Origin: Bacillota bacterium
Lineage (GTDB): Bacteria > Bacillota > SHA-98 > UBA4971
DNA: 64,000 nt
Reading direction: 5' to 3'
Assembly: GCA_024653485.1 (NCBI GenBank)
Contig: JANLFY010000001.1
Span: 77,517-141,516, forward strand
The notes beneath the pieces are model-generated. The model was not told the origin of the DNA. It did not search any database and saw only the letters and a list, made by a program, of their open reading frames with translations. Positions 1 through 64,000 of this stretch are shown one piece after another. The stretch's first letter is position 1; the number at the start of each line of letters is the position of its first letter. Made by a program: the position numbers and the translations under genes.

Positions 1-1
1 G

Positions 2-97
2 ATGGGAGAGCAGGGAGCCGCCACGCGGACGGCGAAGATAATCGTGCATTACTTGGATACGGGGCGCTGGGAGGGCTGTGGTTTTGAGAAAGGCTAG
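2..97 (+). CDS. 3' end of an upstream gene, possibly lptC-like
   Basis: A reading frame is open from base 2 to a TAG at 95-97 and ends with residues including YLDTGRWEG. It overlaps the GTG start of the following LptA-like gene by about 20 bases, as expected for a tightly packed operon. LptC-type genes usually precede lptA, and the visible tail would suit an LptC/OstA-type beta-strand repeat, but about 31 residues are too few to identify it. A second frame is also open to a TGA at 85-87, so even the frame is not certain. Confidence 0.35.
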   Translation: MGEQGAATRTAKIIVHYLDTGRWEGCGFEKG

Positions 98-806
98 TGC
101 TGCTCATGATGGTGGCGGCAGGGGCTTCAGCGCCTGCGCGTGGTCGGTGGACTTGGCGCGACATGTCGCAAGGCCCGCGTTGCGGAAGGTGACGTGCTGC
201 GTGGCGTGCCTGGCGCTTCTCGCCGGAGGCCTCACTTCCTGGGGAGGGCGGGCATGGGCGCAGTCGCAGTCGACGGGCGCGGCCGCCGCGGCCGGGGGCA
301 AGACCTTCGAGATGACCGCGGAACAGGTCACGTACCGTGGCAAGGATCGAGTGACCGTCGCCGAAGGCAAGGTTCTCATCGTGTATGGGTCCTTCAAGGT
401 GTCCGGCGATTGGGCCGAGTACGACGATCGAGTGCCGTGCGTGCGTGTGCGAGGGAAGGAAAGGGTCAGGTTCGAGGATACGGCTGACAAGACAGTGTTG
501 AGTGCGGGAGAAATCGTCTTCTACTTGAGTGATGAGAAAGTGGAGGCCTCCGGCGGAGTTACCCTGAGCTATCAGGGCGGCCGTTCCCTCGCTTCGGGCG
601 ACATCCTTACCTACCTGGGCAGGGAGAAGAAGGGCGTCGTCGCTGGGAACGCGCGGGTGGAGCTCGGCGGAAAGGTGTTCACTGCCGCCTCCGTAACAGT
701 GTTCTTCTCGGAGGAGAGGATCATCGCGACGGGCGGTACGCGCACGATCATCCCGAGCGAGGAGATGACCGCCCCGGACTCGTCGAGCCCTGGGAAGGAG
801 CAGTAG
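78..806 (+). CDS. lptA: LptA/OstA-like periplasmic LPS-transport protein
   Basis: This is probably the periplasmic bridge protein of the lipopolysaccharide export machine. The 242-residue product has a hydrophobic stretch at about 40-60 ending AWA|QS, a likely signal-peptidase I site. It is followed by an OstA-type repeat fold from about residue 75 ([20 protein letters not shown], then repeated short beta strands around VEASGGV and [10 protein letters not shown]). The GTG start at 78 has a GGGAGGG ribosome site just upstream, though the N-region before the hydrophobic core is long, so a later start is possible. lptB and an LptF/G permease follow, which supports the role. The size is slightly above the usual 170-200 residues because of the long leader. 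Confidence 0.8.
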
Positions 807-955
807 CGCGGCCGACCGTCCCGCGTCTTTGCGTCTCCAAGAACGCCTCAGCTTTTCGCGGGCGAGAGGTGGTCGAATGGAAGCGAGAAGCAACGCAGCG
901 GCCACGTGAGGACGCCGCACGTGCGGAGGAAGGAAAGAGGTTTGGAGGGTGTTGT

Positions 956-1675
956 GTGTCGATCGTCTGCCGGGATCTCGCAAAGTCGTACGGCCGGCGC
1001 AGGGTCGTGCAGGGCGTGAGCCTCGAGGTCGAGCAGGGCGAGGTGGTAGGGCTGCTGGGTCCGAACGGTGCCGGCAAGACCACCACGTTCTACATGATAG
1101 TTGGACTCGAAGCGGCCCAGGGGGGTAGCATAACCCTCGCGGGGCGCGACATCACGAGGCTTCCCATGCACCGCCGGGCGCGGCTCGGCTTGGGCTACCT
1201 CGCGCAAGAGCCTTCGATCTTCAGGAAGATGACGGTAGAGGAGAACATCCTCGCCGTGTTAGAGCTCATGGGGCTATCTTGCGCCGCGCGCCGCGACCGA
1301 CTCGAGGGACTCCTGGACGAGCTGGCCATAGGCCACATCCGCAAGCAGATGGGGTACACGCTGTCCGGCGGGGAGCGGAGGCGGGTGGAGATAGCGAGAG
1401 CTCTAGCCACCTCGCCGAAATTCATCTTGCTGGACGAGCCTTTCACCGGGGTCGACCCGATAGCCGTTGCAGACATCCAGGAGATCATAGGGCGGTTTCG
1501 GCGGCAGGGCTTGGGCGTGCTCATCACCGATCACAACGTCCGCGACACCCTTTCCATCGTGGACCGCGCTTACATAATGCATCAAGGCAAGATCCTGGTG
1601 TCGGGCGACGCGGAGTCCATCGCTGAGGACCCCGTGGCGCGCAAGTTCTACCTTGGGGAGCGGTTTACACTTTGA
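956..1675 (+). CDS. lptB: LPS export ABC transporter ATPase LptB
   Basis: Cytoplasmic ATPase that would power LPS extraction from the inner membrane together with the LptF/G permease. The start is placed at GTG 956 (giving [13 protein letters not shown]), behind a TGGAGGGT ribosome site. The frame is open further upstream to 869, but that would add 29 unconserved residues. The 239-residue product has Walker A (GPNGAGKTT), Q-loop region [16 protein letters not shown] signature LSGGERRR, Walker [13 protein letters not shown] and the H-loop ITDHN. This [24 protein letters not shown] pattern is characteristic of LptB rather than of general importers. Its stop overlaps the start of the next gene by two bases. 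Confidence 0.93.
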
Positions 1676-2766
1676 TCGTGCCAAGGACTAGGTTGCTCGA
1701 ACGCTACTTATACAGGGAACTTCTCGGTCCGCTCCTGTTTTCCGTGGCGGCTTTCACGCTCATGATGATAGCGGGCGATCTGCTGTTCCAACTGGCGCGT
1801 ATGCTCGTGGACGGCGCGGTGAGCGTGGGGACCGCGCTTCAGATCTTCGCCCTCGGCCTACCACGAGTCATGGTCCTCGTGCTGCCCATGTCGACGCTCC
1901 TCGGGACGCTCCTCTGCTACAGCCGCCTGTCCGCGGGGAGCGAGGTGGTGGCCATGCGCGCCGCCGGCATGAGCCTGCAGCGGGTGATGGCGCCGGCCGT
2001 GGCGCTTGCCCTGCTAGTCAGCCTGGTTACCGTTGCGTTGAACGAGACGGTGGTTCCGGCTGCAAATCGCACGTCCGAGCGGATCATGTGGGAGGTCGGA
2101 CGCCGCAAGAACCCGTTCGTTCAGGAGAGGACGGTCATAAAGGAATTCGACGGTGGCGCCCTCGCGAGGCTCATCTACGCGGATTCGTACGACGCGCGCG
2201 AGAAGGTGTTCAAGAGGGTCACCGTGCAGGAGTTCGAGAATGGGAAGCTCGCCAGGATCACCGAGGCGGCGCGCGCCCGTTGGGAGGACACAGTCTGGTG
2301 GTTTGAGGACGGGGTGGTGTACACGGTGCTGGGCGGCGACAGAGTGGCGTCGGTGAGGTTCGCGAGGCAGGAAGCACGGATCGCTCACGAACCGTCAGAG
2401 GTCGCGAAGGGAGCGCTCACCCCGCAGGAGATGTCCGCCAGGGAGCTCGCCGATCACATCCGCGACCTGGCAGCGCAAGGCGCGAATACGTCCCGTCTCC
2501 TCGTAGAGTTGTACCTCAAATTCGCCATCCCCTTCGCAAGCCTCGTATTCGGGCTCGTCGGAGCGCCGCTCGGCATCAGGGCTCATAGGGCATCCACGTC
2601 GTTGGGCTTTGGGATGAGCATACTCATCATCTTTGTCTACTATGTTATAATGAGCTTGAGTTGCGCGGTTGCGGAGCGGGGCAGCGCGCCGCCTGCGGTT
2701 GGGGCGTGGTTCTCGAACATGGTCTTCGGGATCTGCGGTGCGCTGATGATCGCGCGCAAGTCCTGA
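1672..2766 (+). CDS. LptF/LptG (YjgP/YjgQ) family LPS export permease
   Basis: Inner-membrane permease of the LPS transport complex, 364 residues, the usual length. Three hydrophobic helices lie in the first 130 residues ([54 protein letters not shown]). A periplasmic beta-rich domain follows (about 130-270), then three C-terminal helices ([20 protein letters not shown] onward). The TTG start at 1672 overlaps the lptB stop, giving translational coupling. Proteobacterial machines use an LptF plus LptG pair. Only one permease is visible here, so it may act as a homodimer or pair with a gene outside the window. Confidence 0.9.
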
Positions 2767-2896
2767 GATCGCCCTGGTCCCGGGACGAGGAGCGAGGAGA
2801 GAGCTCGTTTGCTCTCGACTCGGAGGGGGCGGCTGTGGAGGGGGCAAGCTGGAGGACGTACGAGGGTTTGCCCCGTGACCGCCTAGGAGGTATACA

Positions 2897-4312
2897 GTGT
2901 ACGGTCTTACGCTCGTGCTTATGCTGATAGTGGTGGGCGGGGTCATCGCCTTCATAGGCGACCGCATCGGCATGAAGGTGGGACGCAGGAGGCTCAGCAT
3001 ATTCGGCCTGCGACCGAGGCACACCTCGATGATCGTCACCGTCATAACGGGGATAGTCGTGTCCACCACATCCCTCATCGTCATGAGCATAGTGTCCAAA
3101 GACGTCAGGACCGCCCTCTTCGACATGCATGAGATCCAGGCTGCGCTCGCTACCACCAGGCAGGAGCTGGCGTCGGCCGTGACACGCCTTTCAACGCAGC
3201 AGCAAGAGCTGGCAGCGAAGGAACAGAGAGTGGGCGAGCTCCAGGGGCAGATAGAGACGCTAACGGGCGAGATAGACAAGTTGTCGGCGGCCGCCAAGAC
3301 CAAAGCAAAGGAATACGAGATCCTCACGGCGAGGAACGAGACGCTTGCCGCCGAATTGGAGCAGGTGAAAAGGGAGCGGGTCAAGGCGGAGAGCGACCTT
3401 ACCCAGGTTCAGAGCGAGCTGGGGAGATTGCAGAAGCAGTACCAGGACATGAAAACCCAGCTCAACGAGACGAAAGCTAGCTACACGGAGGCCCAGGAGA
3501 AGCTCGGGGAGGCCAACCGGCGCATCGTCGCCCTCCAGGACACGGAGAAGGAACTCAAGCGGACCATCTCGCGGCTGGATGACGAGAAGCAGAAGCTGGA
3601 GGACGAGAGCCGGGCGCTGGAGACGCGCATTCGAGACCTCACGCAGGGTGCGAACGTCCTGTATTCGTACCTGCAGGGGATGTCCCAGTACCTGGAGGGC
3701 CTGCAGCTTTCCGACATTACGTACCGGGCCGACGAGATCATCCTCGCCACCGTCATAGAAGGCTCGAGACCCATCGAGGAAATACGGCGAGAAGTTGCCG
3801 CCTTCCTGCAGAAGGCCGACAAGCTGGCTCTTGGGAGGAAGGCCAAGATCGAGGGAAGCGAGAACGAGGCCATCATATTCTTCACGGATAACCTCGAGAA
3901 CACCGCGCAGAGGATAGCCGGCGCGAAAGGGCCCGTAGTGGTCAGGCTGGTGTCCGCGACCAATGCTTTCGTCGGGCAACCGGTGTACGCTTACTTGCAG
4001 TTCTTCGAGAACAAGCTCATCTTCAAGCAAGGCCAGGTCGTGGCGGAACGAGAGATAGACGGGTCGCTCGGGGCGAACAGGGTTCAGGACGATCTGATGA
4101 CCCTGCTAATGGCGGCGAACGACGAGGCGACCCGGCGAGGGATGGTCACGGACTCCGAAGGGAGAGTGGGAGAGGCGCCTCTCTCCGAATTCAACGCCGC
4201 CGCCTCCAAGATCGTGGAGGCCGGCCGCAAGGTGCGTGTCCTTGCCGTTGCGGCGCAGGACACGTGGAACACGAAGCCCCCGCTGAAAGTGTCCTTCCAA
4301 GTGGTCCGATGA
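2897..4312 (+). CDS. DUF3084-type membrane-anchored coiled-coil protein
   Basis: The function is unknown. The 471-residue protein has two N-terminal membrane helices (LTLVLMLIVVGGVIAFIGD and MIVTVITGIVVSTTSLIVMSIV) separated by the basic RRRLSIFGLRPRHTS motif typical of DUF3084. A long coiled coil covers about residues 75-255 (heptads rich in E, L and Q), and a compact C-terminal domain follows from about 265. The GTG start at 2897 is preceded by GGAGGT. It follows the lpt genes in the same direction, so a structural role in the envelope is plausible, but that is inference from position only. Confidence 0.85.
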   Translation: MYGLTLVLMLIVVGGVIAFIGDRIGMKVGRRRLSIFGLRPRHTSMIVTVITGIVVSTTSLIVMSIVSKDVRTALFDMHEIQAALATTRQELASAVTRLSTQQQELAAKEQRVGELQGQIETLTGEIDKLSAAAKTKAKEYEILTARNETLAAELEQVKRERVKAESDLTQVQSELGRLQKQYQDMKTQLNETKASYTEAQEKLGEANRRIVALQDTEKELKRTISRLDDEKQKLEDESRALETRIRDLTQGANVLYSYLQGMSQYLEGLQLSDITYRADEIILATVIEGSRPIEEIRREVAAFLQKADKLALGRKAKIEGSENEAIIFFTDNLENTAQRIAGAKGPVVVRLVSATNAFVGQPVYAYLQFFENKLIFKQGQVVAEREIDGSLGANRVQDDLMTLLMAANDEATRRGMVTDSEGRVGEAPLSEFNAAASKIVEAGRKVRVLAVAAQDTWNTKPPLKVSFQVVR

Positions 4313-4314
4313 AT

Positions 4315-4357
4315 CCCGAGGCGGGCTCGCTCTGGACGGGGCACGAGCCGTCTCGGG
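4315..4357 (+). terminator. Hairpin after the lpt/DUF3084 genes
   Basis: An imperfect inverted repeat pairs CCCGAG and GGCTCG (4315-4329) with CGAGCC and CTCGGG (4344-4357), beginning three bases after the stop codon. No T-run follows, so it may be a weak terminator or an RNA 3'-end protector. Confidence 0.4.
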
Positions 4358-4404
4358 CCCCACGGGTCACGGGTCGGGATCGTCGGACCGCATCCGTTTG
4401 CCTT

Positions 4405-4438
4405 GAGATGCCCTGAAAGCCGAGATGCCCTGAAGGGC
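4405..4438 (+). repeat. Imperfect 17-bp tandem duplication
   Basis: GAGATGCCCTGAAAGCC (4405-4421) is followed immediately by a copy matching at 15 of 17 positions (4422-4438). It lies in the 589-bp gap between the DUF3084 gene and the first ompM. Apart from the hairpin at 4315 and the palindrome at 4873, no other element was recognised in that gap. Confidence 0.7.
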
Positions 4439-4872
4439 GTGGACCACCGCCTTCCTCACAAGTCCCACCGCGTCCAACGGATCCCTGCATCCCCCGAACT
4501 TGTCTCGGCTCCCACTAACCCACACGGGCAGGTATAGCTCGCACGGGCAGGATTATGTAAACCTACAGAGAACTCACAATCCCAAGCGCATGAGCTGCGG
4601 TGGCTCGACTCAACGTTGACTCCAGGAGCTCGCGTAAGGCCGCGGCTGGCGCCGCGGCGCTTCATGCGTTTACCGTAGCAACATTCGCAGCAATGATCGC
4701 AGGCTTTTGCGCCGTCGGCAATCCGGGCGGGAAAGGAGGTGCCCCCATCAGTGTCCGAGCGTCAGGCGGCGGCAAAAGGGCCCATAGCCCCGATCGCAGG
4801 GAGCACAAGGGGTGAGAGGAAACGAGGATGCTCTCATCGCCCAAGCCACCTTGTGTTTCGGGAAGGGCCTTC

Positions 4873-4882
4873 TTCACGTGAA
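4873..4882 (+). other. Palindrome TTCACGTGAA in the ompM leader
   Basis: A perfect 10-bp palindrome lies 20 bases before the ATG of the first OmpM gene and just before its AAGGGGGTAT ribosome site. It could be a protein-binding site or a small mRNA structure. There is no second copy in front of the paralogue. Confidence 0.35.
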
Positions 4883-4901
4883 CTCAAGGGGGTATTGGAC
4901 G

Positions 4902-7670
4902 ATGATGAGAAGACACTTGGCAGCGGTCATGGCGGTCGTTATGGCGTTCACGCTTGCGCTGCCCGTCATGGCCAGTCCCTTCACCGACGTTCCCGAGAGC
5001 CACTGGGCGTACGAAGCCGTGAAGCAGCTTGCGGCCTCGGGCATAGTGGAGGGATTCCCGGATGGGACGTTCAAAGGCGCTGAAGGCATGACCAGATACC
5101 AGATGGCCATGGTGGTCGCGCGAATGCTTTCAGACCTGGACGCGCAGATCAGGGATGCCGTCCAGCAGGCCAAGGATGAAGCGGCCATTTCCGATGCGCA
5201 GCAGCGAGAGGAATTGATGAAGGCCATCGACGAGGCCAAGACGCAGGCCGCCGACGCGTCCAAGGCCGCGGCTGAGGAGGCGGCGAAGGTTGCCGCGGCC
5301 GAGGCAGCGGCGCAGGCGGGGCAGGCGGCGAGGCAAGCAGCCGAGCAGGCCGCGAAGGTTGCTGCCGAGGAGGCAGCGAGGCTTGCGGCGGAACAGGCTG
5401 TACAGGGTGCGGTCGAGGAGGCAAGGAGGGCCGCGGAAGAGGCCGTGAAGGCACATGAAGCCGCCGAGGCGCAGGCGGAGGCGGAGGCCCGGGCGGACGA
5501 GGATGCACGGGCTGAGGCGCAAGGCCAGGCGCAAGCGCCCGCGGGGCAGCCCGTTTCGGAACAGGCTCCCGCCGCGCCGGCCGAGAAGGTCATAGAGCGG
5601 GTCATAGTAGAGAAGCCCATCATCGAGAAGATCATCGAGCAACACATAATCGAGAAGGAAGGAAGCGTGGACCAGGCGACCCTCGACGCGCGGGTGGCCG
5701 AGGCCATAGCCATCATCGAAGCTCTCAAAGCCGAGTTCAGCCAGGAGTTGAGCGTGCTCGGTGTGCGAGTGACTGCTCTGGAGGAGCAGCTCGCAGCCGC
5801 CAACTCCAGACTCGAGAACGTAGACCAAGCCACGGCGGAACTCCGCTCGAAGCTCGCTCAAGCCACTTCGAAGTTGGAGGGCCACATCGCCGGGCACGAT
5901 AAGGTCCGCATCTCCGGCGACAGCCGTGTAACTTTCGAGGACGTCGACGTCCACGGCACGGGGACTCCCTGGCTCGATCCGTTCAATCCCGAGAACAACG
6001 ACGCTCTCGAGAACGCGTCCAGCGCCGACTACGTGTTCGTCCCGACGAGCGAGTTCGAGCACCAGCTGAACTTGAAGCTCACGGCCAACGTCGCGGACGA
6101 GGTCCTGGTCGAGGCGGGGCTCGCGGCCATGACGAACATCCTCGGGGGCGGTTGGGACAATAACACGTTCCAGATCAAGGATAACGGTCTCTATCTGGAC
6201 ATCGCGACCCCGGGCGTGCTGCGGCACTTGCGCGTGGGCGCTGTGGCTGAACCTGCCGGGACTTTCACGAACCTGACCCTGCAGGGCCACATGCTCCGCG
6301 ACGGAGACGGGGTGCCGCTGTACGAAGGCGCTCTCGCCGAGGTCGCGTACGACCGGATGAACGCCACGGGGCTGGTTTGGAGGCTGAAGGCTCCGGACAC
6401 CACGGAGGGCAGCGAGTCGTACGCCAGATACGCTGCGGCCGTCGACGCGAAGCTGTCCCTTTCCGATAACCTCATAGTCGGAGCGACGTACGTGACTGCG
6501 TTCGACGACGACAAGTCGTTGGCGAACGGGCCGGCCGAGGCGAGCAAGGACAGCGTGGCAGCTGTGAACGCGAGAATAGCCCTCGCGCCCGGATGGGGTA
6601 TTTCCGCCGAGTTCGCGAGGCACACCGACGAGGCCGGGTCGCAGCACAACGCGACCGACATGAGCCTCGACGGGCGCATCGGCCCGATTGACGTCGGTGC
6701 GGCTTACAAGAGGATCGAGGCCGGTTACCGTCCGGAGTTCGTGGAAGTGCCGCACGACTCCGATAAGGATCGTGGGATCGACGACAACGTGAAGACGCTA
6801 TCCGTCGAGGCCAGCTTGCCGCTTGCCATGCTTGGCGGCGAGCTCACCCTGAAAGGCGGGTATGAGAAGACAGGCAACGCGGACTGGGTGCCTGAGGCGG
6901 GCGAGAACGGCCGTGACGTCGTGGCGACGAAGGCGGTCGGAGCGGAGTTCGCGAGGAATCTCCTCGGCGCTGACGTCGTGGCTGGCGCGAACCTGGCGTT
7001 TACGCACAGGGACAGCGCTCAGGAGAACCCGATAATCGACTCGCTCGAGATCAACCGGTCCATCTCCGCGAAGTACGCTCCGCTTTCGGTTGAGTACGCG
7101 GCCACCGACGTGCGCGACACCGGCGCGAACGCGCCCGTGTCCTCCGAAAGGGTCCTGGACCTCGACTTCTCGCACAACCTAGCGCCTCAGATAGCGGTGA
7201 GAGCGGGGTACAAGTCCTACAGGATGGACGCCCAGGATCCCAGGAGCGCGGAGGTTGACGAGGACTACTCCGTGAAGACAGCCGGCGTGGACCTTGGCTT
7301 CAACCTCACTACGGTGACGAAGGTCACCGGGTCCTGGGAGTACAAACGCGTCGACTATAGCGAAGCGACGCCGTGGACCGAGGACAGCGCCGAAGTGGCT
7401 GGAGTCAAGACCACGGCCAAAGCCGGAGTCGAGAGCCAGCTGACACCCAACACGAAGCTGACCGGAGAGGTCGGATTGGCATCCGGAGCGGTGCAGGACC
7501 CCGGCGTTGACGGGCGCCTGCTCACCGGGGAGGTCGGCCTCGCGCACCACATCGCGCAGAACACCGATCTCGAGCTCGGCTACAAGGTAGCGTCGTACAC
7601 CGCCAAGGACGATCCGGCCCAGAACTTCAGGTCGAACGCCGCCACGGCGTCGCTGGTCGTGAGGTTCTAG
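4902..7670 (+). CDS. OmpM-type SLH outer-membrane beta-barrel tether (paralogue 1)
   Basis: Probably the abundant porin-like protein that ties the outer membrane to the cell wall in diderm Firmicutes. From the ATG at 4902 (behind AAGGGGGTAT, shared with paralogue 2) it has a signal peptide to VMA|S at about 24 and one SLH domain at 25-80 (FTDVPESHWAYEAVKQL, GFPDGTFKG, MTRYQMAMVVARML). An extended Ala/Glu-rich helix follows at about 90-200, then a VIEKPIIEKIIEQ-type segment, a coiled coil to about 320, and a long C-terminal barrel ending in aromatic VVRF, a typical BAM recognition end. The Ala-rich TolA-like stretch is absent from paralogue 2. Length is 922 residues. In-frame codons extend to 4812 but lack conservation. 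Confidence 0.9.
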   Translation: MMRRHLAAVMAVVMAFTLALPVMASPFTDVPESHWAYEAVKQLAASGIVEGFPDGTFKGAEGMTRYQMAMVVARMLSDLDAQIRDAVQQAKDEAAISDAQQREELMKAIDEAKTQAADASKAAAEEAAKVAAAEAAAQAGQAARQAAEQAAKVAAEEAARLAAEQAVQGAVEEARRAAEEAVKAHEAAEAQAEAEARADEDARAEAQGQAQAPAGQPVSEQAPAAPAEKVIERVIVEKPIIEKIIEQHIIEKEGSVDQATLDARVAEAIAIIEALKAEFSQELSVLGVRVTALEEQLAAANSRLENVDQATAELRSKLAQATSKLEGHIAGHDKVRISGDSRVTFEDVDVHGTGTPWLDPFNPENNDALENASSADYVFVPTSEFEHQLNLKLTANVADEVLVEAGLAAMTNILGGGWDNNTFQIKDNGLYLDIATPGVLRHLRVGAVAEPAGTFTNLTLQGHMLRDGDGVPLYEGALAEVAYDRMNATGLVWRLKAPDTTEGSESYARYAAAVDAKLSLSDNLIVGATYVTAFDDDKSLANGPAEASKDSVAAVNARIALAPGWGISAEFARHTDEAGSQHNATDMSLDGRIGPIDVGAAYKRIEAGYRPEFVEVPHDSDKDRGIDDNVKTLSVEASLPLAMLGGELTLKGGYEKTGNADWVPEAGENGRDVVATKAVGAEFARNLLGADVVAGANLAFTHRDSAQENPIIDSLEINRSISAKYAPLSVEYAATDVRDTGANAPVSSERVLDLDFSHNLAPQIAVRAGYKSYRMDAQDPRSAEVDEDYSVKTAGVDLGFNLTTVTKVTGSWEYKRVDYSEATPWTEDSAEVAGVKTTAKAGVESQLTPNTKLTGEVGLASGAVQDPGVDGRLLTGEVGLAHHIAQNTDLELGYKVASYTAKDDPAQNFRSNAATASLVVRF

Positions 7671-7780
7671 GCTGGAGCTGCAAGACCGTTCCGGATCTGA
7701 CGAGGAATCAGAGACTTCTGCAGGAAGCTCTGAGCTTTGGAAACAGGAGCCGGCTAGCCGTGTAAGTCACGCTAGCCCCG

Positions 7781-7814
7781 CGGAACGCTCTTGCCAGCGG
7801 AACGCTCTTGCCAG
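7781..7814 (+). repeat. Perfect 17-bp tandem duplication
   Basis: CGGAACGCTCTTGCCAG occurs twice without spacing (7781-7797 and 7798-7814), about 110 bases after the stop of the first ompM and directly before a strong hairpin. Confidence 0.85.
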
Positions 7815-7816
7815 AG

Positions 7817-7855
7817 GAGACCGCGGGCTGGGATGCCCTCCCGGCCCGCGGTCTC
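7817..7855 (+). terminator. 12-bp perfect hairpin downstream of ompM1
   Basis: GAGACCGCGGGC (7817-7828) pairs perfectly with GCCCGCGGTCTC (7844-7855) around a 15-nt loop. No T-run follows. Together with the next hairpin it makes a tandem transcription end. Confidence 0.6.
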
Positions 7856-7907
7856 GCGTGTACCGAGACTTCCATCAAAGCCGGCATACCTCAAGAAGAA
7901 TGCTCGC

Positions 7908-7941
7908 AGCGCCCCGGGAAGACGATCCCGGGGCGCTTTCA
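7908..7941 (+). terminator. Rho-independent-type terminator after ompM1
   Basis: AGCGCCCCGGG (7908-7918) pairs with CCCGGGGCGCT (7927-7937), with an 8-nt loop and then TTTC. This should end the ompM1 transcript. The rest of the gap to 8403 holds only the possible small ORF at 8059. Confidence 0.75.
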
Positions 7942-8058
7942 CATATAGTTTAGTGGCGTCGAGTCGACGTCCTGAGCAAGGGCGGGCGATCCGAGACGTA
8001 GACTGGAAGACACTTGATGGTGGGCGCATTGTCTTGGCACCAACGTGGCAGGATAACC

Positions 8059-8253
8059 ATGTTCAGCTTCGAAAAGGAGAATGAGGATGACCTGACGAAT
8101 GATTCCTCGAAACACCTGCGAGACGGCCAAGAAACTTCCGACCAATTGAAGGAATTCTTGTCACAATGGAGAATACATCAAGACGAGGCCGATACTGGTG
8201 TTCTAGCCACGTTTATCCCGTGCGGCAGTGGGCGAGAGGAGGTGAGAACCTGA
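8059..8253 (+). CDS. Possible small ORF, 64 residues, unknown
   Basis: An ATG-started frame (MFSFEKENEDDL...) lies alone between two terminator-bounded ompM genes, in a stretch less GC-rich than its surroundings. The product is hydrophilic and acidic, probably largely helical (SSKHLRDGQETSDQLKEFL), with no signal peptide or membrane segment and no family recognised. The ribosome site (GGCAGGA) is weak. It may be a real small protein or a chance frame in a long ompM2 leader. Confidence 0.3.
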   Translation: MFSFEKENEDDLTNDSSKHLRDGQETSDQLKEFLSQWRIHQDEADTGVLATFIPCGSGREEVRT

Positions 8254-8403
8254 GGTTTCCCACGAAGGCCGATGAGGGATAGAGACAGGGGCGTGCGCCG
8301 GGCGTCGCGGGCCTCAGTGGACGAGGGAACGAGGCTACTCTCCGCCGAGCCCGCGGGGCGAGGCACATCGCCCTGAAGACGACTAAAACCAAGGGGGTAT
8401 ATC

Positions 8404-11136
8404 GTGATGAGAAGGTATATGCCCATTGCGCTGGCAGCGATACTCGTGCTGGCGCTGGCGGTTCCGACGGCGGCCGGTCCGTTTTCGGACGTGCCTGAGA
8501 ATCACTGGGCATACGAGGCCGTGAAGCAGCTCGCTGCGTACGGGCTCGTTGAGGGCTTCCCCGACGGGACCTTCAAGGGCGCGCAGCCGATGACCAGGTA
8601 TCAGATGGCCATGGTCATCGCCAGGCTGCTGGTCTCCCTCGACGCGCAGATAAAGGCGGAGATAGAGGCCGCCAAGGCAGGGTTGACGCCTGCACCGGCG
8701 CCCGCGCCTGCTCCGGCTCCGGCCCCTGCGCCGACCGAGAAGATCATCGAGAAGGAGACCGTGACCGTTGAGAAGCCGGTCATTGAGAAGGTAGTCGAGC
8801 ACACCATAGTCGAGAAACTGAAGACGGAGGAGCTCGACGCCCTTGCGGCGAGGGTTGCCGGCATCGAAGGCAGGGTCGCGAACGTGGAGGGCGCGGTTGA
8901 CGCGGTCTCCGGCAAGGTCGACGAGGTCGACAAGAAGGCCGACGAAGCCAACGCGAAGCTGGTTGAGCTCGACGGCGCCATCGCTCTACTGGAGGGCGAG
9001 TTCAGCGTGAAAGCCCTTGAGCTCGAGAGCAAGATCGCCGCGGGCGATGCGGATCTCGCGGATCAACTCGAAGCCCTGAAAGCTGAGCTCAAGGCGCAGC
9101 TCGAGCAGAAGATAGCGGCGGGCGATAGCGAGCTCAACGCGAAGATAGAGGCCAAGGCGAAGGAGCTCATCGCCCTCATCGACGCTTTGAAGGCTGAGTT
9201 CAATCTGGAGCTCACGGCTCTCGGCGTCAGGGTGGTTGCTCTCGAAGAGCAGCTCGCCCTGGTCAACGCGAAGATCGCCGATCTCGAGCAGAAGATCGGC
9301 GCGGGGAGCGAAGGGCTCGCGGCGCTCGCCGCCAAGTTCGACCAGCATGTCGCGGGCCACGAGAAGGTCACGATAAGCGGGTCGAGCGAGGTCGTGCTCG
9401 AGGACGTGGACATCTACGCCGAGTTTGGATCCGGCGACGACAGCAACAAGGCGTGGGTCGACCCGAACGACATCTTCGATTTCGATGATGAAGATGACCA
9501 CTCAGACGGCGTCTACGAGCCCACCTCCACCTTCGAGCACAAGCTGGACCTGACCCTGACGGCGCGGCCGGCCGACGGCGTGGTCGTGGGCATCGGCGTG
9601 GGCACCGTGAAGAAGATATACGGCGATGACGACGAAACCGACTTCGCGTTGAGCAACCTGTCCCTCGAGGTGACCACTCCCGGGATCCTGGCGCGCCTGT
9701 ACGCAGGCGGCATCCTGCTGCCGGAGGGCGCGTTCACTCCTTACACGATGTCCGGCGCGCTCCTCGAGGACGACGGCGACCCGCTGTACGAGGGCGTCAT
9801 CGCCGAGGCGTCCTTCGGGAAGGTTTCCGGGACGGCGTTGTTCCTGAAGGTGCCCGCGGTTTCGGAGTATGCCTATTACGTGTGCGCCGGCGAGGGCAAG
9901 GTGGCTCTCACCGACAACCTGAAGCTCAGCGTGGCGTACGTGTCGCAGTTCGAGGACCTGCAGTCCGCGCTGATCGACGACGGTGACCCGGTCGTGGAGG
10001 ACCCGGCGAAGGACACCGTGATCGGAGTCGCGGGCAGCTTCGGTCTAGCCCCCGGTTGGACAGTGTCCGGCGAGTTCGCGAAGAACACTAAGTTCGAGGG
10101 TGAGACCCAGATCCAGACCGGCACCGCCGCGAAGCTGGGGGCCACCGGGAAGCTCGGGGCGCTCGAGCTCGCCGCGAACTACGAGCGAATCGAGGACACC
10201 TTCGCTCCCGCGTTCGTGGACATAGACACGACGGACGACGGAATAGGCAACAACTTCAAGACCGTGAGCGTCAGCGGCACGCTTCCGCTCGGCAACCTCA
10301 CGCTCAAGGGCGGGTACGAGGTCACGGGCGACGCGGACGCGACGGCCGACTGGGACGTCGAGAAGATCAGCACCATCAGCGCGGGCGCGGAGTACAAGAT
10401 GGCCCTCGGCGCCATGACCGTGACGCCCAGCGTGGACCTGGAGAACAAGGCATACGTGCTCGACGACGAGTTCACGGCCGGTGACAGCGTGTTCAAGGTG
10501 GTCGGCGGCGTGAAGGCCGAGCTCGGCCCGGCCACGGCTGAGTACAAACTCACCGGGGCTACCCTCAAGGCGAGCGGTGGCGTCGCCGAGCCGTACTACA
10601 CCGAGAGCGTCCTCGACCTTGCGCTGGACTACGCCATGACGCCGAACCTCAAGCTGACCGGCGGCTACAACTGGAGCAAGATGGACGACAAGCTCGCCCT
10701 CGGCTTCGACGACGACATCGTTGACTCCAACACCAGCGTGCTGAAGTTCGGCGCGGCCGCTGAGTTCCCGGTCGCCGAGGGGACGAAGGTGACCGGCAGC
10801 TACGGCTACGAGCTGAAGACGGACATCCTCGGCGAATACAAGCCGTACACGAAGAACATCCTGAAGGCTGGCGTAGTCTCGCAGCTCACGCCCAAGGCGA
10901 GCGTCGAGGCGAACGCCGGGCTCTACAAGCTCGACAGGTGGGAGAACCCGACGGACCAGTACGAGTATGCGCCGCTCACGAACATCCTGGCGGACGTGAC
11001 GTACACCTACAACATCGCGACCAACACCACGCTCAAGTTGGGCTACGAGATCGTGAGGTCCGATGCCGCTGGTGCGGACACCACCATGGACTACACGGCG
11101 CGCATAATCACCGGCTCGCTGAAGGTCTCCTTCTAG
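8404..11136 (+). CDS. OmpM-type SLH outer-membrane beta-barrel tether (paralogue 2)
   Basis: Second OmpM-like protein, 910 residues. The start is GTG 8404 or ATG 8407, behind AAGGGGGTAT; both paralogues begin MMRR. A signal peptide ends near residue 24. One SLH domain follows (FSDVPENHWAYEAVKQL, GFPDGTFKG), then a short Pro-Ala repeat at about 97-111 where paralogue 1 has its long Ala-rich helix. Next come the EKPVIEKVVEHTIVEK segment, a heptad coiled coil to about 315 and a barrel of many alternating strands ending LKVSF. The SLH domain would bind the wall polymer while the barrel sits in the outer membrane. It is bounded by terminators on both sides, so it is probably monocistronic. Confidence 0.9.
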   Translation: MMRRYMPIALAAILVLALAVPTAAGPFSDVPENHWAYEAVKQLAAYGLVEGFPDGTFKGAQPMTRYQMAMVIARLLVSLDAQIKAEIEAAKAGLTPAPAPAPAPAPAPAPTEKIIEKETVTVEKPVIEKVVEHTIVEKLKTEELDALAARVAGIEGRVANVEGAVDAVSGKVDEVDKKADEANAKLVELDGAIALLEGEFSVKALELESKIAAGDADLADQLEALKAELKAQLEQKIAAGDSELNAKIEAKAKELIALIDALKAEFNLELTALGVRVVALEEQLALVNAKIADLEQKIGAGSEGLAALAAKFDQHVAGHEKVTISGSSEVVLEDVDIYAEFGSGDDSNKAWVDPNDIFDFDDEDDHSDGVYEPTSTFEHKLDLTLTARPADGVVVGIGVGTVKKIYGDDDETDFALSNLSLEVTTPGILARLYAGGILLPEGAFTPYTMSGALLEDDGDPLYEGVIAEASFGKVSGTALFLKVPAVSEYAYYVCAGEGKVALTDNLKLSVAYVSQFEDLQSALIDDGDPVVEDPAKDTVIGVAGSFGLAPGWTVSGEFAKNTKFEGETQIQTGTAAKLGATGKLGALELAANYERIEDTFAPAFVDIDTTDDGIGNNFKTVSVSGTLPLGNLTLKGGYEVTGDADATADWDVEKISTISAGAEYKMALGAMTVTPSVDLENKAYVLDDEFTAGDSVFKVVGGVKAELGPATAEYKLTGATLKASGGVAEPYYTESVLDLALDYAMTPNLKLTGGYNWSKMDDKLALGFDDDIVDSNTSVLKFGAAAEFPVAEGTKVTGSYGYELKTDILGEYKPYTKNILKAGVVSQLTPKASVEANAGLYKLDRWENPTDQYEYAPLTNILADVTYTYNIATNTTLKLGYEIVRSDAAGADTTMDYTARIITGSLKVSF

Positions 11137-11153
11137 TCAGACGCGATGCGCTG

Positions 11154-11183
11154 CCCCGGGGGAGTCACCTCCCCCGGGGTTTT
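11154..11183 (+). terminator. Strong rho-independent terminator after ompM2
   Basis: CCCCGGGGGAG (11154-11164) pairs perfectly with CTCCCCCGGGG (11169-11179) around a TCAC tetraloop and is followed by TTTT. This is the clearest intrinsic terminator in the window. Confidence 0.93.
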
Positions 11184-11365
11184 GCGTTCTCCGGGGACCG
11201 TTCGTACTCTCGGACGAGGTTCACGCCGAGGCTAGCCTCAAGTCCCGGGCTCCGAAGGCTCTCGTGCTACGCTTCTCAGCGTCCTGGGACGGTCGTGCGG
11301 GTGACGCGGCCCCGTCATCCTTTGGGGGATTTCGCGGGAAGGTCGTTCTCATCCACCTCCAATCC

Positions 11366-11374
11366 TGGTAGAAT
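11366..11374 (+). promoter_or_regulatory. Extended -10 element TGGTAGAAT
   Basis: TGGTAGAAT fits an extended -10 promoter, with only a weak -35 (TTCTCA at 11346-11351). Transcription would begin near 11381, which argues against the GTG at 11380 as the start of the next gene. The same nonamer precedes thrC and the BFN gene. Confidence 0.5.
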
Positions 11375-11397
11375 CCAGAGTGGGGCAAGACTACGTC

Positions 11398-11877
11398 ATG
11401 TGGGGTGTGGACATGGACGGGCGGAACCGCCATGGCGAAGAGGACGTCCGCGGCGTCCCTGAAGCGGTGATAGCAGTGGATCCAGGGCGCGACAAATGCG
11501 GCATGGCTGTGGTGAAAGCTGACGGCACTGTGCTGGCGAAGGGCATAATCCCGAGGGAAGAGGCGGCAGAGCGGGTCAGACTCCTTGCCAGCGCCTATGG
11601 CGTGGAGACGATCGTGCTCGGCGATCGCACGGGCTCGAGATCGCTTGCCCAGGCGATCCGCGCCGCATTCCATGAAGCCGGGGCGGGCGCCCCTTACGTG
11701 GTCTTCATCGACGAGCACGAGAGCAGCATGGAGGGACGCAGACGGTACCTGAAGGATCACCCGGTCCGCGGCCTCGGAAGGCTCGTTCCCCTGACCATGC
11801 GAACGCCAGGTGAACCTTTCGATGACTACGTCGCAGTCATCCTTGCCGAGAGGTTTTTCCATCCGGTTGAAAAGTAG
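11398..11877 (+). CDS. YqgF/RuvX-like RNase H-fold protein
   Basis: Probably a relative of the pre-16S rRNA processing/Holliday-junction resolvase-like YqgF family. The core AVIAVDPGRDKCGMAVV is the first strand-loop with its metal-binding Asp. Also visible are ETIVLGDRTGS, then FIDEHESSMEGRRRYL, resembling the E-x-S-S segment of YqgF, and a late PFDDYVAVILAERF acidic position. The start is given as ATG 11398 because the promoter lies too close to GTG 11380; ATG 11413 is also possible. About 159 residues, near the family length of 140. It is not the typical YqgF next to alaS, so the exact function is uncertain. Confidence 0.65.
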   Translation: MWGVDMDGRNRHGEEDVRGVPEAVIAVDPGRDKCGMAVVKADGTVLAKGIIPREEAAERVRLLASAYGVETIVLGDRTGSRSLAQAIRAAFHEAGAGAPYVVFIDEHESSMEGRRRYLKDHPVRGLGRLVPLTMRTPGEPFDDYVAVILAERFFHPVEK

Positions 11878-12016
11878 GACTTCGGGAGGGATTTCATCTG
11901 AGGTCATAGAATACTTATTAAGGCAGGCTGGGTCAGAGCAGGTTGGGGCAAACCAAGGCCCTGGCGGCCAGTCTCCCGCGGCGGCGAGGTTCGAGCAGGC
12001 GGGGCCCGCGGGGGGC

Positions 12017-13528
12017 ATGGCTAAGGTGTGGTGGCCTACGATGAACGCAGCGAGTACGCATACAAGAGCCGAGAGGAGAAGCACTCTCTGCAGAGGTGTC
12101 CGCGTTCGCGGGCTGACCCGTGGCGTGCGTCGCGCCCGGTCGGTGTTCGCCGCGATTTTAGTGTGCCTCGCCACCTCCGCCGTCTTGACGGCGCACGCCG
12201 CCACCAATCCCTTCGGCGACGTGCCGCAGGGTCACTGGTCCTATGAGGCCATCGCCCAGTTTGCTCGTTTGGGGCTCGTGGAGGGCTACTCCGCCGACGC
12301 GTTCGGCGGGGGCCGCGTCGTCACAAGGTACGAGATGGCCTGGGCGGTGGCGCGCCTCTGCGATCGTATCAAGTCAGGGGAGGCGTCGGCGGGGGAGGCC
12401 TTGACCGGGCAGCAACGCGACATGCTGGCACGGCTGCAGGAGGAGTTCGCGACAGAGCTCGCCTTGGTGGCTGGGACGGGCGCGTACGTTCCTTCCGGGG
12501 TCATGAAGAATGCGGACGATAAGGACGGGACGCGTGCGTCTTCCATCAGGGCTGGCGGTGTTGCTCCGATTTCAGTTGTTGACTTGGGCGTCTCCGCCGG
12601 ACCCGAGGCGGCGGGTGGCGCGGGAAACACGGACGCCGACGCTGCGCTCGTTTTGGATGGGGAACCCAAGACGAGTGCGCTGTCCCAGACTCTTCTTGGA
12701 GTGATTCCGGGCACACCGCGGCAAATCGACACATCCCAAGCGTGGCCGTCGCTTCGGCTGCGTCTGGACCCAGGCATGAACGCGGCGCTCTTGGCTATCC
12801 CAGGAGAGGCGGGGCGCCAAGCGTTTGCCGGCGGCAAGAGGCTGTCCGAGCTCCTCGGGGACAGTGAAGCGGGCGCGCCCTCCGCGCTCGAGCCCGTGTC
12901 TCAGACGCCGGGGGCTCAGGAAGGTGGAGGCCAGAAGCAGGCAGTCAGCATACCCTTGGACGAAGGGGCGAAGGCCGAGCTCTCGCTGGGCGGCCCGCCT
13001 GTTCCCGGTGGCATCGCGCCCGCCGAAGGGGACGATGTCGTCGCGCGTCTCGACCTGAAGTATGCTTTGAGCCAGCTCGCCATCTTCCGTGCCAGTTATG
13101 AGCTGGTCAAGGGGGACAAAGGGCCTGACGAAGACAGCGAAACCAAAGCCAGGGCGACGACGCTGCTAGGGATAGACTACAAGTTTGCCCTGTCGGATTC
13201 GGCCTTCATCAAGGCAGGGTACACGTATTCGCGTATCACCGACCTCGTGCCGAAGGGCATCGAATGGAGCGGGTCCTCTCCCGATGATGAGACACGCGAT
13301 TCCGGCTTGAAGGCGGCGGGGGTGTTCGGCGACTACACGCTGCCGGGTCTCTCACTGGATGCGCGCAAGACCACCGCGAGCTTCGGCGTGGGCTACACAT
13401 TCTCTGGCACGACCTCGATTGTGCTCGGCTACAGGCTCATTGACTTCCAGGATCTAGATCCCGAGACCATGTCACCAGGGTCACATCGCACGAATGTCGC
13501 CACGGCCGAGCTGACGATAAGGTTCTAG
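12017..13528 (+). CDS. SLH-domain protein with small C-terminal beta barrel
   Basis: Third SLH outer-membrane candidate. The signal-peptide core is VFAAILVCLATSAVLTAHA, then an SLH domain (FGDVPQGHWSYEAIAQFARLGLVEGY...VTRYEMAWAVARL). A long Ala/Gly/Pro-rich, probably disordered middle follows, and about 150 C-terminal residues of alternating strands end ATAELTIRF. Unlike the two OmpM proteins it has no coiled coil, and its barrel has far fewer strands. The start is uncertain: ATG 12017 has GGGGG very close upstream, ATG 12041 is an alternative, and the frame is open from 11810. It may be a wall-attached small pore or an assembly factor. Confidence 0.75.
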   Translation: MAKVWWPTMNAASTHTRAERRSTLCRGVRVRGLTRGVRRARSVFAAILVCLATSAVLTAHAATNPFGDVPQGHWSYEAIAQFARLGLVEGYSADAFGGGRVVTRYEMAWAVARLCDRIKSGEASAGEALTGQQRDMLARLQEEFATELALVAGTGAYVPSGVMKNADDKDGTRASSIRAGGVAPISVVDLGVSAGPEAAGGAGNTDADAALVLDGEPKTSALSQTLLGVIPGTPRQIDTSQAWPSLRLRLDPGMNAALLAIPGEAGRQAFAGGKRLSELLGDSEAGAPSALEPVSQTPGAQEGGGQKQAVSIPLDEGAKAELSLGGPPVPGGIAPAEGDDVVARLDLKYALSQLAIFRASYELVKGDKGPDEDSETKARATTLLGIDYKFALSDSAFIKAGYTYSRITDLVPKGIEWSGSSPDDETRDSGLKAAGVFGDYTLPGLSLDARKTTASFGVGYTFSGTTSIVLGYRLIDFQDLDPETMSPGSHRTNVATAELTIRF

Positions 13529-13530
13529 AG

Positions 13531-13552
13531 GAGTCCTGCGGGAGTCCTGCGA
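13531..13552 (+). repeat. 11-bp tandem duplication after the SLH-barrel gene
   Basis: GAGTCCTGCGG is followed directly by GAGTCCTGCGA (10 of 11 identical), three bases after the stop codon. Confidence 0.6.
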
Positions 13553-13636
13553 AGACTCGCTTGACGGCGGGGCTTCGGGAGGCGTTGGGGTGGGCCCGGG
13601 GTCGGCTTGTGAAAGAGGGAAAGGGGGTTACTTCGC

Positions 13637-14650
13637 GTGTTCGCACGCAGCAAGAGACGTATCAGGAGAGTTGTGGCGGCAATAGCGCTATCAGCCATTT
13701 TCACCGCTTCGTCGCTCGTCCCGGCCTTTGCCGCCTTTGCCCAGGAGCAGCAGCCCACGCTCCTGAAGAGCCTTGCGGAGATCGAGGCGGCTCTGTACGG
13801 CAGGGAGCTCACCGGAGCGATCGTGGACCGTGTGGCCAGGTTGGAGAGCGAGCTTCTCGGCAAACCCCAGGAAGGGTCGGTGATAGACCGGATCGCCAGG
13901 CTGCGTAGGGTCGGCGGGGGCGGGCCGGGGGTGGGACCTTCGGTGGCGTACAAGCTCACAGCGGTCGAGTGGTTCGTCCAGAGACGCGTGACGTCGGAGC
14001 CGGCCGTGACCAAGCTGGACCGGCTGGAGACGATGCTCCTCGGTGCGCCGAGTCAAGGCTCCATCGTGGTTCGAGCGGATCATCTGGCCGCGCTGTGCCT
14101 GCCCGAAGGCACGCTCAGGACGAAGGATACGACGCTTCCGGCAGGCCAGCCCGTCAGGATCAGGCTCATCGGGAGATTGGATTCCAGCGTCACGCAGAAG
14201 GGGCAGAAGGTTGACATCGAGGTTGCCCGCGACGTCGTTGTCGGGAACGAGCTCGTCATCCCGAAGGGAACGCGCGGGTATGGGATGGTAACGGACGTGT
14301 CTCCGGCGGGGAGGCTGGGGAAGGACGGCAAGATAACGCTGGAACTCAAGGACGTGCGCACCCTCGACGGTGTGGCGGTCCCGCTTGCCTTTGACGAGAG
14401 CACTCAGCAGCTGAACGAGTCCATGCAGCTGGCCATCGGCGCAGGCCTGGCGGGGTTCATCGTGTTCGGGCCGGTCGGGGCGCTCGGAGCCTTCTTCGTT
14501 CAGGGCAAGGACGTCAACATTCCCGACGGCACCGAGTTCTACGTTGCTGTGGGCGCCGACACGAAGGTCTTGGGCATGACGCTCCCCGTGGACACAGCCG
14601 TGGAGCTTGCCAAGGACGCGCCGACGGTAAAGGTGAAGCCCGGCAAGTAG
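13637..14650 (+). CDS. Secreted protein with TrbI/VirB10-like domain, unknown role
   Basis: No certain function. The GTG start at 13637 is preceded by AGGGGGTTA. The 337-residue product has a signal peptide (VVAAIALSAIFTASSLVPAFAAFA|Q) and a helical repeat region at about 40-150 with a recurring LxxxExxLyGxxxxGsivdRvarLE unit, seen three times. A C-terminal domain from about 165 follows (PVRIRLIGRLDSSVTQKGQ, NELVIPKGTRGYGMVTDV, a hydrophobic AIGAGLAGFIVFGPVGALGAFF segment, then PDGTEFYVAV). The LVIPKGT pattern resembles the beta-barrel domain of TrbI/VirB10 proteins. Sitting between SLH-barrel and LptD-like genes, it may be an envelope-spanning structural protein. That is inferred from position. 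Confidence 0.7.
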   Translation: MFARSKRRIRRVVAAIALSAIFTASSLVPAFAAFAQEQQPTLLKSLAEIEAALYGRELTGAIVDRVARLESELLGKPQEGSVIDRIARLRRVGGGGPGVGPSVAYKLTAVEWFVQRRVTSEPAVTKLDRLETMLLGAPSQGSIVVRADHLAALCLPEGTLRTKDTTLPAGQPVRIRLIGRLDSSVTQKGQKVDIEVARDVVVGNELVIPKGTRGYGMVTDVSPAGRLGKDGKITLELKDVRTLDGVAVPLAFDESTQQLNESMQLAIGAGLAGFIVFGPVGALGAFFVQGKDVNIPDGTEFYVAVGADTKVLGMTLPVDTAVELAKDAPTVKVKPGK

Positions 14651-14790
14651 CAAGTAGGAGGAAGAGGCGAAGACCGCGACTCCTCAGTTGCCCGGCGTGC
14701 TTTCCGTCATAGGCCGGGCTGGGCGACGTCCGCCGGCAGTCGAAAAGCCTTCGGCTGTGGTCAGCTGTGATCGGATTCAATACGTGAGCA

Positions 14791-14822
14791 AGGCCCCCCG
14801 AGCTTGTTCGAGGGGCCTCTTT
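14791..14822 (+). terminator. Terminator-like hairpin in the leader of the LptD-like gene
   Basis: AGGCCCCCCG (14791-14800) pairs with CGAGGGGCCT (14809-14818) with one mismatch, followed by CTTTC. It ends only about 10 bases before the start codon of the next gene, so any promoter for that gene must lie upstream of the hairpin. Confidence 0.7.
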
Positions 14823-14832
14823 CGGGAGTGAA

Positions 14833-16605
14833 GTGAGTATTTCCTGGCATGGGACACAAGGAGCCCACGCTGCGGCGCGGGCGGGGACGGGGCGGTGCGC
14901 GCGCGTCCTCACGACAGCCATCCTTGTCGCTCTCGTCGCCGTCGCTCTCGCCGGCGTCTGGGCTGCGGACGCGGCTGGTGCTGCGCAAGACGAACAGGTG
15001 ATGGGCGAGAGCAGCCCCGACGCGGGCGGTCAGCGGGTAGACCTGGCCGATTCGAGCTCGGTGGCTCTGCCCGACCGGTCCGCTGACGAGGAGCCTATCG
15101 TCATTGAGGCGGATGTCACCGAGTATCGCTACGGCAGCCACGGCACGATCGTGGAGGCGCGCGGCAGCGTGCGGGCGACGCATCGAGAGATCTCCGTATC
15201 CGCCGACTATCTCAGCGTGGACGTGGACGCCGGAGAGCTCCTGGCGCGCGGGAACGTCCTCGTCCGTCGCGGCTCGTCCACCACGAGTTGCAGCGAGTTT
15301 GCATATGATGTCGCGTCAGCCACCGGGCGCGTGATCGAGCCGAGGGTGTCCGTCCCGGGCGCGTTCGTGAGAGGGAGGGAGATGGATCTCGCTCCCGGCG
15401 AGTTTGCGCTTGCCGGCGCCCACGCGACCGGGTGCGACCTGGAGGAACCGTGCTACCGAGTGACCTCGCGAAGGCTCGTGATATATCCGGATCGAAGGAT
15501 CGTGGCGGACTGGCCCGTGCTGTGGCTGGAACGAGTACCGGTGCTGGTCGTGCCCAGGCTCAGCATTCCGCTTCGCGGGGAGAGGGTGGGATGGGTCGAG
15601 GGCGAAGGCTATCCCGTCCCGAGGCTCTCGTACGACCCTCAAAGCGGCTTTGTGGCCGGTATGAGTTACCTGGACCGCTCGCGCGAGGGTCTTACCATCC
15701 GCTGGGATGGAGCTTACGCTTCGCGGGCGCGGGGCATCCAGCTCGAGGCGCGTGCTCAAGCTGGCCCGGCGCCAGGGGTGAGCGCGGAGGTCACGGGAGG
15801 CCTGCGCTCATGGGAGGGGCCGTACGGGTCGGCCATGTGCAGGATTGATCCCTTCTCTCAGATGTCTTTCGCAGCTGACGCTCGATACCGCTCCGGCACG
15901 GCGCACGACGCCGGGTTGCAGGGAGGCGCGCAACTCACCGGGAAGTTGGGGCCTCTTGTCCTGAAGGCCGCTGCGCGCAAAGACCTTCCCAGCACAGGCC
16001 CGGTATACTCGTTTCCAGCCGTAGATGCGTCCCTGGGCCCCGTGACGATCCCGGGTTCGGGAGCGCGCTTGACGTTGAGCGCAGGCGTGGGACGGTTCGA
16101 GGAGCCCGCGCGCGGCGCCCGGTCCAGTCGCACTTACGCCGCACTCTCCGTGACATCGCGGCCTCTGAGCCTCACGTTCGCAAAGAACGCAGATGCGACT
16201 CTGACGTTGACCGGATCGGCCAGGCGGGCCTGGTACGAGACGGGAGACAGTGCCGGGTCGCTGATGGCCGCAGTCAACCTCGAAGGTCGGTTCGGGAGCC
16301 TCGAAGCGTTCGGCATCGATGTGCCGCGCGTCGTCGCCGGTCTGGAATACACGCGAAGGGTGGTGTCGGGCGCAAGCCCGTTCACCTTTGACGCCGTAGG
16401 CGCGCTCAACCAAGTGACCGTGGAGCTCGCTGTGCGGCTCGCGCCTTCGTGGACGGTGGAATTGGGATCCAGCTACGACGTGGACGCCGGCGTCCTGGAT
16501 GACCTGGATCTCTCGGTGACGAACCATCACCACTGCTACGACATCGCGGCCACGTGGCGCGAGAAGCGCAGGGAGTTCGGGCTCGAAGTGAGGTTTACGA
16601 GATAG
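14833..16605 (+). CDS. LptD-like outer-membrane LPS-assembly protein
   Basis: Probably the outer-membrane LPS translocon or a short relative of it. The 590-residue product starts at GTG 14833 with GGGAG upstream. A signal peptide (VLTTAILVALVAVALAGVWA) is followed by an OstA/LptA-like domain at about 88-190 (IEADVTEYRYG, ARGSVRATH, LLARGNVLVRRG). Next is the LptD hallmark region ATGCDLEEPCYRVTSRRLVIYPDRRIVA...VPVLVVPRLSIPL, and then a beta barrel to the C-terminus. Two cysteines lie in the hallmark motif and single ones in the barrel (CRIDPF, HHHCYD), raising the possibility of disulfides as in classical LptD. It is shorter than the usual 750-800 residues. LptE was not found. Confidence 0.75.
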   Translation: MSISWHGTQGAHAAARAGTGRCARVLTTAILVALVAVALAGVWAADAAGAAQDEQVMGESSPDAGGQRVDLADSSSVALPDRSADEEPIVIEADVTEYRYGSHGTIVEARGSVRATHREISVSADYLSVDVDAGELLARGNVLVRRGSSTTSCSEFAYDVASATGRVIEPRVSVPGAFVRGREMDLAPGEFALAGAHATGCDLEEPCYRVTSRRLVIYPDRRIVADWPVLWLERVPVLVVPRLSIPLRGERVGWVEGEGYPVPRLSYDPQSGFVAGMSYLDRSREGLTIRWDGAYASRARGIQLEARAQAGPAPGVSAEVTGGLRSWEGPYGSAMCRIDPFSQMSFAADARYRSGTAHDAGLQGGAQLTGKLGPLVLKAAARKDLPSTGPVYSFPAVDASLGPVTIPGSGARLTLSAGVGRFEEPARGARSSRTYAALSVTSRPLSLTFAKNADATLTLTGSARRAWYETGDSAGSLMAAVNLEGRFGSLEAFGIDVPRVVAGLEYTRRVVSGASPFTFDAVGALNQVTVELAVRLAPSWTVELGSSYDVDAGVLDDLDLSVTNHHHCYDIAATWREKRREFGLEVRFTR

Positions 16606-16664
16606 GTGAGGCAGAAAGCGGCAGATTCGCGGTTCGCAGGCGGGTGGAGAGGAGGGTCTCGCTA

Positions 16665-17651
16665 GTGCGTGTGCTCGTAGTTGGAGGCGCAGGATACATC
16701 GGGAGTCACGTCGTGCGCGAGCTCGTCCGAGCTGGCCACGACGTGGTCGTGTACGATAACCTCGAGAAAGGCCATCGCGAGGCTGTCGAGGGATGCCCGC
16801 TCGTCGTGGGCGATACGGGTGACCGAGACGTTCTACGCGAGGTCTTTGCGTCTCGTGACTTCGACGTGGTGATGCATTTCGCTGCCCACACTTCGGTCGC
16901 CGAGTCCATGCAGGACCCGGCGAAGTACTTCCACAACAACGTAGCGAAGGGGCTCACGCTTCTCGACGTCATGAGGGAGGCGGGTGTCCGCCGGATGGTG
17001 TTTTCCTCGTCTGCGGCAGTGTACGGTGACCCGGAACGGGTGCCCATCGAGGAAGACGCCGACTGCCGGCCGACGAACGTGTACGGCGAGACCAAGCTCA
17101 TGTTCGAACGCGTGCTCTCCGCGTACGACAGGGCGTACGGCGTCCGGTACGTGGCTCTACGCTATTTCAACGCGGCGGGAGCAGATCCATCCGGGGACAT
17201 CGGGGAAGATCACGACCCCGAGACACAGCTCATCCCACTCGTGCTCATGACGGCAATGGGCCTGCGTCCACGCCTTGAGCTGTTCGGCACGGATTACCAT
17301 ACCCCCGACGGGACCTGCGTGCGGGACTACGTTCACGTGTGCGACCTTGCGACCGCGCACGTCTTGGCCGCCGAGGCACTCGCGGACGGGTGCGAGTCAA
17401 AGGTGTACAACCTGGGCAATGGAAAGGGTCACACCGTGAGGCAGGTGATAGAGACAGCACGTCGCGTAACTGGGTTATCCATCCCCGTCGTGGAAGCGCC
17501 GCGCCGTCCGGGCGACCCGGCCGTGCTCGTGGCAAGCTCCGAAAGGATAATGCGAGAGCTCGGTTGGAAGCCGCGATACGAGGACCTCGAAACCATAATA
17601 GCCACTGCTTGGGAGTGGCACCGCCGCCATCCGCGCGGCTATGCCGGCTGA
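16665..17651 (+). CDS. galE: UDP-glucose 4-epimerase GalE
   Basis: NAD-dependent interconversion of UDP-glucose and UDP-galactose (or the GlcNAc/GalNAc forms), feeding surface-glycan synthesis. The start is GTG 16665 with GGAGGG upstream, giving 328 residues, the normal length. Visible features are the Rossmann GGAGYIGSH, the catalytic SSSAAVYG serine and YGETK tyrosine/lysine, YFNAAGAD and RDYVHVCDLA. The upstream frame to 16554 overlaps the LptD-like gene and is not conserved. The context of PAP2, O-antigen ligase-like and GT2 genes suggests it serves LPS or capsule sugars. Confidence 0.95.
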   Translation: MRVLVVGGAGYIGSHVVRELVRAGHDVVVYDNLEKGHREAVEGCPLVVGDTGDRDVLREVFASRDFDVVMHFAAHTSVAESMQDPAKYFHNNVAKGLTLLDVMREAGVRRMVFSSSAAVYGDPERVPIEEDADCRPTNVYGETKLMFERVLSAYDRAYGVRYVALRYFNAAGADPSGDIGEDHDPETQLIPLVLMTAMGLRPRLELFGTDYHTPDGTCVRDYVHVCDLATAHVLAAEALADGCESKVYNLGNGKGHTVRQVIETARRVTGLSIPVVEAPRRPGDPAVLVASSERIMRELGWKPRYEDLETIIATAWEWHRRHPRGYAG

Positions 17652-17731
17652 CGGAGTCTAGTGGGATCCAGGACGAGCTGCGGCGCGAGACGCGCTTCGG
17701 AAGACGCTGACTCAGGGAGAGAGGTGGAGCA

Positions 17732-18598
17732 ATGCGCATTCGCCGCAAGCGCTGTCGCTTCATTTCGTGCACGAGCTCCTGCATGGGACGAGCCGTGGGA
17801 CGAGTGCGGACCGTGGCGGTGGTAGCCATGGCTGCCTCGGTGTTCGGGGTAGGCATTCTTGCAGTGTGCGCGCAAGCCACCCTGGCGTGCCCTGCTCCCG
17901 TTCAAGTCGCAGTCTCCATTCCCGCGCCCGAGGACGGCACCGCACCTGAGGACGACACCGACGTTTTCTCTGAAGCGGTCGGCGTCGACGGCCTTCGCGA
18001 TGACCTTCTCAGAATCTACGCACCTCGCGTCGAGCTCGACCCCGGAAAGGTCGCGTTACTGACGTTCGCTGCCGGGACCGTCATGCTCGTGGACCGCGAG
18101 CTGTATGACGAGATCACGAAAGGCCCCAGGGATCCCGCGGTTGATCGCTTGGGGGACGCCATCACGGATCTCGGAACGGGTGTCGCAACCCTTGGGATCT
18201 CCGGCCTGGTGGCGCTTCACGATGCGAAGACGGGATATCTCGCCGCGAACGCCGTCATCTACTCCGGCATCAGCTGCGCTGTTCTCAAGGCCGCTTTTGG
18301 GCGCGCGCGACCTGAGGTGGGCGAAGGGCCATACGCGTTCGCGGGTCCGTGCATACGCGAAGGGCGTAACTCCATGCCCTCAGGCCACAGCGCAGCCGTG
18401 TTCGCCCTTGCCACCGTCCTGGCGAGGCAGTATCCGAGGTATCGCGTGCTTTTCTACGCCGGCGCCACCCTCGTCGCCATCTCACGAGTCTACGAGCGTG
18501 CCCACTGGCCCAGCGACACGCTGGTTGGCGCGGTCGTCGGCGTCTGGTCAGCGAACCAGGTGATGGGCCGCAGCCGACTATTGGAGATCACTTGGTAA
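17732..18598 (+). CDS. PAP2-family lipid phosphatase
   Basis: Membrane phosphatase of the PAP2 superfamily, 288 residues, with an N-terminal signal-anchor (VAVVAMAASVFGVGILAVCA) and an outward-facing linker. The three catalytic motifs are complete: KAAFGRARP (KX6RP), PSGHS and SRVYERAHWPSD (SRX5HX3D). Substrates in this family include undecaprenyl pyrophosphate and lipid A phosphates. Location between galE and an O-antigen ligase-like gene suggests carrier-lipid recycling or LPS modification, but specificity cannot be read from the sequence. Confidence 0.88.
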   Translation: MRIRRKRCRFISCTSSCMGRAVGRVRTVAVVAMAASVFGVGILAVCAQATLACPAPVQVAVSIPAPEDGTAPEDDTDVFSEAVGVDGLRDDLLRIYAPRVELDPGKVALLTFAAGTVMLVDRELYDEITKGPRDPAVDRLGDAITDLGTGVATLGISGLVALHDAKTGYLAANAVIYSGISCAVLKAAFGRARPEVGEGPYAFAGPCIREGRNSMPSGHSAAVFALATVLARQYPRYRVLFYAGATLVAISRVYERAHWPSDTLVGAVVGVWSANQVMGRSRLLEITW

Positions 18599-18951
18599 TG
18601 ACGCCGTAGGAGACCCACAGGTTCCGCACAGCTGTCGTGGACTCACCATCGATACCCCATGCCCAGGAGCCCGTGGAGAGCGAGGGCCGGGACCTCGGCG
18701 CTGCCGTCGGCCGTCTTGCTCCTTTCTCTCAGAAGTGGGATTCGTTTACGATCCTTCCGAGAACGGGTTTCCTCCAAACCAGCGGCGATTCCTGCGGAAC
18801 GCGACGGCAAGAGGAGAAAGAAACCGTCGGAGGCACCCCGAGGAGTTGCGCTGAAGGATTCGTGTTGTCTAGCTAGAACATGTGTACAAGACGGCCTATG
18901 CGTCGTGGCCAGGCTTGGGCCCGCTACCGGCAAGGTAACAGAGGGGTTGCC
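18599..18951. other. 353-bp gap without a recognised gene
   Basis: Short frames occur on both strands but none has a ribosome site or family resemblance. No terminator, riboswitch or clear promoter was recognised. Confidence 0.5.
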
Positions 18952-20376
18952 ATGAGGCGGAGATGCAATGAGATCGTCCAAGGATCGGGTTTCCTGAGAA
19001 GACAAGTGAGTGCGCCGAAGTCCGGGGTGTCCGCGGTCGAGAGACTAGCCTATTGTGCCGGAGCGATAGGGCTGGGTATGGGCCACACCCTCACCGCACA
19101 GCTTGTGCTCCTCGTTTGCCAACTGCGGCGGATCGCCGCAGATCCCGGTTCGAGACGCATCAGGACCACGCGCTCCACCATCATGCTGCTTGCGCTCGGT
19201 GTGTGGATGATGCTGTCGGGGCTTACGGCCGTAAGCCGATTCGACGCTTGGGGCGGCACAGTCGGGATGGCGCTCAGTGCCTGGGTGACGCTTGGAGCCG
19301 TCAACAAGGTGATGGCGGACCGCTCCATGCTTGGCGGACAACTGCTCCGGGGCTTTCTTGCTTCAAGCAGCATTAGTGCAGCATATGGACTAGTCGGCTT
19401 CGGCCTGTATCTGGCGGGACGCGGGGGGGTCCCGCGCGCGCAGCTGCCGGTTGGGGGATGCAATCTTGCGGGAACCGTGTTCGCCGTGGCAGCAGTAGTG
19501 GCACTGGGATGCGTGGGATTTGCGAAACGCTTGGAGAGAATCGCCTTGATGGTGGTGGTCGCGCTAACGGGAGGGGCGCTCGCGGCAACGCAATCGAGGG
19601 GAGCCGTAGTAGCGTTAGGTGTGGGCTTTATCGTCCTTCTCATGACCGGCCTGCGCTTACGTTCGGGCAGGGCGCTCGGCGTTGCACTGTTGGGCCTGTT
19701 TGCAGTGTTCGTCACGTGCGCCTACATGTACCCGCCTCTCTTGGCGAGATATGAGAGCATATTCAAGCCATCGGCCAACAGAGATCGACTGGAGGTCTGG
19801 CGTACAGCCGCGCTCATGATGAGAGATCGCCCCATCCTGGGCGTGGGAGTGAACAACTTCCACGAGGTATACCTGAGGTACCCGCATCCCGAACGGTACG
19901 GTCATCAGGCGATGTCCACAGCGCACAATGTCTTCATGGAGTTCGGGGCGTCGACAGGGATACCGGGGCTCATACTCCTTCTCTGCGTCGTTGGCCTGGG
20001 CATCGCGAACGGTGTGAAAGCCTGCGGGCAGGCCAAGAACCCACGGGCTTGCGTGCCAGCTCCTCGCCTCGGAGGGGCCCCGGCCGCCGAGAGCTCCGGA
20101 GGGACAGCTCCAGAACGAGCCGAAGAGGGAGATTCGGTGCAACATGCGCATGAAGAGGCTGCAGTGCGCGCTCGCCGTGTGTCCGGGGTTGCGTTGGCTG
20201 CGTTCGCTACGGTCATGGCTCACCTTCAATTCGATATGACTTTGTACTCTGGGGACATGCTCCCTCTTTTCTTCGTCATCTACGGAGTTCTTGCCTACGC
20301 GGGCGAGAGCGCGCAGGACGCTTTCCGGAGAGCAGCGTCAGTACGGCGAGTCGGCGGCGCACTGAACTCAAGATAG
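18952..20376 (+). CDS. O-antigen ligase/polymerase-like membrane protein
   Basis: Polytopic membrane protein of the WaaL/Wzy type that would join or polymerise lipid-linked glycan outside the inner membrane. ATG 18952 with GAGGGG upstream gives 474 residues with about ten hydrophobic helices. The family core is visible in the large external loop: NRDRLEVWRTAALMMRDRPILGVGVNNFHEVY followed by STAHNVFMEFGASTGIPGL, containing the conserved Arg and His. A charged, low-complexity loop (about 370-420) interrupts the last helices. An adjacent GT2 and galE support surface-polysaccharide function. Ligase versus polymerase cannot be decided. Confidence 0.8.
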   Translation: MRRRCNEIVQGSGFLRRQVSAPKSGVSAVERLAYCAGAIGLGMGHTLTAQLVLLVCQLRRIAADPGSRRIRTTRSTIMLLALGVWMMLSGLTAVSRFDAWGGTVGMALSAWVTLGAVNKVMADRSMLGGQLLRGFLASSSISAAYGLVGFGLYLAGRGGVPRAQLPVGGCNLAGTVFAVAAVVALGCVGFAKRLERIALMVVVALTGGALAATQSRGAVVALGVGFIVLLMTGLRLRSGRALGVALLGLFAVFVTCAYMYPPLLARYESIFKPSANRDRLEVWRTAALMMRDRPILGVGVNNFHEVYLRYPHPERYGHQAMSTAHNVFMEFGASTGIPGLILLLCVVGLGIANGVKACGQAKNPRACVPAPRLGGAPAAESSGGTAPERAEEGDSVQHAHEEAAVRARRVSGVALAAFATVMAHLQFDMTLYSGDMLPLFFVIYGVLAYAGESAQDAFRRAASVRRVGGALNSR

Positions 20377-20394
20377 GTCGGGTGAAGAAGATCC

Positions 20395-21534
20395 ATGGCA
20401 AGGCAGACCCGCGACGACAGTCTGAGCAAGCGCAAGAACCGAGGGCTGAGCGCGGACCCGGTGGTGAGCGTGATAGTCCCGACATACAATCGAGAGGCCA
20501 TCCTGGAGAAATGCCTACGCGGGCTTCTCGCCCAGACGTTCCCGGCCGGTCTCTACGAGGTCATTGTGATCGACGATGGTTCCACGGACGGGACACGAGA
20601 AATGGTGAAGGATCTCATCCGTCAGTGGAATGCACGAGCTCCGGAGACTCGGGGAGGCGGTACGGCCCGAGAATCCTCCGATGTGCCTCCCTGCCCGCTG
20701 GTGTATCGCTACCGCAGTCATACATGTGCAGCCGCTGCACGGAACGAGGGCATCAAAGTGGCCAGGGGTGCGCTGCTCATCTTCTTGGACAGCGATATCG
20801 TGACCCGCGCCGGATTCGTGGAGGCTCATGTCAATGAGCACGTCAGCGAGGCAGTTCGCGAAGGAGGATGTCTGCAATCGGAGTCGGCGAAGGTCTGGCA
20901 TGACGGAGGCGACTTGGCGATCGTCCTGGACAACAGCAGGGTGATAGTGCACGGACGGGTCATCTACACGACGAATCTAGATGATCCCACGACCGAGCCC
21001 CGGAAGATCACCGACATCTCCACGGCGTTCTTCGCCAGTGGCAATGTCTCCATCGCACGCCGCTGGGTGGTGGAAGCAGGCCTCTTCGACGAGGACTTCA
21101 CGGAATACGGCTGGGAGGACCTCGAGCTCGGCAAGAGGCTGAAGAAGCTGGGGCTGCGCGTGGTGCGCTCCGAGGCACCCGCGGGCTATCACCTAAAACG
21201 CGAGTTTGGCATCGAGGATCTACCCGCTATCAGGCGTCGAGAGATCGAACGCGGCCACATGGCCATGGTATACGTCAGGAAGCACCCCACGTTCAGCGTC
21301 CGCATGACCACAATGACGGTGGCGCCATTCATTTGGATTGTCTCAATCCTCGGGATGGGGGGCTGGCCTGATCGCCCCGGCGCCGTCCGCGTGCTGGAGC
21401 GGCTCAGGCGCCGGGGCAGCCGTGCGCTGCTCGCTGTGGTGCTTCAGATCATGGTGTACTACTGGTATGTTCAGGGGATCAGGGAAGCGTCCGCGCACCC
21501 TCGGCAGCGGGGCCGGTCAGGCGGGCATCCCTGA
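20395..21534 (+). CDS. Family 2 glycosyltransferase
   Basis: Inverting GT-A glycosyltransferase, 379 residues. It has the family start VVSVIVPTYNRE, the nucleotide-binding IDDGSTDGT, the metal site FLDSD and a C-terminal GWEDLELGKRLKKLG acceptor motif. Two weakly hydrophobic C-terminal segments (MTVAPFIWIVSILGM and LLAVVLQIMVYYWYV) suggest membrane association. It begins 18 bases after the O-antigen ligase-like gene, so the two are probably cotranscribed. Its 3' end overlaps the convergent cheW by 18 bases. Donor sugar and acceptor are unknown. Confidence 0.9.
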   Translation: MARQTRDDSLSKRKNRGLSADPVVSVIVPTYNREAILEKCLRGLLAQTFPAGLYEVIVIDDGSTDGTREMVKDLIRQWNARAPETRGGGTARESSDVPPCPLVYRYRSHTCAAAARNEGIKVARGALLIFLDSDIVTRAGFVEAHVNEHVSEAVREGGCLQSESAKVWHDGGDLAIVLDNSRVIVHGRVIYTTNLDDPTTEPRKITDISTAFFASGNVSIARRWVVEAGLFDEDFTEYGWEDLELGKRLKKLGLRVVRSEAPAGYHLKREFGIEDLPAIRRREIERGHMAMVYVRKHPTFSVRMTTMTVAPFIWIVSILGMGGWPDRPGAVRVLERLRRRGSRALLAVVLQIMVYYWYVQGIREASAHPRQRGRSGGHP

Positions 21535-22191
21535 AGGGATTTGGGGATGTGTTCTCGCATCCCCTTCCATCCCTGTTTGCAGCTGGGCGCTCTCCTCCGA
21601 TGACAGGGTCTTTGCGAGATCCACGAGAATGATCAGCCTGTCGTTGAGGCGCGCGACGCCCTTCAGGAACCCCGAGCCCGAGTCGGCAACGATCTCCGGA
21701 AGCGCGCCCACCGCTTCGAGGGGGATGCGGATGACCTCGCACACCTCGTCCACGATGAGACCCACAGTGGGGCTGCCCTTGACTTTGGTGACTACTATGC
21801 GGCCAGAGGCGGACGCCCCCTTCGACCCGGTGCCGGGCGTCCCGGAGAGCCCGGGCGCGGGTGCCGCATGGACCCCGAAACGCTTGGCTAGATCGATGAC
21901 TGGTAGCACCTGGTCCCGCAGGGCGATGACTCCTTCGACGAACTTGGGAGCCTTAGGCACGTGCACTATCTCCGGGAGCCGGATTATCTCCTGGATCTGC
22001 ATGATATCGATGCCGTACTCCCCACCGCCCAGCTTGAACGTGACGACCTGGAGTTCACCACGATTCGACCACTCTGCGGCGGATCTCGGCGGCGGACTGG
22101 ACTCTGGGCCGCTGACGGGCATGACTGATGCGTGCGACTCTTCTGCGACTGTGCTCGGCAATTCGACTCCCCCATCTCTGGCATGCGTCAC
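21517..22191 (-). CDS. cheW: CheW-type chemotaxis coupling protein
   Basis: Cytoplasmic adaptor linking chemoreceptors to CheA. A CheW domain fills about residues 45-205 (LQVVTFKLGGGEYGIDIMQIQEIIRLPEIVHVPKAPKFVEGVIALRDQVLPVIDLAKRF, later VKGSPTVGLIVDEVCEVIRIP). The 40-residue N-terminal extension and an insert near 120-135 are low complexity. The GTG start at 22191 has a weak ribosome site; TTG 22161, behind GGGGGAG, is an alternative. It lies 15 bases after the receptor gene, so they form an operon. No cheA is present in the window. Confidence 0.9.
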   Translation of the reverse strand: MTHARDGGVELPSTVAEESHASVMPVSGPESSPPPRSAAEWSNRGELQVVTFKLGGGEYGIDIMQIQEIIRLPEIVHVPKAPKFVEGVIALRDQVLPVIDLAKRFGVHAAPAPGLSGTPGTGSKGASASGRIVVTKVKGSPTVGLIVDEVCEVIRIPLEAVGALPEIVADSGSGFLKGVARLNDRLIILVDLAKTLSSEESAQLQTGMEGDARTHPQIPSGMPA

Positions 22192-22206
22192 GCTTTCGTG
22201 TTCTTG

Positions 22207-24087
22207 TCACACCTTGAACCTGCTGACCGCTTCGCGAAGCCTCTCGGCCATGTCAGCGAGGGACTCGGCCGAGGTCGCCATCTCCTGAATCGACGCGCTC
22301 ACCTGCTCGGCTGACGCCGAGACCTCTTCCACCGATGCCGCGGTCTCCTCGGACACCGACGCGATGGCGTCCACCGCCTTCCTCACTTCCTCTGCTCCGG
22401 CGGCCATTTGTTCCGTTGCAGCAGTGTTCTCCTCGGCCACGCTCACTATGTCGTCTATGGCCTTGCCGACCCTGTCGCTCGCCTCGCCTAGAGCCTGCGC
22501 TGACTGGATGAGCCTCCCGATGAGGGTCTCACCCTCGGTGGCGTCCGACGAGATCTGCGCGAGTGCGTTCCCCGCTTCCTGCGAGAGCTCGCTTCCGGTC
22601 TCCACTTCCTTCAGCCCCGAGTCGATAGCGGCCACAGCCTTGTCCGTGGCCTGTTTGACCTGGCTCACCAGATCCGCTATGGCCTTCGTCTCACTCGACG
22701 AGCGCTCCGCCAGCTTGCGCACCTCATCTGCAACGACTGCGAACCCTCGCCCGTGTTCACCTGCCCTTGCAGCCTCGATGGCGGCGTTAAGGGCCAGGAG
22801 GTTGGTCTGTTCCGCGATGTCGTCGATGATCTCCAGTATCCGCCCGATCTCTTGTGAATGCTTGTCCAGCTCCCTGATGCGCTCTGCTACCGCGTGTGTC
22901 GTGCCTGCTATCCGTTCCATACTTGAGATGACGTTCCGAACCGATTCGCCCCCTCGAGCGGCCGAACGCGCGCTTCGACGCGAAGACTCCCCCACGATCT
23001 CCAGAGCTTGCAACGTTTCGTTGAGGGATGCCTTCATCCCGTTCACCACCGTGGACGCCTCATGGACGCTTCTCACCTGCGACTCCGCGCCCTTGGCAAC
23101 TTGGACTATCGCCTGGTTGACCTGGCCCACAGACGACGCCACTTCATTCACGCTGGAGCTTTGGTCCTGCGCGCCCGCGGCCACTTGCTGAACGGTGTCG
23201 GATATCTGCTGCACAGCTTTGGCCGACTCCTCCGCGGATGCTGACAGCTCTGAGCTCGTTGCCGCCACGGTCTGCGCGGAGGCGGTCACCTCTCTGACCA
23301 GAGTCCTCAGGCTTTCCAGCATGCTGGCGAACGCCTTGGTCAATGTGCCTATTTCGTCCGCGGATCGAGCCACGGGAGCCTCGGATAGATCGCCCCTCGC
23401 CGCCTTGTCGGCCGCGCGGACCAGCCTCTGAACCGGGTCGATGACGGCCTTGGTGAGCAAGAGGCCGAACACGAGGCCCAGCAAGCTGGATACCACCATT
23501 ACCGCTATGACGTCGCGAGTCGCGGCGGAAGCTGTTCTGTTCGCTTCAGCCACGACCGCGTTCACTTGTCCCTCAATCAACGCAATCATCTCGGCGATGG
23601 AGGTGTTCAACCGGTGTCCCACCTCACGTCCACGTCCGCGCACCAACTCGATGGCTTCCTGGCCCCGCATCTGGCTTGCGAGGCCTGTCGCTTCCTCCAA
23701 GAATGCCGTGAACTCCTTCCATTCCCCACCCACATCTGCATGGATGCGCTTGCCCTCATCCGTTACGAGCATGGATCCAACACGACCGTAATCAGCCTCG
23801 AATTCGCTTCGGCGCTTCCGGATCTCTTCCTCGCGCGCCTTGGAGTCCATTTCGCTCGTGCTCATGGCGAGCTCGAGCACTTGCAGCTCGAGCTCAGACA
23901 CGTGCGCGTCCATCTTCTTCAGAAGCTCCGTCTTCGGAAGCCAATTGGTGGCAAGCTCGACAGCATCCGTCTTCACCGCCTCGAGCCGCGTGAGCGCGAA
24001 CGCTCCGATCCCGACTCCGCTGCCGATGAGGAGCACCACCAGGGCCACGATCTTGAATCTTAAGCTGATGTTCATGAACCACTTCAC
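22207..24087 (-). CDS. Methyl-accepting chemotaxis protein
   Basis: Transmembrane chemoreceptor, 626 residues from GTG 24087 (GGGAGG site eight bases upstream). TM1 is at about 8-30 ([20 protein letters not shown]). A four-helix-bundle sensor follows to about 180, then TM2 ([24 protein letters not shown]), a HAMP domain, and the long cytoplasmic coiled coil with the invariant hairpin tip [38 protein letters not shown]. It ends without a CheR/CheB tethering pentapeptide. Coexpressed with the CheW gene immediately downstream. The ligand is unknown. Confidence 0.93.
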
Positions 24088-24249
24088 CGCACACGCCTCC
24101 CAGCTCCGTCTCTTGTTTCGTTCGTTGCGGGGTTGCGTACGTCGCACCCTGCTTCGCCAGCACATGGTTCTCATCGGCTGTGCTCGTCGTGCAGGCGATC
24201 CGCCCGAATGCCCGCATGAACGTCGCCCCGCCCGCGGACTTCCGCAACG

Positions 24250-24873
24250 CTAGGGCAACTGAAGATCCTTGCGCAGCAGGTACGCCTTGAGCGCCTCGAC
24301 GATCACCGGGTCGAACTGCGTCCCCGCGCAACGCTGGAGTTCATCTATGGCTGCGCTGATGGGGAGCGGCGGCCGGTACGCCCGCTCAGTAACCATTGCG
24401 TCCAGACTATCCGCCACGCACAAGATCCTGGATCCGAGGGGGATTTCGTCTCCTGCCAGGCGGTCCGGATAGCCGCGACCGTCCAGACGTTCGTGATGAT
24501 GGAGCACGATCTGCGCTATGTGGATAAGGCCTGGCACCTCCGAGACTATCTCGTAACTGAGGCCCGGGTGCTTACGAATCTCCGCCATCTCTGCCTCGGT
24601 GAGCTTTCCCGCTTTCAGTAGGTAGGCTTTGGGCACGCCTATCTTCCCTATGTCGTGGACAAGCCCCGCGAGACGCAGAGCCCCCTGTATGTCTGGAATC
24701 AGCCCAAGTTCGCGGGCGATGGTCGCACTGAGATTGCCTACCCTGGTGGAGTGGCCGGCAGTGACGGGATCGCGCATCTCCACTAGAGCTGCTGCGGCGA
24801 GCAAGAGCGCTTTCTGGCGGGACGCGCTCAGGGGTTTTTGCGAAGACAGTTCGGTGATGAGTCTGTCCAGCAT
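24250..24873 (-). CDS. HD-GYP domain protein, likely cyclic-di-GMP phosphodiesterase
   Basis: A stand-alone HD-GYP domain of 207 residues if started at ATG 24873, which has GGGAG nine bases upstream. Frames extend to 25119 but the extra N-terminus has no recognisable domain. Metal and substrate motifs are visible: AGHSTRVGNLS, HDIGKIGVPKAYLLK, HHHERLDGRGYP and ADSLDAMVTERAYRPP. The family hydrolyses cyclic di-GMP (some cyclic GMP-AMP). No receiver or sensor domain is attached, so input probably comes from a partner. The MCP gene follows in the same direction after 162 bases. Confidence 0.88.
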   Translation of the reverse strand: MLDRLITELSSQKPLSASRQKALLLAAAALVEMRDPVTAGHSTRVGNLSATIARELGLIPDIQGALRLAGLVHDIGKIGVPKAYLLKAGKLTEAEMAEIRKHPGLSYEIVSEVPGLIHIAQIVLHHHERLDGRGYPDRLAGDEIPLGSRILCVADSLDAMVTERAYRPPLPISAAIDELQRCAGTQFDPVIVEALKAYLLRKDLQLP

Positions 24874-25235
24874 CCAGCACGTCTCCCATACGGTGGTGTG
24901 TGCCGCCGGCTGGAACGGCATGGGATGCCAGGTGCCCATGGCACCTATCGGGTGACCTCGCGGAAGACTCAGGCAGCGAGGTCCCGAGCGACAGACCTTC
25001 CGCACAGAGCTGAAATCGATGCGGACGATGCATCCCAGGAGCCGGGGCGGAGAGTTGTGGGTTCCCGGCGACGCCCAACCGACGGCTGGTTGAATTCGGT
25101 CGCGAATGTGGTCGCGCAAGGCAGCACTGGAAACTCTGCCTGATGCTGGATATGACTATTCGACGTGCGTCGAGGAATTCCTGCAAAGTCCGCCACTTCG
25201 GGAAAAACTCGGGTTTGGGTGCGGAGCGGAGCCGT
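24874..25235. other. 362-bp gap between the BFN and HD-GYP genes
   Basis: The region contains an in-frame but apparently unconserved extension of the HD-GYP gene. No promoter, hairpin with T-run or separate gene was recognised. Confidence 0.4.
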
Positions 25236-25658
25236 TCACTCCTGGGCGACAATGTCCTCGAACTTGTAGGTGAATTCCACGAGCTTGGGGGACATGAGAA
25301 TGGGGCACCCACAACGTACGGCAAGCGCCACGGCGTCGCTGGGGCGTGAGTCTAGGACGAGTGACTTGCCGTCCTGGTATAAGTGGATCTCCGCGAAGAA
25401 CACTCCTTCTCTGGCGTCGGTGATTACAACTTTCTCCACGGTTGCGCCGAGGTCTTCGCACACTGTCTTGAGGAGATCATGCGTGAGAGGGCGAGGAGGC
25501 TCTTCTCCCTGTACCGCAATGGCTATGGATTGAGCCTCGAACGGGCCTATGCCGATAGGCAGGATGACCCTCTGATCCGCGTCAGTCAATAGCATGGAAA
25601 AGCTGCTGCTCTCATCGGCTATAACGCTCAGGACCTTCATTTCCAACACCGCGATCAC
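25236..25658 (-). CDS. Bifunctional nuclease (BFN/DUF151) domain protein
   Basis: A 140-residue single-domain protein of the BFN family, whose studied members have RNase and DNase activity. The conserved core is visible: LPIGIGPFEAQSIAIAVQG, RPLTHDLLKTVCEDLGATVEKVVI, EGVFFAEIHL, DSRPSDAVALAVRCGCPI. The start is GTG 25658, close behind GGAGGAAG; GTG three codons later is an alternative. An extended -10 lies about 17 bases upstream. Divergent from thrC. The physiological role in bacteria is poorly known. Confidence 0.9.
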   Translation of the reverse strand: MIAVLEMKVLSVIADESSSFSMLLTDADQRVILPIGIGPFEAQSIAIAVQGEEPPRPLTHDLLKTVCEDLGATVEKVVITDAREGVFFAEIHLYQDGKSLVLDSRPSDAVALAVRCGCPILMSPKLVEFTYKFEDIVAQE

Positions 25659-25674
25659 CTTCCTCCGTGCTTCT

Positions 25675-25683
25675 ATTCTACCA
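25675..25683 (-). promoter_or_regulatory. Extended -10 element for the BFN gene
   Basis: Reading the minus strand, TGGTAGAAT lies at 25683-25675. No convincing -35 was found, as expected for extended -10 promoters. The leader would be about 10 bases. Confidence 0.45.
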
Positions 25684-25845
25684 CAGCCGCCAAGACGTGT
25701 TCCTCCTCAACGAGGGAAATTACGCTCTGCCGTGGAAAGGCCAGAGGCCGTCACCCGACCCGTACATCACACTGTCTCAGATGCTGCCGAGGAGTCAATT
25801 CACGGTGAGGATTGGCACCAAGGTATGGCATTAGCCGATGGCTCG

Positions 25846-25854
25846 TGGTAGAAT
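25846..25854 (+). promoter_or_regulatory. Extended -10 element for thrC
   Basis: TGGTAGAAT 54 bases before the thrC start, with a weak ATGGCA 18 bases upstream of the hexamer. The same nonamer occurs in front of two other genes in the window. Confidence 0.5.
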
Positions 25855-25868
25855 GTCCATTAATACAT

Positions 25869-25892
25869 GGCCCGAACAGTTCGTTCCGGGCC
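25869..25892 (+). other. Hairpin in the thrC leader
   Basis: GGCCCGAAC (25869-25877) pairs with GTTCCGGGCC (25883-25892) with one bulged base and a five-base loop, ending just before the GGAGGG ribosome site. It could slow translation or stabilise the mRNA. No T-box or other known element was recognised. Confidence 0.45.
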
Positions 25893-25907
25893 GCGGAGGG
25901 AGACGGA

Positions 25908-27098
25908 ATGAACGCACCGGCTATGGGCGACTCACGTTCAAGAGGGATCATCGCCACGTACGCCGACCATCTCCCGAAGGTGGATCCAGCCGCCGTGATC
26001 ACGCTGGGAGAAGGCGGGACTCCACTCATCGAGGCCCGCGCAGTATCAGCTGCGGTGATGGAGGCCCAATGGCACGCACGCGCCGAGGTGGGAAGGAACG
26101 CAGCTCGGGCGGAAGAGGCCGTCCCGCCCTTCTCGGCAGGAGACGACGTCTTGCGCGTGTACCTCAAGTACGAAGGGCTGAACCCCACCGGGTCATTCAA
26201 GGATAGAGGTATGGCTTACGCCGTGAGCAAGGCTCGGGAAGCCGGTTACCGGATAGGGGTTTGCGCGTCTACGGGCAACACCTCAGCCTCAGCCGCAGCC
26301 TATTGTGTGAGGGCAGGGATCCGGCCGGTGGTCATCATCCCTGAATCCGCCGTTGCCGCCGGGAAGCTGGCTCAGGCAGTAGCCCATGGGGCGGCGGTCG
26401 TGGCCGTCCGAGGCAACTTCGATCAGGCCCTTGCGGTGGTGCGGGAGCTCGTGGCGCGTCACCGGATCGCGCTTCTCAACTCCCTCAATCCCGATCGCAT
26501 CGAGGGACAGAAGACCGCTGCCTTCGAAGTGTGTGATCAGCTAGGGGGACGGGCGCCAGACTATCTGGCGATTCCGGTGGGAAACGCGGGCAACATCACA
26601 GCGTACTGGAGAGGCTTTCGCGAGTACAGGGAGAGCGGAAAGATCCCGTCGCTGCCTCGCATGATCGGATTCCAGGCTGCAGGGGCCGCTCCCCTAGTGG
26701 AGGGTAGGCCTGTGGACCGACCGCAGACGGTCGCCACGGCTATAAGGATAGGCAACCCGGCGAGCTGGAAAGGCGCGATCGCGGCCAGAGACGAGTCGGG
26801 CGGCCTGATAGACAGCGTGACTGACGATGAGATCCTCAGTGCGTGCCGGCTGCTGGCGGCGAGAGAGGGGGTCCTCGTGGAGCCCGCGTCGGCGGCGTCG
26901 GTTGCGGGCGTGATCAGGCTGGCGCGCAGGGGCTATTTCTTGGGCAAAGGTCACGCGACGGTCGTGTGCGTCCTTACCGGCCATGGATTGAAGGATCCCG
27001 AAGCCATGATGCGGCTGGGGGAGTCGCCTCTCTTGACAGAACCTGACATGACTTCGGTAGAGCGCGTTCTCGCCGCGGCTGGCGTCAGGCTTGGCTGA
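25908..27098 (+). CDS. thrC: Threonine synthase
   Basis: PLP enzyme converting O-phosphohomoserine to threonine. ATG 25908 behind GGAGGG gives 396 residues. The PLP lysine lies in NPTGSFKDRGM. Also visible are the phosphate-binding ASTGNTSASAAAYC and PVGNAGNITAYWRGF, and the C-terminal VEPASAASVAG. The early segment carries an insert (about residues 50-75, AVMEAQWHARAEVGRNAARAEE) longer than usual. thrB follows after 215 bases in the same direction. The gene's own promoter is the extended -10 at 25846. Confidence 0.93.
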   Translation: MNAPAMGDSRSRGIIATYADHLPKVDPAAVITLGEGGTPLIEARAVSAAVMEAQWHARAEVGRNAARAEEAVPPFSAGDDVLRVYLKYEGLNPTGSFKDRGMAYAVSKAREAGYRIGVCASTGNTSASAAAYCVRAGIRPVVIIPESAVAAGKLAQAVAHGAAVVAVRGNFDQALAVVRELVARHRIALLNSLNPDRIEGQKTAAFEVCDQLGGRAPDYLAIPVGNAGNITAYWRGFREYRESGKIPSLPRMIGFQAAGAAPLVEGRPVDRPQTVATAIRIGNPASWKGAIAARDESGGLIDSVTDDEILSACRLLAAREGVLVEPASAASVAGVIRLARRGYFLGKGHATVVCVLTGHGLKDPEAMMRLGESPLLTEPDMTSVERVLAAAGVRLG

Positions 27099-27313
27099 AC
27101 ACCTGTGCCAATGGAGTCGGCGGTCCGCGGTCGTGCGGCTCGTGTCTGCCGCGTGCGCCCTCGCCTGCGTGATGATTGTGCCCGTGGATGCATCAAGTGG
27201 CCGTGGACACGAAACGATGGCCCAGCGAGAAGAGAACGTCGAAAGGTCGGAAACACGTCTTCGGATCAACGGAAGCAAGCCTCACGAGAAGGAAGTAGGC
27301 GAGAGGGAAGGCG

Positions 27314-28333
27314 ATGTTCGTGGCAACTTCTGTCGAAGTCTTCGTGCCGGCATCAGTGGCGAACCTCGGCCCGGGTTTCGACGCCGTGGGCATGGCCCTC
27401 GAGATATTCAACGTGGTCAGGATGGGTACCGCCCCTACCGGCCTCGAGATCACCGTCCTCGGGGACGATGGGGATCAGCCGGCCGACCGGACCAATCTCG
27501 TGGCCAGATCAGCAGTCGCCTTATTCGAGGAAGCAGGGCTGGTCGTGCCGGGGCTCCGCATTCACGTGAACCAGGCGATCCCGGTGTCGCGAGGTCTTGG
27601 TTCCAGCGCCGCCGCCATCGTGGCGGGGCTCGTGGGCGCCAACGCCCTCGCGGGTTTTCCTCTTTCCAAGGACGCCTTGCTCGAGCTGGCTGTCGAGATC
27701 GAAGGCCACCCTGACAACGTGGCCGCCGCGCTCTTCGGCGGCTTCGTGGTAAGCGTTTCCGACGGCAATCGGCCTCCGTGTCATCTCAGGCTCGACGTCC
27801 CTGGGAGTCTTCACGTGGTGGTCGCCATACCCGACCTCCACGTGTCAACGGAGCTCGCCCGAAGCATCCTCCCCGAAAGCGTGACGCTGGCGGACGCTGT
27901 GCACAACATAGGCCGCGTGGCTCTCCTCGTGGGAGCCATCGCGTGTGGCCGGCTCGACTTTCTATCCGCTGCTATGTCGGACAGGCTTCACCAGCCCTAT
28001 CGCGCGAATCTGGTGCCAGGTCTAGACAACGTGCTTGTTGCAGCGACTCGGGCAGGGGCTCTCGGGGCCGCACTGAGCGGCTCGGGTCCGTCGGTCGTTG
28101 CCTTTGCCCGCACCAACCCCCATAGCGTGGCGGAAGCCATGCTAGAGGCGTTCGGCGCCAGCGGGGTAGCGTGCCGAACCGTCGTGACCCGCGTCTGCCC
28201 ACGAGGTGCGGTCGTGGTCGAGGACCCGGAAGCGTCCGGGGAAGAGCCGCTATTCGGGGGCGCTGAGTCGTGCTCACCAACTGACCGTTGTTCGTCGGAC
28301 TCCGCGAGAGCGAGCGCGTCCCGAAGATGGTAA
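27314..28333 (+). CDS. thrB: Homoserine kinase
   Basis: GHMP-family kinase making O-phosphohomoserine for ThrC. The 339-residue product starts at ATG 27314 (GAGAGGGAAGG upstream) with the expected VPASVANLGPGFDAVGMAL, the ATP loop PVSRGLGSSAAAIVAG and the C-terminal GALGAALSGSGPSVVAF. It is about 30 residues longer than typical owing to a Ser/Ala-rich tail after residue 305. The 215-bp gap after thrC contains no recognised gene. Confidence 0.94.
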   Translation: MFVATSVEVFVPASVANLGPGFDAVGMALEIFNVVRMGTAPTGLEITVLGDDGDQPADRTNLVARSAVALFEEAGLVVPGLRIHVNQAIPVSRGLGSSAAAIVAGLVGANALAGFPLSKDALLELAVEIEGHPDNVAAALFGGFVVSVSDGNRPPCHLRLDVPGSLHVVVAIPDLHVSTELARSILPESVTLADAVHNIGRVALLVGAIACGRLDFLSAAMSDRLHQPYRANLVPGLDNVLVAATRAGALGAALSGSGPSVVAFARTNPHSVAEAMLEAFGASGVACRTVVTRVCPRGAVVVEDPEASGEEPLFGGAESCSPTDRCSSDSARASASRRW

Positions 28334-28416
28334 CGGCTGTTGGCGCGGATGCGGGAACGCTTCCTCAGAGGTCGGGGTTCCGGCGGTTCCAAGACTACTC
28401 AGCCGCGTTCCGTGCC

Positions 28417-29481
28417 TCATCTGACTGCCGGTGGGCCTGTGGTCTCGCCCAGCGTCAATTGGGCTGAGAGCCGCACAGACCGGGGTCTGGCTTTCGGATC
28501 GCGCACTCTCTCGAGCAAAAGCTCAGCAGCTATCGAGCCCATCTCCGCTGCGGGCTGTGTTACTGCGCTGATGCGCGGCACGGTCACGGTGTTTGGGGCA
28601 TCGAACCCAAGCACCGAGACGTCGGTGCCGGGCGCAAGGCCCAGTGTGTTCAAGCAACGGATTACGAGCATGGCGCTCTGATAGTCAAAGCAAAAGAGGG
28701 CAGTCGGCGGCTCCTCGAGCTTCAGGAGTCGCTCCACTATCCCGGCGAGTTCACGATGGGCCGCTACCGGGCTCGCCGTGAGGTCTTGTGTGCGATCGAA
28801 GTACCCGTTCTCCCTGATGAGCGCCGACAAAGACACCAATAGATCGGAACGGGGCTGGAGATCGTGGAGCTTGAGCCCGTTCTGGAAGCCGCGCAAGCGT
28901 TCTCTGTTGACGTCGCTTTCGAAGTCTATGGAGATCACGCCGATATTGCGGTGTCCGAGCTCGGTCAGGTGATCGACTCCGAGCATGGCCGCTCCTGCGT
29001 TGTCCACTTCCACGAGAGATATCTTTGGCTCCCCAAGGGGGGATTCGATGGCCACGACAGGGATTCCGGCGCGCACGGCATCATGGATCGTCCTTCGGTT
29101 TGCCACGTAGTTCACGATGATGCCGTCCACTCGGTGACGGATGAGCCTCCGCAGGTAGTCGGCTTCGCGCTCGGACGCAAGCGTCGTGTCACACAGGAAA
29201 AGGCCGATTCCCTCGCGATACAGCACCCTCTCGGCCCCGCGCGCCACGTTCATGAAGAACTCGTTGGTGATGGCGGGCACCATGTAGCCGACGAGATAGG
29301 ATCGCTTGGTGTACAGGCTCCTCGCTGCGAGGTTCGGTTCGAACCCGAGTTCCGCCATTGCCTTGAGGACCCGCTGGCGCGTCTCTTCGCTGACTTTGGG
29401 GACGTTGTTCACCACGTTAGAGACGGTCGTGTGCGAGACCCCGGCCTTCCTTGCAACATCTCGAATGGTTGCCGCCATCAT
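28417..29481 (-). CDS. LacI-family transcriptional repressor of the alpha-glucan locus
   Basis: DNA-binding repressor, 354 residues from ATG 29481 (AAAGGAG six bases upstream; a start at 29502 is less likely). The N-terminal helix-turn-helix and hinge are clear: TIRDVARKAGVSHTTVSNVVNNVPKVSEETRQRVLKAMAELGFEPNLAARSL. The periplasmic-binding-protein-like sensor domain follows. Its gene is divergent from the GH15/ABC/GH66 locus, and two similar operator sequences lie just downstream of its own and the locus promoter, so it probably represses both and is released by an alpha-glucoside. Ligand identity is inferred from context. Confidence 0.92.
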   Translation of the reverse strand: MMAATIRDVARKAGVSHTTVSNVVNNVPKVSEETRQRVLKAMAELGFEPNLAARSLYTKRSYLVGYMVPAITNEFFMNVARGAERVLYREGIGLFLCDTTLASEREADYLRRLIRHRVDGIIVNYVANRRTIHDAVRAGIPVVAIESPLGEPKISLVEVDNAGAAMLGVDHLTELGHRNIGVISIDFESDVNRERLRGFQNGLKLHDLQPRSDLLVSLSALIRENGYFDRTQDLTASPVAAHRELAGIVERLLKLEEPPTALFCFDYQSAMLVIRCLNTLGLAPGTDVSVLGFDAPNTVTVPRISAVTQPAAEMGSIAAELLLERVRDPKARPRSVRLSAQLTLGETTGPPAVR

Positions 29482-29631
29482 GGCCACTCCTTTGTCTGCC
29501 ATTCCAGGCCGTGCCCACGTGACTTAGACCGCACACGTGACGTGAACCCCGACAGCGTTGCTTTGGGAACGGGCACCGCCGTCTTCAGGAGACCTGGCCG
29601 GCTGCCAGGTGGATGAGCTCACATCCTGGCG

Positions 29632-29645
29632 TTGCACGGTAAACA
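29632..29645 (+). promoter_or_regulatory. Putative LacI-type operator at the repressor's own promoter
   Basis: TTGCACGGTAAACA matches the second site (29867) at 12 of 14 positions. It lies 13 bases downstream of the lacI -10, where a bound repressor would block its own transcription. Confidence 0.6.
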
Positions 29646-29658
29646 CATCGATACTTCA

Positions 29659-29687
29659 ATTCTATACCACCTCATTCATGCCGTCAA
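29659..29687 (-). promoter_or_regulatory. Promoter of the lacI-family gene
   Basis: On the minus strand TTGACG (29687-29682), a 17-base spacer and TAGAAT (29664-29659) give a good sigma-A-type promoter reading into the repressor gene. Confidence 0.75.
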
Positions 29688-29828
29688 TGACGTTGGCGCC
29701 GCTATCGGCTTGGCATTGCCCGAACCGGATTCGAACTGCGTCTGGTGGATCGTCTCAGCGTAGCGAGGCCGTGTAGCAAGCCACGCGTTGATGGCTCCAT
29801 GTGGCATTCCAGGTCGCGCTCGAAGGAC

Positions 29829-29857
29829 TTGACAGGCAGATCCACTCATGGTACACT
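29829..29857 (+). promoter_or_regulatory. Promoter of the GH15/ABC/GH66 locus
   Basis: TTGACA (29829-29834), a 17-base spacer and TACACT (29852-29857), preceded by TG in the extended position. This is the best consensus promoter in the window, and a repressor site begins 9 bases after it. Confidence 0.85.
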
Positions 29858-29866
29858 CAAGGTAAG

Positions 29867-29880
29867 TTGACCGGTAAACA
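29867..29880 (+). promoter_or_regulatory. Putative LacI-type operator of the glucan locus
   Basis: TTGACCGGTAAACA has the near-palindromic core TTgACCGGTaAA with a central CG, typical of LacI/CcpA-family sites. It overlaps the expected transcription start of the promoter at 29829. Confidence 0.7.
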
Positions 29881-29961
29881 GCATGGAAACCGATCCGGGC
29901 TCCGCTTTCTTGCGAGTTGCAAGTCGCGTATCGAGGTCCGCCGACCGAGGTCGGGCTGGAA

Positions 29962-29991
29962 CTAGAAACGATCTCACTAGAAACGATCTCA
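29962..29991 (+). repeat. Perfect 15-bp tandem duplication in the GH15 leader
   Basis: CTAGAAACGATCTCA occurs twice in direct succession, ending 15 bases before the GH15 start codon and abutting its ribosome site. Confidence 0.85.
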
Positions 29992-30006
29992 AAGGGTGGG
30001 GAGTCA

Positions 30007-31146
30007 ATGCCAGACCTGCGTGAGCGAAGCATCGAAATCATCCGCCGCAACCAAGCGCCGAGCGGTGCATACGTGGCCTGTCCGCACTTCGCTCCTTACA
30101 GGTTCTGCTGGCTGCGGGACGGTACCTTCACCGCGTACGCCATGGACCGGGCGGGCCAACACGACTCCGCTCGCCGGTTCTACCTTTGGGTGGGCTCGGT
30201 CCTGCGTCAGGGAGCCGCGCGAGTGGACCGTATAGCCCGCGTCGTGGAGCAGGGGGGCACCCCTTCCTCGAAGGACATGCTCCCTACGCGCTACCGGCTG
30301 GATGGAGCTCCGGAGGACGACTCCTGGCCCAACTTCCAGTTGGACGGATACGGGACTTGGCTGTGGGGCCTTGCCCAACACGTGCGGATGACAGGCGATG
30401 TCGGGCTGGTAGATAGGCTCAACGACTGCGTAAGCCTTACTCTCAGGTACATCTCTCTTTGTTGGAGGATGCCCAACTACGATTGTTGGGAGGAGTTCGG
30501 CGATCGGCTCCATCCCGCCACCCTGGCTTGCTTATACGGAGGGCTGACGGCCGCACGGAATCTCGTCAAGCAGGACGAAGCGGAGAAGGCCACCAGACTA
30601 GCGGGAGACATCCGCGACTACATACTGAGAAACGGCGTGCTGGACCGTGGCGCGTTCGGAAGACGGTTCGCGAAGTCCGTAGGAAACTCAAGCATAGACG
30701 CGAGCCTTCTGTGGCTTGCCGTGCCTTTCGCTGCCGTGGATCCGGTCGACCCGATCATGATATGCACAGTGGATGAGATCGAGCGACACCTCTACCATCG
30801 AGGAGTCCACCGCTACCCAGAGGACACCTACTACGGCGGTGGTGAGTGGCCGCTCCTGGCATGTTGGCTCGGCTGGTACTATTGCCTAACGGGACGGCCC
30901 AGCCTTGCCGCGCCGATTCTGGATTGGGTCGAGGGCTGCGCAGACGAACGCGGCGAGCTTCCGGAGCAGGTGAGCGACCACGTGAACGACCCAGAATACG
31001 TGGGCGTATGGGTGGAGCGCTGGGGTCCGGTGGCCAGGCCCTTGCTTTGGTCCCACGCAATGTACCTGGTTCTGTCGCACGAAGTTGCGGAACTTGATGG
31101 AAGGGATACGGACGCTTCGGCACTGAGGCTCGTGTCAAGGGGGTGA
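30007..31146 (+). CDS. GH15-family alpha-glucosidase (glucoamylase/glucodextranase type)
   Basis: An (alpha/alpha)6-barrel enzyme that would release glucose from alpha-glucan ends. ATG 30007 gives 379 residues without a signal peptide, so it acts in the cytoplasm on imported oligosaccharides. GH15 signatures are FCWLRDGTFTAYAMDRAG, NFQLDGYGTWLWGLAQH, CWEEFGDRLHP with the likely acid Glu, PEDTYYGGGEWPLLACWL and LPEQV with the likely base Glu. The N-terminal beta-sandwich of most bacterial GH15 enzymes is absent; only the catalytic domain remains. First gene of the LacI-controlled locus, followed by a separate glucodextranase C-type protein. Specificity for alpha-1,6 links is inferred from the neighbours. 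Confidence 0.88.
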   Translation: MPDLRERSIEIIRRNQAPSGAYVACPHFAPYRFCWLRDGTFTAYAMDRAGQHDSARRFYLWVGSVLRQGAARVDRIARVVEQGGTPSSKDMLPTRYRLDGAPEDDSWPNFQLDGYGTWLWGLAQHVRMTGDVGLVDRLNDCVSLTLRYISLCWRMPNYDCWEEFGDRLHPATLACLYGGLTAARNLVKQDEAEKATRLAGDIRDYILRNGVLDRGAFGRRFAKSVGNSSIDASLLWLAVPFAAVDPVDPIMICTVDEIERHLYHRGVHRYPEDTYYGGGEWPLLACWLGWYYCLTGRPSLAAPILDWVEGCADERGELPEQVSDHVNDPEYVGVWVERWGPVARPLLWSHAMYLVLSHEVAELDGRDTDASALRLVSRG

Positions 31147-31241
31147 ATGAGAGGAAACGCGATGCAATCAGGGGGTCTGTGCAGGGAGTCGGGCAGTGCA
31201 GACAGAAGACATACTGTGACGCCAGGGAGGGATACGAGACC

Positions 31242-32033
31242 ATGCGACAGAGGTTGAGTGTTGTCATGCTCGTCGCGCTCATCGTGTTACTGGGTGTATC
31301 CACTGCGGAGGGAACCGAGGCGCCTGTTTCGTCGCTTACAGATCCGGTGGACGATGATTATGGACCAGGGACGTATGTCTACCCGACGAACTCCGTTTTC
31401 TTCCCGGGGGCATTCGACATCGTGAAATTCGAGGTGTACAAGGAAGCCGACGAGGCGCGGTTCGAGATCACCCTGGCCAAGCCCATCGCGAACCCTTGGG
31501 GCGGTCCGAACGGCGTCAGTGTGGAGATGTTCCACATCTACGTGGACAGCGAGAAGTCTTCGGGATTTGCCGAGTGTGTGCCCGGGGCCAACGTGGCGTT
31601 CGCGGAAGACTCCCTCTGGGACAAGGCAGTGCTCTGTGAGGGAGGGTGGGGCACCGAGGTCGAGGACATCATGGCGGGGCTTGTGGACGACGAGATGCGA
31701 TCGTGCATACACGTGGCGAAGAAGGCGAGCGTTGTCGGGAATACCATAAGGATTTGGGTCCCACTTTCGTGGCTGGGGACGCCGTCTCCAGGTTGGGGGT
31801 ACCAGGTCCTCCTCATGGGGCAGGAAGGCAGCAAAGACGTGATGGATGGTATCAAGGTTCGGAGGGTTCTCCGTGAGAGGACGGAGTGGCAATTCGGAGG
31901 GAGCGACGAAAGCGGGTACCACCCGAATGTCCTGGACATGCTGACCAAGCCTGGGGTGGACCAGAGGGCGATTCTGAGCTCATATAGCAAGGACAAGGAC
32001 ACGTTCGCGATCGTTTCTCATGTCTACCCGTGA
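31242..32033 (+). CDS. Secreted protein with glucodextranase C-terminal-type module
   Basis: 263 residues from ATG 31242 (GGGAGGG upstream), with a signal peptide (VVMLVALIVLLGVSTAEG). Nearly the whole mature protein matches the pattern of the C-terminal module of glucodextranases and related pullulanases: DPVDDDYGPGTYVYPTNSVFFPGAFDIVKFEV, IANPWGGPNGVSVEMFHIYVD and IWVPLSWLG...GWGYQVLLMGQEG. In known enzymes this module is attached to a GH15 or GH13 catalytic domain; here it is a free-standing gene. It probably binds glucan or the cell surface outside the inner membrane. The upstream in-frame extension to 31143 overlaps the GH15 stop and is not favoured. Confidence 0.82.
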   Translation: MRQRLSVVMLVALIVLLGVSTAEGTEAPVSSLTDPVDDDYGPGTYVYPTNSVFFPGAFDIVKFEVYKEADEARFEITLAKPIANPWGGPNGVSVEMFHIYVDSEKSSGFAECVPGANVAFAEDSLWDKAVLCEGGWGTEVEDIMAGLVDDEMRSCIHVAKKASVVGNTIRIWVPLSWLGTPSPGWGYQVLLMGQEGSKDVMDGIKVRRVLRERTEWQFGGSDESGYHPNVLDMLTKPGVDQRAILSSYSKDKDTFAIVSHVYP

Positions 32034-32211
32034 TCCTGTCGCATCGGGAGGGGCCCGGGGCAGGCCATCGTGACCGGGCGCGATCGGCTCAAACGTCCGA
32101 AGCGCTGGCCCCGCCCCCTCCCGCTGGCTCCGCTGCCCTAGCCGCGGACGGAGTTCGCCGCCTCCGCGCAGAGTTAGACGGGGAGATACAGCGGGACGGA
32201 GGTGAACCTGA

Positions 32212-32850
32212 GTGCGAAGGGCTTTACTGAATGCTGTGTGCGTTCTCTTGGCGCTCGCGGCTTCGTGCAGCGTGGCACGAGCCGCCCAGACGAGCACGAC
32301 CTACACGCTGGTGAACCTCGACGACTACTTCAACAACGATGGTATCTCATGGGACCACGACCCCATCGACGGCGACCTCGATTTTGGCTGGATGTCCCTT
32401 CCCGCGGAGCAACTCGCGCGGGCAGGACAGGCGGCGCGTCTCCGTGGGGTGTACTTCGTATTCCCGCCGACGGAGGACGGCCGCGACAACAACATAGTCT
32501 GTTACAACCAAGTCGTGAAAGTTCCGGCGACCCGTTGCGTGGCCCTGCACATGCTCGTCACGTCCATATCCGGGACGAGGAGGGCGGCGTTCAACATCAC
32601 CTACGTGGACGGGTCCAGTTCGACCGTCTCGCAGCGCATCCCTGACATGAAGGGCGCTCCCGGGTTCGGCGGCTACGTTGGAGTGGAGACGGATCACAAG
32701 CATTCCTCTGAAGGAGACGTGACGCCTGGAGGAAGACTGTATGTGTTCTCCTTCAAGACCGACCCGGCGCGGGAGGTTGTGTCCGTGACTCTGCCCGAGG
32801 AGCCAGCCATCAGGGTATTCGCCATCACTCTGCAGTCAGCTGAGGAATAG
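32212..32850 (+). CDS. Secreted beta-rich protein of unknown function
   Basis: No family recognised. The 212-residue product starts at GTG 32212 behind GGAGGTGA. It has a signal peptide (LLNAVCVLLALAASCSVARA|A) and a mature part that looks like a beta-sandwich: YTLVNLDDYFNNDGISWDHDPIDGDLDFGWMSLPAEQL, then DNNIVCYNQVVKVPATRCVALHMLVTSISGTRRAAFNITYVDGSS-like strands with two cysteines. It lies between the glucodextranase C-type gene and the ABC binding protein, so an extracytoplasmic carbohydrate-binding role is plausible but unproven. Confidence 0.7.
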   Translation: MRRALLNAVCVLLALAASCSVARAAQTSTTYTLVNLDDYFNNDGISWDHDPIDGDLDFGWMSLPAEQLARAGQAARLRGVYFVFPPTEDGRDNNIVCYNQVVKVPATRCVALHMLVTSISGTRRAAFNITYVDGSSSTVSQRIPDMKGAPGFGGYVGVETDHKHSSEGDVTPGGRLYVFSFKTDPAREVVSVTLPEEPAIRVFAITLQSAEE

Positions 32851-32873
32851 GTTCCCGACGGGAGGGAATTGTC

Positions 32874-34166
32874 GTGAGACAGATCCTTCGGCTCGTGACT
32901 TTGACCTTGTGCGCGAGTTTGCTTGCAACGATCATGACGGGTCAAGCGGCTTTCGCGGGACGCGCTTCCGTCGAGATCGCGTTTTGGCACGATTGGACCG
33001 GGGAAGGTGGAGACGGTGTAGTCGCTGTGGTGGACGCGTTCAACAAGTCCCAGTCGAGCATAGTCGTCAAGCCCACCGTCACACCCGATCTGGGGACCAA
33101 GCTGCTGGCGTCGGTGGCCGGGAAAGTTCCGCCTGACGTGGTCCTCTTCGATAGATACATGACCGGACAGTACGCGTCTCGTGATGCCTTGACTCCCCTC
33201 GACTCGTACATCGCAAGGGACAAGGTGGATCCGAGTGCATTCTTCGAGGCTTGCTGGAACGAGACTGTATACCGGGGCAAGACATACAGCATTCCTTTCG
33301 AAACGAACTCTCGCGTCCTCATGTACAACAAGAGGCTGTTCAAAGAGGCAGGGCTCGATCCCTCGAAACCCCCGAAGACCTGGGACGATCTCGTGCGCTA
33401 CTCAAAAGCGCTCACTAAACGGGATGAGAAAGGCAGGCTCGTGCAAGTAGGCTTCGTGCCGATATGGAACGGCGTATCGCTGATCCACTACCTGTGGCAG
33501 GCAGGAGGGGAAGTGTTCAACTCCGATGCCACCGAGGTTGCGTTCAACGGGCCCGAGGGCACAAAGGCGTTGGAATGGGTCGTGTCCCTGGTCGACTACT
33601 ACGGGTACGACAACCTTGTGAGCTTGGCGGCGGGTTTCGGCAGCCACTTGTCGGATCCATTCTACACAGGCAAAGTGGCTATGAAATCCGAAGGGTGCTG
33701 GATGCTGAGCGACATGCGGAAGTACGCGCCGAAGCTGGTCGCGGATGACCTGGGAATCGCTCCGCTTCCTCAAGACAAGGTTCGGGCGACCATAGCAGGG
33801 GGATTCTCCCTTGTCATCCCGAAGGGAGCCCGAAACGCCGACGCCGCATGGGAATTCATCAAGTTCGCGGTGAGCAAGGACGCGCAGGTTCTATTCGCGC
33901 GCAAGGTGGGCACGATCCCCGCTCTGAAGGCAGCCGCCCTTGATCCGCAAGTCGCGGGCGAGCCTCTCCTCAAGCCGTTCATCGATGCGATGGAGCACGC
34001 ACGGTACAGGCCGGTGCACCCCGCGTTTCCCGAAGTCGAATCTTACATCTACCAAGCGGTCGACAAGGCCGTTCACGGGGAGATGTCACCGAAAGCTGCT
34101 CTGGAATGGGCTGCAAGCAGGGCACAGAAGGTGCTTGACAGGTACAACAAGCACCTTGGACGGTAG
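32874..34166 (+). CDS. ABC sugar-binding protein (family 1, MalE type)
   Basis: Periplasmic receptor for the sugar transporter encoded next. 430 residues from GTG 32874. A signal peptide ends near AFA|GRA and has no lipobox, so the mature protein should be soluble. Typical features: VEIAFWHDWTGEGGDGVVAVVDAFNKSQ, KVPPDVVLFDRYMTGQYA, YSIPFETNSRVLMYNKRLFKEAGLDPSKPPKTWDDL and a late VIPKGARNADAAWEFIKFA. The flanking GH15, GH66 and LacI genes suggest isomalto- or other alpha-glucan oligosaccharides as ligand. Confidence 0.93.
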   Translation: MRQILRLVTLTLCASLLATIMTGQAAFAGRASVEIAFWHDWTGEGGDGVVAVVDAFNKSQSSIVVKPTVTPDLGTKLLASVAGKVPPDVVLFDRYMTGQYASRDALTPLDSYIARDKVDPSAFFEACWNETVYRGKTYSIPFETNSRVLMYNKRLFKEAGLDPSKPPKTWDDLVRYSKALTKRDEKGRLVQVGFVPIWNGVSLIHYLWQAGGEVFNSDATEVAFNGPEGTKALEWVVSLVDYYGYDNLVSLAAGFGSHLSDPFYTGKVAMKSEGCWMLSDMRKYAPKLVADDLGIAPLPQDKVRATIAGGFSLVIPKGARNADAAWEFIKFAVSKDAQVLFARKVGTIPALKAAALDPQVAGEPLLKPFIDAMEHARYRPVHPAFPEVESYIYQAVDKAVHGEMSPKAALEWAASRAQKVLDRYNKHLGR

Positions 34167-34232
34167 CTGTCTGATGTGCGTTGGAAGGCATGGCTCGCTG
34201 CGAACTACCGCGGTCGCGCTTGCGAGGGCTGT

Positions 34233-34280
34233 GCCGCAGATACCGGAGAGGCGCAAGCCGCGGATACCGGAAAGGCGCGA
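34233..34280 (+). repeat. Imperfect 24-bp tandem duplication
   Basis: Two adjacent 24-bp units (34233-34256 and 34257-34280) match at 21 of 24 positions; the core is GATACCGGAGAGGCGC. They lie between the binding-protein gene and the first permease, before the preferred start at 34310. Confidence 0.75.
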
Positions 34281-34309
34281 CGGGACTTGATGGTGAGGGG
34301 ACACGGACG

Positions 34310-35260
34310 ATGGCCAAGGAAATCAGCTACAGTGCTTCGAGGAATCCCGGCCCGAGACACAGACGCATGAGCCGTAACGCCGTAAGGGAGACGCGCGACT
34401 TCTATCTGTGTATACTCCCCTGGCTCGTGGGCTTCTCGGTGCTCACTCTTGGTCCTATGGTGGTATCTTTGTACTATAGCCTTTGCGAGTACAACATACT
34501 CCAGCCCCCCACCTGGGTAGGCCTTGCCAATTACGTAGCCATCTTCACGGATGATCCTCTCTTCTGGACAGCCCTCTACAACACGGCTTACTACACTTTG
34601 TTTGCGGTGCCCCTCGGAGTGGCCGGCAGCCTCGCGCTGGCTCTTCTGCTGAACCAGAGGGTTCGCGGAGTGCGGGTGTTCCGGACCATCTTCTACATGC
34701 CGTCCATAATGCCGGCTGTCGCCTCGTCGATCCTCTGGATATGGCTCTTCAATCCCCAACACGGGCTCGTAAACCGACTTCTGTCTGTAGTTGGTGTGAA
34801 AGGGCCGTTGTGGCTGGCCGATCCGGTCTGGTCAAAACCAGCATTGATCCTGATGGGGTTGTGGGGAATAGGGGGTGGCATGGTCATCTTCCTCGCCGGC
34901 CTGCAAGGCGTCCCCAGACATCTGTACGAAGCAGCGGTTGTCGACGGGGCCACGCCTTGGCAACAGTTCATTCACGTAACACTTCCCATGCTATCCCCGA
35001 CTTTGTTCTTCTCCATTGTCATGGGGATCATAGGGTCATTTCAAGTCTTCACGCAGTCATACGTGATGACGCAGGGCGGCCCGTTGAATTCGACCCTCTT
35101 CTATGTGCTCTATCTCTACAGGACCGCGTTCGAGTTCTTCCAAATGGGGTACGCCTCGGCCCTTGCATGGATACTCTTCGTGATCCTCGTCAGTTTCACG
35201 TTTCTCCAGCTCAGACTATCCCGCCGGTGGGTGTACTACGAGGGGGATTTCAGGAGGTAG
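34310..35260 (+). CDS. Sugar ABC transporter permease (MalF/UgpA type)
   Basis: First membrane subunit, 316 residues from ATG 34310 (GAGGGG nine bases upstream); ATG 34367 is an alternative, and the frame open to 34181 is unlikely because it spans the tandem repeat. Six hydrophobic helices, FYLCILPWLVGFSVLTLGPMVVSLYYSL at the start and the ATPase-contacting EAA loop LYEAAVVDGATPWQQFIHVTLPML. Followed after 10 bases by the second permease. No ATPase gene accompanies the pair. Confidence 0.93.
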   Translation: MAKEISYSASRNPGPRHRRMSRNAVRETRDFYLCILPWLVGFSVLTLGPMVVSLYYSLCEYNILQPPTWVGLANYVAIFTDDPLFWTALYNTAYYTLFAVPLGVAGSLALALLLNQRVRGVRVFRTIFYMPSIMPAVASSILWIWLFNPQHGLVNRLLSVVGVKGPLWLADPVWSKPALILMGLWGIGGGMVIFLAGLQGVPRHLYEAAVVDGATPWQQFIHVTLPMLSPTLFFSIVMGIIGSFQVFTQSYVMTQGGPLNSTLFYVLYLYRTAFEFFQMGYASALAWILFVILVSFTFLQLRLSRRWVYYEGDFRR

Positions 35261-35270
35261 GGGCTCCGAC

Positions 35271-36107
35271 ATGGCCAAACGTGGTGCCATCTTTCGTAGG
35301 ACTCTCGTCTATCTCGCCTTGTTAGCAGGATCGGTCGCTGTCCTGACGCCGTTTCTCTGGATGGTGTCCACGTCTCTCAAAGGATACGACCAGGTCGTGG
35401 CCTCCGAGTTCTCGTGGATTCCAAAGCCGGTCGTATGGGGCAATTACGCAAGGGCGCTCGAGTTCATTCCGTTTTGGCGCTATCTCGGCAATACCGCTCT
35501 GGTGACGTCGGCATGCGTCGTGGGCGCCCTGTCAGCCAGCGCGATAGTGGCGTATGGGTTCGCCAAGCTTCGGGCGCCCGGGCGAGACGCCCTCTTCGGA
35601 GTGCTCCTTGCCTCGATGATGCTCCCCGGGCAGGTGACGATGATCCCCGTTTTCGTGTTGTTTCAGAGGCTGGGATGGTACAACAACCTACGGGCGCTCA
35701 TCATCCCCGCGTTTCTCGGAGGTGGGGCGTTCAACATATTCCTGCTGAGGCAGTTCTACATGACCATCCCGAACGAGCTTTGCGACGCGGCAAAGATAGA
35801 TGGGTGCAGCAACTTCGGAATCCTCATGCGGATCATAGTGCCTCTGAGCAAACCCGCTCTCACGGCTGTCGGCGTATTCATCTTCGTTGCGAACTGGACC
35901 GACTTCTTCTCGCCCCTAATATACCTGAGCGACCAGGAGAAGTACACACTGGCGCTGGGTCTTCGTCTCTTCCAAAGCCTCCACAGTACCGAATTCAGCC
36001 TTCTCATGGCCGCGTCGATCGTTTTCTCCCTGCCGATTCTCGTGGTATTCTTCCTGGCTCAGCGGTATTTCATAGAGGGCGTAACCTTGACCGGCATGAA
36101 AGGATAG
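35271..36107 (+). CDS. Sugar ABC transporter permease (MalG/UgpE type)
   Basis: Second membrane subunit, 278 residues, normal length. Begins VYLALLAGSVAVLTPFLWMVSTSLKG, with six helices and the EAA loop ELCDAAKIDGCSNFGILMRIIVPLSKPAL. It would pair with the preceding permease. The GH66 gene starts 11 bases after its stop, showing that enzyme and transporter share a transcript. Confidence 0.94.
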   Translation: MAKRGAIFRRTLVYLALLAGSVAVLTPFLWMVSTSLKGYDQVVASEFSWIPKPVVWGNYARALEFIPFWRYLGNTALVTSACVVGALSASAIVAYGFAKLRAPGRDALFGVLLASMMLPGQVTMIPVFVLFQRLGWYNNLRALIIPAFLGGGAFNIFLLRQFYMTIPNELCDAAKIDGCSNFGILMRIIVPLSKPALTAVGVFIFVANWTDFFSPLIYLSDQEKYTLALGLRLFQSLHSTEFSLLMAASIVFSLPILVVFFLAQRYFIEGVTLTGMKG

Positions 36108-36118
36108 GCGGACGCGCG

Positions 36119-37885
36119 ATGACAGGTCATTTTCGGGCGGTGATTGTCTTGGTGTTGTTTACGCTTGCTGCGTCGTCCCCCGTGTTCGGCGACGAAGGAT
36201 CGAAGACCGGGAGCGCGGCACTTTCCATCGACTCATGCCCCACCAAGTGCTTCTTCAAGCCAGGTGAACCCGCTTCAATCGAGGTGACGATCTCAAACCC
36301 GCGTCCGGTCTCAGTGAGCGGGCGGCTGACTGTCTCTTTCAAGAGGCTGGCTCATGAAGCTCACGTCGTTCGCGATGTCGTCCAGGTGCGGGCAGGCTCG
36401 ACTTTCGTGCGTGCGTTCTCGTGGTTTCCGCCGGATGAGAAAGTCGGGTACGGCGTCGACGTCGAGTTTGAAGCAGGCGACGAGTTCCTGAGTGCATCGA
36501 CTGCCTTTAATGTGGCAGACTCGTGGCGAGAGACCCCCAGGTACGGATTCATGTGCGACTTTCCGCGCGGCACGGGCGACCTCTCTGACGCTCGCGAGCG
36601 AGCGAAAGTGATGAACCGTTATCACATAAACGCCGTTCAGTTCTATGACTGGATGTACCGCCATGACACACTCTTGCCGGAGCACGAAGAGTTCGTGGAC
36701 AGCATGGGTCGACCCCTCTCGATCAAAGCGGTGGCCGACAGGATTTGCGCCGTTCAGGAGCGCGGAATGGCGGCCATGGCGTACGCCACGGTCTACGCTG
36801 CGTCGAAGCAGTTCTTTGAGGCGCACCGCGAGTGGGCTCTGTGGCAAGGAATAGACGTTCCCTACACTCTAGGCGGCGGGTACCTCTATCTCATGAATCC
36901 TGCACGAACCTCTCCGTGGCACGCAAGGATGATGGATGAGTACCAAAGGGTCGTGTCTACCATGGACTTCGATGGGATCCACATAGACCAGTACGGATAT
37001 CCGAAGCGCGCCTTCACGACCCCCGAGTGTGAGAGCGGAAGCGTTCTCCGGGTCGACGACGCGTTCGCGGAATTCACCGACGACGCAAAGCGCGCGGTGA
37101 CGGCGGTTCGCCCAGGGGCTTTCGTCGCGTTCAACTGCGTAAACAATTGGCCCATCGAGACGATCGCCACGTCAGACGCGGACATCGTCTACATTGAGGT
37201 ATGGCCGCCCCACGACACGTACTCGGACATAGTGGAGCTCATTTCCGAAGGGAGGAGGCTGAGCGGCGGGAAGGAGGTAGTCCTTGCGGCGTATCTCTCA
37301 CCCGCTCTCGAGGCCTCGGCAAGGTACCTCGACGCGGTCATCTTCTCCGCGGGAGGCTCGCACATCGAGCTGGGCGAGGGCGCGAACATGCTGGCGGACC
37401 CGTACTTTCCTCGTTACGAGCGGGTCCCTGAGCGTCTCGCCTCGAGCCTCCGAGGCTACTATGACTTCTGTGCCAGGTATGCTGATCTCCTGTTCGGAGG
37501 GACCTCGGGACCAAGTTTCTTCCCGAGCGACGACTTCAGCTTGGTCGCGCTGGATTATCCGTCTACGTCGAGCGACTATGCCGCGGAGGAGATCTGGGTC
37601 ATTCCGAGGCGCAAGGACGGCCTGGTGGTCGCAAACCTCGTCAACCTTCTGCGAGTGGCGGACGCAACGTGGCGCATCGAGCAGGCTCCGCCGCCTGTAC
37701 TGCGGAACGTGCGCTTTCGCGTGTGCCTCGACCGCCCTTGTGACCAGATCCTGTTCGCTTCGCCCGAATACCGCGGCGGAAGGATGGAGAGAGTGGAGCT
37801 TACAAGGGTTGCGGACGGGCCCGAGAATACGTACGAGTTCACGGTTCCGTACCTGGAGTACTGGAGCACAGTCGTGATCTTCTAG
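36119..37885 (+). CDS. GH66-family dextranase / cycloisomaltooligosaccharide-forming enzyme
   Basis: 588 residues from ATG 36119, with a signal peptide (VIVLVLFTLAASSPVFG|D), so it acts outside the inner membrane. An N-terminal immunoglobulin-like domain (about 35-130) precedes the TIM barrel: YGFMCDFPRG, YHINAVQFYDWMYRHD, FDGIHIDQYGYP with the expected nucleophile Asp, and DADIVYIEVWPP with the acid/base Glu. A C-terminal beta domain follows. GH66 enzymes cut alpha-1,6-glucan internally or form cyclic isomaltooligosaccharides. The carbohydrate-binding insert of the cyclising enzymes is not evident, favouring endo-dextranase. Longer upstream frames to 35414 only overlap the permease gene. Confidence 0.85.
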   Translation: MTGHFRAVIVLVLFTLAASSPVFGDEGSKTGSAALSIDSCPTKCFFKPGEPASIEVTISNPRPVSVSGRLTVSFKRLAHEAHVVRDVVQVRAGSTFVRAFSWFPPDEKVGYGVDVEFEAGDEFLSASTAFNVADSWRETPRYGFMCDFPRGTGDLSDARERAKVMNRYHINAVQFYDWMYRHDTLLPEHEEFVDSMGRPLSIKAVADRICAVQERGMAAMAYATVYAASKQFFEAHREWALWQGIDVPYTLGGGYLYLMNPARTSPWHARMMDEYQRVVSTMDFDGIHIDQYGYPKRAFTTPECESGSVLRVDDAFAEFTDDAKRAVTAVRPGAFVAFNCVNNWPIETIATSDADIVYIEVWPPHDTYSDIVELISEGRRLSGGKEVVLAAYLSPALEASARYLDAVIFSAGGSHIELGEGANMLADPYFPRYERVPERLASSLRGYYDFCARYADLLFGGTSGPSFFPSDDFSLVALDYPSTSSDYAAEEIWVIPRRKDGLVVANLVNLLRVADATWRIEQAPPPVLRNVRFRVCLDRPCDQILFASPEYRGGRMERVELTRVADGPENTYEFTVPYLEYWSTVVIF

Positions 37886-37918
37886 GCCACCCCCGCAGAC
37901 GCACGCCGCTTGAGGCGC

Positions 37919-37945
37919 GGTGCCCTCGCATCCCCCGAGGGCGCC
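37919..37945 (+). terminator. Hairpin after the GH66 gene
   Basis: GCCCTCG (37922-37928) pairs with CGAGGGC (37936-37942), extended by a G-T wobble and two G-C pairs. No T-run. It lies 34 bases after the stop and may close the glucan-locus transcript. Confidence 0.45.
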
Positions 37946-38093
37946 CGCCCACCGCCTCGACAGGTGGAGGATCATCTGGAGACGCGTCGAACTCACCATT
38001 GCCGCGATTGCCGTGCTCAACGCGGCGGGCGGGCTCGGAACCGAGCACGTGGCGAGCGGAACGCGATGCCGCCGCGCAGGGGTGAGGAGTAGC

Positions 38094-39020
38094 GTGGATA
38101 GCCTGCGAGAGGATGCGCGCCAAGAGAGTATTGTGCATAAGGGCTACCAGGGCTCCCCGGAAGTCCGGTGGGACTTCTACCTGGAAGACTGCGTACAGGG
38201 GATGAGGCAGCGGCTGGAACCTGGAAGCGTGGACGTGGTCGTCACGTCGCCCCCCTACAACCTGGGCGTGCGCTACGGCCAGTATGACGACACGATCGAC
38301 CGAGGCGATTATCTCGCCTGGACTGCGAAGTGGGCGGAGGCCGTGAAGGAAGCGATGTCTGACGAAGCCTCGTTCTTCCTCAACGTGGGGTCCAAACCCA
38401 CCGACCCGTGGGTTCCCTTCGAGGTGGCAGGGGTGATGCGAGGGCTTTTCCACCTTCAGAACGTGATCCACTGGGTCAAGTCCATCGCCATCTCCAAGGT
38501 CGACGTGGGTGACTACGGCGCCCTTGCGTCTGACGCTGCTGTCGGCCACTACAAGCCAATCAACGGCCGGCGGTACCTCAACGACTGTCACGAGTACATC
38601 TTTCATTTCACGAAGACGGGCAGGGTGCCACTGGACAGGCTGGCCATTGGCGTGCCGTACCAAGACAAGTCCAACGTGGGGCGCTGGAAAACGGCGCGGG
38701 CGGGCGTGCGGTGTCGAGGGAACACTTGGTTCATTCCTTACGAGACCATAAACAGGAGAGAGAAGGACAGGCCGCATCCTGCGACGTTTCCGCCTCGCCT
38801 CCCTGAAATGTGCGTGAGGCTGCACGGCATGGATAAGTGTGGGCTGGTGTTGGATCCATTCCTTGGCATAGGAAACACCGCCATAGCTTGCGTCAGGCTT
38901 GGCGTATCGTTTGTGGGGTTCGAGATAGACAGGGATTACTTTGAGGAGGCCGTGCGCAGGGCGAGGGCCGCGGCTGGCGAGGTACACGTCAAACAGGATG
39001 GGACAAAGGATAAAGGATAG
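38094..39020 (+). CDS. Orphan site-specific DNA methyltransferase
   Basis: SAM-dependent amino-methyltransferase of the beta arrangement. Motif IV (TSPPYNLGVRYGQYDD) precedes motif I (LVLDPFLGIGNTAIACVRLGVSFVGFEID). The TSPPY form occurs in N4-cytosine and some N6-adenine enzymes, so the base cannot be fixed. The start is placed at GTG 38094 (AGGAG upstream), giving 308 residues; the frame is open to 37920 but that part crosses a hairpin and is unlike any domain. No restriction gene is nearby, so it may be regulatory or protective. It follows the glucan locus in the same direction after about 200 bases. Confidence 0.85.
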   Translation: MDSLREDARQESIVHKGYQGSPEVRWDFYLEDCVQGMRQRLEPGSVDVVVTSPPYNLGVRYGQYDDTIDRGDYLAWTAKWAEAVKEAMSDEASFFLNVGSKPTDPWVPFEVAGVMRGLFHLQNVIHWVKSIAISKVDVGDYGALASDAAVGHYKPINGRRYLNDCHEYIFHFTKTGRVPLDRLAIGVPYQDKSNVGRWKTARAGVRCRGNTWFIPYETINRREKDRPHPATFPPRLPEMCVRLHGMDKCGLVLDPFLGIGNTAIACVRLGVSFVGFEIDRDYFEEAVRRARAAAGEVHVKQDGTKDKG

Positions 39021-39063
39021 GGTGCGAGCCGGTCCGGCCAGGCCGACTCATCCCGGGCCGCTG

Positions 39064-40104
39064 TCAGGCCAGCACCATGTGGCAGCGGACGAAATGGCCG
39101 GCGTGCCCAGAGCCCGCCGCAGAATCCGGCGCCGGCGCGTCCGCGATTCGGAGTAGTTCCGGGGCTTTCTCCTGGCAGAGGCGCGTGCGCCGCGGGCATC
39201 GCGGGTGGAAGCGGCACCCACGAGGGGGATCGATCGGCGTGGGCACCGTGCCTTCCAGCACGATCCTTTGTCTTCGGCGATACCGCTCGATGCTGGGGAT
39301 GGCCGACAGGAGAGCTTGTGTGTACGGGTGGAGCGGGTTCTCGAATAGCTCGTCGGTGGGAGCAGATTCCACGATCTGTCCGAGGTACATCACCGCGACT
39401 CTGTGGCTGATGTGATACACGACCCGAAGATCGTGGGCGATGAAGAGGTACGCCAGCCCAAACTCCTCCTGCAACTCTTGCAGAAGGTTGATTATCTGGG
39501 CTTGCACCGAAACGTCCAACGAGGAGAGCGGTTCGTCCGCCACGACGAACCTGGGGTGCGTGGCGAGAGCCCGGGCCACCGCGATGCGTTGGCGTTGGCC
39601 GCCACTGAACTGGTGCGGGTACCTGTCCGCGTGCTCCGCGCCCAGGCCCACACGGCGTAGCAACGCCTCGATTTCCCCGTCCCGCTCGCGTGGAGTTACC
39701 CCGCGCGCGGCAAGCGCGACTCCAAGGATGCGCCTCACCGTATGACGAGGGTTGAGGGAGCTGTACGGGTTCTGGAATATGATCTGGGCCTCGCGCCTGA
39801 TGCTCGCCCGGGGCAGGGCACGCGGCCCCGTGACTGGGTTCCCGTCGAACACGACGTAGCCTGAGGTGGGTTCGTGCAGTCCCAGGATCGTTCTACCGAG
39901 GGTGCTCTTCCCGCACCCCGACTCCCCAACGAGGCTGAGAGTCTCGCCTGGATAAACGTCGAGGCTGACTCCGTCCACCGCTCTCACCGTGCGCTCTCTG
40001 ACTCCCGCCAGGTACCTCGAAAGGAGCGTCTCGCGCAGCACGAAGTGCTTGGACAGGTTGCGTGCCGACACTAGTGGCTTTGGGTTTGTCGTCCCACTCG
40101 TCAT
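39064..40104 (-). CDS. dppF: Peptide-type ABC transporter ATPase, DppF/OppF
   Basis: Second ATPase of the dipeptide/oligopeptide transporter, 346 residues, ATG 40104 behind GGAGG. Walker A GESGCGKST, Q-loop IIFQNPYSSLNPR (diagnostic for OppF/DppF), signature FSGGQRQR, Walker B FVVADEPLSSLDV, H-loop IAHD. The C-terminal extension carries the cysteine pattern GCRFHPRCPRRTRLC...RCH that can bind an iron-sulfur cluster in this family. It is transcribed away from dppA-D with its own promoter, so it escapes the riboswitch that controls the other four genes. Confidence 0.93.
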   Translation of the reverse strand: MTSGTTNPKPLVSARNLSKHFVLRETLLSRYLAGVRERTVRAVDGVSLDVYPGETLSLVGESGCGKSTLGRTILGLHEPTSGYVVFDGNPVTGPRALPRASIRREAQIIFQNPYSSLNPRHTVRRILGVALAARGVTPRERDGEIEALLRRVGLGAEHADRYPHQFSGGQRQRIAVARALATHPRFVVADEPLSSLDVSVQAQIINLLQELQEEFGLAYLFIAHDLRVVYHISHRVAVMYLGQIVESAPTDELFENPLHPYTQALLSAIPSIERYRRRQRIVLEGTVPTPIDPPRGCRFHPRCPRRTRLCQEKAPELLRIADAPAPDSAAGSGHAGHFVRCHMVLA

Positions 40105-40177
40105 TCAGACGCGCCTCCGGTCAGGTTCTACGGCGCTTCGGCAGGCCGGCGTGTTCGTCCCTGAACCACCCATTATG

Positions 40178-40206
40178 AGTGTACCACACTGCCGTCCTCT
40201 TCTCAA
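40178..40206 (-). promoter_or_regulatory. Promoter of dppF
   Basis: On the minus strand TTGAGA (40206-40201), a 17-base spacer and TACACT (40183-40178) preceded by TG. The leader to the ATG is about 65 bases. Confidence 0.7.
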
Positions 40207-40314
40207 CCAAGACCGCCGTGTCGCGGCCCTCCCCCTGCCCGGTGGCCGGTCAGGCGGGCTCGCGGCGCACGGTGGCACGGCACGTCTCTGCCCGCGGGTG
40301 TCGCGGGGTCCGGG

Positions 40315-40344
40315 TTGACGCGAGTTGTACCCCGGTGTTACAAT
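40315..40344 (+). promoter_or_regulatory. Promoter of the riboswitch-dppABCD transcript
   Basis: TTGACG (40315-40320), an 18-base spacer and TACAAT (40339-40344), placed about 25 bases before the riboswitch aptamer. Confidence 0.75.
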
Positions 40345-40368
40345 TACAGCATGAAAGACAATTGAATA

Positions 40369-40530
40369 GACGCGTCGGTCTCGCCGTCGCGAACCACGCG
40401 CGGCCGCTTAATCTTCCTTCGGGAAGAGCGGGGGAACCAACGTCCGAGAGACACGGGGCGAATCCTGCGGGGAGCCGCAGGTAGGGCCAGCTCCTTCGGC
40501 CCGAGTCCGTCAGCTAACCTCGTAAGCGTC
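40369..40530 (+). promoter_or_regulatory. Cyclic di-AMP (ydaO/yuaA-type) riboswitch aptamer
   Basis: Conserved blocks of the ydaO class appear in order: GGGGGAACCAA (about 40430-40440), GGGGCGAATCC (40455-40464), GCAGGTAGGGCC (40477-40488) and GAGTCCGTCAGCTAACCTCG (40503-40522). The closing P1 helix pairs GACGC (40369-40373) with GCGTC (40526-40530). Known members bind two c-di-AMP molecules and switch expression off. Here the aptamer precedes a peptide-type ABC operon, rather than the potassium or wall-hydrolase genes often seen. Identification rests on recognised consensus, not on a covariance search. Confidence 0.93.
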
Positions 40531-40552
40531 GAAAGGGGGACGCCTTTCTTTT
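40531..40552 (+). terminator. Riboswitch expression-platform terminator
   Basis: GAAAGG (40531-40536) pairs with CCTTTC (40543-40548), followed by TTTT. A competing pairing of the P1 3' strand GCGTC (40526-40530) with GACGC (40539-40543) would break this stem, giving a terminator/antiterminator switch. Confidence 0.75.
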
Positions 40553-40579
40553 GCCCAGGGTCCTCCTGGGCTATCGTTT
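40553..40579 (+). terminator. Second hairpin after the riboswitch
   Basis: GCCCAGG (40553-40559) pairs with CCTGGGC (40565-40571), followed by TATCGTTTT. It may back up the first terminator. Confidence 0.6.
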
Positions 40580-40687
40580 TCCTGCGGTCCTCCAGCCTAG
40601 CGCAAAGCGTATGCTTCCCACTCGCTTCGTGAGACCCCCTTGCCCCGTTGGATGCTCAGGGCAGTGACGTTCTGGCCCCGTTTGAAG

Positions 40688-40741
40688 AAGGTCAAGCGAG
40701 CTCGCACACGAGAGCGTGCCTGCGTGACCTTGGGTCATGTG
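40688..40741 (+). other. Long inverted repeat between riboswitch and dppA
   Basis: AAGGTCA (40688-40694) pairs with TGACCTT (40735-40741), with additional GCTC/GAGC pairing inside the loop. It lies about 48 bases before the dppA start. Function unknown. Confidence 0.4.
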
Positions 40742-40788
40742 GCAGCAGAGAGACGAAACCCATCATGGACGTAAGGGAGGCGTTTGAG

Positions 40789-42384
40789 ATGACGACGAGC
40801 GTGCGAAGAGGAAAGAGCGTGTACAGCGGGAGAGGTAGCTGGATCGCTGTCGTCGTGCTGGGGCTCGCCCTCCTCCCGATGGGCCTTCCGAGCGGCGGGG
40901 CGCTCCAGGCGTCGGGCAAGACGCTGACAGTCGTGCTCGATGCCGAGGCGAACAGGGCGGACGAGGCAGAGGCCATAGCAGCCGATCTTCGGGTAATCGG
41001 CGTTCAGGCAGACGTCCGAATCTGGGAGTGGAGCGCGCTGAAGGACAGCGCTCTCAAAGGCGAGCGGCAGATGTATTTGACGGACTGGGGCAGCGCGTAC
41101 TTCGATCCCTTTGATCTGGCCGTGCCGAAGCTCCGCACCGGAGACCGCGGCAATTACTCTCACTATAGTAACCCGGCCTTCGATCTTGCCATGGACACTG
41201 CTCTTTCCGCAGTCGACCCGGAAGTCAGGCGAAAGGCTTATCGCGACGCGCAGGCCATCATACGCGAGGACGCGCCGTGGATCTTCGGGTATTACCTGAG
41301 CGAGATCGAGGCGGCGAGGGCTGACGTCAAGGGCTGGCAGCCGGCGATGGACTCGCGCATCAACCTTCACGATGTCGGGCTCGCACGCGGCGACACCATT
41401 GTCGTGGCGATGAAGACCGACAAGGTGGTGACCTTGGACCCAGCCATGCACCGCGAGCGCGACACAGAGACGGTGATTCGCAACATGTTCGACGGCCTCG
41501 TCACGCGCACGTGGGATGGCAAGGTCGTGCCGGAGATCGCCGAGTCGTGGGCGACGCCACAGGACAACGTGTACGTATTCAAGATCCGCAAGGGAATCAA
41601 GTTTCATAACGGCGAGGAACTCGACGCTGACGACGTGATCTTCACATTCGAGCGAACGCTGAAATCGGGCACCATCGGTGGACGGTCGTCCCCCCGAGCA
41701 GGGCTTCTCGGACCCATCGAAAAGGTGGAGAAGCTCGACAAATACACAGTCAGGTTTTCGCTGTCAAACCCCTTTCCCGTCTTCCTGCAGGCCCTGGTGC
41801 AAACGCAGGTGGTCCCGAAAGACTACATTGAGACCGTGGGCGACGAGGAGTTCGCGAGAAATCCCGTGGGCTGCGGCCCGTTCAAGTTCGTCGGAGGCAG
41901 ACTCGACGATCAGATCGTGATGGAGAGGTTCGACGCCTACTACGGCGGTTCGCCCGACCTTCCCCCGGTAGGGCTCGCGCAGGTGAAGCGGGTGATCTTC
42001 AGGATGATGCCCGATCCCACCGTCCGCATCGCCGCCCTGAAAGCCGGCGAGGTGCAGATAGCGCAGCAGGTGCCGCCCGATCTGGTGGCGAGCCTTGAGA
42101 GGGACAAGAACGTGCAGGTCAAAGCGGTCGAGGGAACCAGGGTGTATTGCGTCGAGCTGAATTGCTCCGCGCCGCCCTTCAACGACGTGAGGGTGCGCAG
42201 GGCGATGAACTACGCCGTCAACTGGGATAGGATCCTCAAGACGATCTATGGGGGTACGGGGAAGCGCCTTGCCACGGCGTTCTTGCCCAGCGGCTTTGGT
42301 TTCGACCCCGACCTCCGTCCCTATCCGTACGATCCTGAGAAGGCGAAGGCTCTCTTGAGAGAAGCCGGCTATTCCGTGAAGTGA
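40789..42384 (+). CDS. Circularly permuted family 5 (peptide-type) solute-binding protein
   Basis: Periplasmic receptor of the Dpp/Opp class with its parts in swapped order. ATG 40789 (GGGAGG upstream) gives 531 residues: a signal peptide to about 35 without lipobox, then a segment (about 38-200) matching the usual C-terminal part (KTLTVVLDAEANRADEAEAI, LKGERQMYLTDWGSAYFDPF, GNYSHYSNPAFDLAMD, AQAIIREDAPWIFGYY, SRINLHDVGL). Next comes the usual mature N-terminus (DTIVVAMKTDKVVTLDPAM, FKIRKGIKFHNGEELDADDV, NPVGCGPFKFV, FNDVRVRRAMNYAVNWDRI). It stops at YDPEKAKALLREAGYSVK, exactly where a normal protein would continue into KTLTVV. Each segment occurs once, so the total length is normal. Operon with dppBCD. 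Confidence 0.9.
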   Translation: MTTSVRRGKSVYSGRGSWIAVVVLGLALLPMGLPSGGALQASGKTLTVVLDAEANRADEAEAIAADLRVIGVQADVRIWEWSALKDSALKGERQMYLTDWGSAYFDPFDLAVPKLRTGDRGNYSHYSNPAFDLAMDTALSAVDPEVRRKAYRDAQAIIREDAPWIFGYYLSEIEAARADVKGWQPAMDSRINLHDVGLARGDTIVVAMKTDKVVTLDPAMHRERDTETVIRNMFDGLVTRTWDGKVVPEIAESWATPQDNVYVFKIRKGIKFHNGEELDADDVIFTFERTLKSGTIGGRSSPRAGLLGPIEKVEKLDKYTVRFSLSNPFPVFLQALVQTQVVPKDYIETVGDEEFARNPVGCGPFKFVGGRLDDQIVMERFDAYYGGSPDLPPVGLAQVKRVIFRMMPDPTVRIAALKAGEVQIAQQVPPDLVASLERDKNVQVKAVEGTRVYCVELNCSAPPFNDVRVRRAMNYAVNWDRILKTIYGGTGKRLATAFLPSGFGFDPDLRPYPYDPEKAKALLREAGYSVK

Positions 42385-42453
42385 GGGTCCGGCGGCGGGG
42401 CCGGGTCGGCCAGGCCGTCTGGCATGAAGGGAATCGGCCGGCGGATGCTCAGG

Positions 42454-42487
42454 CGGATACGGAGGGATAGCGGATACGGAGGGATAG
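42454..42487 (+). repeat. Perfect 17-bp tandem duplication carrying the dppB ribosome site
   Basis: CGGATACGGAGGGATAG occurs twice in succession (42454-42470, 42471-42487). The second GGAGGGA is correctly spaced from the GTG start at 42490, so the duplication doubled a Shine-Dalgarno sequence. Confidence 0.85.
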
Positions 42488-42489
42488 AT

Positions 42490-43506
42490 GTGCGAAAGAC
42501 GCACGTGCAAGTCCTTGAGCGGGTGCTTGCGACCATGCCCGTGGCGCTCGGCGTCGCCATCGCCGTCTTCGTTCTCATGCGGCTCATGCCAGGAGACCCC
42601 GTGGACATCATGATCGGAGAGTCCGGCGGCGTGACGCAGGAAGACATCGCGTCACTCAGGGCAGAGCTCGGGTTGGATAAGCCAGTCCTGGTGCAGCTCG
42701 GAACGTACCTGGCCGGGCTGGTGAGAGGCGACCTCGGATACTCCATGCAAAGCTCGCGTCCGGTCGCGGACATGATCGTGGAGGCCTTGCCGGCGACGAT
42801 AGAGCTCGCCATGTATTCTCTGGTCTTCGCGCTGATCGTCGCCGTCCCAGCGGGTGTCGTCTCCGCACTCAGGCAGGGCTCGGCCATCGACCGGGCGAGC
42901 ATGACCGCGTCGCTTCTGGGTGTATCGATGCCGGGGTTTTGGTTCGCCCTTATCGGGATCATCGTGTTTTCGTTACGCTTGGGGTGGCTCCCCACGTCTG
43001 GGCGCATCACGTACGGGTTTGAGCCCGAGACCATCACGGGCCTGTTCACGCTGGACGCCTTGCTCACCGGGAACTTCCCAGCATTGCGGGACGCTCTGAG
43101 GCATCTCGTTCTACCCGCTGCCACCCTGGGGGCCGGCGTGGCGGGCGTGGTGGCGAGGGTGGTACGCTCCAGCATGTTGGAGGTGCTCCGAGCCGACTAC
43201 GTTCTGTTTGCGAGGGCCAAGGGCGTGGCCGAGGGCGCTGTCATCGTCCGCCACGCCCTGCGCAACGCGCTCATCCCGGCTGTGACCGTGTTCGGGATCC
43301 AGGTCGGCACGCTTCTTGGCGGAAACATGATAGTAGAGACGGTCTTCAGTTGGCCGGGCCTCGGGCGCGTCGTGGTAGACGCCATCTTTTCGAGGGACTA
43401 TCCGCTGGTGCAAGCGGCCGTGATGGTGTACGCCTTGACGTTCGTCGCCGTGAACCTTGCGACGGACGTTCTCTATACGTATCTCAATCCGAGGATGACT
43501 CTATAA
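42490..43506 (+). CDS. dppB: Peptide-type ABC transporter permease, DppB/OppB
   Basis: Membrane subunit of 338 residues from GTG 42490 (GGAGGGA five bases upstream); longer frames to 42424 cross the tandem repeat. Starts VLERVLATMPVALGVAIAVFVLMRLMPGDPVDIM, the hallmark of this family. It contains LGLDKPVLVQLGTYLAGLVRGDLGYSM, six helices and the EAA loop DYVLFARAKGVAEGAVIVRHALRNALIP. It lies about 105 bases after dppA in the riboswitch-controlled transcript. Confidence 0.94.
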   Translation: MRKTHVQVLERVLATMPVALGVAIAVFVLMRLMPGDPVDIMIGESGGVTQEDIASLRAELGLDKPVLVQLGTYLAGLVRGDLGYSMQSSRPVADMIVEALPATIELAMYSLVFALIVAVPAGVVSALRQGSAIDRASMTASLLGVSMPGFWFALIGIIVFSLRLGWLPTSGRITYGFEPETITGLFTLDALLTGNFPALRDALRHLVLPAATLGAGVAGVVARVVRSSMLEVLRADYVLFARAKGVAEGAVIVRHALRNALIPAVTVFGIQVGTLLGGNMIVETVFSWPGLGRVVVDAIFSRDYPLVQAAVMVYALTFVAVNLATDVLYTYLNPRMTL

Positions 43507-43565
43507 GTTCAGGCTCGGGAGCCGCGGAACCACCGGGAGGGATGGGAGCCTTGGGGGACTCGTCC

Positions 43566-44564
43566 GTGTGGCTGGATGAGGTTGATGGAACTGATGCCGC
43601 GAACAAGAGCTGCCACACGCTTGCATCCGGGAGCGCCGTGGGCAACGCGCGGTCGCGAGAAGCCGGAAAACCGTTGGCGTCGGTAGCCATGGGTCTCGGT
43701 CTTGCGCTCGACGGTCTCTCAGACCTCGCAGACCTCGCACGGCGCATGGCTGCACATCGGTCCGCGGTCGTGGGCGGGGCGGTGATCCTTGTGTATCTCG
43801 CGGCTGCTGTATTCGCCCCGTGGTTGGCTCCACACGCTCCCGACGAAGTGTCTTTGGCGCGACGTCTTACTCCACCCAGCTGGGCAGGAGAGTTTCCTTT
43901 TGGCACCGACCAGCTAGGAAGGGATATCTTGTCTCGAGTGATATTCGGTGCCCGGGTCTCTATCATGGTGGGCGTGCTCACCATCGCCATCTCAATCGCG
44001 ATCGGGGTCGGTCTGGGAGTGGTGGCGGGCTATTTCAGGGGACCCTTCGACAGGCTTGTGTCGAGGTTCACCGATTTGCTCCTTGCCTTCCCATATCTCA
44101 TCTTCGTGATCGGTGCCATGGCCATGCTTGGACCCGGATTCTGGAACCTCGTTTGGGCCTTGAGCTTCAAGGGATGGGTGGAGTTCTATCGGCTGGCGAG
44201 GGCGGAGGCCATGTCTGAAAAGACGAAGGAGTACGTAGATGCTGCGAGGGCGCTCGGACGCTCCCACGCGGCTATCATTTGTTCGGAGATCTTGCCCAAC
44301 ATCGTCCACTCAATAGTGGTCCTTGGGACGTTGCGTATGGGCAACATGATCGTGTTGGAGTCGTCCCTGAGCTTCCTTGGCCTTGGGATGCCGCCGCGTG
44401 TTCCCGCCTGGGGATCGATGGTGAATGACGGAAGGCGGTACATGCTCACCGCTTGGTGGATCGCTACCCTGCCGGGGCTCGCCCTCGTGGTGTTGGTGCT
44501 CGCAATCAACCTCGTCGGAGAAGCCCTTCGAGACGTCCTCGACCCGAGGCTGAAAGAGGTGTGA
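43566..44564 (+). CDS. dppC: Peptide-type ABC transporter permease, DppC/OppC
   Basis: Second permease, about 332 residues if started at GTG 43566 (GGGGGA seven bases upstream); ATG 43542 has its GGGAGGG abutting the codon and is less likely. The long polar N-terminus (to about residue 65) is unusual for DppC. The membrane part is typical: VVGGAVILVYLAAAVFAPWLAPHAP, the FPFGTDQLGRDILSRVIFGAR periplasmic motif, EYVDAARALGRSHAAIICSEILPN as EAA loop and PRVPAWGSMVNDGRRYM near the end. Confidence 0.9.
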   Translation: MWLDEVDGTDAANKSCHTLASGSAVGNARSREAGKPLASVAMGLGLALDGLSDLADLARRMAAHRSAVVGGAVILVYLAAAVFAPWLAPHAPDEVSLARRLTPPSWAGEFPFGTDQLGRDILSRVIFGARVSIMVGVLTIAISIAIGVGLGVVAGYFRGPFDRLVSRFTDLLLAFPYLIFVIGAMAMLGPGFWNLVWALSFKGWVEFYRLARAEAMSEKTKEYVDAARALGRSHAAIICSEILPNIVHSIVVLGTLRMGNMIVLESSLSFLGLGMPPRVPAWGSMVNDGRRYMLTAWWIATLPGLALVVLVLAINLVGEALRDVLDPRLKEV

Positions 44565-44570
44565 AGCGCG

Positions 44571-45581
44571 TTGCACGCGACGCAAGCGGCCCACGCCGTG
44601 CTTGAGGTGACCGGGCTATCCACCGTGTACCCTACGTCCCGGGGTGACGTCCAAGCGGTGCGTAACGTGAGCTTTACGATCCGCGAAGGGCACTTGCTGG
44701 CGATAGTAGGGGAGTCAGGCTGCGGCAAGAGCGCCACGCTCCTCTCGATCATGCGGTTGGTGCCCCGTCCGGGGCGGATCGTGGGAGGAAGCGTCCTCTT
44801 CGCCGGACAGAATCTCATGGAGTTGAACCCCGGGGCGATGCGAGAGGTGCGAGGCAGGGACATTGCCATGGTGTTCCAGGATCCCATGACCACGTTGAAT
44901 CCCGTTTTCAGGGTGGGCGAGCAGATAGCCGAATCCCTTCGGGTGCACGGGCTTCTCCCGCGGTTCCCGGCCAGCCTTTCGCGCGCAAGCCGGGCGCGGG
45001 AGCGGGAACTTGTGACAGAGCTACTACGGAAGGTGGGGATCCCGTCGCCCGAGACGAGACACCTCGAGTATCCGCACCAGTTTAGCGGGGGAATGCAGCA
45101 GCGCATTCTCATAGCGATTGCGCTTGCGTGCAAACCCAAAGTCCTGCTGGCGGACGAGCCCACTACTGCGCTGGACGTCACGGTTCAAGCTCAAGTGCTT
45201 GAGCTCGTGCGCGAGATCAACGAGACTGCAGGGACGGCCGTCGCGCTTGTAACTCACGACCTCGCTCTCGCTGCCGAATTCTGTCACGAGGTGGCGGTCA
45301 TGTACGCGGGCCAGATCGTGGAGCAGGGACCCACCGAAGCGGTCTTGGAGGACCCGATGCACCCCTACACTCGGGGGCTCCTTCGTTCTATTCCGCGCAT
45401 GGGCGAGAGGAAACGGCTGACTCCGATTATGGGCGAGGTCCCTGACCTTGCCTGCCTCGGGCCGGGTTGCGGTTTCGCACCCCGTTGCGACCTGCGTCGG
45501 CCATGCTGCGACACGTTCGAGCCCGGGCCGGTGTCGGTTGACTTGCATCGTACCGTCCGGTGTCACGCCTACAGCGACTAG
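44571..45581 (+). CDS. dppD: Peptide-type ABC transporter ATPase, DppD/OppD
   Basis: First ATPase of the transporter, 336 residues, start TTG 44571 with GAGGTG upstream, six bases after dppC. Walker A GESGCGKSA, Q-loop MVFQDPMTTLNPVFRVGEQI (diagnostic for OppD/DppD), signature FSGGMQQR, Walker B VLLADEPTTALDV, H-loop VTHD. The C-terminal cysteine cluster GCGFAPRCDLRRPCC...RCH is the family iron-sulfur type motif. It would heterodimerise with DppF, encoded divergently. Confidence 0.94.
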   Translation: MHATQAAHAVLEVTGLSTVYPTSRGDVQAVRNVSFTIREGHLLAIVGESGCGKSATLLSIMRLVPRPGRIVGGSVLFAGQNLMELNPGAMREVRGRDIAMVFQDPMTTLNPVFRVGEQIAESLRVHGLLPRFPASLSRASRARERELVTELLRKVGIPSPETRHLEYPHQFSGGMQQRILIAIALACKPKVLLADEPTTALDVTVQAQVLELVREINETAGTAVALVTHDLALAAEFCHEVAVMYAGQIVEQGPTEAVLEDPMHPYTRGLLRSIPRMGERKRLTPIMGEVPDLACLGPGCGFAPRCDLRRPCCDTFEPGPVSVDLHRTVRCHAYSD

Positions 45582-45765
45582 GGCCTGCGCTCGGCAGGGT
45601 CCGCCTCCAATGCAATTGCCCTCTCGACTCCTAAGTTGGCGCGGGTAGACCTCGCTCGTGTGGACATGGCGAACGACGCGCCTCTTCATGCGAATAATCC
45701 GCGTCCGCCAGCGAATCATAAGAGCATGGAACACGTTCCCAGAACGTTGGATGGGAGGGGACGAG

Positions 45766-47037
45766 ATGCGTGTTCTCATGCTCTCGTGGGAGTATCCGCC
45801 GAGGATAGTCGGGGGGATCGCTCGACACGTTCAAGATCTCTCCAGGGCCTTCGCGCGGCGGGGCGTGCGTGTCGACGTTGTCACCCTGGCTTGCGACGGC
45901 GCTGAAGAGATGGAAGACGATTCCGGCGTCAAGGTTTTCAGGGTGCCGTTCGGTGGCCCGTCGCCCCCGGATTTCGTGACCTGGGTCATGCAAATGAACC
46001 TAAGCCTCCTGGAGCGCGCCATTCCCCAGGCGGCTCAAGGGGCCGACCTCATACATGCCCACGATTGGGTCACAGCCTACGCTGCGAAGACGCTCAAGCA
46101 CGCGTTCAGGCTCCCGCTCGTCGCCACCATTCATGCCACGGAGTACGGTCGGAACTGGGGGCTTCACAACGATCTGCAGCGATACATCAGCAGCGTCGAA
46201 TGGTGGCTGGGCTTCGAGGCATGGCGCGTCATATGCTGCAGCGAATACATGCGCGGCGAGCTTGCGTGGGTTTTTCAGTTCCCAGCGGACAAGGTACGCG
46301 TGATCCCGAACGGCGTAGATCCGTCGAGGTTCGAAGTGCCCGAAGGAGAGGACCTTGTGTCGTTCAGGTCGCGATGGGCGGCGCCAGACGAAAAGATCGT
46401 CTTCTTCATCGGCCGACTCGTCCACGAGAAGGGCGTTCACGTCCTGATCGAGGCTTTCGCGAAGGTCCTCGCGTATTACGACAAAGCCAAGCTGGTCATA
46501 GCGGGAAAGGGGCCGGCCGATTCGTATCTCAGGCACCTCGCTCAGTCGCTCGGGATCTACCATCGAATCTACTTTGCGGGTTTCGTGGATGACGAAACGC
46601 GCAACCGTCTTTACAAGTGCGCTGACGTCGCGGTAGTCCCGAGTCTCTATGAACCCTTTGGCATCACAGCGCTCGAAGGCATGGCGTGTGGCGTGCCGGT
46701 GGTCGTGTCAGACACGGGCGGGCTCGGCGAGGTCGTGACTCATGGGATCACCGGCATGAAAGCGTGGGTATCGAACCCCGGTTCTCTTGCGGACAACATC
46801 CTGACCCTCCTCGGAGACGACAGGGTCCGTGAGCGAATTCGCGAGGCGGCCGGTCGCGACGTCCGGGAGAGGTTCAACTGGGACGTAATAGCCGAGAGCA
46901 CCGAGGCGGTTTACGACGAAGTGCTGACTGCCTATCGCTCCAGTCCATGGGCGGTAGCGGGTCCGCGCTGGTTCGCGCAAACCGCCGAGGCGTCACGGGG
47001 CTACTCGCGCTATGGGGTGCCAGAGAACGCACGCTGA
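45766..47037 (+). CDS. GT4-family glycosyltransferase, likely alpha-glucan (glycogen) synthase
   Basis: Retaining GT-B glycosyltransferase of 423 residues from ATG 45766, behind GGGAGGGG. The N-terminal acceptor loop RVLMLSWEYPPRIVGGIARHVQDL resembles glycogen synthases. DLIHAHDWVTAYAAKTL and VIPNGVDPSRF follow, with the donor-site FIGRLVHEKGVHVLIEAF and the EX7E motif EPFGITALEGMACGVPVVVSDTGGLGEVV. Adjacent nucleotidyltransferase and GH57 branching-type enzymes support storage-glucan synthesis. A surface-glycan role is less likely but possible. Confidence 0.85.
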   Translation: MRVLMLSWEYPPRIVGGIARHVQDLSRAFARRGVRVDVVTLACDGAEEMEDDSGVKVFRVPFGGPSPPDFVTWVMQMNLSLLERAIPQAAQGADLIHAHDWVTAYAAKTLKHAFRLPLVATIHATEYGRNWGLHNDLQRYISSVEWWLGFEAWRVICCSEYMRGELAWVFQFPADKVRVIPNGVDPSRFEVPEGEDLVSFRSRWAAPDEKIVFFIGRLVHEKGVHVLIEAFAKVLAYYDKAKLVIAGKGPADSYLRHLAQSLGIYHRIYFAGFVDDETRNRLYKCADVAVVPSLYEPFGITALEGMACGVPVVVSDTGGLGEVVTHGITGMKAWVSNPGSLADNILTLLGDDRVRERIREAAGRDVRERFNWDVIAESTEAVYDEVLTAYRSSPWAVAGPRWFAQTAEASRGYSRYGVPENAR

Positions 47038-47151
47038 GCTCCATGTGAGCGATGGTCGTTCTCTCGCGTCTCTCACTAGTTGTCTGGTCGCTGGCGACCG
47101 CAAGCTGTACGGAGTGCTCAAGACTCTGCACGGTCTGGAGGTTCGGGCAAT

Positions 47152-49632
47152 ATGAAAGCCGTGGTGATGGCGGGCGGAAAGGGCACACGCCTTCGTCCGC
47201 TAACGTGCGACAAGCCCAAGCCCATGGTTCCCGTGGTGGGCAGGCCCATTCTCGAGCACATCGTGAGGCTCCTCCGCAGGCACGGTTTCACTGACATCTA
47301 CGCGACTCTTCACTACATGCCCGAGGTGATCCAAGACTACTTTGGTACCGGTGAGTCCTTTGGGGTCACAATGCGCTACTCGGTGGAGGAGACACCTCTG
47401 GGAACGGCTGGGAGCGTCAAGGCGTGTGAGGAGCACCTCGACTCGACGTTCCTAGTTATCAGCGGAGACGCCCTCACCGACTTCGACCTCGCGCAGGCGC
47501 TTGATTTTCACAAGTCAAAAGGCGCTATAGCTACTATCGTCCTCGCTCGAGTGCCGACCCCCCTGGAGTACGGCGTGGTGATCACCGACGACGATGGGCG
47601 CATAGCGCGCTTTCTTGAGAAGCCCAGCTGGAGCGAGGTGTTCAGCGATACGGTAAACACCGGCATCTACGTGCTCGAGCCCGAGGTGCTGGGCTTCGTG
47701 GACTTCGGACGTGAATTCGACTTCTCCAAGAACCTCTTCCCACTCATCCTCAGGAGGAGGCTCCCCCTCTTCGGGTACATAGCGAGCGGTTACTGGAGCG
47801 ACATCGGGACCATAGAGCAGTACCGTCAGACCCACTACGACATCTTGGAAGGCCGGGCAAAGGTGGACATGCCTGGCGAGGAAGTGGAGAGGGGGGTGTA
47901 CATCGGAGAGGGGGCGGAGATCCACCCGAACGCGCGGCTCATTCCGCCCGTGGTGATCGGGGATCGTTGCCGCGTGAAGCGTAATGCGGAGGTGGGGGAC
48001 GGCACGGTCATCGGCGAACAGAACCTCCTCAACGAGGGGGCATCGGTGAAGAGGAGCATAATCTGGAACAACTCTTACGTGGGGAAGGAGACCGAGCTAC
48101 GAGGCGCCATAGTGTGTTCCAGGGCGAGCATCAAGACGAAGACCGCCATCTTCGAGGGGTCGGTGGTCGGGGCGGATTGCTCCATCGGGGAACGGAGCGT
48201 CATCAAGCCGGGCGTGAAGATATGGCCGAACAAGATCATCGATGCCGGCACCACGATAACTACGAGCCTTGTCTGGGGCGCGAAGTGGTCCAGGAGACTC
48301 TTCGGGTCGTACGGCGTATCCGGTCTCCTCAACGTGGAACTCACCCCTGAGTTCGCGGCGAAGCTGGGTGCGGCGTACGGCGCGTGTCTCGGCGAGAAGC
48401 GGGCGATTGTGGTGAGCTCCGATGCGTACAAGCCTTCGCGCATGTTGAAGCGAGCGATCACCGCCGGCCTTCTATCGAGCGGCACCAACGTGTACGACAT
48501 CGGACGAATGACCACTCCCGTCACCCGCCATGCCGTGGCCGCCCTGGGTGTCGCGGGCGGCCTTCACGTGAGGCTTTCCCCTTACGACCCGAACATCGGG
48601 CTCGTCGAGTTCCTGGACGAACGAGGCCTCAACGTTGATAGATCCATGGAACGCAAGATCGAAAACGCTTTCTTCAGCGAGGATTTCAGGCGTGTGGACG
48701 CCGAGGACATAGGAGAGGTCGCCTTCCTCACGAGGGTCGTCGAGCAGTACCTGGACGGCCTCCTCAAAGCTGTGTCCGTGGCGACCGTGCGCGCCCGTCG
48801 CTTCAAGGTGATCGTGGATTTCGATCCGGGGAACCTGTCCCTCCTCCTCCCGACCCTTCTGGACGCTCTCGGGTGCGAAGTGCTCGCATTGAACCCCAAC
48901 GACGGCGGCACGGCCAAGCCCAGGAACCACTACGAGATGCTCGATTCTCTCTCCCTGCTATCGAAGGCTGTCGTCGCAAACCGGGCTGACCTCGGCATAG
49001 CCGTGGATGCCAACGCTGAGCGGCTCCTGCTCGTGGACGAGCAAGGCAACGGTGTCTCGGAGGAGATGTTTTGCGCGCTCATGTCCCTTCTCATCCTCAA
49101 GTCCAAGGAAGGCGCAACCGTGGCCGTGCCTGTGACCGCGCCCAAGATCATAGAGGAGATGGCGCGGAACTACCGCGGCCGTGTGATTCGTACGCGGACC
49201 AATCCACGGTCGGTCATGGAGAGGGTGATCGAGGAGAAGATACTCATCGGAGAAAGGGAGCTGCCGGGGTTCCACCCCGCCTTCGACGCGCTCTTGTCCC
49301 TCGCCAAGATTCTCGAGGTCATGGCAACGGAAAACGCCCGCCTTTCGTCGTTGCTCTCTCTGGTGCCCAGGTTCTACATGAGCAAGAGGACGGTGGAGTG
49401 CCCCTGGGAAGACAAGGGCAAAGTCATGCGCATGCTCATCGAGCAGGTGCGAAACGAGAAGGTGGAACTGATCGACGGAATCAAGGTGTACCACGATACC
49501 GGCTGGGCGCTGGTACTCCCTGATTCCGAGGAGCCCCTTTTCCATGTTTACAGCGAGGCCTCCACCCCCGCGGACGCCGAGACGCTGCGAGAGATGTACA
49601 TGGCCAAGATCGACGAGATCAGAGCCACGTGA
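47152..49632 (+). CDS. Nucleotidyltransferase fused to a degenerate phosphohexomutase-like domain
   Basis: 826 residues from ATG 47152. Domain 1 (1-235) is a sugar-nucleotide pyrophosphorylase: MKAVVMAGGKGTRLRPLTCDKPKPMVPVVGRPILEH, ISGDALTDFDL, FLEKPSW. Domain 2 (about 245-375) is a left-handed beta-helix. Domain 3 (about 380-826) has the phosphoglucomutase/phosphomannomutase fold, but every catalytic loop is altered. The phosphoserine loop reads VRLSPYDP, not TASHNP. The metal loop reads DANAER, not DGDxDR. The sugar loop reads ERELPGFHP, and the phosphate loop LPDSEEP, not RPSGTEP. The mutase part is probably inactive or repurposed, perhaps regulatory. Substrate is probably Glc-1-P or Man-1-P. 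Confidence 0.88.
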   Translation: MKAVVMAGGKGTRLRPLTCDKPKPMVPVVGRPILEHIVRLLRRHGFTDIYATLHYMPEVIQDYFGTGESFGVTMRYSVEETPLGTAGSVKACEEHLDSTFLVISGDALTDFDLAQALDFHKSKGAIATIVLARVPTPLEYGVVITDDDGRIARFLEKPSWSEVFSDTVNTGIYVLEPEVLGFVDFGREFDFSKNLFPLILRRRLPLFGYIASGYWSDIGTIEQYRQTHYDILEGRAKVDMPGEEVERGVYIGEGAEIHPNARLIPPVVIGDRCRVKRNAEVGDGTVIGEQNLLNEGASVKRSIIWNNSYVGKETELRGAIVCSRASIKTKTAIFEGSVVGADCSIGERSVIKPGVKIWPNKIIDAGTTITTSLVWGAKWSRRLFGSYGVSGLLNVELTPEFAAKLGAAYGACLGEKRAIVVSSDAYKPSRMLKRAITAGLLSSGTNVYDIGRMTTPVTRHAVAALGVAGGLHVRLSPYDPNIGLVEFLDERGLNVDRSMERKIENAFFSEDFRRVDAEDIGEVAFLTRVVEQYLDGLLKAVSVATVRARRFKVIVDFDPGNLSLLLPTLLDALGCEVLALNPNDGGTAKPRNHYEMLDSLSLLSKAVVANRADLGIAVDANAERLLLVDEQGNGVSEEMFCALMSLLILKSKEGATVAVPVTAPKIIEEMARNYRGRVIRTRTNPRSVMERVIEEKILIGERELPGFHPAFDALLSLAKILEVMATENARLSSLLSLVPRFYMSKRTVECPWEDKGKVMRMLIEQVRNEKVELIDGIKVYHDTGWALVLPDSEEPLFHVYSEASTPADAETLREMYMAKIDEIRAT

Positions 49633-49685
49633 CGGCGGATTACGGATCACGCTCTCGCTGCGGCCGCTCGCACCGAAGCCCCAGT

Positions 49686-51314
<1,629 letters not shown>

Positions 51315-51410
51315 ATCCCGGTCTCATCCCCCTGTCTGCTGCGCGCCTGATGCGTGCTGTGCGTGGTGCGAGCTGTCAGCTCAGACCGTGGGTTGTCTAG
51401 CCGAGCGGTT

Positions 51411-52427
51411 CTACCAGGTGTCGCGAGCAAGTCTCGTGGTAATGCTCCGCTTCATGCTTCCATCTTTGGACACAGCTTCGATGGGAACGACTTGCTGTCC
51501 GTCGGGCAGCTGGAACCTGGCGGAGAACGTGCCATCGGGACGGAGTCTCACGGGAACGCCTTGGATCGTAACGGTGGACCCGGGTTCAGTGGCGCCGTGC
51601 ACGATCACCTCGACGGAGGCGTTCAGCCAGAAAGCCTTTCTTTCCGGGGCCGACACTCCTACTCCCGGGCTGGATATGCCCGCGACGAAACCCGACCCCA
51701 TCTCGAGCGCCATGTGTTCCAGGCGCGCGGTGATCATTTCGGGAGACGAAGGCAGCCGCCCTGGGTGCGGGTAGTACCGTTCCACCGCTGAGATGGTCAT
51801 CCACTCTTCGTCTATGATCTCAGACGGGCCCGCGCGAGGTGTGCGAACGACGTTGGATCTGGAAAGGAGCACGAACCGACCACCGGGACCGATGAGGCCT
51901 AGCTCGGCACAGTAGGATCTGTTCGGTCGATCCACGTTGATGTACCAGTTGTTGGCGCCGCAGCTGACGTCGATGTCGAACGTGCGGTGGGCGTTGGTTC
52001 CGTCGAACTCCACGTCTGTCACGTCGTGCACGCGAAGGGTCTTTCTGGCGACAAGCCACCCATCCGGTCCCAAGGCCGCCGTGACGGTCTCCGACACGTC
52101 ATGGGCGATTTCCCAGTAAGCGTGGAGCCAGAACGGGTCGCGCACCATCAGGACGAGCCTCGTAGAGCCGTATCCTTGTGGGAGCTCCGGCTCTGTCTGC
52201 GTTTGGGCCGTGTACATGGGGTGCGTGGCGGCGTGGGCGATATCCTCGGCGACTTTGAGCTCTTGCGTCTCCACAATGCGAAGCTCTGACACGCTCTCCG
52301 GGAGGCGCACCTCCTCGACGCCGCCGAGAACAGCAGACTTCCCGCCCTTCTCCTCGTAAAGGACAGATTGGCTCACGTTCCCGTCCGATGATGCCGATGA
52401 TCTAGTTTCGTCAACTATCGCCGCCAC
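51411..52427 (-). CDS. DUF4912 protein, possible carbohydrate-handling partner of GH57
   Basis: 338 residues if started at GTG 52427 (GGGAGG upstream), or 354 from TTG 52475. The DUF4912 core is GSTRLVLMVRDPFWLHAYWEI...WLVARKTLRVHDVTDVEFDG...NNWYINVDRPNRSYCAELGLIGPGGRFVLLSRSN. A second beta-sandwich follows (about 250-330, FWLNASVEVIVHGATEPGSTVTIQGVPVRLRPDGTFSARFQLPDG). The fold and pairing with GH57 genes suggest glucan binding or targeting, but no function is established. No signal peptide is seen. Confidence 0.85.
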   Translation of the reverse strand: MAAIVDETRSSASSDGNVSQSVLYEEKGGKSAVLGGVEEVRLPESVSELRIVETQELKVAEDIAHAATHPMYTAQTQTEPELPQGYGSTRLVLMVRDPFWLHAYWEIAHDVSETVTAALGPDGWLVARKTLRVHDVTDVEFDGTNAHRTFDIDVSCGANNWYINVDRPNRSYCAELGLIGPGGRFVLLSRSNVVRTPRAGPSEIIDEEWMTISAVERYYPHPGRLPSSPEMITARLEHMALEMGSGFVAGISSPGVGVSAPERKAFWLNASVEVIVHGATEPGSTVTIQGVPVRLRPDGTFSARFQLPDGQQVVPIEAVSKDGSMKRSITTRLARDTW

Positions 52428-52484
52428 CCCGGCTACCTCCCGGAATTCATTGCGTCGCACGGCCTTGTCAAGCAATGAGCGTCA

Positions 52485-52504
52485 AGATACGCTCCACCGT
52501 ATCT
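52485..52504 (+). promoter_or_regulatory. Inverted repeat in the divergent GH57/DUF4912 spacer
   Basis: AGATACG (52485-52491) and CGTATCT (52498-52504) form a perfect inverted repeat with six bases between. TGTAATAAT, a possible extended -10 for the rightward gene, follows at once. This is a plausible operator for both divergent genes. The remainder of the 345-bp spacer shows nothing recognisable. Confidence 0.45.
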
Positions 52505-52772
52505 CTGTAATAATATCCCTTGCGTCCTAGCTGTTTATTCGAGAGCCGCTGTGTGGATTTGCCAGAAACGGCAACGAGTGCAGACCTGCCTCTTTCCGCC
52601 GCTCGCACTACGCCGCGATGCGTCGCCGCCTCTCTTCGTGTTGACGCCACATCACCATGTATTGCGCTGCACCTGGCCAAGCCTTACCAGGTTTCCAGGC
52701 TTCTCCGCGCTCGAGAATATCGTGCTGCTCGCAAGGCCAAACTATGTGAAGCGCAAGAGAGGAGGGGCCATC

Positions 52773-54488
52773 GTGTCGACGGGCACGTTCGTGTTCGTTC
52801 TCCACAGCCACTTGCCGTACTGCAGGAAGGCAGGCGTCTGGCCGTTCGGCGAGGAGTGGGTCTTCGAAGCGATGGCGGAGACGTACATTCCGCTTCTTGA
52901 CATCATATCGGATCTCGTGGAAAGCGGCATCCCCGCCAAACTGACCGTCGGTCTTACACCGGTGTTGCTCGATCAGCTCAAAGACCCGTACATGCTCTTT
53001 CGCTTCGATGAGTACGTGGAGACGAAGATTGCCGCGGCGGAAGGAGACATCTCACGGTTCGAAGCGGAAAGCGAGGGACGGCTCCGCAATCTCGCGGAGT
53101 TCTATCGCGACAGATATGAGCGCGTGCGGACCAGCTTCCATGAGAGGTACGGGCGTGACCTCATCTCCGCTTTCCGTTCCCTTCAGGACGGCGGTCACAT
53201 CGAGCTCATCGCGGGCGCCGCGACCCATGCTTACCTGCCTCTCTTGGCCAGGGAATCGTCGATATACGCCCAGGTGAAGGTGGGCTGTGACACTTACGAG
53301 CGTTGCTTCGGGAGAAGGCCTCTGGGCATGTGGCTGCCCGAGTGCGGGTACCGTCCCCGCGACTCATCCGTCGCTCGACCCGGAGCCGCCTTCGGGGGCG
53401 CGGGCGTCGACGGAGTGCTGTCGACTTTGGGGATAAAGCACTTCTTCGTGGATTCCCACGCCATCCAAGGCGGGGCGTCCGCCGGCATGTACGGAGCGAG
53501 GTATGCTCGACAACAACCCAAGCCCAGGTACATTCCAGCCAGACCAGGGTTCACCACGTACCTGCCGTACTCAGTATCCGGCAGCGGCCTCCTCGTCCTC
53601 GGGCGGAACGAGAGAACCGCCCTCCAGGTGTGGTCATCCGAATGGGGTTACCCTGGTGATGGAAACTACAGGGAGTTTCACAAGCGGGACTCCATTTCCG
53701 GGTTTCGTTACTGGAAGGTCACGAGTAGGTTGGTGGATCTGGGCTCCAAGGAAATCTACGAGCCACAAGCCGCTCTGGGTCGGGCGAAAGACCACGCGGA
53801 ACACTTCGTCGCCCTCGTGGAGAGGCTCCTCGAAGGGTTCCACAGGGAGACGGGGAAGCGCGGCGTCATCGTCGCCCCCTTTGACGTCGAGCTCTTCGGC
53901 CACTGGTGGATGGAGGGGCTGGATTGGCTGAGATGGGTTCTCGAAGGTCTCGCACGCAGCGAGAGCGTGGAGCTTGCGACAGCTGCCGGGTACTTGGAGA
54001 ACCACAGGCCCGCAGGCGAGATCGACCTGGTGGAAAGCTCCTGGGGGATGGGAGGCGGGCACTACATCTGGGACAACGAGGCCACAGGCTGGATGTGGGA
54101 AGAGATCCACTCTGCGGAGGAGGAGATGGAAAGGATCTCGGCCACGATCGGGGACGCGGTGGGTCGCCCGGACCTCGGCGAGCTACGAGTCCCGGAAGCC
54201 CCAGACCTTACGGGACGGCTGGTCCGCCAGGCGGCGCGCGAGGCGCTGCTCCTTCAGAGCAGCGACTGGCCGTTCCTGGTGACGACAGAGCAAGCTGCCG
54301 ACTACGCCTCACGGCGGTTCCTCGAGCACAAGTGCAGGTTCGTCCGGCTCCTCGAGGCCCTCGAGCGGCGGAGCCAAGCGCTTGAGACCGTCCGGTACCT
54401 CGAGGAGATCGAGGCCATAGACTCGGTGTTCCCGGATATCGACTTGTCGGCTTTCTCCGCAAAGCAGGGATCAGCCTCCCAGCGTTGA
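52773..54488 (+). CDS. Second GH57-family alpha-glucan enzyme (DUF1957 type)
   Basis: 571 residues from GTG 52773 behind GGAGGGG; the in-frame extension to 52551 crosses the divergent promoter region and is rejected. It is paralogous to the minus-strand GH57: GTFVFVLHSHLPYCRKAGVWPFGEEWVFEAMAETYIPLL, LPECGYRPRD (nucleophile Glu), VAPFDVELFGHWWMEGLDWL (Asp) and the SSDWPFLVTTEQAADYASRRFLEH helical region. It differs by a longer insert around residues 205-270 (GGAGVDG...RYARQQPKPRYIPARPG), which would change the loop over the active site. It may be a branching enzyme of different chain preference, or a hydrolase/transferase. Confidence 0.88.
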   Translation: MSTGTFVFVLHSHLPYCRKAGVWPFGEEWVFEAMAETYIPLLDIISDLVESGIPAKLTVGLTPVLLDQLKDPYMLFRFDEYVETKIAAAEGDISRFEAESEGRLRNLAEFYRDRYERVRTSFHERYGRDLISAFRSLQDGGHIELIAGAATHAYLPLLARESSIYAQVKVGCDTYERCFGRRPLGMWLPECGYRPRDSSVARPGAAFGGAGVDGVLSTLGIKHFFVDSHAIQGGASAGMYGARYARQQPKPRYIPARPGFTTYLPYSVSGSGLLVLGRNERTALQVWSSEWGYPGDGNYREFHKRDSISGFRYWKVTSRLVDLGSKEIYEPQAALGRAKDHAEHFVALVERLLEGFHRETGKRGVIVAPFDVELFGHWWMEGLDWLRWVLEGLARSESVELATAAGYLENHRPAGEIDLVESSWGMGGGHYIWDNEATGWMWEEIHSAEEEMERISATIGDAVGRPDLGELRVPEAPDLTGRLVRQAAREALLLQSSDWPFLVTTEQAADYASRRFLEHKCRFVRLLEALERRSQALETVRYLEEIEAIDSVFPDIDLSAFSAKQGSASQR

Positions 54489-54559
54489 ATTGCTCATTGC
54501 AGCGCACGCTGGTGTGCGCTACGATATTGAGGACGGGAATGACCTGGGAGGACCCGGAA

Positions 54560-55306
54560 ATGCGGCTCGTTGCTGACCTCCACACTCACTCCATCGCAAG
54601 CGGACACGCTTACAACACCATCGACGAAATGGCCCGAGCGGCCCGCGAAGCCGGCCTGGAGATGATCGCCGTCACCGACCACGGGCCGAGCATCCCCGGC
54701 GGGCCGCATCGATACTACTTCGGCAACCTGAGAGTCATCCCCGCGACGATCGAAGGAGTGGAGGTCCTCAAGGGTGTCGAAGCGAACATAATAAGCCCCA
54801 GCGGCGAGTTGGACCTCCCGGATCGAACCCTACAGAAGTTGGAATTCGTGCTGGCCGGGTTTCACGTGGGTACGGGCTATGATGGGGGTACTGTAGAGGA
54901 GAATACCCGGGCCATGATTGCCGCCATGGAGAACCCCCATGTGGATGCCATTGCCCATCCCGGGAATCCCGCCTTCCAGGTGGACGTCGAGGAGGTCGTG
55001 AAGGCTGCCAAGCGTCTCGGCAAGCTCTTGGAGATCAACAACTCGTCTCTCACTATAGTGAGGCTGGACAGCCGGGAGAACTGTCATCGGTTCGCCGAGC
55101 TCGCGGGGGCGCTAGGGGTGACCGTGGTCATCGGGAGCGACGCACATCATGCCTCGCGGGTCGGAGTGTTCGACGCCGCGGTTGAGCTTGCGGAGAGCGC
55201 TGGCCTCACTGAGGACCTCGTGCTCAACACCAGCACGCGGAGGATCATGGACTTCCTCCGGTCACGCGGGAAGATCCGGACGGAGCAGGAAAGGCCCGAG
55301 GTTTGA
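54560..55306 (+). CDS. PHP-domain phosphatase (YcdX type), copy 1
   Basis: Metal-dependent phosphatase or phosphodiesterase of 248 residues from ATG 54560 (GGGAGG upstream). The trinuclear metal site is complete: ADLHTHSIASGHAYN, AVTDHGPSIPGG, GVEANI, AGFHVG, AIAHPGNP and IGSDAHHASRVG. It is homologous to the PHP protein at 61050, and the two flank the amino-sugar genes. Substrate unknown. Its stop overlaps the start of the next gene. Confidence 0.9.
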   Translation: MRLVADLHTHSIASGHAYNTIDEMARAAREAGLEMIAVTDHGPSIPGGPHRYYFGNLRVIPATIEGVEVLKGVEANIISPSGELDLPDRTLQKLEFVLAGFHVGTGYDGGTVEENTRAMIAAMENPHVDAIAHPGNPAFQVDVEEVVKAAKRLGKLLEINNSSLTIVRLDSRENCHRFAELAGALGVTVVIGSDAHHASRVGVFDAAVELAESAGLTEDLVLNTSTRRIMDFLRSRGKIRTEQERPEV

Positions 55307-56790
55307 CCCGCGCGATGCTGATGAACGGCCCCGGCGTATCGATGGACGGAAGATGCACGTGGGTTCGGGGAGGCAGGCGAGACGTGGAAAAGGGAGTTGT
55401 GACCCGAAGGCGGCGGCTCGTCCTCGCGTTCGAGGCGTGGTTGCGCGCCTTCCTTGCTTTCATGGAGGGCACAACGAGGCTGGCCGCGAGATGCGCGGGC
55501 GCGAGCCCGGAGCATCGCCGCGCCTGCTCGGCTGCAGCCGTTTTCGTCGTGGGAGGGGTGGTGTGCCTTTTCATGAGGTCTCAGTCGAACGTGGCATGGA
55601 TGAAGGATCAAGAAGTGAGGGGCCTGTGGGTGGTCCGCACGAGCATGGCCACTCGAGGGTCTGTGGAGAAGATGGTGGACCTTGCTTCCAAGCACAACTT
55701 CAATGCCCTCTTCGTGCAGGTGAACGGCAGAGGAGAGGCATATTACACGAGCAGCCTGGTGCCGAGGGCGCCGCGTGTGCACGAGGGATTCGATCCCCTG
55801 GAGTTTTGCATCCAGCGGGCTCACGAGGCCGGTCTCCAGGTGCACGCGTGGATCAATGCGTTCACCGTCGGTGAGATCGGCAGGAGGACGTATCCTCCGG
55901 GGCACGTGCTTTCCAGGCACCCCGAGTGGGCGCTCGTGGACGAAGCGGGCGTCTCGACGCTTGACTACACCAAGGACATGGCCGAGGGCGAGCTCGTATC
56001 TCCCATGCTCGACCCTGCCATCGAGGGCGTGAAGGAGTACGTTCACGACGTTTTCATGGAGGTCGTTCGAAACTACGATGTGGACGGGGTCCATTTCGAT
56101 TACATCAGGTATCCGTCGACGAGGTTTGGATACGGAGACGTTGCGAGGAGTGCGTTTAGGGACCTTACGGGATTCGACCCCCTCGACCTTACGAGAGGCC
56201 AGGAGGCGGTCGAGGACGGGGCGGGGAAGGAACGGGAGACGCAGCGCGGCGAGCTCATGGCGAAATGGGATGAGTTCCGTCGAGATCAGGTCACCGAGGT
56301 CGTCCGGCGTGTCTATGAGGAAGTCAAGCGCGTGAAACCTGGTGTCGCAGTGTCTTGCGCCGTGTTCCCCGATGCCGCGGATGCAGCATCTAGGAGGCTT
56401 CAGGACTGGGATACCTGGCTTTCACGAGGGATCGTTGACTTTCTGGTTCCGATGGTATATACGTCCAATGGGGACGTATTCACGAGGCACGTGCGCGACG
56501 CGGTGGAGGCGGCCGCCCGCGGCAGGGCAAGAGGACGTGTTCTGGCTGGAGTGGGTGCCTACAACATGCTGGAAGACCCGGAAGGCTGTGTCGAGAAGAT
56601 CCGCATCGCGAGGCTCCTCAAGGCCGCGGGGGTGGTGCTCTTCTCGTATGACGCTATCTCCGACAATCCGGGGTACTGGCAGAGCCTTGCCCGCGGTCCG
56701 TTCAGGGACAAGGCGCTTGCGCCGGCCCTTGCCCGCCACGTCGCGGGGGGCGCTTTTAAGGGCGCTGGTGCGAGCTCCAGTGGCCGTTAG
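55303..56790 (+). CDS. GHL10-family glycoside hydrolase-like protein (DigH/YngK type)
   Basis: 495 residues, TTG 55303 overlapping the PHP stop; ATG 55315 or 55321 are alternatives. A basic N-terminus leads to a single membrane segment (AAAVFVVGGVVCLFMRS, about residue 80), so the catalytic part faces the periplasm. The GHL10 barrel is clear: VRGLWVVRTSMATRGSVEKMVDLASKHNFNALFVQVNGRGEAYYTS, VHAWINAFTVG, YDVDGVHFDYIRYPS and DFLVPMVYTSNG. E. coli DigH of this family cleaves peptidoglycan glycan stripped of stem peptides. The following GlcNAc-type kinases and nagAB make that role attractive here. Confidence 0.85.
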   Translation: MTRAMLMNGPGVSMDGRCTWVRGGRRDVEKGVVTRRRRLVLAFEAWLRAFLAFMEGTTRLAARCAGASPEHRRACSAAAVFVVGGVVCLFMRSQSNVAWMKDQEVRGLWVVRTSMATRGSVEKMVDLASKHNFNALFVQVNGRGEAYYTSSLVPRAPRVHEGFDPLEFCIQRAHEAGLQVHAWINAFTVGEIGRRTYPPGHVLSRHPEWALVDEAGVSTLDYTKDMAEGELVSPMLDPAIEGVKEYVHDVFMEVVRNYDVDGVHFDYIRYPSTRFGYGDVARSAFRDLTGFDPLDLTRGQEAVEDGAGKERETQRGELMAKWDEFRRDQVTEVVRRVYEEVKRVKPGVAVSCAVFPDAADAASRRLQDWDTWLSRGIVDFLVPMVYTSNGDVFTRHVRDAVEAAARGRARGRVLAGVGAYNMLEDPEGCVEKIRIARLLKAAGVVLFSYDAISDNPGYWQSLARGPFRDKALAPALARHVAGGAFKGAGASSSGR

Positions 56791-56855
56791 CAAGGAAAGA
56801 CGGGACGTGCCAGTGAGGAGGATGAGCCTGGGAGGCCCGGGAGAGGGGGGAGGCA

Positions 56856-57842
56856 ATGAGCTACGTAGTGGGCGTGGACGCGGGAGGCACGAAAACCCTC
56901 GCGCTCGTGAGCGACATGGAGGGACACGCAGTCGGAGCAGGGAAGGCCGGCCCTGCCAACTTCCAGGCGGTGGGCGTGGATCTCGCCAGGGCTAACGTGA
57001 AGAAGGCCATCGATCTTGCGCTCGAGTCAGCCGGCGTCGCGGCCTGTTGCGTGGAGGCGGCCTTCTTCGGGATGGCGGGAGCCGACCGTCCCGCGGACTT
57101 CGCGACAATAGAGCGGTTCTTGGCCAGCGTGAACCCGGCGCCTCGGATGGGTTTGGAGAATGACGCGACGATAGCGCTCCGGGCTGCTACTGTCGACGGT
57201 GTGGGCGTGGTGGCGGTGTGCGGCACCGGCACGAACGTGATCGGGTTCAATCGAGAAGGCAGGCGCGTGCAGATCGGGGGACTCGGATACATGTTCGGGG
57301 ACGGCGCGGGCGCGGGCCACATTGGCGTGCTTGCGGTGAGAATGGCGACGCGCGGGCGGGATGGCCGCGGCAAGCCCACCATCCTTCATGACATGCTTTG
57401 CGAGAAGCTCCACCTACGGAGCCTTGACGATCTCGTGGAGCAGTTCTACCCTGGATCTGGATCCGGCGACCGGGCGCAGGTGGCGTCCCTCGCCCCTCTC
57501 GTGTTCGAAGCCGCACGATGTGGCGACGAGGTGGCCTGCGACATTCTGCGGGAGGTGGGGCGAGAGCTCGCAATCGCGATACTCGCCGCGCTCCGCAAGC
57601 TGTTCCCGCCGGATGCGTGTGTCAAGGTCGTGCTGTCGGGTGGGGTCTTCGCAAACGAAGACCCTGCGATGACCGCCACGCTCAAGGCACGTGTCCTCGC
57701 GGACTTCCCGGCTACCGAGTTCATCATGCTCAAAGTTCCGCCCGTGTTGGGCGCGGTGCTCCTGGCTCTAGAACTGGCGGGCGTCGGGACAGACTCTGGA
57801 ATTCGAGAAACTCTCTGGAAGACGTGGGAGACGACCCTTTGA
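56856..57842 (+). CDS. BadF/BadG-family amino-sugar kinase (GlcNAc/MurNAc kinase), copy 1
   Basis: ATP-dependent sugar kinase of the ASKHA fold, 328 residues, ATG 56856 behind GAGAGGGGGGAGG. Phosphate-1 motif GVDAGGTKTLALVSD, a conserved GKAGPANFQ sugar-side segment, phosphate-2 VVAVCGTGTNVIGFNREG and adenosine-site VLSGGVFAN. Family members phosphorylate GlcNAc, MurNAc or glucosamine. nagA and nagB downstream point to GlcNAc; the tandem second kinase could handle MurNAc or the reverse. No MurQ etherase is seen in the window. Confidence 0.9.
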   Translation: MSYVVGVDAGGTKTLALVSDMEGHAVGAGKAGPANFQAVGVDLARANVKKAIDLALESAGVAACCVEAAFFGMAGADRPADFATIERFLASVNPAPRMGLENDATIALRAATVDGVGVVAVCGTGTNVIGFNREGRRVQIGGLGYMFGDGAGAGHIGVLAVRMATRGRDGRGKPTILHDMLCEKLHLRSLDDLVEQFYPGSGSGDRAQVASLAPLVFEAARCGDEVACDILREVGRELAIAILAALRKLFPPDACVKVVLSGGVFANEDPAMTATLKARVLADFPATEFIMLKVPPVLGAVLLALELAGVGTDSGIRETLWKTWETTL

Positions 57843-57919
57843 CGCCCGAGACTCGAGATAAGTCGCGCGGGCAGTGCATCAAGTCTCAAGAGCCGCCGCC
57901 AGGAGCTGGGAGGGGCGAC

Positions 57920-58897
57920 ATGGGGCTGATCATTGGGATAGACGCTGGTGGAACCAAGACAGACTGCCTTGTCGGAACAGTCCATGGTGAGGTGCTGGCA
58001 CGAGCATGGGCCGGTCCCGCGAACTTCCAGGTTTCGGGTCCGGCGGGTGTGAAACAAGAGGTCCTGGCGGCGATCGGAAGAGCACGAAATCTGCTGCCTG
58101 CCGGAGACGAGGCGTTCGACATTGCGTTCCTCGGCATCGCGGGCGTGGGGAGGCCAGGTGATCTCCAGGAGGTCGCCGGCGTTCTTGATGGGGCCGGCCT
58201 TGCGGGCAGGACAGTGGTTGACAATGACGCCGTCATAGCGCTTGCCGGAGGTACGCTGGGCCAGCCGGGGGTCGTAGTGATCGCCGGCACGGGCTCGATC
58301 GCGTTCGGCATGAACTCGCGTGGAGAAAGGGCTCGTTCCGGGGGGTGGGGCTACCTCCTGGGGGATGAGGGCAGCGCGTATGATATCGGGCGGCAGGCCC
58401 TCGCGTCGGTGGTCAGGGCGAGCGATGGGCGGGGAGACCCCACGGCGCTCTTCGAGGCAGTGCTGCAGCATCTTAAAGTGGCCTCTCCGGAGGACCTGGT
58501 GGAGCTTGCGTACCGCAAGGGCCTGGGGCGAACGGACATAGCTGGTCTGGCAGTCGTAGTGGCTGAGACTGCCCGCAAGGGCGATCGTGTGGCCCGTCGA
58601 ATACTTCGCCGGGCGGGAGAGGAGCTCGGTCTCGCAGCTGCGAGCGTTGTGAAGGCCCTTGGAATGCAAGACGACGCCGTGCTGTGTGTAACCTCGGGAG
58701 GCGTCTTCGCAGCGGGGGACGTCGTAAGGAAGGCCCTGGCCAGGGAGCTCGAGAAGACGGCTCCCGTGTGCGAGGTCGTGGGGGCGAGGTTCCCGCCTGT
58801 GGTGGGGGCGTATCTCCTGGGGATCCAGGAGGCCGGCTTCCGTATAACAGGAAAGATCGTCGAGAACATCGAAGACTCGCTCGTGCGCTCATCGTGA
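57920..58897 (+). CDS. BadF/BadG-family amino-sugar kinase, copy 2
   Basis: 325 residues from ATG 57920 (GGGAGGGG upstream); a longer frame to 57518 is an out-of-frame shadow over copy 1. Homologous to copy 1: GIDAGGTKTDCLVGT, WAGPANFQVSG, DNDAVIALAGG, VVIAGTGSIAFGMNSRGERARSGGWGYLLGDEGSAYDIG and VTSGGVFAAGD. The last-but-one motif is closer to typical GlcNAc kinases than copy 1 is, so substrate preferences probably differ. It lies 77 bases after copy 1 and 65 before nagA. Confidence 0.9.
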   Translation: MGLIIGIDAGGTKTDCLVGTVHGEVLARAWAGPANFQVSGPAGVKQEVLAAIGRARNLLPAGDEAFDIAFLGIAGVGRPGDLQEVAGVLDGAGLAGRTVVDNDAVIALAGGTLGQPGVVVIAGTGSIAFGMNSRGERARSGGWGYLLGDEGSAYDIGRQALASVVRASDGRGDPTALFEAVLQHLKVASPEDLVELAYRKGLGRTDIAGLAVVVAETARKGDRVARRILRRAGEELGLAAASVVKALGMQDDAVLCVTSGGVFAAGDVVRKALARELEKTAPVCEVVGARFPPVVGAYLLGIQEAGFRITGKIVENIEDSLVRSS

Positions 58898-58962
58898 GCG
58901 CCGGGCGTAAGGATGCCTGGTCGGGCGGCCGGATGGGTGCGCGATCGGAGGAGAGAAGACCG

Positions 58963-60129
58963 GTGATCATCAAGAACGCTGACATCCTGACGCCGCGAGG
59001 TATAATGGTGTCGGGTTTCGTTGTGACATGCGGCGGTAAGATCGCGAAAGTCGGGTCGCACGGGGAGTTCCGGGAGTATCCGACGTCTGGACACGAAGTG
59101 TTTGACGCGCGCGGTCTCACGCTCGTGCCCGGGTTCGTGGACATCCACGTACACGGGGGCGGAGGCCATGACGTGCTTGAGGGAACGTACGAGGCCGTGG
59201 CCGCGATGTGCCGCGCCCACGCAGTCCACGGCACGACTTCCTTGTTACCGACGACCATGGCCGCGCGCCACGAGGATCTGCTTGACGCGGTCCGGGCTGT
59301 GGCGGACGCCGCTAGGCGCGGCACCGGGGGTGCCGAAGTCCTGGGAGTTCACTTGGAAGGGCCGTGGATCAACCCTGAAAGCAGAGGCGCGCAAGCGCTG
59401 GAAGCGATCCGGCCGCCTAGCGTCGCGGAGCTCGACAGGCTCATAGGGGAGTCGGGCGGGCTCGTGCGGATCACTACTGTCGCGCCCGAGCTCGAAGGCG
59501 CGTGTGAGTTCATCGAAGAGGCTGTCGCACGGGGTGTAAGGGTTTCCCTCGGTCATTCCATGGCGTCGTTCGAGGAAGTCGTGTGTGCGATGAGGTCCGG
59601 CGCGACCCACATCACTCACGCTTTCAACGCCATGAGCGGGCTCCATCACCGCAGACCGGGGATGGTAGGAGCGATGCTCGCGTGCGACGAACTCACCGCC
59701 GAAGCTATCTTGGACGGCTTTCACCTGCATCCTGCGGCGGTGGCCGTCCTTCACAAGTGCAAAGGTGTGGACAAGCTTGCTCTGGTCACGGACGCCACGA
59801 TGGCGGCATGCATGCAGGAAGGTGAGTACGAGCTCGGCGGGCAGCGGGTCAGCTTTGCAGACGGCGCCGTGAGACTTCCCGACGGAAACCTGGCCGGAAG
59901 CGCCTTGACCCTTGACAGGGCAGTCCGCCGCGCGATGGACGACCTGGGCATAACGCTTGCTCAGGCCGTGGCCATGGCGTCACAAGTCCCCGCGAGGGTT
60001 GCAGGGGTTTATGATCGCAAGGGCAGTATAGAGAATGGCAAGGATGCCGACATGGTCCTCATCGACCGGTCCGGCATGATCGGAGCTACTTTCGTTCGGG
60101 GTGTGCTGGTCCACCAGGCTCTAGCGTGA
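58963..60129 (+). CDS. nagA: N-acetylglucosamine-6-phosphate deacetylase
   Basis: Removes acetate from GlcNAc-6-P to give GlcN-6-P. GTG 58963 with GGAGGAGAG upstream gives 388 residues (ATG 58933 also possible). Motifs: VPGFVDIHVHGGGGHDV (HXH metal site), GVHLEGPWINPESRGAQ (Glu ligand), VSLGHSMASFE, ATHITHAFNAMSGLHHR and LVTDATMAA with the catalytic Asp. nagB follows after 121 bases. Confidence 0.95.
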   Translation: MIIKNADILTPRGIMVSGFVVTCGGKIAKVGSHGEFREYPTSGHEVFDARGLTLVPGFVDIHVHGGGGHDVLEGTYEAVAAMCRAHAVHGTTSLLPTTMAARHEDLLDAVRAVADAARRGTGGAEVLGVHLEGPWINPESRGAQALEAIRPPSVAELDRLIGESGGLVRITTVAPELEGACEFIEEAVARGVRVSLGHSMASFEEVVCAMRSGATHITHAFNAMSGLHHRRPGMVGAMLACDELTAEAILDGFHLHPAAVAVLHKCKGVDKLALVTDATMAACMQEGEYELGGQRVSFADGAVRLPDGNLAGSALTLDRAVRRAMDDLGITLAQAVAMASQVPARVAGVYDRKGSIENGKDADMVLIDRSGMIGATFVRGVLVHQALA

Positions 60130-60250
60130 GGGTGTGACATCCCACTAACGCGGCTTCTCAGGCGGTTGTGGGTAGTCTTTGTCTGAGATGCGGAGCGCTG
60201 AGGATCCGAAGCAATACGTGGGTAGAGAAGGACGCTGGGGGTGTGAGCAT

Positions 60251-61033
60251 ATGGTTGTGGTCATTGCTCAGGACTTTGACACGATGAGCCGAGAGGCTGC
60301 GAAGGCCGTGGCCGAACAGGTCAGGAGGAAACCCGCGAGTGTCCTCGGCCTTGCGACGGGCGCGACCCAATTCGGCCTGTACGCCGAATTGGTAAGGATG
60401 CACCGAGAGGAAGGGCTGGACTTCTCGGCGATCACAACGTTCAACCTCGATGAGTATCTAGGGCTCGCTCCTGACCATCCCGCAAGCTTTCACTACTACA
60501 TGTATACCCGGTTCTTCAACCACGTGAACGTCAGACAGGACCGCATCTTCATTCCGAACGGGCTCGCCGCGGACGTTCGCGAGGAATGCCGGGCGTACGA
60601 ACGGGCAATAAGAAACGCGGGAGGGATAGATCTTGCCGTCCTCGGAGTCGGAAGGAACGGTCACATTGGGTTCAACGAACCGAGGACCGAGTTCGGGTCA
60701 CGCACTCGGGCGCTCTTCCTTGCAAAGCGCACGATTGAGGCGAACGCGAGGTTCTTTGGGGGCGACGAGAAAGCCGTTCCGAGGCAAGCCATATCAGTCG
60801 GCATACGCACCATAATGAACAGCAGGTCCATCCTTCTTCTCGCGAGCGGCAAGGCCAAGGCGCAGGTCATCGCCCAAACCGTGCAGGGGCCTGTTACGGA
60901 GATGGTACCCAGCTCGGTGTTGCAGCTCCATCCGGACGTCACGCTGATCGTGGACGAGGAAGCGGCTATGCAGCTGGAGCCGTCGCCCGAGGGGTTCGTC
61001 CCCGGCCCCGGCACGCGGACCATGGTATACTGA
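60251..61033 (+). CDS. nagB: Glucosamine-6-phosphate deaminase
   Basis: Converts GlcN-6-P to fructose-6-P and ammonia. ATG 60251 gives 260 residues, the usual length; the extension to 60179 is unconserved. Visible: LGLATGATQFGLYAELVRMH, the catalytic TTFNLDEYLGL, NHVNVRQDRIFIPNG, and GVGRNGHIGFNEP with the ring-opening His/Glu. The stop codon sits in the first copy of a 10-bp tandem repeat that runs into the next gene's start. Confidence 0.95.
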   Translation: MVVVIAQDFDTMSREAAKAVAEQVRRKPASVLGLATGATQFGLYAELVRMHREEGLDFSAITTFNLDEYLGLAPDHPASFHYYMYTRFFNHVNVRQDRIFIPNGLAADVREECRAYERAIRNAGGIDLAVLGVGRNGHIGFNEPRTEFGSRTRALFLAKRTIEANARFFGGDEKAVPRQAISVGIRTIMNSRSILLLASGKAKAQVIAQTVQGPVTEMVPSSVLQLHPDVTLIVDEEAAMQLEPSPEGFVPGPGTRTMVY

Positions 61034-61050
61034 TCGCTGATGATCGCTGA
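61031..61050 (+). repeat. 10-bp tandem duplication joining nagB stop and PHP start
   Basis: TGATCGCTGA occurs twice in succession, including the nagB TGA and running up to the ATG of the next gene. No ribosome site precedes that ATG, so coupling to nagB translation is likely. Confidence 0.75.
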
Positions 61051-61787
61051 TGAAGGTATTTGCGGACTACCACACCCACACGAGATTCAGCCACGGCAAG
61101 GGCACGGTGCTGGACAACGTTCGCGCGGCGGCCCGGAAGGGCCTGGAGGCGGTAGCCATCACGGACCACGGCCCGGCCAACCTGTTTGGCCTGGGTATCA
61201 GCAGTCTTGCGGCTTTCGATGACATCGCTGAGCAGGTGGAGAGGAGCAGGAAGGAGTTCCCCGAGGTCAGGGTGCTGATGGGCGTGGAGGCGAACGTCAT
61301 CAACACCCAGGGGGGCCTCGACGTCCCGGAGGAGCTGCTCGAGCGCCTCGACATAGTGCTTGCTGGACACCACCTCGTCGTGCGCGGGAGTAGTCTGGTG
61401 GAATGGTGGAAGATCTCGGCGCGCAACTACGTCGCAAGGTGGAGTCGTCGTCTTGCCGAGCGAGCACGGGTTGACAACACGAAGTCGCTGATAGAAGCTA
61501 TAAGAAAGAACAGAGTGGATATCGTAACTCATCCCGGTCTCCATGTATCCATTGATACGGAGGAGCTCGCACGCGAGTGCGCGAGGGCCGGGACGGCTCT
61601 GGAGATCAACGCGAAACACGCCCATCTCGATGTGGGGTTCATCAGGGCTGCAGCGAAACAGGGGGCGACTTTCTGCATAAGCAGCGACGCTCACAGCCCT
61701 GAAGAGGTTGGCGATTTCGGGAACGCATTGGAGGTCGCGCTCCGCGCGGGCGTGGACCCGGAGAGGATCATCAACGTGCGCGCGTAA
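61050..61787 (+). CDS. PHP-domain phosphatase, copy 2, of the rapZ-yvcK block
   Basis: 245 residues, ATG 61050. Complete PHP metal ligands: ADYHTHTRFSHGKG, AITDHGPANLFG, GVEANVIN, AGHHLVV, DIVTHPGLH and ISSDAHSPEEVG. A PHP gene directly before rapZ and yvcK is a recurring Clostridia-type arrangement. It is related to copy 1 at 54560 but has a longer helical middle (VEWWKISARNYVARWSRRLAERARVDN). The substrate is not known. Confidence 0.9.
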   Translation: MKVFADYHTHTRFSHGKGTVLDNVRAAARKGLEAVAITDHGPANLFGLGISSLAAFDDIAEQVERSRKEFPEVRVLMGVEANVINTQGGLDVPEELLERLDIVLAGHHLVVRGSSLVEWWKISARNYVARWSRRLAERARVDNTKSLIEAIRKNRVDIVTHPGLHVSIDTEELARECARAGTALEINAKHAHLDVGFIRAAAKQGATFCISSDAHSPEEVGDFGNALEVALRAGVDPERIINVRA

Positions 61788-61841
61788 GCGTGCGCGCGGC
61801 GTCCCTACACGAATGCGGGGGGAAACCGGAGGATTGAGGGC

Positions 61842-62780
61842 TTGGGCGAGGAACGGTTCGTAATCATAACGGGGCTTTCGGGCGCCGGTAAGAGCGAGGC
61901 GGTTCGAGCTTTTGAGGACATGGGCTTCTTCTGCGTGGATAACCTTCCGCCCACCCTCATACCGAAGTTCGCGGAGCTCGTGGCACAGTCGGAGGGCAAG
62001 ACGAATAGGATAGCCCTAGTAGTTGACATAAGGAGCAGGGAATTCTTCGACAGCCTTTGCAGCGCTCTCGATGACCTCGAAGGCATGGGAGTGACCTATG
62101 AGATCCTTTTCCTCGAGGCGTCCGACGAGGTGCTCGTCCGTAGGTTCAAGGAGACCAGGCGACGCCACCCCCTTTCGTCGGAGGGCGGTGGGGTATTGGA
62201 GGGCATAGAGGATGAGCGTCGCAGGTTGGGAGAGATTCGCGGGAGGGCCACCCGCATCCTAGACACGACGTCCCTCTCACCGCGGCAATTGCGGGAGCGC
62301 ATAATGAACGTGTTCACCGGAGAGTCCCGGAGAGAGCGGCTCGACGTGATAGTCGTGGCCTTCGGTTTCAAGCACGGGATCCCAATGGACGCTGACCTGG
62401 TTTTCGACGTGAGGTTCCTGCCAAATCCGCATTACGTGGAGTCGCTGCGGAAGCTTACCGGAGACACCGAGCCCGTGCGGGAGTACGTATTCCAGTCGCC
62501 GGTGACGCGGAGGTTCCTTCAGAAACTCTTCGACCTCATGGCATTTCTCCTGCCTCATTACGTCAAAGAAGGCAAGACGCAGCTTGTGGTGGGCATTGGC
62601 TGCACCGGTGGCAAACACCGGTCCATAGCCGTGGCAGACCGACTCGCGGGTTTTCTGAAGGAACGTGGGTACAACGTGTCTGTGGAGTACCGCGACAGGG
62701 ACGTGCAGGATAAGGTGGCGGAGCGAGAGCGAGATCGAGACCCGCACGATGGCGGGACAAGAGACGTGATGGAGACATGA
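61842..62780 (+). CDS. rapZ: RapZ (YvcJ) nucleotide-binding regulator
   Basis: 312 residues, start TTG 61842 behind GGAGG. N-terminal P-loop ITGLSGAGKSEAVRAFEDMGFFCVDNLPP, the middle VVDIRSREFFDSL...LFLEASDEVLVRRFKETRRRHPL, then the C-terminal domain with VVAFGFKHGIPMDADLVFDVRFLPNPHYV and the ligand-binding VGIGCTGGKHRSIAVADRL. In E. coli this protein senses GlcN-6-P and controls glmS mRNA decay; in Firmicutes it is a nucleotide-binding protein of less certain role. About 25 charged residues extend the usual C-terminus. Its stop overlaps the yvcK start (ATGA). Confidence 0.95.
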   Translation: MGEERFVIITGLSGAGKSEAVRAFEDMGFFCVDNLPPTLIPKFAELVAQSEGKTNRIALVVDIRSREFFDSLCSALDDLEGMGVTYEILFLEASDEVLVRRFKETRRRHPLSSEGGGVLEGIEDERRRLGEIRGRATRILDTTSLSPRQLRERIMNVFTGESRRERLDVIVVAFGFKHGIPMDADLVFDVRFLPNPHYVESLRKLTGDTEPVREYVFQSPVTRRFLQKLFDLMAFLLPHYVKEGKTQLVVGIGCTGGKHRSIAVADRLAGFLKERGYNVSVEYRDRDVQDKVAERERDRDPHDGGTRDVMET

Positions 62781-64000
62781 GAACGCTCCGGTGGTTGTAT
62801 CCGGGGATGAGAGTCAAGAGGTGGCTCCTGGCGTTTGCGCTCGGAGCGGCGCTCGTGGTGTTGGGAAGCGTGACGATTCTCAACGGCGCAGCTATCGGAA
62901 TCCTGCGCAAGTGGCTCCTGTGGCTTGTGGGCCCTCAACCGGGGCCATTCCACAGGAGCATCGCCACGGCCGTGGGCATCTCGGCCACGCTCTCCGGCCT
63001 GGTGGTCATGTTGTTGTCCGCAGGAGCGGTCATCCGTTCTATAGTGGCAGCGCTCCTGCCAGGAGCGGAGAATCACATCGCCGAGCTCGTCCAGCGCGAG
63101 CGCCAGCTCGGAAGGGGCCCCAGGGTCGTCGTGGTAGGCGGGGGAACCGGTCTTTCCACGCTGCTTCGAGGCATCAAGGCGTATACGAGCAACGTTACCG
63201 CAATAGTCACGGTTGCAGATGATGGCGGAAGCTCCGGCAGGTTGCGCAAGGAAATGGGGGTACTGCCTCCGGGGGACATCCGCAACTGTCTGGTGGCCCT
63301 GGCGGACTCCGAGCCTCTCATGGCCCGCCTCTTTCAATACAGGTTTCCGGATGGGGACCCGACCGGCTTGGGAGGTCACACGTTCGGGAACCTCTTCATA
63401 GCTACCATGTCCGCCATCACAGGCGATTTCGAGCAGGCGGTCAAAGAGTCGAGTCGGGTGTTGGCGGTGAGAGGGAGGGTCTTGCCATCCACGCTCGACG
63501 ATGTCGTGCTCGTGGCGGAGTGCGAAGGTGGGCTCATGGTTGAGGGGGAGTCCACCCTTTCGACATGCGGCGCTTCAATAAGGCGGGTTTTCCTCAGGCC
63601 GCAGGACCCCATGGCGCTTCCCGACGCAGTTGAGGCCATAGCAGGTGCGGAGGTGATAGTGCTCGGGCCGGGAAGCCTGTTTACCAGCGTGTTGCCGAAC
63701 CTCTTAGTGCCAGGGATCAGGGAGGCGATCCGTCGCAGCAACGCGCTGAAGGTGTACGTTTGCAACGTCATGACGGAGCCGGGCGAGACAGACGGGTTCG
63801 ACGCGTCCGACCATCTCAGGGCGCTCTTTGAGCACGTCGGGAGCGGCATGGTAGACGTGGTTGTGGTCAACACCGGAGAAGTGCCGCCAAAGCTGGCCGA
63901 AAGGTACAGGCAGGAGGGCGCGTACCCGGTGGCCGTGGATGGCGAAGGACTGAGAGCGCTGGGGGTGTCTGTGGTAGAGGGCGACCTGGTGTCCGTTGCA
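62777..64000 (+). CDS. yvcK: YvcK/GlmR gluconeogenesis factor, truncated by the window end
   Basis: CofD-like regulator that in Bacillus binds UDP-GlcNAc and adjusts carbon flow into the cell wall. The ATG at 62777 overlaps the rapZ stop. Two membrane helices open the protein (WLLAFALGAALVVLGSVTIL and AVGISATLSGLVVMLLSAGA), placing it at the inner membrane. The conserved domain starts near residue 115: VVVVGGGTGLSTLLRGIK, VTVADDGGSSGRLRKEMG, PPGDIRNCLVALAD, GHTFGNLFIA, and later LGPGSLFTSVLPNLLVPGI. The reading frame is open to the last base, so the C-terminus lies outside. Confidence 0.94.
   Translation, partial: MRTLRWLYPGMRVKRWLLAFALGAALVVLGSVTILNGAAIGILRKWLLWLVGPQPGPFHRSIATAVGISATLSGLVVMLLSAGAVIRSIVAALLPGAENHIAELVQRERQLGRGPRVVVVGGGTGLSTLLRGIKAYTSNVTAIVTVADDGGSSGRLRKEMGVLPPGDIRNCLVALADSEPLMARLFQYRFPDGDPTGLGGHTFGNLFIATMSAITGDFEQAVKESSRVLAVRGRVLPSTLDDVVLVAECEGGLMVEGESTLSTCGASIRRVFLRPQDPMALPDAVEAIAGAEVIVLGPGSLFTSVLPNLLVPGIREAIRRSNALKVYVCNVMTEPGETDGFDASDHLRALFEHVGSGMVDVVVVNTGEVPPKLAERYRQEGAYPVAVDGEGLRALGVSVVEGDLVSVA

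Follow-up and report, generated by a model that had tools for sequence, protein, structure and literature searches.

A circularly permuted family 5 solute-binding protein encoded at the head of a Dpp-type importer operon in Bacillota

The 64,000-nucleotide stretch of the Bacillota contig JANLFY010000001.1 analyzed here (hereafter, the window) encodes a 531-aa family 5 solute-binding protein, P0001 (40789..42384, + strand), in which the last third of the normal protein has been moved to the front. Taken as a whole, the evidence is very probably best explained by a true and ancient circular permutation of a DppA/OppA-type protein (cluster C, SBP_bac_5) that belongs to a Dpp-type importer. Family 5 proteins are among the commonest binding proteins of bacteria. 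A full-length permuted member of this family had been proposed at this locus in the initial annotation, and the open reading frame, its start and its stop were found as described there, with the blocks rotated in comparisons with both Pfam and DppA.

The gene starts with an ATG at position 40789, which is preceded by AGGGAGG, a ribosome-binding-like site. Residues 1–41 (40789..40911, +) contain a hydrophobic stretch, lack a lipobox cysteine and have pLDDT values below 50; by inspection they resemble a signal peptide, as in an exported protein. Comparisons with Pfam, DppA and relatives divided the rest of P0001 into block C (residues 44–199; 40918..41385, +), which normally forms the end of the protein, and block N (residues 200–529; 41386..42375, +), which normally starts the mature protein. 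P0001 matched Pfam SBP_bac_5 (PF00496) in two stretches with an E-value of 2.5e-88 and a score of 297.1 bits (gathering cut-off, 32.4), residues 245–529 corresponding to model positions 1–279, and the C-like segment alone (window 40900-41391) matched model positions 290–363 through residues 44–116 (E=4.7e-8). Against DppA (1dpe), residues 244–528 aligned with 44–340 and residues 56–183 with 361–491; the segment-wise profile comparison recommended in the initial annotation, once run, returned the SBP_bac_5 and DppA matches in swapped order. SBP_bac_5 was the only family matched, the listed PDB fold matches were family 5 proteins, and the score against the DppA equivalog NCBIfam NF043070 was 181.8 bits, below its cut-off of 1005. 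Each block is present once, none is duplicated, the length is normal and the ends are complementary, as in a circular permutation. The canonical linear order of SBP_bac_5 and of the cluster C fold is rotated in P0001, which therefore represents a permuted SBP_bac_5 variant by descent rather than an ordinary member.

The nearest normal-order relatives share about 59% identity with the front block of P0001 and about 50% with its back block. In a tblastn search, the normal-order L180 aligned with residues 201–529 of P0001 and then immediately with residues 40–199, with a 15-nt overlap, indicating that the cut is exact. The closest normal-order relatives read unbroken through ..KAKELLKEAGVSDLKVVIDTQPFREGEA.. 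at the site where P0001 ends with ..KALLREAGYSVK and, after the signal, begins with GKTLTVVLDAEANRADEA... The old ends, at which the relatives finish with ..MDSRENMHDVYIEE and start with ..GGTIVIALN.., are continuous in P0001 (..MDSRINLHDVGLARGDTIVVAM..). At this junction (41371..41397, +), as judged against the normal-order sisters, the former C-terminus (..NLHDVGL) is directly joined to the former mature N-terminus (..GDTIVVAM) without an extra linker. These alignments indicate that the ends of P0001 meet exactly relative to the normal order, with nothing lost or repeated. The earlier description of a clean permutation, with each segment present once, is borne out by the single blocks and by their exact end-to-end fit to L180.

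The AlphaFold2 model of P0001 showed a pLDDT of 90.6 and a pTM of 0.85, with disorder in the signal region only, from an alignment in which canonical proteins were present as separate fragments, which may favor the canonical fold. The fold of P0001 is thus predicted with confidence, and the protein may form a two-lobed clamp that closes on its ligand. Foldseek, which keeps the sequence order, matched P0001 to canonical structures over 340–395 columns with a TMt of about 0.5, compared with 517–566 columns and a TMt of 0.70–0.92 for the normal-order control L052; the short sequential match of P0001 is what a permutation predicts. L052, together with many other candidates matching residues 37–528 of P0001, was rejected as P0001-like, as the segment-wise check revealed a normal order joined from two pieces.

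The order of P0001 was also found in about 25 genomes from at least seven families, in orthologues (clade A1) that are colinear with it at 58–100% identity, which excludes chance as the source of this order. Within a 399-genome sample of the phylum, these orthologues were distributed over the families f1, f63, f110, f10, f97, f15, and f134; they occurred in the genus and family of the window's genome and in six other families. The search of plasmids yielded no permuted relative. Between congeners, dN was 0.07–0.09 and dS 0.85–1.16, giving a ratio of about 0.08 that was similar in both blocks, which indicates at the sequence level that the gene is under purifying selection and not decaying. The low dN/dS and the colinear orthologues in independent genomes led us to reject a pseudogene reading of P0001. 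The orthologue in G242 (L155:1053-2988, +) carries one in-frame TAG in an otherwise conserved gene, which may reflect decay, error or recoding, and that in G003 is interrupted by contig ends.

All fetched open reading frames were classified with segment HMMs divided at the two cut sites; they comprised 133 with the normal order N1-N2-C, 37 with C-N1-N2, 30 with N2-C-N1, and nine incomplete ones. In a tree built from 85 proteins that had each been rearranged into canonical order, clade A1 was supported at 99/96 and adjoined the normal-order L162/L164/L165 at 97/97, and A1 and its sisters were located inside a larger clade (100/100) that is otherwise of normal order. P0001 is nested in this way among normal-order members of the SBP_bac_5/cluster C family, and the tree indicates a single origin of clade A1. 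Normal order predominates both in the tree and in the other phyla sampled, and the permutation was therefore taken as the derived state.

On the same strand, P0001 is followed by genes for a DppB/Opp2B-type permease (42424..43506, +; Opp2B 343 bits and DppB 296 bits, both below the curated cut-off), a DppC/Opp4C-type permease with an uncertain start codon (43530..44564, +; Opp4C 275 bits), and a DppD-type ATPase (44571..45581, +; PRK11022 313 bits). A DppF-type ATPase (39064..40104, −; PRK11308 392 bits) is encoded divergently, an arrangement common to most A1 loci. Wherever the flank of an A1 locus sufficed, the A1 gene was located directly 5′ of dppB and dppC and, in most cases, dppD, and dppF was encoded divergently or downstream. 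The A1 loci showed no other binding-protein gene, and this gene order recurred in most normal-order sisters. Beside the transporter cluster, window 38130-39020 (+) contains a gene that resembles adenine-specific DNA methyltransferases and gave weak family matches.

The operon is headed by a c-di-AMP riboswitch aptamer (RF00379; 40395..40543, +), the sole Rfam match in the window, which scored 83.3 bits (gathering, 38) over the full model 1–134. Its position upstream of the P0001 gene on the same strand places this gene in the predicted c-di-AMP riboswitch regulon. Nine nt past the aptamer, a hairpin was read from the sequence (40553..40580, +; GCCCAGG-GTCCT-CCTGGGC followed by TATCGTTTT), which is terminator-like and may function as such. 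The riboswitch was found upstream in all 12 A1 loci of one search and in several more A1 loci, as well as upstream of the normal-order sisters L162, L163, and L165, suggesting that this regulatory setting is older than the permutation or shared by descent; it was not found at the A1 loci L196, L197, L023, L156, and L157, of which the last three have short flanks. Reviews associate this riboswitch class with the transport of osmoprotectants, potassium uptake and the metabolism of the cell wall, and describe repression upon c-di-AMP binding (PMC7288161, PMC9337991).

Judging from its sequence and gene neighborhood, P0001 most likely serves a c-di-AMP-controlled Dpp-type importer as its ordinary binding protein, with the tether moved to the other lobe. 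In cluster C structures, lobe I would contain the old termini and the domain III lobe the new ones (around DppA 341–350), which implies a move to the other lobe for the export signal and, in some relatives, also for the lipid tether. The permutation may change the hinge, the permease interface or the export order, as suggested in the initial annotation. Asp408 of DppA presumably holds the bound peptide by its amino group. The equivalent of this residue is Ala103 in P0001 and Ala or Ser across clade A1, and the normal-order sisters lack it as well, so that the ligand may be something other than a free peptide. The riboswitch would fit an osmolyte or a compound derived from the cell wall.

We propose that the ancestor was a normal-order gene already heading a Dpp-type operon and already behind a c-di-AMP riboswitch. 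The old ends would have been linked and a back-lobe loop (DppA about 341–350) opened to give new ones, most likely when the gene was duplicated in tandem, the copies fused in frame and the two extremities trimmed. No fused double-length protein, the expected intermediate of such a route, was found. After export by the signal peptide that now stands ahead of the former C-terminal block, P0001 would fold into the usual two-lobed clamp with its presumed clamp motion and dock as the binding protein dedicated to the adjacent DppBCDF importer.

Other explanations of the locus were weighed against this proposal. There is next to no chance that the gene arose in assembly through a false join of two neighboring normal binding-protein genes: although the genome of the window is a 41-contig draft, the same order was found in many independent assemblies, including the complete record CP062796.1 (Candidatus Fermentithermobacillus) and single-contig genomes, and the divergence between orthologues is concentrated at synonymous sites. 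The misassembly alternative raised in the initial annotation thus fails the recurrence check proposed there; moreover, neither a second copy nor its remnants were found near the locus. It is also very improbable that the front block and the rest of P0001 came from two different binding-protein genes and were fused. Fusion or duplication would be a plausible path to a permutation, and the blocks do differ in identity to relatives (about 59% versus about 50%), but for nearly all of the 27 A1 members a single small sister clade supplied the best normal-order relatives of both blocks, indicating that the gene is not a chimera, and the concatenated tree places clade A1 firmly.

A permuted P0001 that is no longer part of an importer and acts as a receptor, sensor or chaperone instead is quite unlikely, since in each examined locus, where no other binding protein was seen, the gene immediately precedes dppB and occupies the place of the normal-order gene in sister genomes. 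The loss of the Asp408 equivalent would speak for such a role, as would the fact that some family 5 proteins have non-transport roles. The explanation retained is that P0001 is a permuted binding protein of its adjacent importer.

Permuted proteins were found beyond clade A1 in three further groups, of which A2 and A3 have the cut of A1 and B has a different cut; nearly all loci examined of these groups also contain dpp-type genes. A2 includes P0002 of the window's genome (G000:C8:150646-152331; L005:1438-3123, −), a second, distantly related permuted binding protein that heads its own dppBCDF operon, as well as members in families f7, f21, and f64. A3 is a single lipoprotein (L190:2-1543, +; family f69), cut as in P0001 and placed among normal-order proteins, apart from the other permuted groups. 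Group B (L186-L189, L221-L250) has the order N2-C-N1 with a cut near DppA residue 208; its full-length matches were found in 27 of the 399 genomes, from ten families, and it heads dpp-type genes in the four loci with flanks examined. At least one permuted member was present in 46 of the 399 sampled genomes, a sample that includes close relatives of the window. A lipid tether as the sole driver of permutation was rejected, as the lipobox pattern is matched by only about half of the A1 members and by none of the 30 group B rows.

A single clade for all permuted proteins was rejected (log-likelihood 347 lower, p-AU 8e-80), as was one clade of A1 and A3 (p 5e-4), and one clade of A2 and B was marginally rejected (p 0.045). 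These tests suggest at least three independent permutation events. The number is probably four, but as the rejection of A2 with B is marginal, we claim at least three origins rather than four. It is likely that permutation represents a recurrent and successful route in cluster C binding proteins, with at least three events and two cut sites in a single phylum and with the importer operon retained in each case over long times, possibly because a tether or export start on another lobe alters the permease contact.

The permuted clade and its close normal-order sister, with their shared operon type and riboswitch, constitute a clean natural experiment that bears on termini, tether position and folding order in binding proteins and permeases. 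From the repeated events and the two cut sites, it seems that new ends are tolerated by the fold at certain positions, a point of use in biosensor design. Annotation based on profiles labels permuted proteins as ordinary SBP_bac_5, and such cases are therefore easily overlooked. In open-licence full texts, no earlier report of permutation in cluster C/SBP_bac_5 (OppA/DppA/NikA, structure-database surveys) was found; the view that no permuted member of this class had been described holds within this searchable literature, the nearest precedent being TpMglB-2 (PMC4990184). Natural permutation is already known for this cluster B binding protein, and the cluster C case adds recurrence and a second cut site.

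P0001 resembles the DppA/OppA/NikA-type proteins (PF00496, cluster C) through homology over nearly the whole mature length, operon type and nesting in the tree, but differs from them in that the back block comes first, the new ends lie in the back lobe and the old ends are joined. The normal-order sisters L162-L165 (f66, f117, f138), with about 59% front and 50% back identity, share its operon type, and L162, L163, and L165 its c-di-AMP riboswitch, whereas their block order is normal. A2 (P0002), A3 (L190), and B are likewise rotated SBP_bac_5 proteins heading dpp-type operons but are only distantly related to P0001 (A2 is about 28% identical), and B is cut at about DppA 208. TpMglB-2 (Tp0684) of Treponema pallidum and relatives, termed “Type Ic/Cluster Bc,” is likewise a naturally circularly permuted binding protein of an ABC importer and still binds its ligand (PMC4990184). 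It differs in having a cluster B sugar-binding fold, a group (type I) to which P0001 does not belong, and in its family and cut. Moreover, the permuted part of TpMglB-2 may come from another gene according to its authors (PMC4990184), whereas both parts of P0001 were co-inherited.
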